From Acidimicrobiia bacterium (GTDB lineage Bacteria; Actinomycetota; Acidimicrobiia; IMCC26256; JAENVU01): a DNA stretch of 37,920 nucleotides. The DNA lies in the NCBI GenBank assembly GCA_009694415.1, contig SHUZ01000006.1, positions 1-37,920 of the forward strand. Direction: 5' to 3'. Positions 1 through 37,920 of the stretch are shown piece by piece. The notes under the pieces are model-generated. The model was not told where the DNA came from and did no database searches. It saw only the letters and a list, made by a program, of their open reading frames with translations. How positions within the stretch are numbered: the stretch's first letter is position 1; the number at the start of each line of letters is the position of its first letter. Both the position numbers and the translations under genes were made by a program.

Positions 1-1916
1 TTGCCGCTCCAATAAGGAGCCCCACTAACTGTGGGCGGCGCTGAGCCATCGCCCACACGAAACGGGTGCAATCCTCCCCACCCGTCAAGCACGTAGCCAC
101 CGGTGCCATTCGGAAGCAACGCCACACCTCGCACGATGTCCCAGCCGGGCCAATACGGAGCACTCGTCACCGGCGACGGGAGTGAGCTTCCTGCGGTGGC
201 GAACGGGTGCAACCCACCCCATCCGTCAACTATGTAACCGCCCGTATGGTCCAGCTTCAGCGTCGCACCGCGTGCGATATCCCAATCGCGCCAGTACGGA
301 CCACGCGTCACCGGCGGGGCACTCACACCATTAGTGGCGAACGGGTGCATCCCACCCCATCCGTCGAGTGTGTACCCACCACCTTCGTACGTCTGCACAT
401 TCAGATGGACCCACCGCGCCTCGGAAGGCACGCCGTTCACGTCTACAAGGAACATCATGTACCAACCCGGTGGAGCCAAGTTCGGCTCATTCGGAACCGT
501 CACAGTGACCCCATCGGATGTAGCGCTGAATGGCAGATCAACCAATCTCTGGTTTGGATCACTTGAATGCGTGATGGCAGCCGGAAGCACCAACACCGCA
601 GACTCAATAGGCGCCGCCTGCGTGCTGCCTACAGAAAATGTTTCGCCGTAATGGATCTCCGTGGGACTGCTGTCAATGGACGGACGTTCTTGACCCGTCT
701 GAAGATATCCAGGCCTAAATATCTCGATACGCATCTCAAACTCGTCCAACGGATTCCCACCAAATGTTGCGACCCTTCCGTCCGGCAGCAAAAGACTGGA
801 CGAGTGGTATGCCCTGGGCACGGTGGGCGGGGCGACCGTCTCCCAAATATTCGTCTTGGGATCAAAGATCTGTGTTGTTAGTGCCGGGTGGTTCCCATTC
901 TTGACTGTCGTCAAAGACCCGCCGGTTTGCAGCACCGTCTGATCCGGCAAGATCGTCGCGTTTACGTACATCTTTGGGTAATCAAGCAACGGACCAGCAG
1001 TGAAGGTTGGATTCTCCTTACTCAAGTCCACGATCGCGGTCGTTGGGACCGCCCAAACCGGCGCTTCTTGCCGCCCGCCGCCAATGACCATGACCTTCTG
1101 ATCTTGGGCAGGCGGCAACAGCAGACTCGCGCCCTGATCGCGCCGGTCCGCGTCGGTCAATCCTGCAACATGCTGGAACCCGTTGGAGCGCGTGTTCCAA
1201 ATTCCAGCCGGTGCATCTTCGGCGTTGCTCCCGAACGTGTTCACCCCCGAATAAAAGAGACGGCCATCGCGCATTAGGTGCAGTGCTGGATACATCGGCA
1301 TCCGCCTGAACGCTGACGGTGGAGTTGTCAGTTCGGTCCAGCGTTGTGTGACTCCATCAAAGAGTTGCCAGTCCTTGGTGAGGACTCCAGATTCATCGAG
1401 CCCACCGACCACAAGGATGCGTCCATCGCCCATCTCAGTGAGCGTCGGATACCAACGCGCAATTGTTTGATCTGCAACCTTTTCGTAACTGCGACTCGTC
1501 GGGTCGAAGACATACGATTCCTTAGATCCCGCGTTCCGGTTCTGAGTCGCCTCGCTCGGGTAAGCGGTGGTACCGCCCGCTACAAGAAGGCGTCCGTCGG
1601 GAAGGAACGCGTGGCCAGCACAGAACGCGTCCCATGGCGTATCTACCCCCTCGAACGTATCGGTAGCCGGATCCCAGATACTCGTCTCGAACGTTCCTGC
1701 CGCGAACCGTTCTTTGTTATTCCCCGAACCCGAGACCAGCAAGACCTTGCCGTTTTTCAGCAACGCCGTATGGACAGCACGCACCGGCGACGGGTGGGCT
1801 GTTACCTGCCACGATCCCTGCTCAGCGACATCGGTATCAGCGGCTGCGACATATCCGTACGACACGAACGAGGCCACTCCCACCGTGGCAACCAAGACCG
1901 CGAACCTCGCGCGCAC
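1..1916 (-). CDS. Secreted galactose oxidase/glyoxal oxidase-like kelch protein with DUF1929-type C-terminal domain, followed by 'GGYxxDGWGGLHPF' repeats; partial, runs off left edge
   Basis: Manual translation of the minus strand from GTG at 1916 (MRARFAVLVATVGVASFVSYGYVAAADTDVAEQGSWQVTAHPSPVRAVHTALLKNGKVLLVSGSG...; AGHAFLPDGRLLVAGGT; MGDGRILVVGGLDESG; VTVTVPNEPNLAPPGWYMMFLVDVNGVPSEARWVHLNV). Sampled segments are in one frame (1916-311 is divisible by 3). A purine-rich GGAGGGAGG motif lies just upstream. Absent from the supplied ORF track, probably because there is no stop inside the window. Confidence 0.88.
   Translation of the reverse strand, partial: MRARFAVLVATVGVASFVSYGYVAAADTDVAEQGSWQVTAHPSPVRAVHTALLKNGKVLLVSGSGNNKERFAAGTFETSIWDPATDTFEGVDTPWDAFCAGHAFLPDGRLLVAGGTTAYPSEATQNRNAGSKESYVFDPTSRSYEKVADQTIARWYPTLTEMGDGRILVVGGLDESGVLTKDWQLFDGVTQRWTELTTPPSAFRRMPMYPALHLMRDGRLFYSGVNTFGSNAEDAPAGIWNTRSNGFQHVAGLTDADRRDQGASLLLPPAQDQKVMVIGGGRQEAPVWAVPTTAIVDLSKENPTFTAGPLLDYPKMYVNATILPDQTVLQTGGSLTTVKNGNHPALTTQIFDPKTNIWETVAPPTVPRAYHSSSLLLPDGRVATFGGNPLDEFEMRIEIFRPGYLQTGQERPSIDSSPTEIHYGETFSVGSTQAAPIESAVLVLPAAITHSSDPNQRLVDLPFSATSDGVTVTVPNEPNLAPPGWYMMFLVDVNGVPSEARWVHLNVQTYEGGGYTLDGWGGMHPFATNGVSAPPVTRGPYWRDWDIARGATLKLDHTGGYIVDGWGGLHPFATAGSSLPSPVTSAPYWPGWDIVRGVALLPNGTGGYVLDGWGGLHPFRVGDGSAPPTVSGAPYWSG
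59..385 (-). repeat. Intragenic protein repeat, ~140 bp period, motif GGYxxDGWGG(L/M)HPF
   Basis: 'aacgggtgca' recurs at about 61, 202 and 340, each in the context (minus strand) GGY..DGWGG(L/M)HPF....PYW..WDI.RG. Confidence 0.85.
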
Positions 1917-1948
1917 GCCAATTCCTCCCTCTACCGCACTAGAAATCT

Positions 1949-1965
1949 GACCGCTCACAGCGGTC
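1949..1965. promoter_or_regulatory. Short perfect inverted repeat GACCGCT-CAC-AGCGGTC upstream of the galactose-oxidase-like gene
   Basis: Read directly; 7-bp arms, 3-nt loop, 33 bp upstream of the GTG start at 1916. Confidence 0.4.
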
Positions 1966-2033
1966 GCTGTCTCGGACCAAAAGCGTAGACCTCTATTAGG
2001 CCTTTCCGCTAGACCAAATGGCCTAGAAGGGAC

Positions 2034-3068
2034 TCAACTTCGGGTGAGAATCTCGGCCATCTGGATGGCGTTCAAGGCCGCTCCCTTACGTAGGTTATCA
2101 CCAGTAATCCATAGATCCAAGGTATTTTCTCGGCTCTGATCCTCGCGCAGCCTACCCACGAGTACCGGATCAATCCCCGCGCCCTCAAGTGGACTAGGGG
2201 CACCGCTACCACCATCTACCAGCAGCACCCCGGCGGCACCATCCAACAGATCGACGGCCCGTGCCCGATTCATTACCCCACTGAACGTGACATTCACGGA
2301 CATCGCATGACCGACAAATACAGGCACCCGCACGCATGTCGCCGTCACCTTCATCGCATCGTCATGCAAGATCTTCCGACTCTCGCGAACAAGTTTCCAC
2401 TCCTCGCTCGTGTACCCGTGCTCACCGACAGACCCGGCCAACGGAATGACATTGGCTGCGATAGGTGCAGGCCACAATTCCCCTGCCACCACGAGCCCAT
2501 CGACGGTTGCAGCCCTACTTAGCTTGTCTTGGTCACCTGCGAACGCCGCTTGTTGGCGAGCAAGCTCAGCCACTCCGGCCCTACCCGCGCCCGACACGGA
2601 CTGGTACGTCGAGATAATCATTCGCTCAATGCCCGCTGCCGCGTGCAGCGGCGCGAGTGCAGTGACCAACACGATCGTCGTGCAGTTGGGGCACGACGCG
2701 ATCCCTTTCGGCAACTCGCCCAAGTCTTCTGGATTCGCTTCGGCGACAACTAATGGGACTTCGGGGTCCATCCGAAACGCCGCCGAGTTATCAACCACCA
2801 CCGCTCCCGCAGCAGCTGCAACCGGCGCCCAGACCTCAGCGATCGGATCGTCTACATCGACAATCACAAGGTCAAGACCATCGAAGCAACCATCGCGCAG
2901 AACTTCGCACCTAACTTCGTCGCCAGCGAACGGAAGCGCCCTGCCTTCGGACTTCGTTGATGCATACGCGCGCAAGCGATCTACAGGGAACGCGCGCTGT
3001 TCGAGTATTCCAAGCATCTCTTGGCCTACAAGACCAGTAGCTCCGATCACGCCAACCTGAACGCCCAT
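2034..3068 (-). CDS. asd: Aspartate-semialdehyde dehydrogenase
   Basis: VGVIGATGLVGQEMLGILEQRAFP; SCPNCTTI active-site region; STYQSVSGAGRAG; start overlaps lysC stop (TGATG). Confidence 0.95.
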   Translation of the reverse strand: MGVQVGVIGATGLVGQEMLGILEQRAFPVDRLRAYASTKSEGRALPFAGDEVRCEVLRDGCFDGLDLVIVDVDDPIAEVWAPVAAAAGAVVVDNSAAFRMDPEVPLVVAEANPEDLGELPKGIASCPNCTTIVLVTALAPLHAAAGIERMIISTYQSVSGAGRAGVAELARQQAAFAGDQDKLSRAATVDGLVVAGELWPAPIAANVIPLAGSVGEHGYTSEEWKLVRESRKILHDDAMKVTATCVRVPVFVGHAMSVNVTFSGVMNRARAVDLLDGAAGVLLVDGGSGAPSPLEGAGIDPVLVGRLREDQSRENTLDLWITGDNLRKGAALNAIQMAEILTRS

Positions 3069-4285
3069 CAGTCGCCCTTGTCCAAATCAAACGCCGAGTG
3101 CAACGCGCGAACGGCTTTCTGCACATCAATTTCTTGAATGACGCAAGAAATTCGGATTGACGAAGTGGAGATCATCTCAATATTTACGTCTTCAGCGGCA
3201 AGTACTTCGAACATCTTGGCCGCAACTCCCGGATTGGTCCTCATGCCCGCACCCACCAATGAAATCCGAGCGACTCCCTCGTCATGGGTGACACCCGAGG
3301 CTTCGATCCCAGACGACAACTTCTCGACAACCTTGAGTGCGCGACCAAGGTCTTCGCGCGGAACCGTGAACGAAATATCGGTATGACCTGCCGTAGAAAC
3401 GTTCTGCACGATCATGTCCACATTCACGGACTCATCCGCTAGCGCCCTAAACATCAATGCCGCCACACCAGGCCGATCCGGCACGTGCGCGATTGTGACC
3501 TTCGCGTCGGATTCATCGTGCGTTACTCCTGAAATAATCGCCTGTTCCATTTTGGGATCCTCCTCTAGTACCCAGGTGCCTTGCTCCCAAGTAAAACTTG
3601 ATCGCACATGCACAGCGACGGAGTAATTCCGCGCGAACTCAACTGAGCGCAGCGCGAGTACCCGACCGCCAGTGGCCGCCATCTCAAGCATCTCTTCATA
3701 ACTAACCCGTTCCAGTTTGCGCGCCTCGGGCACAAGCCTCGGGTCCGCGCTGAACACTCCGGGCACGTCCGTATAGATCTCACAAACCTGCGCGCCGAGC
3801 GAAGTTGCTAACGCAACCGCCGTGGTATCAGATCCGCCACGGCCGAGAGTCGTTATCGCCTTGTCTGTAGAGATCCCTTGGAACCCTGCAACTACTGCAA
3901 CCCCGTTACCCGCAAGTACCTCACGGATGCGGTCTCCCTTGACCTCGAGAATCTTCGCCATGCCGTGGACAGTGTCTGTAACAATTCCCGCCTGCGAACC
4001 AGTGAAGCTCACCGCGTGCACTCCCATATCGATCATCGCCATGCACAACAGCGCCATCGAAATGCGTTCGCCAGCCGTGAGCAACATATCCATTTCGCGG
4101 CCATACGCTTGTGGCGATACCTCTCGAGCGAGTCGAAGAAGTTCATCGGTGGTCTTGCCCATCGCCGAAACTACGACAACCACCTGGTCGCCCTTTTCGT
4201 GCGTCCGCACGATGTGCTCGGCAACAGCGCGAATCCGCTCCGGATCGGCGACCGAACTGCCGCCATACTTCTGAACGATCAACAT
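3068..4285 (-). CDS. lysC: Aspartate kinase
   Basis: MLIVQKYGGSSVADPERIRAVAEHIV, GRGGSDTTAVALA, C-terminal ACT domains. Start trimmed from the ORF-track 4345 to ATG at 4285. Confidence 0.95.
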   Translation of the reverse strand: MLIVQKYGGSSVADPERIRAVAEHIVRTHEKGDQVVVVVSAMGKTTDELLRLAREVSPQAYGREMDMLLTAGERISMALLCMAMIDMGVHAVSFTGSQAGIVTDTVHGMAKILEVKGDRIREVLAGNGVAVVAGFQGISTDKAITTLGRGGSDTTAVALATSLGAQVCEIYTDVPGVFSADPRLVPEARKLERVSYEEMLEMAATGGRVLALRSVEFARNYSVAVHVRSSFTWEQGTWVLEEDPKMEQAIISGVTHDESDAKVTIAHVPDRPGVAALMFRALADESVNVDMIVQNVSTAGHTDISFTVPREDLGRALKVVEKLSSGIEASGVTHDEGVARISLVGAGMRTNPGVAAKMFEVLAAEDVNIEMISTSSIRISCVIQEIDVQKAVRALHSAFDLDKGD

Positions 4286-4481
4286 GTCGTGGCAGAGACT
4301 TTCGTGCGTGGCAAACGGGCAATTATCCTGGACGTGTGGCCTCAATACAACGGCTCTACGAGGGTACCCGCGAGTGCGTCCCGAGTACGCCTTGTTTACT
4401 AAGGAAGAGAAAACAGCGGCGATGCGCCCCGCTCCCGCCTCTCTGACAGAATGCCACCTTCACAAGTTCGAGGAGGCCCGA

Positions 4482-6773
4482 GTGCCACGAGTTACTGGTA
4501 AGGCCCTGGCTGCATTGGTGACAACCGCACTCTTGGCGGCAGCGACCACACCTGCTGCCAGTGCCGCGTACCCATTACGGCAGGCTGGCGCTAGCTCATC
4601 TCCAGGCTTCGAGGTGCGCGCGAGCGTTCATCAAGTCGCAGTCATCAAGGCTCCACCAGGCAAGAGCATCATGCTCGACGCACCCGAAGGTAAAAAGAAC
4701 CAGAAGGGCACCGTCGATGAGAACGGCGGCTACCTGTTCCGTAACGTCGAAGCCGGCGACGGCTACCAAGTAGTGCTCGAGAGTGGCGGTAAGGAAAAGC
4801 GATCAAAGTCGATCGCCGTTTTGAACTCGAAGGAAAATCCGCCGCCGTCGTTCTACAAGAACCAGAAACTCAAAGCCACCAACCGCAACAAGACTTCGGG
4901 CTACGGCTACCTAAAGACACGCGACGGAACAACGCTGAGCGTGCAGGTTGTGCTTCCCGGTCCCGCAGAAGACGGCCCCTACCCAGCAGTCGTCGAGTAC
5001 TCGGGGTACGACCCTTCCAACCCAGGAACCGGTCAACCCCAGTACAAGTTGCTCGTTCCTCCGATGGGCATCGCATGGATAGGCGTAAACATTCGCGGCA
5101 CCGGTTGCTCCGGCGGCGCTTTCAATTTCTTTGAAACCCTCCAGACTCTCGACGGCTACGACGCCATCGAGACCGTCGCCGCGCAGCCGTGGTCGAATGG
5201 ACGGGTGGGAATGGTCGGAATTTCCTACGGCGGAATTAGCCAATTGTTCGTCGCGCAGACCCGGCCGCCGCACCTCGACGTAATCACTCCGCTTTCAGTC
5301 ATCGATGACACATGGCGTGGAACGTTGTACCCAGGAGGAATCTTCAACGACGGTTTTGCTCTTGGCTGGACCGAAGAACGACTCCAGCAAAACAAGTGGC
5401 CTAACCCAGATGCGCCAACGTGGGTACAGGAACGCATCGACGACGGCGACAAGACCTGCGCGGACAACATGTTGCTGCGGGGCCAAAACGTAGACCTGAT
5501 CAAGCAGATCGACGATCACCCCTACACATCGGACTTTGATGACGAGTTCCGGTACGACTTTCCAGACGGCACTGCATCACTCGCCCCTGAACACTTTGTG
5601 CACAAGATCAAGGCGCGCACCTTCATTGCCGGTTCGTGGCAGGACGAACAAACCGGTGGACACTGGGCAAATATTCTCAACCGATTCTCACCCAATACCG
5701 ATGTGAGAGTCGTAGGCCAAAACGGCGTGCATATTGAATCGCTCGATCCAGCGGTGCTCCAAGAAATGACCGAGTTCCTTCAGTTGTATCTCTCACGCGA
5801 GGTCCCGGAACTCCCACCGCTCGTAATCGGCATCGCTCCCCAGATTTGGGCAGCTATTACCGGCATCAAGGGAGTCGGCGTGTTGCCCGATCGTTTCCCA
5901 AAGGACACCACATACAAACAAGCTCTCAAGACCTTCGAGGCCGAGCCTCCGGTTGCCATCTTGTGGGAGACAGGAAACGCTCCTGGATGGGAACCAGGTG
6001 CGCCTATGAGTCGCGCCGTGACCCGTCACGCTGCATGGCCCATTCCTGGAACCCGAGCTACGCCTTGGTTCTTGCAACCAAACGGTGGACTAGCCAGTAC
6101 GCGATCTACCGAGACCGGTAACAACGAGTACCACCCTGACCCCAATGCGAGGCCACGCACCAATCTCACGTCGGGGAACGTATGGTCCGCTGACCCTCCG
6201 TACAAATGGGAACAAGTAGTAGACGGCGCGTCACTCGCCTACATAACAGAACCCCTCACCGAGAACGTAACAATGGCTGGCACTGGAAGCGTTGACCTAC
6301 GCATCTCATCGAGCACACCGGACAACGATCTACAGGTAACTCTGAGCGAGGTGCGCGAAGACGGCAGCGAACGCTACATACAGAACGGCTGGCTTCGCCT
6401 GAGCGAGCGTGCAACAAGTTCGCGCTCAACAGTGCTCAACCCGTTTCACCCAGATACCAAAGCGAGCACTCGGCCAATGCCAAAAGACAGGTTCGTCACT
6501 GCCCGCGTCGCACTATTCCCATTCGCGCATCAGTTTCGGGTGGGCACTCGGATACGCCTCACCATCGAGGCTCCTGGCGGCGACCGGCCCGAGTGGACCT
6601 TCGGAACTCCCGACACCGGAGGGTCTGACACGGTTCGCGTTGCCTACGGCGGCCCCAGGCCATCGCGTGTGGTGCTTCCAGTGATCGACTCGGGGCCCGA
6701 CTTGGGCGCTGCGCCAGCGCCATGCCCTTCGCTGCGCGCACAGCCGTGCCGCTCATACGCGACTAGCGAATAG
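4482..6773 (+). CDS. Secreted CocE/NonD family hydrolase (X-Pro dipeptidyl-peptidase S15 type)
   Basis: GTG at 4482 preceded by AGGAGG (4471-4476); signal peptide VPRVTGKALAALVTTALLAAATTPAASA; nucleophile motif GMVGISYGGISQLF; PepX_C-like C-terminus (GSVDLRISSSTPDNDLQVTLSEVREDG). Confidence 0.85.
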   Translation: MPRVTGKALAALVTTALLAAATTPAASAAYPLRQAGASSSPGFEVRASVHQVAVIKAPPGKSIMLDAPEGKKNQKGTVDENGGYLFRNVEAGDGYQVVLESGGKEKRSKSIAVLNSKENPPPSFYKNQKLKATNRNKTSGYGYLKTRDGTTLSVQVVLPGPAEDGPYPAVVEYSGYDPSNPGTGQPQYKLLVPPMGIAWIGVNIRGTGCSGGAFNFFETLQTLDGYDAIETVAAQPWSNGRVGMVGISYGGISQLFVAQTRPPHLDVITPLSVIDDTWRGTLYPGGIFNDGFALGWTEERLQQNKWPNPDAPTWVQERIDDGDKTCADNMLLRGQNVDLIKQIDDHPYTSDFDDEFRYDFPDGTASLAPEHFVHKIKARTFIAGSWQDEQTGGHWANILNRFSPNTDVRVVGQNGVHIESLDPAVLQEMTEFLQLYLSREVPELPPLVIGIAPQIWAAITGIKGVGVLPDRFPKDTTYKQALKTFEAEPPVAILWETGNAPGWEPGAPMSRAVTRHAAWPIPGTRATPWFLQPNGGLASTRSTETGNNEYHPDPNARPRTNLTSGNVWSADPPYKWEQVVDGASLAYITEPLTENVTMAGTGSVDLRISSSTPDNDLQVTLSEVREDGSERYIQNGWLRLSERATSSRSTVLNPFHPDTKASTRPMPKDRFVTARVALFPFAHQFRVGTRIRLTIEAPGGDRPEWTFGTPDTGGSDTVRVAYGGPRPSRVVLPVIDSGPDLGAAPAPCPSLRAQPCRSYATSE

Positions 6774-6784
6774 GATTCGCATCC

Positions 6785-7549
6785 GTGTCCAAGGCAGACA
6801 AGAGAGAGCGCCAGCGAGAAAACCGAGATCGAGCACGCGAAGAACGCGCTCGATTGATGAAGCGCGACAAAGTGAAGCGAAGCATCATCCGCTTATTGGT
6901 GATGCTTCTGATTGTTGGAGTTGCTTACGGCGCCTTCACTTTCTTTACGAGTAACGACGACTCGGCAGACAACGAGGCAGCCGGCAAGTGTTCCTCTACA
7001 ACGCCAACGACTACGGCAAAGAACACCGAGCAACAAATACCGCCGATGACCGTTGATCCAGCCAAGAAATACAGCGCCACCATGGTTACCAGCTGTGGAA
7101 CAATCGAAATCGCGCTCGATGCCAAGGCGGCACCGCAATCCGTTAACGCTTTCGTTGCATTGTCACGCGAGGGTTTCTATGACGGCACGCTGTTTCACCG
7201 CATCGTGAAGGACTTCGTAGACCAAGGTGGCGATCCTTCCGGTGACGGAACCGGAGGACCGGGTTTCGTACTCCCAGATGAACCTCCTGCGGATGGCTAC
7301 AAGGTCGGGTCGGTCGCGTTGGCTAACTCTGGGACAGGCACTTCCGGGTCTCAGTTCTTCATCGCCACGAGCAAGACGGGCGCAGAAAAGCTCGGCACTG
7401 GTGGCCCGCCATACAAGTACTCGATCCTCGGCCAGGTCACCAACGGAATGGACGTAGTTGAGTTGATCAACTCATTCGGCACAGTCGGAGAAGCCGGAAC
7501 TCCAACTAAGAAGATCTACACGACGAAAGTGACCATCACCGAAAGTTGA
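6785..7549 (+). CDS. Membrane-anchored cyclophilin-type peptidyl-prolyl cis-trans isomerase
   Basis: N-terminal charged coil plus TM segment; FHRIVKDFVDQGGDPSGDGTGGPG, GSQFFIATSKT. Confidence 0.92.
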   Translation: MSKADKRERQRENRDRAREERARLMKRDKVKRSIIRLLVMLLIVGVAYGAFTFFTSNDDSADNEAAGKCSSTTPTTTAKNTEQQIPPMTVDPAKKYSATMVTSCGTIEIALDAKAAPQSVNAFVALSREGFYDGTLFHRIVKDFVDQGGDPSGDGTGGPGFVLPDEPPADGYKVGSVALANSGTGTSGSQFFIATSKTGAEKLGTGGPPYKYSILGQVTNGMDVVELINSFGTVGEAGTPTKKIYTTKVTITES

Positions 7550-7560
7550 TGGCGGTCGCC

Positions 7561-8259
7561 CTAAGGAAGGGGCAATCCAGAACTTCCATCTTTGTACAGG
7601 ACGTCTTTCCCTTGTTCATAGACGGTCACTGAGCCGGTTCCATAAACACTCCAAACGGCACTTGGACCTCTAACCAACGCGGTTGAATCGTCGATTCCTA
7701 CGAGCGTCGTTCCACTCGGCAACAAAGTGTGGGGGCGCGCCTTCGACTCTGCAGATAGCCGGTTGTAGTGCGGGTCGACAGCAACTCCTTCAACGACTCC
7801 TAGCCCCACCGTGTATGCACCCCCGCGTCTATCGACCATGGGATCGCACAACACCATCGCGGATTCACCAGATGCGGCGAGCACGCCACCCGAACGAAAC
7901 ACCGCGAGTAACGCTTCTTCTAACGCTCCGCTAGCGATCACGGACCGCAAGTGAAGCGACGATCCGTCTGGGAGATAGACGAAGTTCGCGTTCGATACCG
8001 CCTTCACGATCTCGGGTGCATCGGCGTCACGCCGGTTTATAACATTCAAGGTGCGCACCGTGGCCCCGAGGGATGAGAAATATAAATCAGCGCGAGGACC
8101 GACCAGCTCTGGGTGCTCGAACGCCTTAGGGGTCGTGAGCACCACGACCTCGGTCCCCCCGCTAGCCGCGAGCAATTCAGCGTCTAACTGCCGGGTTTCA
8201 TCACTCCACTCCTCGCCGCCTAGGAGTGCAAGCGTGCCATGAACCTGTTCTCTAGTCAT
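7561..8259 (-). CDS. Peptidase S51/cyanophycinase-like (type 1 glutamine amidotransferase-like) protein
   Basis: LALLGGEEW..., VYLPDGSSLHLRSVI, GGVLAASGESAMVLCDPMVDRRGGAYTVGLGVVEGVAVDPHYN, similar in layout to S51 family. Confidence 0.65.
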   Translation of the reverse strand: MTREQVHGTLALLGGEEWSDETRQLDAELLAASGGTEVVVLTTPKAFEHPELVGPRADLYFSSLGATVRTLNVINRRDADAPEIVKAVSNANFVYLPDGSSLHLRSVIASGALEEALLAVFRSGGVLAASGESAMVLCDPMVDRRGGAYTVGLGVVEGVAVDPHYNRLSAESKARPHTLLPSGTTLVGIDDSTALVRGPSAVWSVYGTGSVTVYEQGKDVLYKDGSSGLPLP

Positions 8260-8378
8260 TGGGTCTGCACACTATCGACAGTTGTTGGTCAAGCGGGACG
8301 GCAGCAGATCTTCTCGCATGGCGCAGCACTCCTACCCATCAGTAACCTTCGTTTCAACTGCATGGAAGGGGAAACAAA

Positions 8379-9233
8379 ATGACTGTAAAGCGCTTAGGCG
8401 TAGTGGGTTCGGGGATCATGGGATCCGGCATTGCCGAGTGTGCGGCAAAGGGTGGGATCGAAGTGATCCTCCGCAGCCGCCAACAGAGCTCTGCCGACAA
8501 GATGGTGGAGAACCTCGAACGCTCGCTCGCGAAGCAAGTCGACCGAGGCAAGCTCGAAGATTCAGAGCGCGTCGCCATTCTCGGTCGCGTCACCGCTGTT
8601 GCCGACCTTGCTGCGCTCGCCGACTGTGACCTCGTTCTCGAATGCGTTCTCGAAGACCTGCCGACGAAGAAACTCCTCTTCAAAGAATTAGATGGAATCG
8701 TCAAGGAGGACGCGATCCTCGCAACCAATACTTCGACACTTCCCGTAGTGGAAATGGCCATGGAAACTGGCCGCCCAGAACTCGTATGCGGTATTCACTT
8801 CTTCAATCCGGCTCCGATGATGTCGCTCGTAGAAGTAGTTCGTGCGATCACTACCTCCGACGACACAATCACTGAAGCACGAGAATTCGCAACGGTGTGC
8901 GGTAAGAACCCTGTCGACGTACGCGACCAGGCGGGCTTCATCGTCAACGCGCTGTTGTTCCCATACCTCAACAACGCAGTGCGACTTCTCGATGCAGGCG
9001 TGGCTAACAGGGACGACATCGATGCCGCCATGAAGGGAGGGTGCAACTTCCCGATGGGCCCCCTCGCACTCCTCGATCTGGTCGGCCTCGACACGAGTCT
9101 GGCCATTCTCGAAGCGCTCTACACCGAGTTCAAAGACTCGAATTACGCGCCTGCTCCGATGCTCCGTCGCATGGTTAGCGCCGAGCGCCTGGGCCGTAAG
9201 AGCGGAGTCGGCTTCTACGACTACCGCAAGTAG
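8379..9233 (+). CDS. 3-hydroxybutyryl-CoA dehydrogenase
   Basis: LGVVGSGIMGSGIAECAAKGG; ATNTSTLPV; GIHFFNPAPMM; GRKSGVGFYDYRK. Confidence 0.93.
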   Translation: MTVKRLGVVGSGIMGSGIAECAAKGGIEVILRSRQQSSADKMVENLERSLAKQVDRGKLEDSERVAILGRVTAVADLAALADCDLVLECVLEDLPTKKLLFKELDGIVKEDAILATNTSTLPVVEMAMETGRPELVCGIHFFNPAPMMSLVEVVRAITTSDDTITEAREFATVCGKNPVDVRDQAGFIVNALLFPYLNNAVRLLDAGVANRDDIDAAMKGGCNFPMGPLALLDLVGLDTSLAILEALYTEFKDSNYAPAPMLRRMVSAERLGRKSGVGFYDYRK

Positions 9234-9249
9234 TAGCGAACCGGCGAGA

Positions 9250-11226
9250 ATGGCCCCCGTGACCGATCGCCCGTGGATGATGCGGACCTACTCTGGCCAT
9301 TCTTCGGCCAGAGCATCCAACGAGTTATACCGATCGAACCTGGCTAAAGGCCAGACCGGTCTATCCATCGCATTCGATCTACCCACCCAGACCGGTTACG
9401 ACCCCGATGACCCTCTAGCGAGTGGCGAGGTTGGCAAGGTCGGGGTACCCGTGCCGCACATTGGCGAGATGCGAACGCTGTTCGAAGGCATTCCGCTCGG
9501 CGAGATGAACACTTCTATGACGATCAATGCCACCGCAATGTGGTTGCTGGCGATGTACATAGCTCTCGCGGACGAGCAAGGGGTCAACTCCGAACTGCTC
9601 TCCGGCACGATCCAAAACGACATCGTCAAGGAATACCTCTCACGCGGCACATTCATCTTTGGTCCTGAGGCGAGTCGCCGATTGACCGTCGACGTCATTG
9701 CCCACACCGTGCTCCACATCCCAAAGTGGAACCCAATCAATGTGTGCCCGTACCACCTTCAAGAAGCTGGCGCGACCCCTGTACAAGAACTTGCTTATGG
9801 ACTCGCAACGGCTATCGATGTTCTCGATGCCGTCAAGGAATCGGGACAGATCTCTGATGCTGACTTCCCTGACGTTGTAGGACGTATTTCGTTCTTCGTA
9901 GATGTCGGAACACGATTCATCGAAGAAATGTGCAAGATGCGCGCGTTTACGCGCATGTGGGATCAGATATGTGCGGAGCGCTACGGAGTTACTGACGACA
10001 AGTTGCGCCGTTTTCGATACGGGACGCAAGTGAACTCTCTCGGGCTCACTGAAGCACAGCCAGAAAACAACGTGGCCAGGATCATGCTTGAAATGCTCGG
10101 GGTCACAATCTCTCGCGATGCGAGAGCGCGCGCGCTCCAACTGCCATGTTGGAATGAGGCACTCGGTTTACCGCGCCCGTGGGACCAGCAGTGGTCTCTA
10201 CGCATGCAGCAGGTACTGGCGTACGAGTCCGACATTCTCGAATATGGAGACATCTTCGAGGGATCCGCAGTTATCGAGACGAAGGTCGGGGAACTATGCG
10301 AGGCGGCCTTTACCGAACTTGAGTGGGTACTGGACGGGGGCGGCGCCTTCGCGATGATCGACGAAGTCAAGGGCCGCCTCGTGCAATCCAATGCAGAACG
10401 AGTGCGACGCATCGAGTCCGGTGATCTCAAGGTCATCGGTGTCAACTGCTTCACAGAAACCGAGCAATCACCGCTCACTGAATCCTGTATCGGCCACATC
10501 TTGATCCTCGATCCCAGCGTAGAAGCAGACCATGTCACTCAAATCAAAGACTGGCGATCAAAGAGAGATGCCGAAGCAGTCCAGGCGGCGCTGGACAATG
10601 TTCGCGCTGTCGCTGCCACCGAAGAGAACTTGATGAACGCCACAATTGAGTTGGCGCGTGCTGGAGGGACTGTTGGAGAGTGGGCCTCAACGTTGCGCGA
10701 CGTCTTTGGTGAGTACCGGGCCCCAACCGGGGTTGGTGGTGTAGTGGCGAACGTCAACGACGAGTTGCTCGCGGTACGCGAACGCGTGCAATCCGATTCC
10801 CGCGAATACGGTGGGCCGGTGCGCATTCTCGTCGGCAAACCTGGGCTCGACGGTCACTCCAACGGTGCCGAACAAATTGCAGTCGCCGCGCGCGATGCGG
10901 GGATGGAAGTTGTGTACCAGGGAATCCGGCTGACCCCCGAACAAATCGCCTCTGCGGCACGCGACGAAGATGTCGATGTAATCGGTCTATCTATCTTGTC
11001 CGGTTCCCACCTTGTCCTTGTGCCAGAAACGCTGCGTCACCTGAGAGACGCTGGCGTCACTGCGACGGTGGTGGTCGGCGGAATCATCCCGGAGCCTGAC
11101 CAAAAATCGCTCATCGCGCAGGGTGTTACCAGGGTCTATACCCCCAAGGATTACAAGCTTTCGGCGATCATCTCGGACGTCGCTGACCTTGCCATCGCAC
11201 ACCGTAAAAAAACCCGACTCGGATAG
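9250..11226 (+). CDS. ecm: Acyl-CoA mutase with fused B12-binding domain, probably ethylmalonyl-CoA mutase
   Basis: MMRTYSGHSSARASNELYRSNLAKGQTGLSIAFDLPTQTGYD resembles Ecm-type sequences from memory; C-terminal B12 motif GLDGHSNGAEQIAVAARDAGMEVVYQGIR. Confidence 0.8.
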   Translation: MAPVTDRPWMMRTYSGHSSARASNELYRSNLAKGQTGLSIAFDLPTQTGYDPDDPLASGEVGKVGVPVPHIGEMRTLFEGIPLGEMNTSMTINATAMWLLAMYIALADEQGVNSELLSGTIQNDIVKEYLSRGTFIFGPEASRRLTVDVIAHTVLHIPKWNPINVCPYHLQEAGATPVQELAYGLATAIDVLDAVKESGQISDADFPDVVGRISFFVDVGTRFIEEMCKMRAFTRMWDQICAERYGVTDDKLRRFRYGTQVNSLGLTEAQPENNVARIMLEMLGVTISRDARARALQLPCWNEALGLPRPWDQQWSLRMQQVLAYESDILEYGDIFEGSAVIETKVGELCEAAFTELEWVLDGGGAFAMIDEVKGRLVQSNAERVRRIESGDLKVIGVNCFTETEQSPLTESCIGHILILDPSVEADHVTQIKDWRSKRDAEAVQAALDNVRAVAATEENLMNATIELARAGGTVGEWASTLRDVFGEYRAPTGVGGVVANVNDELLAVRERVQSDSREYGGPVRILVGKPGLDGHSNGAEQIAVAARDAGMEVVYQGIRLTPEQIASAARDEDVDVIGLSILSGSHLVLVPETLRHLRDAGVTATVVVGGIIPEPDQKSLIAQGVTRVYTPKDYKLSAIISDVADLAIAHRKKTRLG

Positions 11227-11262
11227 GTCCACTTCTACCCTGATCGCGCCGATACACAATCC

Positions 11263-11940
11263 GTGACCGGCAAAAATCTAACCATTGCGATCACTACACG
11301 GCTCGCCTCACTCGCGGCGCGGGTCCTCGCGTTTCTCGATAGAGAGCCCGCTCTCGATAGAGCGCACTCGGGCGTCGACCCCGAAACACATGCCGCCATC
11401 TTCACGGAATGCGCCACCTCATACCGCGGCGACTGGAGACACCGACTCAACCATCCATCAATGCAAGCGTCGCTGCATGAGATTGGATCTGGATTGTTGG
11501 ATAAACAGTTCTTCGAAGTCATCCTCCAGCAGCGGGTAGCGACAGCTCGGCGGACATTGCAGCCCATGTCGATCATCCTTTTCGAACTCGATGATCATCA
11601 CAATGTCAAAGACTTCGACGACCGAGATCGCATCGGAGTGTTGGGGGAAACAATTCTCCGCACACTTCGAGAGTGTGACATCGCATGCCAGATAAATGAT
11701 TCGATCGCGGCCATCATTCTTGAGGACACCGCAGAATCAGACGCCGTATGGGCGGCAGAGCGCGTACGCGGGTCACTGTTCGCGATAACGAAGTCCGATT
11801 CGTTAACTGTGTCCGCGGGAATCGCCTGTTATCCCTCGCACGCTCTCTATGCGCCAGAACTAGTCAGACGCGCGACCGATGCCCTCACGGCGGCCCTACT
11901 CAACGGACGCGACCGCGTCGAGGTTGCCGCATTCGAATAG
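11263..11940 (+). CDS. Degenerate GGDEF-domain protein
   Basis: PMSIILFELDDHHNVKDF...; LTVSAGIACYPSHALYAPELVRRATDALTAALLNGRDRVEV matches GGDEF-domain layout, but the signature loop reads INDSIAAIIL. Confidence 0.65.
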   Translation: MTGKNLTIAITTRLASLAARVLAFLDREPALDRAHSGVDPETHAAIFTECATSYRGDWRHRLNHPSMQASLHEIGSGLLDKQFFEVILQQRVATARRTLQPMSIILFELDDHHNVKDFDDRDRIGVLGETILRTLRECDIACQINDSIAAIILEDTAESDAVWAAERVRGSLFAITKSDSLTVSAGIACYPSHALYAPELVRRATDALTAALLNGRDRVEVAAFE

Positions 11941-11965
11941 GTACGCCCCCAAGTTCTAAATGTTG

Positions 11966-13762
11966 TCAGGAGTAGATGCGTTCTATCTCTTTCGCGTATT
12001 TGGCGTTTATCCCGCGGCGCTTGAGCTTGGAAGTCGGAGTGAGTTCCTCGGAGTCGGGTAGCCACTCCTCATGCAGAATCTCAATCTTCTTGACGCGCTC
12101 TGCGTTGTTGAAAGGCGACATCGCTTCCTGTAGTTCACGTTCCAGTTCAGCGATTACCTCAGGGTTATCTGCGAGCGCGGCCAACGTTGTGTCTTCGATG
12201 CCGTGATGCTTCGCCCAAACCGGCGCGACTTCAGAATCGAGCACAACTAGGGCGGACATGAACGGCCGCTGGTCACCTATAACACACACCTGGCCGATCA
12301 GTTCGCCAGCCTTAAGAGCGGCCTCAAGGTTGGCCGGCGAAATGTTTTTGCCACCGGCGGTGATGATGAGTTCCTTCTTGCGGTCGACAATCCGGAGGTA
12401 GCCATCGGAGTCGAGCACGCCGATGTCGCCGGACAACAGCCAACCATCCACCAAGGCTTCAGCGGTCTTCTCTGGATCATTGAGATACCCCCGGAACACG
12501 TTTCCTCCGCGACAAATCACCTCGCCGTCTTCGGCAAGGCGAATCTTGCAACCGGGAACCTCGCGTCCAACCGTGCCCGAACGAATTAGGAACGGTTCCC
12601 AAGTCATTGGGCCAGATGACTCGCTCATCCCATAAATCTCGGAGATCGGAACCCCTAGGGCACGAAAGAAGTCGAACACATCTGTAGATATGGGAGCGGC
12701 ACCACTGATCGCAGTTAGGCACGCATCCAATCCGAGCATCGCTCGAACACCACCGAGAATGGCATCTGCCTTCTCCCACTCCGCTTGGAGATCTACGGCT
12801 ATTTCTTCTCCGCGCGCGCGGCATTCCGACACCTTCAACCCAACACCGAGCGCTGCTTCAAGGCCGGCTTTGCGTTGGGGGTCGGCGGCGACGGAAGCCA
12901 TCACGCCTGCGTGAATCTTCTCCCACACGCGCGGAACACCGAAGAAGACCTCTGGGTGAACTTGGCTGAGATAAGGAGCAACCTGACCTGGTTCTGGACA
13001 GGTAGTTACTTCATAGCCGAGCGTAAGACCTTGGTAATGGGACGTTATGCGTTCCGCAATGTGCGCCATCGGCAGGTAAGAAACCATCCGGCGGCCCGCA
13101 GTCCCAACGTCTTCCAGACATAGGCGTAGGCACTCGACGGTGAAGCAAATATTTTCGTGATCGAGCATTACGCCCTTTGGGGGACCGGTTGTACCCGACG
13201 TGTAGATAACCGTCGCCAAGTCGCTCGGTTGCGCGATCTTCGATGCCTCGTCTAGATCGACGGGATCACTTTCCATGAGAATGTCCCATGAGTACGCGCC
13301 ATCGGATTCACCATCAATCATGACGATGTCGCGTATAAGCGGAAGCTGATCGCGCACGGCTTCGAAACGTTTGAGGAAGGTCGCGTCTTCGACAATCGCG
13401 ATCGTTGCGTGACAGTGCTCTGTTAGATATTGCACTTGCTCCGACGTCGACGAGTTGTAGATGGATATCGGCGTAGCACCGCATAGAACAACTGCAACGT
13501 CGGCCACGTGAAACTCGGGTCGGTTTCGCATCATCAGAACAACGCGATCACCGCGGGTTACGCCAAGATCTCCAAGTGCTGCGGCGAGACGGCACGCACG
13601 ATCGGCGTAATCCCACCACGTCCATTCCATCCACCCGTCGCCTTGCTTCGCGCGGATGGCTACCGCGTCTGGGCGTTCCCGGACAGTGTCCCTAAATCGG
13701 GTAGCAACCGTTTGCCCACGCACGACATCTGCGAGGGTTTCGCTGGTGATTGTTCTCGCCAT
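11966..13762 (-). CDS. Long-chain acyl-CoA synthetase (AMP-binding, FadD15-like)
   Basis: VIYTSGTTGPPKGVMLDHENI; GWLLSGDIGVLDSDGYLRIVDRKKELIITAGGKNISPANLE. Confidence 0.93.
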   Translation of the reverse strand: MARTITSETLADVVRGQTVATRFRDTVRERPDAVAIRAKQGDGWMEWTWWDYADRACRLAAALGDLGVTRGDRVVLMMRNRPEFHVADVAVVLCGATPISIYNSSTSEQVQYLTEHCHATIAIVEDATFLKRFEAVRDQLPLIRDIVMIDGESDGAYSWDILMESDPVDLDEASKIAQPSDLATVIYTSGTTGPPKGVMLDHENICFTVECLRLCLEDVGTAGRRMVSYLPMAHIAERITSHYQGLTLGYEVTTCPEPGQVAPYLSQVHPEVFFGVPRVWEKIHAGVMASVAADPQRKAGLEAALGVGLKVSECRARGEEIAVDLQAEWEKADAILGGVRAMLGLDACLTAISGAAPISTDVFDFFRALGVPISEIYGMSESSGPMTWEPFLIRSGTVGREVPGCKIRLAEDGEVICRGGNVFRGYLNDPEKTAEALVDGWLLSGDIGVLDSDGYLRIVDRKKELIITAGGKNISPANLEAALKAGELIGQVCVIGDQRPFMSALVVLDSEVAPVWAKHHGIEDTTLAALADNPEVIAELERELQEAMSPFNNAERVKKIEILHEEWLPDSEELTPTSKLKRRGINAKYAKEIERIYS

Positions 13763-13992
13763 CGTTCCTCCTAGTAACCCGTATTCCCCGCGCCTTTATC
13801 CCGCCCTTTACCAGCGGTGCAAGATAGCGGTTTATCGCAGTTCCAAGTTTTGCGAAAGTGCCTTGTGGAAGAACTTGGATGACATAAACAACAGAGTACC
13901 TACCTATACACCGGTTTTACACAGCCGAGCCCAGTTATTCCCCATGGTTGTCCACAAGGATCGGTGGAAAACTTTCTCTGTAGCGTCCCCGC

Positions 13993-15126
13993 CTACCTAT
14001 CCGCTTCGAGTTCCGCAAGTACCTCGGCGGTATCTGTCCCGAGGGTTCTGCCGGCATGGCGCACTTCTCCAGGTGTCCTCCCGAACCCCGCAATGAGGCC
14101 TTGCATCATTACCCCATCTACCTCGATGAATGTGCCGCGTGTAGCCAGGTGCGGGTCAGCGAGTGCATCGGCAACTGTGTATACGGGAGCGGCCGCCGCT
14201 TCTGCAACTTCGAATGCACGCAACACTTCGATCTCACCACGTGCTCCTATCCAATTCCTCACGATCTCGTCGAGTTCATCGCGGTGTTCTATGCGTCCGT
14301 CGAATGTCTTGAATCGTTGATCGTCGCCAACTCCGAGGAGTGCCATGACGCGTTCAGCAACAGATTCAGCCGATGTAGAAATGGCAACCCATTTGCCGTC
14401 ATTACACAGGTAGGTCCCGCGGGGCACCGTGTAGGGGATTCCACTTCCGAGACGAGGTTGGACGTAATCGAGATGCGCTGAAGCACTCGGTAGTGCGCCG
14501 AGCATTTGGATCATCGTTTCGACCAAGTTCACATCGACTACCTGTCCCTCACCCGTGCGGTCGCGATGACGAATGGCCACCATCACGGAGAATGCACCCG
14601 CCAGCGCGGTGATCTCGTCGGTGAGAGCAATCGGCGGCAGCAGCGGGCCACCATCGGGTTCGCCATTCATCGATGCAAAACCGCTCATCGCCTCGGCGAT
14701 TGTCGCGAATCCGGTACGGCTTGCATACGGGCCATCCTGACCGAACCCAGTGACACGAAGAATCACGAGTCCGGGATTCGCGTCGAGTAATTCGTTGGGA
14801 GACAGACCGAGACGTTCAAGGGTGCCGGGTCTGAAGTTTTCGACGAGCACATCTGCGGATGCCACAAGTTGACGCATCGCCGCAAGATCGGCTTCCAACT
14901 GGAGGTCGAGCACCACAGATCGCTTGTTGCGCCCTAGCAATTTCCACATATAGGCGTCGCCACCCTCTGGTGGACGCCAACCCATCCTGCGAGTGCCATC
15001 ACCTTGCGGCGCCTCTACCTTGATTACGTCTGCACCAAAGTCAGCGAGGTAGCGAGCGGCTCCAGGCCCAGCAAGCACGGTGGCCATGTCGACAACACGA
15101 AGTCCCTCTAGCGCCTGCATGGACAT
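13993..15126 (-). CDS. CaiB/BaiF family (class III) CoA-transferase
   Basis: LEGLRVVDMATVLAGPGAARYLADFGADVIKVEAPQGDGTR; NKRSVVLDL; VENFRPGTLERLGL. Confidence 0.92.
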   Translation of the reverse strand: MSMQALEGLRVVDMATVLAGPGAARYLADFGADVIKVEAPQGDGTRRMGWRPPEGGDAYMWKLLGRNKRSVVLDLQLEADLAAMRQLVASADVLVENFRPGTLERLGLSPNELLDANPGLVILRVTGFGQDGPYASRTGFATIAEAMSGFASMNGEPDGGPLLPPIALTDEITALAGAFSVMVAIRHRDRTGEGQVVDVNLVETMIQMLGALPSASAHLDYVQPRLGSGIPYTVPRGTYLCNDGKWVAISTSAESVAERVMALLGVGDDQRFKTFDGRIEHRDELDEIVRNWIGARGEIEVLRAFEVAEAAAAPVYTVADALADPHLATRGTFIEVDGVMMQGLIAGFGRTPGEVRHAGRTLGTDTAEVLAELEADR

Positions 15127-15211
15127 CTAGCCTACGGAATTCACCACTCGACAACCCACACCATCCGCACTTCCCCACGCCAAACCGTTTGCAGGTTCTT
15201 TTTGGGGGTCC

Positions 15212-16348
15212 CTAGTAGGTCTGGGTGAAACAGCGTTCGGACAAGGATCCGAGTGCGTAATCCCGGTAGAGACCCGCGAACATCGGACGCGTTCTCTCTG
15301 TCCACTCCAATGCCTTGGGCGCTGGGATAACGGTTCCGATGCGGTGGACTGTCTGCGTGTACCCGCCCTCGTAGACGTGATACTCGGCCCAGACGCCCGG
15401 ATAGTCCTTCGTGCAACTCACTTCCACAAACGGTACGTCGCGCGCTTGGCTGAATCGGCGAATGCGGTGGCGGTGGGTATGACCAGCGAAGTATCCAACA
15501 ATGTTTTCATTCGCAGCCACAACACCTGCAAGCATGTCACTGTCGTCTGGATTGATTCCGAAATAACTGGTGCTGCGCGATTCCGCGTTGAGATCCCATA
15601 GGTGGTGGTGACCAAATACGAAAACCGAACCTGTCGCTTCACCAGCTAAAGCGTTGAGCCATCCAGCCTGCTCAGCCGATAGTTGACCGCGGTCACTACC
15701 AGGCATGATTGTGTCGAGTACGGCGAGTGTCACACCACCAATTTCGAATGCGAACGGAGCGCCCTGCAGGGCCATCGTCGGGTCAATCATCGCGTCGTGG
15801 TTGCCACGCATATGGTGAAGTCGGTCACCAAAGGTGCCGTAAGCATCTAGAAATAATGCGTACTCCTCTGCTGTACCTCTGCATGTAAGGTCACCTTTTA
15901 CAACAACAGCCTCGGGATTCACCGCAGTGATCTCCGCTATCGCGGACCTATTCATCGTTTCCGGATACGGCAGTTCACCTGGCAACGAACGAAGGACAGG
16001 GCCGACTTCTTCTTCCGTCGCACCTTCTACCTGACCACATGAAGTTTCACCAAAGTGAACGTCGTTCACTGTCGCGTAGTGAGCTAGTAAGCGACCATGC
16101 GGAACAGGGAGCGTGCGAACCTTCGATGGAAAATGCGGATCACTGATCGCATGGCCCTCCACCTCAACAACAAACTCGGTATCGGAAGGAAGATCCGTGA
16201 ATCGCGCGACATGGATTGGTCCTGAGGTTGCTATTTCGTGATCGCCGACACGCGTCGTAATGCTCTCGCCTGAATCAGTAACGAACGTGACGACAATGGT
16301 ATCGGTTCCGGTAGAAATTACTTCTGCATCGCGAACGATCGCGGTCAT
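15212..16348 (-). CDS. Metallophosphoesterase (calcineurin-like, CpdA-type)
   Basis: VNDVHFG, VVVKGDLTCRGT, MRGNHDAM, VFGHHHLWD, GHTHRHRI. Start trimmed to ATG 16348, overlapping the upstream stop (ATGA). Confidence 0.88.
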   Translation of the reverse strand: MTAIVRDAEVISTGTDTIVVTFVTDSGESITTRVGDHEIATSGPIHVARFTDLPSDTEFVVEVEGHAISDPHFPSKVRTLPVPHGRLLAHYATVNDVHFGETSCGQVEGATEEEVGPVLRSLPGELPYPETMNRSAIAEITAVNPEAVVVKGDLTCRGTAEEYALFLDAYGTFGDRLHHMRGNHDAMIDPTMALQGAPFAFEIGGVTLAVLDTIMPGSDRGQLSAEQAGWLNALAGEATGSVFVFGHHHLWDLNAESRSTSYFGINPDDSDMLAGVVAANENIVGYFAGHTHRHRIRRFSQARDVPFVEVSCTKDYPGVWAEYHVYEGGYTQTVHRIGTVIPAPKALEWTERTRPMFAGLYRDYALGSLSERCFTQTY

Positions 16349-16584
16349 CGACGCGCTTGTCGACCGAGCTGACCGGACAAACGCCAGGAGCCGCGTTCTA
16401 GTCGACCGCGACGTGCTCGCAACCGCGACGCAACAACCCACGTCGAGGGAGGTTCCGAAACGCTGGATAACTCCATCTGTGTTGCGACGAGCGCGTTTAC
16501 TGCAGCGACGATGGCCGCTACCTCATCAGCTGATGCGCCACCGGTAATGATCTGAACCACCGGTTCTAACTTTTCGGTACGCAT
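16345..16584 (-). CDS. Acyl-CoA carboxylase epsilon-subunit-like small protein
   Basis: 79 aa, EPVVQIITGGASADEVAAIVAAVNAL, immediately downstream of and overlapping the carboxylase beta gene. Confidence 0.7.
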   Translation of the reverse strand: MRTEKLEPVVQIITGGASADEVAAIVAAVNALVATQMELSSVSEPPSTWVVASRLRARRGRLERGSWRLSGQLGRQARR

Positions 16585-18212
16585 CAGAGAGGAACGTTAC
16601 CGTGCTTGCGCTGCGGAAGTGATTCCTTCTTCGTGCGGAGCATTTCGAGTGACTCCACCAACACCCTGCGCGTGTCGCGCGGATCGATCACATCATCTAC
16701 ATAACCACGCTCTGCAGCGATGTAGGGGTTGGCGAACCGCTCTGTGTATTCGTCGATGAGTTCCGCTCTTCGAGCAGTCGGGTCATCAGAGCCTTCGATC
16801 TCTTTACGGAAGACGATGTTTACTGCGCCGTCTGCACCCATAACTGCGATCTCGGCAGACGGCCATGCAAACGCGAGGTCAGCCCCAATCGACTTTGAGT
16901 TCATAACCACATACGCGCCGCCGTATGCCTTGCGCGTAACGATCTGCACGCGTGGCACGGTCGCTTCGCAGTAGGCGTATAGCAACTTTGCGCCGTGCCG
17001 GATGATCCCTCCGTACTCCTGGTTACTACCCGGCAGAAAACCTGGAACATCAACGAAAGTGACGAGCGGAATATTGAATGCATCGCAGGTACGCACAAAA
17101 CGCGCCGCTTTCTGTGAGGCATCGATGTCTAGACATCCGGCAAGCACTTGTGGTTGGTTGCCAACAACGCCGACAACATGGCCGTCGACGCGCGCGAAGC
17201 CGCACACAATATTCATTGCCCACAAGCGGTTCACTTCGAAGAAGTCACCGTCATCAACGATCGCGGCGATCACTTTCTTCATGTCATATGGCTTGTTCGG
17301 TGCATCTGGAATCAGATCGAGAATGTCGACACACTGCCGCGCTGGATCATCATCTGGTTCGAAGAACGGCGGATTCTCGAGGTTGTTAGACGGCAGGAAC
17401 GACAACAAATAGCGAACTTGTTCAAGACAGATTGTCTCGTCGTCAAAAACAAAGTTCGCCACGCCAGATTTCGACGCGTGCGTCATGGCTCCGCCGAGTT
17501 CTTCTTGGGTCACGTCTTCACCGGTAACGGCCCTCACTACATCTGGACCCGTTATGAACATGTGCGACGTTTCCTTCACCATGAAGGTGAAGTCTGTAAT
17601 CGCTGGCGAGTACACAGCGCCTCCCGCACACGGCCCGAGGATCACGCTGATCTGTGGGATCACGCCAGAAGCCTTGACATTACGGAGGAAGATGCCGCCG
17701 TACTCAGCAAGCGATACGACGCCTTCTTGGATGCGAGCTCCCGCTCCATCGTTTAGACCGATGATCGGCGCACCTACAGACTCTGCGAGATCCATCACCT
17801 TGTGGATTTTCTCGGCGAACACCTCACCAAGCGCGCCACCGAACAATGTGAAGTCCTGCGCGAATACAAAAACTTTTCGGCCATCAATGCTGCCCCAGCC
17901 AGTGACTACTCCGTCAGTTAACGGCCTGTTGTTCTCAAGGCCAAACCCATGCGCCCGATGGCGAGCAAGCATGTCGAGTTCAACGAATGTGCCTGGGTCG
18001 AGGAGCATCTCGATGCGCTCACGCGCCGTGAACTTACCGCGCTCGTGTTGGCGATTAACGGCCGACGCGGCACCGGCGTGGAGCGCCTGTTCGCGCAAAG
18101 TTGATAACTCTTCAAGCCGCGTGTCCATTGGGTTCGATGAAGCGGTCGCCTGCGATTCAGCTGCTTCGGGTTCGACTTTGATGTCTTCGGTTTCCATGGC
18201 CATGGCGCCCAC
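16584..18212 (-). CDS. Acyl-CoA (propionyl-CoA) carboxylase carboxyltransferase (beta) subunit
   Basis: LNDGAGARIQEGVVSLAEYGGIF; GPCAGGAVYSPAITDF; FVDVPGFLPGSNQEYGGIIRHGAKLLYAYCEATVP; KAYGGAYVVM. Confidence 0.95.
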   Translation of the reverse strand: MGAMAMETEDIKVEPEAAESQATASSNPMDTRLEELSTLREQALHAGAASAVNRQHERGKFTARERIEMLLDPGTFVELDMLARHRAHGFGLENNRPLTDGVVTGWGSIDGRKVFVFAQDFTLFGGALGEVFAEKIHKVMDLAESVGAPIIGLNDGAGARIQEGVVSLAEYGGIFLRNVKASGVIPQISVILGPCAGGAVYSPAITDFTFMVKETSHMFITGPDVVRAVTGEDVTQEELGGAMTHASKSGVANFVFDDETICLEQVRYLLSFLPSNNLENPPFFEPDDDPARQCVDILDLIPDAPNKPYDMKKVIAAIVDDGDFFEVNRLWAMNIVCGFARVDGHVVGVVGNQPQVLAGCLDIDASQKAARFVRTCDAFNIPLVTFVDVPGFLPGSNQEYGGIIRHGAKLLYAYCEATVPRVQIVTRKAYGGAYVVMNSKSIGADLAFAWPSAEIAVMGADGAVNIVFRKEIEGSDDPTARRAELIDEYTERFANPYIAAERGYVDDVIDPRDTRRVLVESLEMLRTKKESLPQRKHGNVPL

Positions 18213-18266
18213 GTTATCGGGGCAGGACAGCGTGCCGGCTTGTCTTGCTTAACGCCACGGGGAGGG

Positions 18267-18668
18267 CTATTCCTGGACGAGTTCGATGAGCGTTCCGAAG
18301 GCCGTCTTCGGATGCACGAACGCGACCGTGGTACCGCGCGAACCAGGGCGGGGCGCTTGGTCAATTGTCTTGTAACCCTGGGCGATTACCTGCGCAAGTG
18401 CCGCCGCGCAATCGTCGACGCGGTAGCCAACGTGATGTATCCCCTCGCCTTTGCGTTCTAGGTACTTGGCTACGGGCGAGTCATCGCGTGTAGGGGTGAG
18501 CAACTGAATATAGGAGTCGGCGACCTTGAGAAGCGCCTCCTCGACCCCATCGGTCTCGATCAGTTCACGATGAGCAACTACACAACCAAACGTTGACTCG
18601 TAGTAGGCGACCGCGGCGTCGAGATCGTGAACCGCTATCGCGATGTGGTCTATCTCCGTAAGCATCAT
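18267..18668 (-). CDS. mce: Methylmalonyl-CoA/ethylmalonyl-CoA epimerase (VOC family)
   Basis: EIDHIAIAVHDLDAAVAYYESTFG; GEGIHHVGYRVDD; GTLIELVQE. Confidence 0.92.
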   Translation of the reverse strand: MMLTEIDHIAIAVHDLDAAVAYYESTFGCVVAHRELIETDGVEEALLKVADSYIQLLTPTRDDSPVAKYLERKGEGIHHVGYRVDDCAAALAQVIAQGYKTIDQAPRPGSRGTTVAFVHPKTAFGTLIELVQE

Positions 18669-18758
18669 GGATACACGCTATACGCAGCCTTTGCCGGGAC
18701 AACGGGACGACAGGGGCGCTCTTGTTTCGGTGATGCCGAAGTGGGAATATTTCGGATA

Positions 18759-19305
18759 TGCACGGTCGAAAGGGGCTCAGGGCCGCGTTAGCTGCCGTTG
18801 TCGCGCTAGTCGCGACTTGCTGCTGGGCCGTTTCTGGCGCGGGGCCTGAACGAAGTGGCTACAACCCGTTCGAGATTCGTTTGACGACGGCCAACATCTC
18901 GAGTCTCTAACCCGATTGGACTTGGCAGGCCGAATGGACACCGACCAGCGCGGCTTGGGACCCGATCGTCTCATCGGGTGGCGTACACGCGGTAATCGGT
19001 CACCAGTTGGTCACGCTCGACCCGGAGAGGGGTGCGGCGCGGTGGCGTGCAATCCGCAATGGAGCGCGCAACTCGGTGGGTCATCGACGATGCAACCAGC
19101 GATTGCTGGCAGAGTTGTTTACACCTTCACCCAGCAAGGACTGCTGCGTGCATTCGCGACCGACGGCTGCGGAACCGAAACGTGCGAACCGCTTTGGGAA
19201 TACAACATTGGGGTTTCCATAACAGGAGCTCCAGCAGTGTCGAACGGCCACCTGTTCATCGGCACAGTCGACGGCCGAGTGATCGCATTCGCGCCAACGC
19301 TCTGA
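18759..19305 (+). pseudogene. PQQ-binding-like beta-propeller protein, disrupted by in-frame stop and frameshift
   Basis: ATG 18759: MHGRKGLRAALAAVVALVATCCWAVSGAGPERSGYNPFEIRLTTANISSL* then, same frame, PDWTWQAEWTPTSAAWDPIVSSGGVHAVIGHQLVTLDPERG; frame changes near GAGAGGGG to CNPQWSAQLGGSSTMQPAIAGRVVYTFTQQGLLRAF...GAPAVSNGHLFIGTVDGRVIAFAP. Confidence 0.78.
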
Positions 19306-19365
19306 ACTACACGCCTGTTTGAGCGAATGCCGGACGCTGGATCCCAGCCGACCGGAGATGCTGCA

Positions 19366-20715
19366 TCAGCCGGCATGGCGGCGGAACAACGTGATTTGCG
19401 GCAGCAGCCGTTCGCGCGTCTCGCCGTCGGTCACGCCCAACCCTTCTTCGGGAGCAAGGCAGAGCACACCAACTTTGCCTTCGACCAAGTTCTTGTGTAC
19501 TTGGTAGGCAGCCTCTCCGACATCGGGAAGCGCGTAGACCTTCGACAGCGTCGGGTGCACCCTTCCTTCGCAGATGGCGCGGTTGGCTTCCCATGCTTCG
19601 CGATAGTTCGCGAAGTGACATCCCTTGATCGTCTTGAGTTTCATCCATAGGTGTCTGTTGTCGTACTCGATGTTGAAACCGCTGGTGGCAGCGCAAGTGA
19701 TGATCATCCCACCGCGCTTCGCAACGAACACCGACGCACCCATAGTCGAGCGCCCGGGATGTTCGAACACAATGTCGGGATCAGCACCTGACACTTCACG
19801 AATCTTCTTGCCGAGACGCAACCACTCTGCAGGGTCCTGCGTGTGCTCGTCGGACCAGAAACGGTAACCCTCTGCCTTACGGTCAATCACCGCTTCTACG
19901 CCCAGCTCATTGAGCAATGCTGCGCGTTGCGGCGATGAGACCACGCCAACAGGTGTGCCTCCGCCATTCAGAACGTACTGGCACGCATACGCGCCGATGC
20001 CACCACTTGCACCCCACACAAGCACGGTCTGTCCTTGGGTCATCTGCGAACCGTTTGGGCTGACGATCATTCGGTAACTAGTGGAGTTGCAAAGCGCGTT
20101 TACTGCGGCCTCTTCCCAAGTGAGATGTGCGGGCTTCGGCATGATCTGGTTCGCCTTCACGATTGCAAGGTCAGCGAGCCCGCCGTAGTTCGTTTCGAAA
20201 CCCCAAATGCGTTGGTTGGTCGCGAGCATCGAGTCGTCGTGGGCCGATGGGTCTTGATCGTCTAGGTAGTTGCAATGCACGGTGATGTTGTCGCCGGCCT
20301 TCCAGTTACGAACGGCGGAACCAACGCGAACTACAACACCCGAAGCATCGGAGCCAATCACATGAAACGGCTGATCGTGGCGAGCGCCCCACATGCTTTC
20401 CCTACCAAGTCGTTTCAAGAAACCAAAGGTCGGCAGCGGTTCAAAGATCGAAGTCCAAACAGTGTTGAAGTTGATGGAGCTCGCCATGACGGCGATGACT
20501 GCTTCGTCGGGAGCTAGTTCTGGAAGCGGAAAATCTTCTACATGAATTGACGTGCGCGGGTCTTTGTCTTCGGATGCAACACCGGCGAACATTTCTTGCT
20601 CGTCAGCGCGCACGAGTGCTCCACGAACTCCTTCAGGAAGGGCGAGCGAAGAAATCTCCTCGCCGGGCGCACCCTCTAGGACAGCGGAACGGATGGCATC
20701 AATCTCTGTGGTCAT
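19366..20715 (-). CDS. ccr: Crotonyl-CoA carboxylase/reductase
   Basis: VMASSINFNTVWTSIFEPLPTFGFLKRLGRES; FHVIGSDASGVVVRVG; VLVWGASGGIGAYACQYVLNGGGTPVGVVSS. Confidence 0.93.
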   Translation of the reverse strand: MTTEIDAIRSAVLEGAPGEEISSLALPEGVRGALVRADEQEMFAGVASEDKDPRTSIHVEDFPLPELAPDEAVIAVMASSINFNTVWTSIFEPLPTFGFLKRLGRESMWGARHDQPFHVIGSDASGVVVRVGSAVRNWKAGDNITVHCNYLDDQDPSAHDDSMLATNQRIWGFETNYGGLADLAIVKANQIMPKPAHLTWEEAAVNALCNSTSYRMIVSPNGSQMTQGQTVLVWGASGGIGAYACQYVLNGGGTPVGVVSSPQRAALLNELGVEAVIDRKAEGYRFWSDEHTQDPAEWLRLGKKIREVSGADPDIVFEHPGRSTMGASVFVAKRGGMIITCAATSGFNIEYDNRHLWMKLKTIKGCHFANYREAWEANRAICEGRVHPTLSKVYALPDVGEAAYQVHKNLVEGKVGVLCLAPEEGLGVTDGETRERLLPQITLFRRHAG

Positions 20716-20808
20716 GGGCGCTGACGGTAGTTGGCCTCGACAGCGGCATGGGGGTCGGCACTACGATCCGCCTTAGTCCAGTCAGCAACTACACCTCTTG
20801 GAGATCGT

Positions 20809-21990
20809 ATGCCCGGTTCCGTAATCGTCTCAACAGCGCGTACCCCCATCGGCAAGCTCTCGGGCGCGCTCGCTTCATTCAGCGCGATGGATCTTGGCGG
20901 TATCGCGATCAAGGCAGCACTCGAGCGTGGAGCCGTTGGGCCGGAACAAGTCGACTACGTGATCATGGGACACGTATTGCAAGCGGGCCAGGGACAAATA
21001 ACAGCGCGCCAGGCTGCGGCGAACGCAGGCATCCCTATGAGTGTTCCAGCGATCACGATCAACAAGGTTTGTCTTTCAGGAATCAACGCGCTTTACCTGG
21101 CCGACCAGATGATCCAATCTGGCGATGCGGAGGTTGTTGTCGCTGGCGGTATGGAATCGATGACGAATGCTCCGTACTTTCTTCCGAAAGCGCGCGCCGG
21201 ATACCGAATGGGCAATAGCGAAATAGTCGACTCGCTCATCCACGATGGGCTGTGGTGCGCGTTCGACATGGAACACATGGGAACCAGCACACAGCGTTAC
21301 GCCAACGACCACACAATTGACCGTGCGGCACAAGACGACCTCGCCGCAAAGAGCCACGAGCGAGCAGCCGCTGCAATGAAGGAAGGCCGCTTCGCCGAAG
21401 AGATCACACCCGTACCGGTTAAGCAGCGCAGGGGTGAGCCGATACTCGTAGAAGAAGACGAGGGCGTACGTCCTGGCACAACTCTGGAATCGCTCGGCGC
21501 ACTCAGGCCTGCGTTCGACAAGGAAGGCACGATCACCGCTGGCAATGCTTCGCAAATATCCGATGGCGCCGCCGCGCTGATAGTCACCAGCGCCGAGAAA
21601 GCAGACGAACTCGGTTTGACGCCGATCGCCGAGTTGGTTGGCTTTGGCATGGTCGCCGGACCTGACCCGTCTCTGCTGCATCAGCCGTCGCGTTCCATCA
21701 AGCGCGCACTCGAGCAGGCGAATCTGCCGTTGGCGAAGGTCGACTTGTTCGAACTCAACGAAGCCTTCGCCGCCGTTGGTGTCGCAAGCATGCGTGACCT
21801 AGGGATCTCCGATGACGTCGTCAACGTGAACGGTGGCGCGATCGCACTCGGTCACCCCGTCGGAATGTCGGGAGCCCGGATCGTTTTGACACTGATCAAC
21901 GAACTTCGTCGCCGCGGTGGCGGGCTGGGAGCTGCAGCTTTGTGTGGCGGCGGTGGCCAAGGGGACGCGGCACTCATTCGCACGCTCTAG
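20809..21990 (+). CDS. Acetyl-CoA C-acetyltransferase (thiolase)
   Basis: [76 protein letters not shown]. Start trimmed to ATG 20809. Confidence 0.95.
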
Positions 21991-22003
21991 CACCGAAGGT
22001 TTT

Positions 22004-22063
22004 GTTTCAACACGCGTTTTGAGCACCAGGGTGTCCCCTTTCGGCACCGAAATAGGGCGGGGT
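22004..22063 (+). repeat. Multi-palindrome intergenic repeat, copy 1
   Basis: GTTTCAACACGCGTTTTGAGCACCAGGGTGTCCCCTTTCGGCACCGAAATAGGGCGGGGT. Confidence 0.9.
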
Positions 22064-22128
22064 CCACGGAGGAGGCGCTGCCTGTCTGTAGCGTCTATTG
22101 ACGTAAGCACCCTTGATTGGAGACCGCC

Positions 22129-22236
22129 ATGTCCCAAGTCTCGCCCCCCGGAGAACCAACCCCGAGAGGAAACGCAGAGTTCAACGTTGGCGCTGCGCTT
22201 AGTTATACCTGGAAAACGTTCAATATGCATACCTAG
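22129..22236 (+). pseudogene. Truncated N-terminus of a putative integral membrane protein (35-codon ORF)
   Basis: ATG TCC ... TAG = MSQVSPPGEPTPRGNAEFNVGAALSYTWKTFNMHT*; GGAG upstream; 'F(N/D)VGAALSYxWKxF' resembles the start of actinobacterial membrane-domain proteins. Confidence 0.4.
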
Positions 22237-22305
22237 CGCTCAACTGTGAGTCAGTCGCCCCGATTGCTCAATAATTAAGCGACCAAAAGAAAAGGAGAAA
22301 TAACT

Positions 22306-22686
22306 ATGGAACTTGCAGCACCAGGAAGCAGTGAAGGATTCCTAGCGGTCGTCTACATCTTCTACATCGCAATACTTGTCTTCATTTTGGCGGGATTATG
22401 GAAAACATTCGCCAAGACCGGCCAAAGAGGCTGGACTGCGATCATTCCGATCCTGAATTCTGTGGTCCTGTTGAAGATCGTGAAGCGCCCACTCTGGTGG
22501 ATCATTCTGTTTTTCATTCCTTGCGTCGGGTTCGTCGTATGGATCATCGTTCTCAACGAGTTGTCCAAAGCGTTCGGCAAGCGAGTCGGGTTCACGGTCG
22601 GTTTGTTTCTGTTAGGTTTTGTCTTCTTCCCGATCCTTGGATTCGGAGACGCCGAATACGAACTCGAGAAGGATCCGCTCTTCTAA
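22306..22686 (+). CDS. Small integral membrane protein, DUF5684/signal-peptidase-I-like
   Basis: GWTAIIPILNSVVLLKIVKRPLWWIILFFIPCVGFVVWIIVLNELSKAFGKRVGFTVGLFLLGFVFFPILGFGDAEY; upstream RBS aaggag. Confidence 0.75.
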   Translation: MELAAPGSSEGFLAVVYIFYIAILVFILAGLWKTFAKTGQRGWTAIIPILNSVVLLKIVKRPLWWIILFFIPCVGFVVWIIVLNELSKAFGKRVGFTVGLFLLGFVFFPILGFGDAEYELEKDPLF

Positions 22687-22710
22687 ATACCAGCCCCAGA
22701 AATCAGTGCA

Positions 22711-22745
22711 CAAGGCCCGGGCACTATGCCCGGGCCTTGTTGTTT
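22711..22745 (+). terminator. Intrinsic terminator: perfect 13-bp stem CAAGGCCCGGGCA-CTA-TGCCCGGGCCTTG plus T-rich tail
   Basis: Read directly; 25 bp after the DUF5684-like CDS. Confidence 0.9.
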
Positions 22746-22770
22746 CGCGACCCACTTCACTCGGGTGCGG

Positions 22771-23193
22771 TCAGGTGGTAGTGCCGAGCCACGAGAAAGG
22801 AGTGCCGTTGAGGTTGCGTACAACCCAGAACGCAATCAACAGAAGCACAGCTGGTGCAATCCAGAAGTTTGGGAGATCGATACTGCGCCATGTCGGACCG
22901 CCCAACGCCTTCGTCAGCCAAACGAACATCGCCCAGAAAATGAAAGGGATGGCCAGGACCGCGAGGATATTGAAATCGACAGCCGCGCCAACGTTGCCCC
23001 GAAAGAGGTGGTGTGCCGCTCGGGTACCGCCGCAGCCAGGACAATCGAGACCCGTAACCGCGCGGAACGGGCAAACTGGCGGCCCCCCTGTCGGATCAAC
23101 GATTCCCACGACAGCACACCCGACTACAAGCAGCGCGCCTGCGAGTACCGGACCAGCTACCGGTCGACGCACGCGCGCTGACGTCACAATCAT
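22771..23193 (-). CDS. DUF2752 family membrane protein
   Basis: GPPVCPFRAVTGLDCPGCGGTRAAHHLFRGNVGAAVDFN. Confidence 0.88.
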   Translation of the reverse strand: MIVTSARVRRPVAGPVLAGALLVVGCAVVGIVDPTGGPPVCPFRAVTGLDCPGCGGTRAAHHLFRGNVGAAVDFNILAVLAIPFIFWAMFVWLTKALGGPTWRSIDLPNFWIAPAVLLLIAFWVVRNLNGTPFSWLGTTT

Positions 23194-23216
23194 GGCGCCA
23201 GACTAAGCCAATCCCC

Positions 23217-23280
23217 GTTTCAACACGCGTTTTGAGCACCAGGGTGCTCAGATTCAGCGATGTAATGGAGCGTTGGGGTT
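23217..23280 (+). repeat. Multi-palindrome intergenic repeat, copy 2
   Basis: GTTTCAACACGCGTTTTGAGCACCAGGGTGCTCAGATTCAGCGATGTAATGGAGCGTTGGGGTT. Confidence 0.92.
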
Positions 23281-23286
23281 GTGCAA

Positions 23287-23901
23287 CTACGTCGTTACCT
23301 CTCGACGGCCTTCTAGGGCTCTTCCTAGCGTCACTTCGTCTGCGTATTCCAAGTCGCCGCCCACTGGCAGTCCACTCGCTATCCGCGTAACACGCACGTC
23401 GGGCGCAACTTCTTTGACCGCCCGAGCCAAGTACATCGCCGTGACTTCGCCATCGGTGTTGGGGTTAGTAGCCAAAATCACTTCAGTCACGCCCTCCGCG
23501 CGTACGCGATCCAACAACTCGCGAACCCGCAGTTGATCTGGACCGACTCCCTCGATCGGCGAGATCGTTCCCTGCAGCACGTGATACCTGCCAACAAACT
23601 CGTGTGTCCGCTCAACCGCGACGATGTCGCGCGGTTCTTCCACAACACACAGGACCGTCAAGTCCCTTCGTCCATCACGACAGAACGAACACAAGTCGCC
23701 CTCCGCGATGTTGAAACACACATTGCACCAAGAAATTCGCTCCTTGACTTCGACAATCGCTGCGGCAAGACGGTTCGCGTCTTCTGCTGGAATCTTGAGC
23801 AAGTGGTACGCAATGCGCTGAGCGGACTTCGGACCAATTCCTGGCAACCGCCCTAGTTCGTCGATGACCCGTTGAACGGGTCCCTCGTAGAGCGATGCCA
23901 C
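23287..23901 (-). CDS. recR: Recombination protein RecR
   Basis: [62 protein letters not shown]. Confidence 0.97.
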
Positions 23902-23910
23902 TGGAACCCG

Positions 23911-24240
23911 TTAGCCAAGCCCGAAGGCAGAGAGATCTAGGCCTCCGGTTACGCCACCCATCCGTTGCGATTGCAACTCTTGACTCATCCGCATCGCTTC
24001 AGTCACGGCAGCGAGAACGAGGTCCTCAAGCATCTCGACATCTTCAGGGTCAACAACCTCGGGCGCAATCGATACAGAGCGCAACTCGCCAGAACCCGTC
24101 ACGACCGCCGTGACCAATCCGCCACCGGCACTCGCTTCGACAGTCTCCGATGCGAGTGCCTCCTGGGCAGCGACCATGTCTTCTTGCATCTTCTGCACTT
24201 GGCGCATCATCGGATTTACTTGCGGCTTCTGCTTCGACAC
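23911..24240 (-). CDS. YbaB/EbfC family nucleoid-associated protein
   Basis: MRQVQKMQEDMVAAQEALASETVEASAGGGLVTAVVTGSGELRSVSIAPEVVDPEDVEMLEDLV; start trimmed to GTG 24240 after GAGGGAG. Confidence 0.93.
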   Translation of the reverse strand: MSKQKPQVNPMMRQVQKMQEDMVAAQEALASETVEASAGGGLVTAVVTGSGELRSVSIAPEVVDPEDVEMLEDLVLAAVTEAMRMSQELQSQRMGGVTGGLDLSAFGLG

Positions 24241-24271
24241 GATGTGCTCCCTCGGTGGTGTCGTGCCCGGG

Positions 24272-26125
24272 CTAGCGGGGCTGTTCGGTGACCACGGTCG
24301 CGCCAAATGCGGTCTCGAGGCGGGAAATGGAATCTAGTGCGGGCATGCCTTCGGGTGGAGAGTCTTGGAGTTCATCGGGATCAACAAGATCGATGTGGGG
24401 TTCATCGGAGTCCGCACTCTCCTTCAATTCGGCAGCCGCCGCGTGCGCTTCACGACGAGCGCGAGGGCCCTCGTCGACAGCCCATTCATGAATCGCGAAT
24501 GAGAATTTCGGGGGAGAACCCAACTCGACAATGAACGCTTTTCGAATCGTGTCGGCTTCTTTGTGGAATCGCGGCCTCACGGAGTCCATGCGCGACTTCT
24601 CGACACCGAATACAACAACGTTTCCATCTACGCGTAATGGATGCGCGTCTTGAACTGCGGTCCTCAAACCTCGTGGAAGTGCTTCGAGTACCCGCTCCCA
24701 CGCGGCTACAGCATCGTCGAGCGAGAATGTTGGAGCAACCTCGGCAGGCTCGTTCGCTACGGCCTCGTTCGCTACGGCCTCGTTCGCTACGGCCTCGTTC
24801 GCTACAGGTGCTGGGGTGGGCGGCGCTTCTGTGATTGGTGCTGGCGGCGGCACAACGTCGGCGTCGTTCCCCTTGCGGAACGCGCCAAGCGCTCGCTTCT
24901 TGCCGGTCACTTCACTTGGTAATGGCGCGGAGGCTGCGGGAGCAGGCGTAGGCGCCGCCTCTGCCGAGACAACTCCCCTCGCCTCTAAGCGATCGACGCG
25001 ATCTGCAAGTGCCTGCAACGGCCCACCCGTATCGCGGCGCGCAAGGCGGACCAACGCAATTTCTAACGTGAGACGCGGATCAATCGCTTCGCGGGAACGC
25101 ATGTCATTGACGGCTTGACCAAGTGTCTCGAGCGAGCGGACAAGCGCTGCATTGCCAAGCGTCTCACCAGCCGCGCGCACGCGTACAAGTTCATCGTCTG
25201 GTGCATCGACTACGACGCGCCCGCGGCCTGCAGTCAGAACGAACGCGTCGCGCAAGGTACGGAGTAGATCTTCGGCGACCCGGCGCGGTTCATGGCCAGC
25301 GTCTAGCAACGCTGCCGCGCCGGCTAGCGCCCCAGCAGGATCTTCGGCACCTATCGCATCGAGCACTGCGAGCCGCGCCTCTAATGGTGCGCCGCCGAGC
25401 GATCGCTCTACATGTTCGACAGTTAGCGAACCATCTGATTGGGCAAGAACACGATCCAGCACGGACAATGCATCGCGCGCAGAGCCCTTACCGGCGCGCG
25501 CAATTATCGCCAATGCTTCGGGTGCAGCTTCGACGCCTTCGTTCGTAAGCACATTCTGAAGAGTCGTTACTAGGTCCTCTGAAGAGAGCAACGAGAAATC
25601 GAAGTGCTGAGTGCGTGATCTGACTGTCGGCAGCACTTTGTCGGTTTCAGTGGTTGCCAATATGAACACGACATGCGCGGGTGGTTCTTCAAGAGTCTTG
25701 AGCAACGTGTTCGATGCTTCTTTGGTGAGCATGTGAACTTCGTCGAGCAGATACACCTTGCGTTTCGAAGTCGCACCGAGCCCGAGATTGATGCGCGCGA
25801 CAAGGTCTCGAGCATCATCGACACCGCGGTTAGAAGCGGCGTCGAGTTCGATCAGATCACTGAAAGTGCCGCGCGTAATGGACTCACAGTTTTCACACAC
25901 ACAACACGGTTCTCCGTCGTCACCGAGGTCGAGGCAGTTGACGGCTTTAGCGAGAATGCGCGCTGTCGTGGTCTTGCCGGTACCACGGGGTCCCGATAAC
26001 AAATATGCATGCCCGACGCGTCCCTCGCTCACTGCGTTGCGTAACGAAGTCGTGACGTGGTCTTGGCCGATGAGTTCGGCAAAGCGTTGCGGGCGGTACT
26101 TTCGATATAGGGACTGGTATGTCAC
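24272..26125 (-). CDS. dnaX: DNA polymerase III subunit gamma/tau
   Basis: YQSLYRKYRPQRFAELIGQDHVTTSLRNAV; LLSGPRGTGKTTTARILAKAVNC; CCVCENCESI; LDEVHMLTKEASNTLLKTLEEPP. Start trimmed to GTG 26125. Confidence 0.96.
   Translation of the reverse strand: MTYQSLYRKYRPQRFAELIGQDHVTTSLRNAVSEGRVGHAYLLSGPRGTGKTTTARILAKAVNCLDLGDDGEPCCVCENCESITRGTFSDLIELDAASNRGVDDARDLVARINLGLGATSKRKVYLLDEVHMLTKEASNTLLKTLEEPPAHVVFILATTETDKVLPTVRSRTQHFDFSLLSSEDLVTTLQNVLTNEGVEAAPEALAIIARAGKGSARDALSVLDRVLAQSDGSLTVEHVERSLGGAPLEARLAVLDAIGAEDPAGALAGAAALLDAGHEPRRVAEDLLRTLRDAFVLTAGRGRVVVDAPDDELVRVRAAGETLGNAALVRSLETLGQAVNDMRSREAIDPRLTLEIALVRLARRDTGGPLQALADRVDRLEARGVVSAEAAPTPAPAASAPLPSEVTGKKRALGAFRKGNDADVVPPPAPITEAPPTPAPVANEAVANEAVANEAVANEPAEVAPTFSLDDAVAAWERVLEALPRGLRTAVQDAHPLRVDGNVVVFGVEKSRMDSVRPRFHKEADTIRKAFIVELGSPPKFSFAIHEWAVDEGPRARREAHAAAAELKESADSDEPHIDLVDPDELQDSPPEGMPALDSISRLETAFGATVVTEQPR
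24749..24805. repeat. 15-bp tandem repeat (CTCGTTCGCTACGGC, ~3.8 copies) within dnaX, encoding (NEAVA)n
   Basis: Identical units read at 24749, 24764, 24779, 24794. Confidence 0.97.
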
Positions 26126-26257
26126 AGGTTGGACCTTACCGCCGTGTACGGACGTCGACTTCGTAACTAAATGCGGACCGTGCACCCGCCTTCGACCCGA
26201 CGCCCTAGGACGCGCCGTTCGCATTCGGCTCAGACCAGGCAACCCTACGGCACACAA

Positions 26258-26345
26258 GATTGCCCGCTGAGAGCTGCTTCCTTCCGGACCTGACTCGATT
26301 CACGAGATCCCATTGCGTAGGACCCGGCCCTCGACGTCAAACGCG
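26258..26345 (-). ncRNA. ffs: Signal recognition particle RNA (4.5S/small type); ends approximate
   Basis: Minus strand GGGCCGGGTCCTACGCAATGGGATCTCGTGAATCGAGTCAGGTCCGGAAGGAAGCAGCTCTCAGCGGGCAA contains the conserved SRP apical motif CAGGTCCGGAAGGAAGCAGC; location upstream of dnaX. Confidence 0.9.
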
Positions 26346-26546
26346 AGTCGCCTTTCCTATGACGGCTCGGGCCTTAGACAGGGATTCAGCCCCCCATACG
26401 TGGATTTGGGGTACAGGGCACCACGAACTCCCCACTTAGCACGGTCCGCGTGCGAACGGTAGCAGCGGCTGCACGGCACACAGAATCCGATGGTGGCCCA
26501 ACTACGATCCACTCCTTGCAGCGACTCGCAAAACGCGTCTCTGCTT

Positions 26547-26634
26547 GGAGGGATGCGAGAGCGGCCGAATCGGCACGCTTGGAAAGCGTGTGTGGGGAAA
26601 CTCACCGTGGGTTCGAATCCCACTCCCTCCGCCA
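26547..26634 (+). tRNA. tRNA-Ser(GGA), CCA encoded
   Basis: GGAGGGATGCGAGAGCGGCCGAATCGGCACGCTTGGAAAGCGTG...GTGGGTTCGAATCCCACTCCCTCCGCCA; anticodon GGA; long variable arm. Confidence 0.95.
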
Positions 26635-26640
26635 ATCTGC

Positions 26641-26686
26641 GGCGCTCCGACTAATCCCGGTCTATGCAAATGTCATACGGAGCGCC
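26641..26686 (+). other. Inverted repeat GGCGCTCCG...CGGAGCGCC (9-bp perfect arms, 28-nt loop) downstream of tRNA-Ser
   Basis: Read directly. Confidence 0.5.
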
Positions 26687-26728
26687 TAGAGTGCCCTCGT
26701 TCTATTGCAGATGATCCGGGAGACGACA

Positions 26729-27628
26729 ATGTCTAGGTTGACGAATAAGGCACGCACGGCGGTTGTTGTAGGTGTAATCGCGGGCCTCGGGGTAACGGGA
26801 ATAGCCGGTGGAGCCGCAACGAAGGAAGCAACGCGCGTAACGCTCGGCGCGTCCCAGCCTGCCAATGCGCCAGGGCAGAGCCTCGCATTAGCCCGCGTGA
26901 CCATTCCGGGGGGCGTGACGTTGTCGGAGCACTACCACGAGGGAACTCAAGTAGCCCGCGTGATGTCCGGCAGGCTGAGCTATACGCTGGCCAGTGGGAC
27001 AGCCCTGCTAACGAGGGCTGGCACGACGAACGCGATTCAGATAGCTGGACCCAAGACGATTGTGTTGCGAAGAGGCGACACGATCGTGGAAAACGCTGGT
27101 CTCGCGCACTTTTCTGAGAATAAGACCAAGCGCCCCGTGATCATCATCTTGACCTCATTGCTAGCCAATGGAGCTCCTTCAGCGACCCCCGTTGGTAAGG
27201 GCGCGCCCGGCACTCCAATCACGATCAAGTCAGTGATTGCGTCTACCGGCAAGACCACATACTCCGTTGGACCGGAAGGCGAGCACACTTACGGCCAGAA
27301 CCGCTTGGTTGGACCATCGACCGTTGACGGCCAAGCAGTTATTGTCGAAATGTTGGGGAACGTCAACTACACGAACGGTAGCGGTCCCACATTCGGCTTC
27401 GTCACCTTCATGTTCGCCGACGGCTCAACACTTGCAACCACCTTCGCTGGAATATCCCAAGCGACCGCAGAAGGTGGCGCCAACTTCACCACAACTATGG
27501 GCGTGATCGGTGGCACCGGAAAGTACGCCGCGGTTACAGGCGGCACGGGAACCTTCATCGGCTCGCGCACAGCGGCCATTGGTGCGAACGTGGAAAGCAC
27601 GTTCTCGCTTCGCCTTATCAACAACTGA
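26729..27628 (+). CDS. Secreted cupin-domain protein with C-terminal allene-oxide-cyclase-like barrel
   Basis: Signal peptide/TM (TAVVVGVIAGLGVTGIAGGAA); cupin motif LSEHYHEGTQVARVMSGRLSYTL; C-terminal GFVTFMFADGSTLATTFAG...GVIGGTGKYAAVTGGTGTFIGSR. Start trimmed to ATG 26729. Confidence 0.7.
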   Translation: MSRLTNKARTAVVVGVIAGLGVTGIAGGAATKEATRVTLGASQPANAPGQSLALARVTIPGGVTLSEHYHEGTQVARVMSGRLSYTLASGTALLTRAGTTNAIQIAGPKTIVLRRGDTIVENAGLAHFSENKTKRPVIIILTSLLANGAPSATPVGKGAPGTPITIKSVIASTGKTTYSVGPEGEHTYGQNRLVGPSTVDGQAVIVEMLGNVNYTNGSGPTFGFVTFMFADGSTLATTFAGISQATAEGGANFTTTMGVIGGTGKYAAVTGGTGTFIGSRTAAIGANVESTFSLRLINN

Positions 27629-27690
27629 CGACCTAACTATGCGGTGACCCAAGGTCCCCGACACTAACCAAACACAACCAGAGGAAACCT

Positions 27691-28965
27691 ATGCGCAAAT
27701 TGATCATCACCGCAGTTGTTATCGCCACGCTCGGCCTAGCTGGCTGTTCTAACAGCGACTCCGACGGCGAGTCCTCGGATAAACCAATCAAGGTCGGTGC
27801 ACTTCTCGACTTGACCGGCCCCGGCAAGACCCTCGGTATCGCAAGTAAAGCCGCTCTCGAAGCAGGCGTCATAGACGCTAAGGCCGACGGAGTAACCGTG
27901 GAACTAACCGTTGTCGATACCGGCAGCGTCCCTGCGACGGCGCTCTCTGAGATGCAGAGCCTGTTTGGCAAAGGTATCCACGCATTCGTAGGACCGCAAT
28001 CGAGTTCGGAGGCGCGCGAAATCCTTCCGGCGGCACAGGAGGCCGGTGCGATCATTGTGAGCCAAGGAAGTACGGCGTCGTCGCTCGCATTCGACAACGA
28101 CGCGCTCTTCCGCATGTTGCCTACCGACGTTGTAGAGGGCAAGGCAGCCGCGGACCTCATCACGAGCGGTGTCAAGACCTACGCGGTCGTGGCACATCGC
28201 GATGATGCCGGAAACAACGGACTCGCAAAGACGGTTACGGGCGATGTCACCGCGAACGGTGGCATCGTGATACCAGGTCCTTCTTATGCCCCAGACGCAA
28301 CAAACTTCGGACCGATCGCAGCGTTGATCGGCGCGACCATCGATGGCGCCCGTGCAGAGGCGAAGGCCGCTGGCGGTGAGACCCGCGTAGTGCTCTACCT
28401 CGCAGGATTCGATGAAGTCGCCTCGATTGCTACAGAGGCGGCCAAACTGAAGGCGTTTGATGGCATTCCGTGGTTTGGTGGCGACGGGTCTGCACAGAGT
28501 GCTGCGCTCATCGCGAATGCCTCGACAGACGCTTTCCTTGTCGAGCAAGCTGCCGGATATGACAGCCCGCTTCCGACGCTCGGCCGCGATAAGAAGCCTC
28601 CCTCCGACGCCCTTAACGCAGCATTGAACCCGTACGACAAAATTGATGATCCCCTACCGCTGGGCGCGTACGACGCCCTGATGCTGATCATCGAGGCACA
28701 GCAATCTGCTGGCACCACGGCGATCGGGCCCAAGCTTTGGAGCGCATTCGCCACGGCAGCAGAGACATACACCGGCGTCACAGGTGCAACGGTCCTCAAC
28801 TCGGCTGGCGACCGTGCATCCGGGGAGTTCGGGTACTGGGGTGTCTGCGTTGCCGAAGCGGGATTCGAATGGCATATGAACGGAACCTGGGTGCCACCGA
28901 AGGCCTCCGCGACACTTGGAACCATCGAGTACTGGGGATGCGGCAAGGACTCGGTCAGTAAGTAA
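27691..28965 (+). CDS. ABC transporter substrate-binding lipoprotein (branched-chain amino-acid/LivK type)
   Basis: Lipobox LAGCSN; IKVGALLDLTGPGKTLGIASKAALEAGV; FVGPQSSSEAREILPAAQEAGAIIVSQGSTASSLA. Confidence 0.88.
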   Translation: MRKLIITAVVIATLGLAGCSNSDSDGESSDKPIKVGALLDLTGPGKTLGIASKAALEAGVIDAKADGVTVELTVVDTGSVPATALSEMQSLFGKGIHAFVGPQSSSEAREILPAAQEAGAIIVSQGSTASSLAFDNDALFRMLPTDVVEGKAAADLITSGVKTYAVVAHRDDAGNNGLAKTVTGDVTANGGIVIPGPSYAPDATNFGPIAALIGATIDGARAEAKAAGGETRVVLYLAGFDEVASIATEAAKLKAFDGIPWFGGDGSAQSAALIANASTDAFLVEQAAGYDSPLPTLGRDKKPPSDALNAALNPYDKIDDPLPLGAYDALMLIIEAQQSAGTTAIGPKLWSAFATAAETYTGVTGATVLNSAGDRASGEFGYWGVCVAEAGFEWHMNGTWVPPKASATLGTIEYWGCGKDSVSK

Positions 28966-28971
28966 GTGGTT

Positions 28972-29005
28972 AGGTCCCTCTACGCTGCCCGGCGTGGAGG
29001 GACTT
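28972..29005 (+). promoter_or_regulatory. Stem-loop AGGTCCCTCTACGC-TGCCCG-GCGTGGAGGGACTT between the lipoprotein gene and tadA
   Basis: 14 pairs including 2 G-U; the 3' arm contains GGAGGG just upstream of ATG 29015. Confidence 0.6.
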
Positions 29006-29014
29006 GATCACCTA

Positions 29015-29452
29015 ATGGGCATCGCTCTCGACGAAGCTCGCTTGGCCGCCAAGCATGGCGACGTACCTGTAGGAGCCGTCGTGGCGCGTGTCGACTCTGG
29101 CGAAGTTCTGGCGCGGCGTCACAACGAACGCGAACTAACGAATGACCCGACTGCACACGCCGAGGTGCTCGCGCTGCGAGACGCTGCGACTGCGTTAGGG
29201 AACTGGCGCCTCGACGGTTGCGCGTTGGTCGTAACGCTCGAGCCTTGCCCGATGTGTATAGGTGCTGCACTCAACGCGCGCATCGACACGATTGTTTTTG
29301 GAGCAACTGATCCGAAAGCAGGAGCAGCGGGAAGTTTGTACAACCTCGCGGTTGATCCGCGCCTCAACCATGAGTGCAAGGTTATCCACGGAGTGCGCTC
29401 GGAGGACTCTGCTGCTCTCCTCCGCGAGTTTTTTGTAGCCCGTAGAGCATGA
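29015..29452 (+). CDS. tadA: tRNA-specific adenosine deaminase
   Basis: DVPVGAVV; NDPTAHAEVLALRDAA; LVVTLEPCPMCIGAALNARIDTIVFGATDPKAGAAGSL. Start ATG 29015 or GTG 28994. Confidence 0.93.
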   Translation: MGIALDEARLAAKHGDVPVGAVVARVDSGEVLARRHNERELTNDPTAHAEVLALRDAATALGNWRLDGCALVVTLEPCPMCIGAALNARIDTIVFGATDPKAGAAGSLYNLAVDPRLNHECKVIHGVRSEDSAALLREFFVARRA

Positions 29453-29476
29453 GACTCGACCGGTAGACTCGACGGA

Positions 29477-29490
29477 GTACCGATCGGTAC
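29477..29490. promoter_or_regulatory. Perfect 14-bp palindrome GTACCGATCGGTAC upstream of tRNA-Ser(CGA)
   Basis: Read directly. Confidence 0.4.
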
Positions 29491-29521
29491 GCGGGAGCGA
29501 CTCAGTGGGTTGCTTCACCGA

Positions 29522-29606
29522 GGAGGGGTGCGAGAGCGGCCGAATCGGATGGTCTCGAAAACCATTGTGGCGCAAGTCACCGTGGGTTCAAATCCCACCC
29601 CCTCCG
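29522..29606 (+). tRNA. tRNA-Ser(CGA), CCA not encoded
   Basis: GGAGGGGTGCGAGAGCGGCCGAATCGGATGGTCTCGAAAACCAT...GTGGGTTCAAATCCCACCCCCTCCG; anticodon CGA. Confidence 0.95.
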
Positions 29607-29672
29607 CTCACCGTCGGCCGCCCCTGGGGCGGTTCGGCGCGCGCGGCACATATTCCGACCGAGGCGACACGC

Positions 29673-29735
29673 GTTTCGACACGCGAAATGCGCACCCTGG
29701 TGCCCCATTTCAGCGCTGAAACAGGATTGGGGTTA
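29673..29735 (+). repeat. Multi-palindrome intergenic repeat, copy 3
   Basis: GTTTCGACACGCGAAATGCGCACCCTGGTGCCCCATTTCAGCGCTGAAACAGGATTGGGGTTA. Confidence 0.9.
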
Positions 29736-30590
29736 GGTCGAGGCTAGGTCGAGGTTTTCATAGATCATCCGCGTCGCTCTGGACCTGTTCATTGTGTAGA
29801 AATGCAGGCCCGGAACGCCGCCATCGATTAACTCCTGACACAACCGCGTCGCTTCTTCGACACCGACAGCGAACACCGCTTCCGGATCCTCTTCGACTGC
29901 ATACAACTTCTTCGCCAACCATGCAGGGAACTCCGAACCTTGCAACTCGGACATCCGTTTGATGCTGCCGATCGCCGTTGCGGGCATGATCCCAGCAATT
30001 ACCGGTCGGTTCACACCAGTAGCGTGCAAGCTTTCTACGAGATCGAAGTAGTGCGCGGCATCGAAGAAAAACTGTGTGATCGCGAAGTCCGCTTCGGAAA
30101 GTTTCTCTGCCGTGTGAGCGCGGTCCGCTTCGATGCTCTGCGAACGCGGGTGGGGTTCGGGATGTGCTGCCACACCGATAGCAAAGTCGCCAACCTCACG
30201 TATCAGACGCACCAATTCGATCGCGTATTCCAATTCGCTCGGTGGAAGATCAAGATCTTTCGGCGCATCGCCGCCTAGGGCAAGGATGTTCTCGATGCCG
30301 GCATCGCGGTAGCGAACAACAATGTCGTGCAGTTCTTGGCGTGAATGCCCAACGCATGTCAGATGGGCCATTGGCGTAATCGACGTATCTCGCAAGATTC
30401 CGGTGACGATCGAATGGGTCTTCTCTCGCGTAGACCCACCAGCCCCGTATGTGACAGAGACGTACGACGGCTGCAGCGGTTCCAACTCTGCAAGCGCCGC
30501 GGTCATCGCCGCCTCGGCTGCAGGCGTACGCGGCGGAAAGAACTCGAAGCTGTAACTCGGGCCGCGAGCGAGTATCTCGGTGATCTTCAT
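29733..30590 (-). CDS. metF: Methylenetetrahydrofolate reductase
   Basis: YSFEFFPPRTPAAEAAM; SVTYGAGGSTREKT; HLTCVGHSRQEL; ALGGDAP; TQFFFDAAHY. Confidence 0.95.
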   Translation of the reverse strand: MKITEILARGPSYSFEFFPPRTPAAEAAMTAALAELEPLQPSYVSVTYGAGGSTREKTHSIVTGILRDTSITPMAHLTCVGHSRQELHDIVVRYRDAGIENILALGGDAPKDLDLPPSELEYAIELVRLIREVGDFAIGVAAHPEPHPRSQSIEADRAHTAEKLSEADFAITQFFFDAAHYFDLVESLHATGVNRPVIAGIMPATAIGSIKRMSELQGSEFPAWLAKKLYAVEEDPEAVFAVGVEEATRLCQELIDGGVPGLHFYTMNRSRATRMIYENLDLAST

Positions 30591-30644
30591 GAAGAGCCCA
30601 TATTACGCGAGACTCCATACAAACCGGACCGACCAGGAGAACTT

Positions 30645-31136
30645 GTGGACTTTCAAATTGTGCAAAAGATCGACGGCGACTTGGATGCCGTCGAAGCAGC
30701 CTTGGTTGATCCGGCCTTCCTCGTCCGCATGACAGAACTCCCCAAACTCGGATCTGCCGAAGTAATCAACCAGGAGCGCGACGGCGATGTAGTGCGTCAG
30801 CAGGTGCGCTACCTCTTTGAAGCGGATCTCTCCGGCGCCGTTACAAAGGTCGTCGATCCCAAACTTCTCACTTGGGTGGAGGACTCAACGTGCGACCTGG
30901 CATCGCACCGCACAACATGCAAGATCCTGCCCGATCACTACCAAGACCTTTTGAGCGCGCGGTTCGACGCGGAGATGACGGCTGATGGCGGACAAACGAT
31001 TCGAACGATCAGCGGGAGTTTGAAGGTAAAAATACTGCTCGTAGGTGGACGCGTGGAACGCTCGATATTGGGGGGTCTCGAAGAGAACGCCGTAGCGCAA
31101 GCGGCGCTTCTCGCAGCCTGGATCGCAGCTAAGTAG
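30645..31136 (+). CDS. DUF2505 family protein
   Basis: GTG 30645 after [46 protein letters not shown]...[21 protein letters not shown]. Confidence 0.8.
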
Positions 31137-33372
31137 AGCGGGCGCCTTGAAAGCGACGTAGCCGTAACGAATTGCTCACCACGAACACACTTGAGAAACC
31201 CATGGCTGCTGCCGCGATCATCGGGTTCAGCAATCCGAAAGCCGCAAGCGGAATCGCTGCCACGTTGTATGCGAACGCCCAAAAGAGGTTTCCCTTGATT
31301 GTGGCGAGTGTGCGACGCGACAGTGCGATTGCATCGGCTGCTCCTTGAAGGTTGCCGCTCACCAGCGTCACGTCGCTCGCCTCGATCGCGACGTCGGTAC
31401 CGGTTCCGATCGATATGCCGAGATCTGCTTGCGCTAGTGCCGGTGCATCGTTCACACCATCTCCTACGACCGCTACCTCGTGACCGTCGGCCTGTAATAG
31501 CCGCACGGCAGCAACCTTTTCTTCGGGCATAGCGTCGGCGATTACCTCATCGACTCCAACCGCTCGCGCGATTGCCTCCGCTGTCGCCTTTCGATCTCCC
31601 GTGATCATCACCGTCCGAATACCCAGTTGATGAAGTGCCGAGATCGCTGCAACCGATGTCGGCTTGACCGTATCTGCAACTACAAAAGCTGCGCGCGTCT
31701 TGCCGTCCCATCCAACGAATACCGTTGTACGTCCGAGTTCGGATGCAGCGGTCTCCGCTTCGAGCAATTCGGATGTCGTTTCTCCGATCCACGCACTCCG
31801 CCCAACCAACACATGAACACCATCGACCACAGCGCTAGCGCCGCGGCCCGGTGTGTTCTCGAACTGCGTCGCTGTTCCTAGCTGAAGTCCATTACTGCGC
31901 GCGCCGTTAGCGATGGCGCGCGCAATGGGATGTTCAGACGCGTCCTCGACGGTTGCAGCGAGCGTCATAACCCTTGCCTCGTCCTCACCGTTGGCTACCA
32001 CGAAGTCGACTAGTTCCATGCGTCCTTCCGTGATCGTTCCGGTCTTATCGAGCACAGCTGTATCGATGCGCTTGGTAGCCTCGAGCACTTCGCCACCTTT
32101 GATGACGATTCCCAACTGTGCGCCCCGACCCGTGCCAACCATGATGGCCGTCGGTGTCGCAAGACCGAGCGCGCATGGGCAAGCGACAATGAGTACAGCG
32201 ACGGCTGCAGTGAACGCTTCTGTGGCGGGGTGTCCGGTCGCCATCCAACCAGCGAGAGTAACGGCGGCGATCACCAACACGATCGGAACGAACACCGCAG
32301 ACACCCGATCGGCAAGCCGTTGCACGGGAGCCTTCGAACCCTGTGCCTCCGCGACCAGCCGCGCAATCTGCGCAAGCGCGCTTTCGGATCCCAGCCGCGT
32401 TGCTTCAACTACAAGTCTTCCTGTGGTATTCAGCGAAGCTCCAAAAACTTCTTGGCCAACGAGAACGTCTACCGGTACCGACTCGCCGGTCAGCATCGAC
32501 AAGTCGAGCGAACTCGCACCCTCGACGACCCGACCATCAGTCGCGACCTTCTCGCCGGGACGCACAAGGAACCGATCACCAACTGCAAGACTCGATACCG
32601 GAATCTCATCACCATTTTCGAGGCGCGCGATTTTCGGCGCCATGTCAAGTAGCGCTCGTAGTGCCTCGCTCGACCTGCCGCGCGCTCGCAGCTCAAAATA
32701 TTTGCCGAGAAGCAGCAACGTCATCACGACTGCACCTACTTCGAAGTAGACGTCGGTCTCGGCACCGCTCATCCCTTCCATCGAATTCATCCCAGAGTCG
32801 GCTGCATCGAAAAATACGAGAGCGACTACAGACCACACCCAAGCCGCTGTTGTGCCTAGCGAAACAAGAGTGTCCATCGTGACCGCCCGGTGCCGAAGAT
32901 TCACAAGCGCTGCGCGGTGGTACGGCCATCCCGCCCAGAAAATAACGGGGGTTGCAAGTGCGAACGCCACCCACTGCCAACCGGTAAACATGAACCGCGG
33001 AACCATTGAAATCAACAACAACGGAACGGTTAGAACTGCGGCGAATTTGAAGCGACGCAGCACGTCGGTCGCGCTCGTGTCGTTGTGCACATGGCTCTCG
33101 GCTTGGACTTGGCCGTCGATCGGTTCCGGACTTTGGTACCCAAGCTGCGTAACAACTTCGCGCATCGAGTCTGGAGTAGTCGTCGCAGTGTCGTAACTAA
33201 CCGTCGCGATAGATGTCGCGAAATTGACGTTGCACTCTCTAACACCATCGAGTTGCACAAGGCCACGCTCGATTCGAGCCGCGCACGCCGCGCAGGTCAT
33301 TCCCTCAATCGGCAAGTCAACGCGTGTCACTTGGTGGTGCAGTCCGGCTGTGGGTTGCTGATTCGGTGACAT
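31129..33372 (-). CDS. copA: Heavy-metal (copper) translocating P-type ATPase
   Basis: [21 protein letters not shown] motif [43 protein letters not shown]. Confidence 0.94.
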
Positions 33373-33396
33373 GTCTTGCCTCCTCGCTCGTCGGCG

Positions 33397-33422
33397 ATAT
33401 AGGATACCCCTGTACCCTATAT
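33397..33422. promoter_or_regulatory. Candidate CsoR operator: dyad ATATAGG-ATACCCCTGTAC-CCTATAT between divergent copA and csoR
   Basis: 7-bp perfect arms around a TACCCC core in the divergent intergenic region. Confidence 0.55.
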
Positions 33423-33462
33423 TTAGTCAACTGGGCGACCGACGGCCCACCAGGAGGTTTCA

Positions 33463-33738
33463 GTGCGCGGCTACACGATGCACAAGGACGACTACCAGCG
33501 CCGACTGTCCCGAATCGAAGGCCAGGTACGAGGTCTCTCACGCATGATCGAGGAAGACAAGTACTGCATAGATGTCCTCACTCAGATCGCTTCGGTCTCC
33601 AAGGCATTGCAGGGGGTAGGACTCGGATTGTTGGATGAACACCTTCGCCATTGCGTGCGTGAGGCAGAAGCTCGCGGCGAGGGCGAAGACAAGATCGGCG
33701 AAGCAATCCGAGCAGTAGAACGGCTACTCAGGGTCTGA
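33463..33738 (+). CDS. csoR: Metal-sensitive transcriptional repressor, CsoR family
   Basis: YQRRLSRIEGQVRGLSRMIEEDKYCIDVLTQIASVSKALQGVGLGLLDEHLRHCV; C-x-H-x-C pattern. Confidence 0.93.
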   Translation: MRGYTMHKDDYQRRLSRIEGQVRGLSRMIEEDKYCIDVLTQIASVSKALQGVGLGLLDEHLRHCVREAEARGEGEDKIGEAIRAVERLLRV

Positions 33739-33751
33739 TATTCGCATCTCC

Positions 33752-33810
33752 AGGGCGATCTCGGCACGTTTCGGGCCCTTATAGGGCCTCGAACGTTCCG
33801 AGATTGCCCT
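33752..33810. other. Large imperfect inverted repeat (28-nt arms, TAT loop) between csoR and the FrhB-like gene
   Basis: AGGGCGATCTCGGCACGTTTCGGGCCCT-TAT-AGGGCCTCGAACGTTCCGAGATTGCCCT; 23/28 Watson-Crick, 26/28 with G-U pairs. Confidence 0.85.
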
Positions 33811-33834
33811 TGCGGGTCGTGGCAGACTCGCAAG

Positions 33835-34953
33835 ATGCCTCCCGAGAAACTTTCCTGGAAACACCTCTACGACGAGGTTGTTACCAGCGGCCTCTGCACA
33901 GGCTGTGCTGGATGCGTCATCGCTTGCCCTCACGATGTTCTCGGGTACGACGACTTGAACGGCGTTTACAAGCCACTCCAGACTGAAGACTTCGGTGGGC
34001 CCGGCGATTGCTCGCACGGTGACAAGTCATGCACAAGTTGCACGCGCGCGTGTCCACGCTTTCGCGCTTGGGAACCAGAGATCGACGGCTTCCTGTTCGG
34101 ACGCGCTCGCCAAGCAGAGGAAGTGTCGGGAATATACAAAGACGTCGTGCTCGCACGCGCGACCGATCCCGTGCTGCACGAAGTCGGCCAAGACGGTGGA
34201 CTTGTTTCAGCGATCCTTCTCTACTGTCTCGAGAACGACATCATCGATGCCGCTCTCGTGAGTTACCTCGAAGGTGACGGATCCACCTGGAAAGCGATAC
34301 CGGGCGTTGCGCGCAACAAGGAAGACATCATCGCCTCGGCAGGTAGTCGGTATACCTACTCGGCCAACACGCTCGCCTACACCGAAGCAATCGAGAGCGG
34401 CGCGGAACGCATAGCGCTGGTCGGTATGAGTTGTCAGTCATCTATCCCGCCAGTTATGAAACAACGCAAGGCCGGGAAAGTCGCTCGTCGCCTTGCGCTG
34501 TCAATCGGCCTTTTGTGTTCGAAGACCTTCGACGACGCGATCTTCGAAGAGTTGTTCGAAGCCAAGTACGGACTGAAGCGCGCTGACATGCGCAAAATGA
34601 ATATCAAAGGTGTGTTCCAGATTTGGATGCACAACGGTGACTACCACGAGGTGCCGCTAAAGGAATGTCACGCGTGGACACGCGAGGGCTGCAAGCTCTG
34701 TCCTGACTTTGCGGCAGAGCATGCCGACATATCGACGGGCGGCATCGGCGCATTCAACGACTGGACTCTCACGATCGTGCGCACGGAGATCGGCAGAGAA
34801 ATCATGGCGGGGCTACAAGATGCCGGATGGATAGAGGTGCGCCCCGGAGACGATGACCCGGGAGCAATCGCACTGATGCACAAGTTGGCTGCGAAGTCAC
34901 GCAAGCGTTGGCCCGAGTTCGCCGTCGACGCGCCGCGACTCCTGACTACATAA
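33835..34953 (+). CDS. Coenzyme F420 hydrogenase/dehydrogenase beta-subunit (FrhB) family Fe-S protein
   Basis: CTGCAGCVIACPHDVLGYDD; CTSCTRACPRF; QDGGLVSAILLYCLENDIIDAALVS; REGCKLCPDFAAEHADISTGGIGAF. Confidence 0.88.
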   Translation: MPPEKLSWKHLYDEVVTSGLCTGCAGCVIACPHDVLGYDDLNGVYKPLQTEDFGGPGDCSHGDKSCTSCTRACPRFRAWEPEIDGFLFGRARQAEEVSGIYKDVVLARATDPVLHEVGQDGGLVSAILLYCLENDIIDAALVSYLEGDGSTWKAIPGVARNKEDIIASAGSRYTYSANTLAYTEAIESGAERIALVGMSCQSSIPPVMKQRKAGKVARRLALSIGLLCSKTFDDAIFEELFEAKYGLKRADMRKMNIKGVFQIWMHNGDYHEVPLKECHAWTREGCKLCPDFAAEHADISTGGIGAFNDWTLTIVRTEIGREIMAGLQDAGWIEVRPGDDDPGAIALMHKLAAKSRKRWPEFAVDAPRLLTT

Positions 34954-34974
34954 CCGGATCGGCGCGCGACCTCT

Positions 34975-35037
34975 GTTTCAACACGCGTATTGAGCACCGG
35001 GGTGCTCGGTTTCGGTGCTGAAATAGGGCGGGGGTTA
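34975..35037 (+). repeat. Multi-palindrome intergenic repeat, copy 4
   Basis: GTTTCAACACGCGTATTGAGCACCGGGGTGCTCGGTTTCGGTGCTGAAATAGGGCGGGGGTTA. Confidence 0.92.
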
Positions 35038-35805
35038 GATGAGTGGCCAGGGGACGGACTTGTATCCCTCGTTTGGTATCGGTAACGACTTCATCCGCAT
35101 TAGTCCAACGGATCGCGCACGCAGCGCTTCAATCTCATTCGGCGCGAGCAACCCACTCAATTCTTCGCAGCGCGGCCCATCCAAATCGGCGACCAGCGCT
35201 TCGAAATCTGCGCACATTGCATCTGCAATTTCTTCTCCGGCGAAATCCCAGATGACAGTTCGCAACTTCGACTCTTCATGAAACGTGAGCCCATGATCGA
35301 TACCCCAAATATCGTCTGTCCCACGCTCTAACAAGCAATGTCCACCTTTTCGATCCGCGTTGTTAGCCAACACATCGAATACGGCGAATTGCCTCATCAC
35401 ATCTGCGTGGGTTTCCAACAGAGTGAAGTAATGATCCTCGGGATCATGATCGACGAAGCGCTGGACCATCCCTACGCCGTACGGTCCGTCGCGCAACACG
35501 GTTGTCGGAATCAATCCCCATCCGAGTATTTCAGACAACTCGTACGTCGCCACTTCGCGTTCGCACAAAGTTCCGTCAGCAAAATCCCAGAGCGGGCGCT
35601 CGCCCCGGCGAGGCTTGTAGACAGCCGATACATCAATACCGTCTAGAGAGGCCGTCACGAGAAATGTCGCGTTAGATGACCACGCCATGCGTCCAAGTAG
35701 TTCCAACTCGCCATCGCGCAAGACGCGCTCGGTTATCTCAGGACTTAGTTCCACCGGGGACAGATGTGACCCTCGAGATCCATCGGGAATGTGCAGAGTG
35801 GACAT
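35035..35805 (-). CDS. SCO1664-like protein (PI3/4-kinase/HipA-like fold); start may be GTG 35754
   Basis: SAVYKPRRGERPLWDF; FDVLANNADRKGGHCLLE; DDIWGIDHGLTFHEE. Confidence 0.75.
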   Translation of the reverse strand: MSTLHIPDGSRGSHLSPVELSPEITERVLRDGELELLGRMAWSSNATFLVTASLDGIDVSAVYKPRRGERPLWDFADGTLCEREVATYELSEILGWGLIPTTVLRDGPYGVGMVQRFVDHDPEDHYFTLLETHADVMRQFAVFDVLANNADRKGGHCLLERGTDDIWGIDHGLTFHEESKLRTVIWDFAGEEIADAMCADFEALVADLDGPRCEELSGLLAPNEIEALRARSVGLMRMKSLPIPNEGYKSVPWPLI

Positions 35806-36272
35806 GGTGGGCGACCACCTGCAACCGCCTCAACACCACAAGCTGCCATCGCTCGCACTTGCTCCCGACTGGCGAAAATACGCGCTACGAAACCTTCTTC
35901 GGTTGAGTCGCTGTCATCTTCGTCTTCATCATCGCCACGCTCGCGCAATTCAATAAGCACCATGCCGCGATCGGGCTCGAATCCAAGTCCGATCATGCGC
36001 GCCCGAAATAACGGGACCGCGGGCTCGGCGATACCGCCGTCCGGACGAATACCGAAATCGCCCATCGTCTCCTCTGGATAATCCTCCGCGATTTGGTCTA
36101 GAAAATCGACGACTTGTTCAGCCAGCATGGCCACTTGTTGCTTCTCGACTACAACCGTGAGCCGCTCACCAAGTTGCTGAGCCTGTATGTAAAAAACACG
36201 ACTCCCCGGATCACCAAGCGCGCCAGCTCCTAGGGCATCAACACTGTCAAAATGGATTGGATTGCCCATCAC
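35745..36272 (-). CDS. DUF3090 family protein with C-terminal zinc-ribbon-like motif
   Basis: SRVFYIQAQQLGERLTVVVEKQQVAMLAEQVVDFLDQI; PPCPLCTFPMDLEGHICPRWN. Confidence 0.85.
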   Translation of the reverse strand: MMGNPIHFDSVDALGAGALGDPGSRVFYIQAQQLGERLTVVVEKQQVAMLAEQVVDFLDQIAEDYPEETMGDFGIRPDGGIAEPAVPLFRARMIGLGFEPDRGMVLIELRERGDDEDEDDSDSTEEGFVARIFASREQVRAMAACGVEAVAGGRPPCPLCTFPMDLEGHICPRWN

Positions 36273-36955
36273 TCGGCCTTCGCTGTTTTCGCTGGCAGAA
36301 TCTCCGCGAGATCACTAATCGAATTGCACGTCACGAGTACCGCGCCGAATTTACCAAGTTCGAACACGGTCACCGATGCTGGCGAGATCATGATCCGCTG
36401 GAAAAGGTCTAGGTGAGTTCCCGTGAAATGCGCGACGGCGGCCTTGATCGGATCAGCATGCGAAACAACAACGATCGTCTCCCCCGCGTGTTGCGACACA
36501 ACATCTTCCAACGCCGCGACCATCCGCGCCTGCATGCCCGCCAATGTTTCACCGCCGGGGAACCGCGCCCGTGATGGCGCAACCTGCACCGTTTTCCAAA
36601 CATCTGACTTGACGAGATCGACGATTTTCTTCCCTGTCCACTTGCCATAGTCGGCCTCAAGTACTCCGTCGAGCACGCGCACTTCGAGTCCGTGGTGACC
36701 AGCAATGTGACCCGCTGTCTGCAAAGTCCGTTCGATGGGACTGGAGTACACGGCAGCGATCTGCGCATTCGCGAGCCGCGCGCCAACAACCACGGCCTGC
36801 GCAATACCGTCCTCCGAAAGATCAATCCCAGGAGAGCGCCCCGATAGAACGGGACCGGTCTGCGGGGTTACAGCGTGTCGAACCAACACAAGACGTGTGG
36901 CCGCGACGGAATGATGCGAACCCTTTTCGGTTTTGCCATCTGGATCCTTGCTCAC
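36269..36955 (-). CDS. Histidine phosphatase family protein (MSMEG_4193-like)
   Basis: LVLVRHAVTPQTGPVLSGRSPGIDLSEDGIAQA; YSSPIERTLQTA; VVVSHADPIKAAVAHF. Start trimmed to GTG 36955; stop overlaps DUF3090 ATG. Confidence 0.88.
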   Translation of the reverse strand: MSKDPDGKTEKGSHHSVAATRLVLVRHAVTPQTGPVLSGRSPGIDLSEDGIAQAVVVGARLANAQIAAVYSSPIERTLQTAGHIAGHHGLEVRVLDGVLEADYGKWTGKKIVDLVKSDVWKTVQVAPSRARFPGGETLAGMQARMVAALEDVVSQHAGETIVVVSHADPIKAAVAHFTGTHLDLFQRIMISPASVTVFELGKFGAVLVTCNSISDLAEILPAKTAKAE

Positions 36956-37078
36956 GAGTGCAGAGCGTACCGGCCAACCACACGGCCCCTCCAAGGCACC
37001 CGATTGATCGAGAGTCGGATTACGACCCTGCCGTTGACTCCACCAACGCCTAACGTCGGGATCGTGGCCGACCAACCT

Positions 37079-37501
37079 ATGCACCTCCACCGCAAGGGAC
37101 CGCCCGAGACGGTCATGCCGCCGGACCCCGCGCAAGTGGACCTCGACGCGGCTCGACAACTCGGTGATCTCGTGGCGCGGCGTGCTGCTATAGCGCAGAT
37201 CATCGTCAACTATCCGCGCAGTTGCGCGTGCTGGGCCGATCTCGCGGATATCGCCGAAGATCAGGTTGAGGCGTACGCATATGCACGCACCGGTTACCAC
37301 CGTGGGCTCGACCAACTACGCCAGGCCGGCTGGCGTGGAAGCGGATTTGTTCGATGGGCAGAGCCGACGAATCGCGGGATGCTTAGTTCGGTTGCCGCGT
37401 TGCGAAAAGCTGCAGGTGCTATCGGTGAAGCCGACGAAGAAGCCAGGTGCGCCGAGTTCTTGGCGCTGCTAGACCCAAGCGGACCATGGGCACAGGGCTA
37501 A
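37079..37501 (+). CDS. DUF3151 family protein
   Basis: PPDPAQVDLDAARQLGDLVARRAAIAQIIVNYPRSCACWADLADIAEDQVEAYAYARTGYHRGLDQLRQAGWRGSGFVRWAEPTNRGML; start uncertain (GTG 37064 possible). Confidence 0.75.
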   Translation: MHLHRKGPPETVMPPDPAQVDLDAARQLGDLVARRAAIAQIIVNYPRSCACWADLADIAEDQVEAYAYARTGYHRGLDQLRQAGWRGSGFVRWAEPTNRGMLSSVAALRKAAGAIGEADEEARCAEFLALLDPSGPWAQG

Positions 37502-37562
37502 CGTCATCGCCGCGCCGACTGTCTCAACTAGGCGATCGGCAATCAAGTCGAGAGGTTGCTGA

Positions 37563-37920
37563 ATGAAGCGCGCGCTAGTCACCGGTATCACAGGACAAGA
37601 CGGACGGTATCTGAGCGAACTCCTTGCAAGTAAGGGCTACCAGGTGTTCGGCCTCATCCACGGTCAAGCGAACCCGAAGGCTCGCATGGTCATGGAAGAG
37701 AACCCGGGCCTCGAACTCGTTGAGGGCGACCTGCGCGACCTGCCTTCGCTCATCGCCGCGATTGAGCAAGTCCAACCCGACGAGGTCTACAACCTCGGTG
37801 CAATTAGTTTCGTGCAACTGTCGTTCAAACAAGCCGAATTAACCGCGGAGATAACGGGCCTCGGCGTGCTTCGGATGTTGGAAGCGGTGCGAATCGTCGG
37901 CGGTACCGATAATAACCCCA
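37563..37920 (+). CDS. GDP-mannose 4,6-dehydratase-like NAD-dependent epimerase, partial (right edge)
   Basis: MKRALVTGITGQDGRYLSELLASKGYQVFGLIHG...VQPDEVYNLGAISFVQLSFKQAELTAEITGLGVLRMLEAVR; open to the end of the window. Confidence 0.88.
   Translation, partial: MKRALVTGITGQDGRYLSELLASKGYQVFGLIHGQANPKARMVMEENPGLELVEGDLRDLPSLIAAIEQVQPDEVYNLGAISFVQLSFKQAELTAEITGLGVLRMLEAVRIVGGTDNNP

Follow-up and report, generated by a model that had tools for sequence, protein, structure and literature searches.

Family A, a REP-like palindromic repeat at gene 3' ends in two related uncultured bacteria

A 37,920-nucleotide stretch of DNA from an Acidimicrobiia bacterium (contig SHUZ01000006.1, hereafter the window) contains four copies of family A, a previously uncatalogued palindromic repeat family of two related uncultured bacteria. 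Family A is a small new REP-like family that lacks both a RAYT and an end tag; its anatomy and placement resemble those of a REP or MITE relic. We interpret it, with a probability of roughly two in three, as an old lineage-restricted, non-autonomous palindromic repeat of the REP/REPIN or MITE kind, which is vertically inherited and decays by deletion.

Family A in the window and in related genomes

De novo repeat search of the window placed the four family A copies at the top of the direct-repeat families. They lie where the earlier note had located them, all on the + strand and none in the first 22 kb (Table 1), and all four align without gaps over a 48-bp core (TTTCRACACGCGNATT, GAGCACCNNGGTGCTC, and NGATTCAGCGCTGAAA in series), which consists of the three 16-mers TTTCRACACGCGNATT, GMGCACCNNGGTGCTC, and NGATTCAGCGCTGAAA. 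This core is the common part of the 60–64 bp unit described in that note, while the further 12–16 bp (ATAGGGCGGGGGTT) are shared only in part and combine the opening of a second module, since deleted, with sequence up to the stop codon of the neighboring gene; the AGGGCGGGG tail is partly the beginning of the same lost module. The flipped center of copy 3 (CACCAGGGTG/CACCCTGGTG) is real, and an AG/CT center polymorphism runs through the whole family in a 29-copy alignment. Four copies within 38 kb form an unusual cluster (Poisson p about 2e-5, post hoc). At 24749–24805, the window also holds three overlapping 27-bp repeats with 15-bp spacing (CTCGTTCGCTACGGC), within a large - strand ORF (24272–26224).

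Pattern search of the window's genome (G000; 2.25 Mb, 180 contigs, 80.8% complete) identified 10 intact copies of family A versus 0 for a reversed-pattern control, indicating that the matches are not due to chance. The congener G001 carries 19 copies, 18 found by pattern and one diverged copy found by profile, and the genome-wide scan proposed in the earlier note thus yielded more than the original four. The copies in both genomes occur on both strands, with clean 48- or 82-bp boundaries and unrelated flanks. Among 60 related genomes, the pattern matched only in G001; no match came from 58 further genomes within the order and class, nor from pattern search of the congener G002 (98% complete, compared with 81–86% for G000 and G001). 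G002 does have one decayed relative (L122), at the orthologue of the copy 1 site, that aligns along the entire length of the 82-bp profile (nhmmer E 2.3e-8, small set). Scanning of a genome collection returned family A only in the MAG TH-08apr19-172, in which contig numbers and coordinates match those of G001. This MAG (CAMBEL01) carries the title Bifidobacterium breve, which looks like a mislabel. An origin from a virus, phage, or plasmid was rejected, with no family A matches in viral contigs, phages, or plasmids. No Rfam family scored above the gathering threshold, and only generic long-hairpin miRNA models appeared below it; the earlier view that the repeat is not a named family agrees with the finding of no identity to a catalogued one.

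Table 1. Palindromic repeats located in the window. G001 and G002 are congeners of the window's genome; F1 is a palindrome of G002 unrelated to family A.
Feature	Position	Strand	Form and surroundings	Orthologous junction
Family A copy 1 (w1)	22005..22052	+	48-bp form plus TAGGGC remnant of second module; 14 bp past thiolase stop codon	Family A copy in G001 (L031)
Family A copy 2 (w2)	23218..23265	+	21 bp past stop codon of recR (- strand)	82-bp form in G001 (L032); F1 in G002
Family A copy 3 (w3)	29674..29721	+	Between tRNA-Ser(cga) and convergent methylenetetrahydrofolate reductase gene, 11 bp from stop of the latter	F1 in G002
Family A copy 4 (w4)	34976..35023	+	Between convergent genes; 22 and 11 bp to their stop codons	
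Family B copy	33756..33804		Between CsoR-like repressor gene and FrhB-like gene; not family A	

Anatomy, folding, and position of the repeats

The fuller form of family A is an 82-bp near-continuous inverted repeat with the ends TTTCRACACGCGAATT... and ...AGATTCAGCGCTGAAA and two inner GAGCACC..GGTGCTC palindromes. A second module follows directly after GAAA in the majority of G001 copies and, in G000, in a single copy on contig C8, giving a total of 82 bp; this form is a single long hairpin with terminal inverted repeats. Several such copies form one almost unbroken hairpin when folded (L036, -58.1; L038, -54.7; L041, -50.4 kcal/mol), with a z-score of about -9.9 for L036. At three orthologous sites (C158/L036, w2/L032, and C86/L043), the element measures 48 bp in G000 versus 82 bp in G001. 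These pairs, together with the 82-bp relative in G002, suggest that 82 bp is likely the older form. The 48-bp form would arise by slippage or recombination between the two modules, which are directly repeated at a distance of 34 bp, and the window copies look like internal-deletion derivatives. The three consecutive palindromes of the earlier description are real (88–89% of cells paired, versus at most about 60% in sliding controls), but they make up only part of the full anatomy, and the copies described there appear to be shortened 82-bp hairpins.

Covariation in palindromes 2 and 3 among 29 family A copies was no better than in shuffles, which leaves the claim that changes preserve pairing unsupported at this number of copies and lends no support to a structured 3' RNA element. 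Families B and F1, described below, showed no covariation either. Copies 2 and 4 fold better than shuffled sequence, whereas copy 1 does not. There is no positive evidence of selection on an RNA helix, and the conserved thing is the arm sequences themselves. Intrinsic terminators were rejected as the identity of the hairpins, with no U-tract match at any of the four window copies. The nearly invariant arms and uncompensated spacers of families A, B, and F1, in which sequence rather than helix is conserved, would suit a DNA palindrome bound by a protein and kept at gene ends, such as a nucleoid-protein site or a gyrase-type or DNA-uptake-type signal. However, recent common descent of the copies explains arm invariance equally well, and we know of no candidate binder for this palindrome. 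Uptake sequences reach copy numbers far above those of family A, and we consider a protein-binding palindrome highly improbable.

Genes were called by a purpose-written codon-usage caller and checked by eye and against the ORF list. Tabulation of the positions bore out the earlier placement of the copies near gene or tRNA 3' ends: 19 of 20 sites lie 11–76 bp from such an end, with the nearest stop codon typically 11–45 bp away. The 20 distinct sites comprise 8 convergent junctions (2 with tRNA-Ser or tRNA-SeC as one partner), 11 codirectional junctions behind a stop codon, and 1 divergent junction (L160:10736). Convergent junctions account for 40% of the sites versus 15% of intergenic bp (p=0.007) and divergent ones for 1/20 versus 26% (p=0.02), both being indicative only, with small numbers and home-made gene calls. 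The placement matches that published for REPs, which occur in convergent or unidirectional gaps and lie <20 bp from 3' ends (PMC3733652). Beside the C158 site, a tRNA-SeC (selenocysteine) gene was predicted in G000 (L025:31-124), in G001 (L036:1356-1449), and at the orthologous G002 locus (L120).

Inheritance, loss, and other palindromes at the same junctions

Comparison of G000 and G001 revealed that the majority of G000 copies are matched by a G001 copy at the corresponding junction (w1–w4, C8, C66, C86, C119, and C158, with C22 as a truncated remnant). Partial deletions in G000 left remnants at L044, L070, and L076, and at two G001 sites without an intact G000 copy (L072 and L074), a stretch is missing in G000. 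The shared junctions and the G000 remnants indicate that family A is older than the separation of the two species and that deletions are removing it from G000. One near-clean empty site in G000 (L078) lies in a G run and is the only such site for a target-site duplication, none of which was established for family A; no case beyond doubt was found of a copy inserted in one sister species against an undisturbed empty site in the other.

The earlier note had proposed a REP/BIME-like element near 3' ends and a search for a RAYT (TnpA-REP). The anatomy and genomic habit speak for the proposal, whereas the RAYT and the GTAG/CGTC tag are missing: PF01797 was absent from G000, G001, and G002 while controls were found (G000 and G001 being 81–86% complete), and the family A ends, TTTC...GAAA, carry no GTAG or CGTC in the 29-copy alignment and flanks. 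A canonical REP with RAYT was rejected on the absence of PF01797. Searching both genomes with the head 12-mer detected no insertion sequence with the same ends; outside matches were isolated, and the loci opened were not IS ends. An integron attC was also rejected, as the GTT-R-R-R-Y-like GGGGTTAG behind two copies is the neighbor's reverse stop codon and is not general.

Under our interpretation of family A as an old decaying repeat, the family would have spread before the sister species G000 and G001 separated, presumably by transposition with an enzyme that may be encoded elsewhere or since lost. The copies would have settled almost exclusively just behind gene or tRNA 3' ends, where insertion should harm least, and would since have been inherited in place, with deletion of 34-bp modules or of the entire element. 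The hairpins may also play a part at mRNA 3' ends, where a putative side effect would be stabilization or bidirectional insulation.

Two G001 loci recall attachment-type or composite recombination sites that mobilize gene cassettes. An AbiEi/DUF559 gene lies between two inverted copies (L166:10688-11854), in an entire 1.1-kb segment absent at the G000 junction, and an AMP-binding ligase gene lies between two direct copies of a divergent subtype with GGTCGCC for GAGCACC (L160:9072-10783), beside which a probed fragment matched nothing in either G000 or G002. These are two cases only, however, and the close pair w1-w2 brackets no accessory cassette, thiolase and recR flanking alike in G000, G001, and G002, which makes cassette mobilization barely credible.

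At several orthologous junctions, G002 carries F1, a 52-bp palindrome (GAAACTGTCGCG...CGCGACAGTTTC) unrelated in sequence to family A. F1 profiles do not find family A, and the family A profile finds only the w1 relative in G002. F1 was found in 2 of 296 class genomes, the match in G051 looking like chance. It is present at 7 of the 12 family A sites with a usable G002 orthologue (w2, w3, C158, C129, L027, L030, and L034-). Two of these, L027 and L030, had led to the discovery of F1, and L034- was picked up by pattern search; with the three ascertained sites left out, F1 is present at 4 of 9. Its base rate is about 3% of 3' junctions, estimated from 4 copies in 400 kb (95% interval about 8–77 per genome). 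The p value of this co-location is about 8e-5, rising to about 3e-3 if the F1 rate is set to its upper bound. Five other F1 sites have no family A in G000/G001. The co-location is real enough to note and can be read in two ways: both families may favor the same junctions, or a palindrome at these junctions may be under selection. The literature offers one precedent, at Xanthomonas recB, where related species carry different REPs in roughly the same position (PMC3733652).

Together with the location of family A directly behind stop codons and the strong hairpins in both strands, the F1 occupancy would fit a selected 3'-end element, acting as a (bidirectional) transcription boundary or as a hairpin that protects the mRNA 3' end, with each lineage supplying its own palindrome family. 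We regard such an element as unlikely: the four window copies have no U-tract terminator, copy 1 folds no better than shuffles, palindromes 2 and 3 do not covary, several G000 sites lost family A with nothing replacing it, the five F1 sites are empty in G000/G001, and the element occupies only a few percent of 3' junctions. It appears distinctly unlikely that particular gene-end junctions in this genus need a palindrome, with family A in G000/G001 swapped wholesale for F1 in G002 and the unrelated hairpins acting as exchangeable boundary parts for 3' ends that disperse as repeats.

Family B (CTCGGCACGNNNNNGGCCCTTATAGGGCCNNNNNCGTGCCGAG; 33756–33804 in the window and L217-L243) is a second genus-wide hairpin repeat, also unrelated in sequence to family A, with 26 copies in G000, 22 in G001, and at least 11 in G002; 58 other genomes have none, and the two sites that were checked are occupied in all three species. 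One family B hairpin (L090:16175-16223, L209, L212), conserved in the three congeners, lies directly before the second start codon in a gap between two codirectional genes that appear to encode ATP synthase subunits. Two other palindromic repeats were observed in G002, F2 (CCGGGTTTGTGCG..GAGGAGCG..CGCTCCTC..CGCACAAACCCGG; L096, L098, L099, L093, and L095) and F3 (TTTGGCGTCA..ACCGCGA..TCGCGGT..TGACGCCAAA; L089, L092, and L098), while a 39-bp hairpin repeat of its own (GGCGTCCTGAAGTGCT..AGCACTTCAGGACGCC; L169:514-552, L178:8079-8117, and L182:17586-17624) is present in G005, of the same family and another genus.

Comparison with known repeat systems

Family A shares with intrinsic terminators, including those of paired uptake signals (PMC1852404), a gene-end hairpin in both orientations, but differs from them in having no U-tract. 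Like the bacterial stem-loop sequence families as presented in the relevant passages of Cozzuto 2008 (PMC2267715), it is repeated and able to fold as stem-loops; the passages searched in this survey of 40 genomes name no Acidimicrobiia, and family A was not matched with any family listed in them. Closer parallels are offered by the GTAG/CGTC-tagged REPs and REPINs (Di Nocera 2013, PMC3733652), which are likewise short intergenic palindromes in dimeric or long-hairpin arrangement, found within about 20 bp of 3' ends in convergent and unidirectional gaps and forming species-specific families. Unlike these, family A has no GTAG or CGTC end tag, no RAYT in the genome, and a low copy number. It is a short extragenic palindrome in many dispersed copies, as REPs are, yet 10–19 copies are low for a REP family and count against a REP-like reading; it is filed only as REP-like because the tested defining features of RAYT-REP families fail. 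With MITEs, family A has in common its non-autonomous nature, inverted-repeat ends, internal deletions, and intergenic location, although no parent insertion sequence with matching ends was found in the two genomes and no target-site duplication was established.

REP-like repeats have mostly been described with GTAG tags and RAYTs, or with CGTC tags. The uncultured actinobacterial clade studied here has several repeat families (A, B, F1, F2, and F3) without a RAYT, of which family A is also untagged, and the different palindromes at orthologous junctions of its congeners make it possible to test directly whether repeats of this kind are passengers that share insertion preferences or are parts useful at gene ends.
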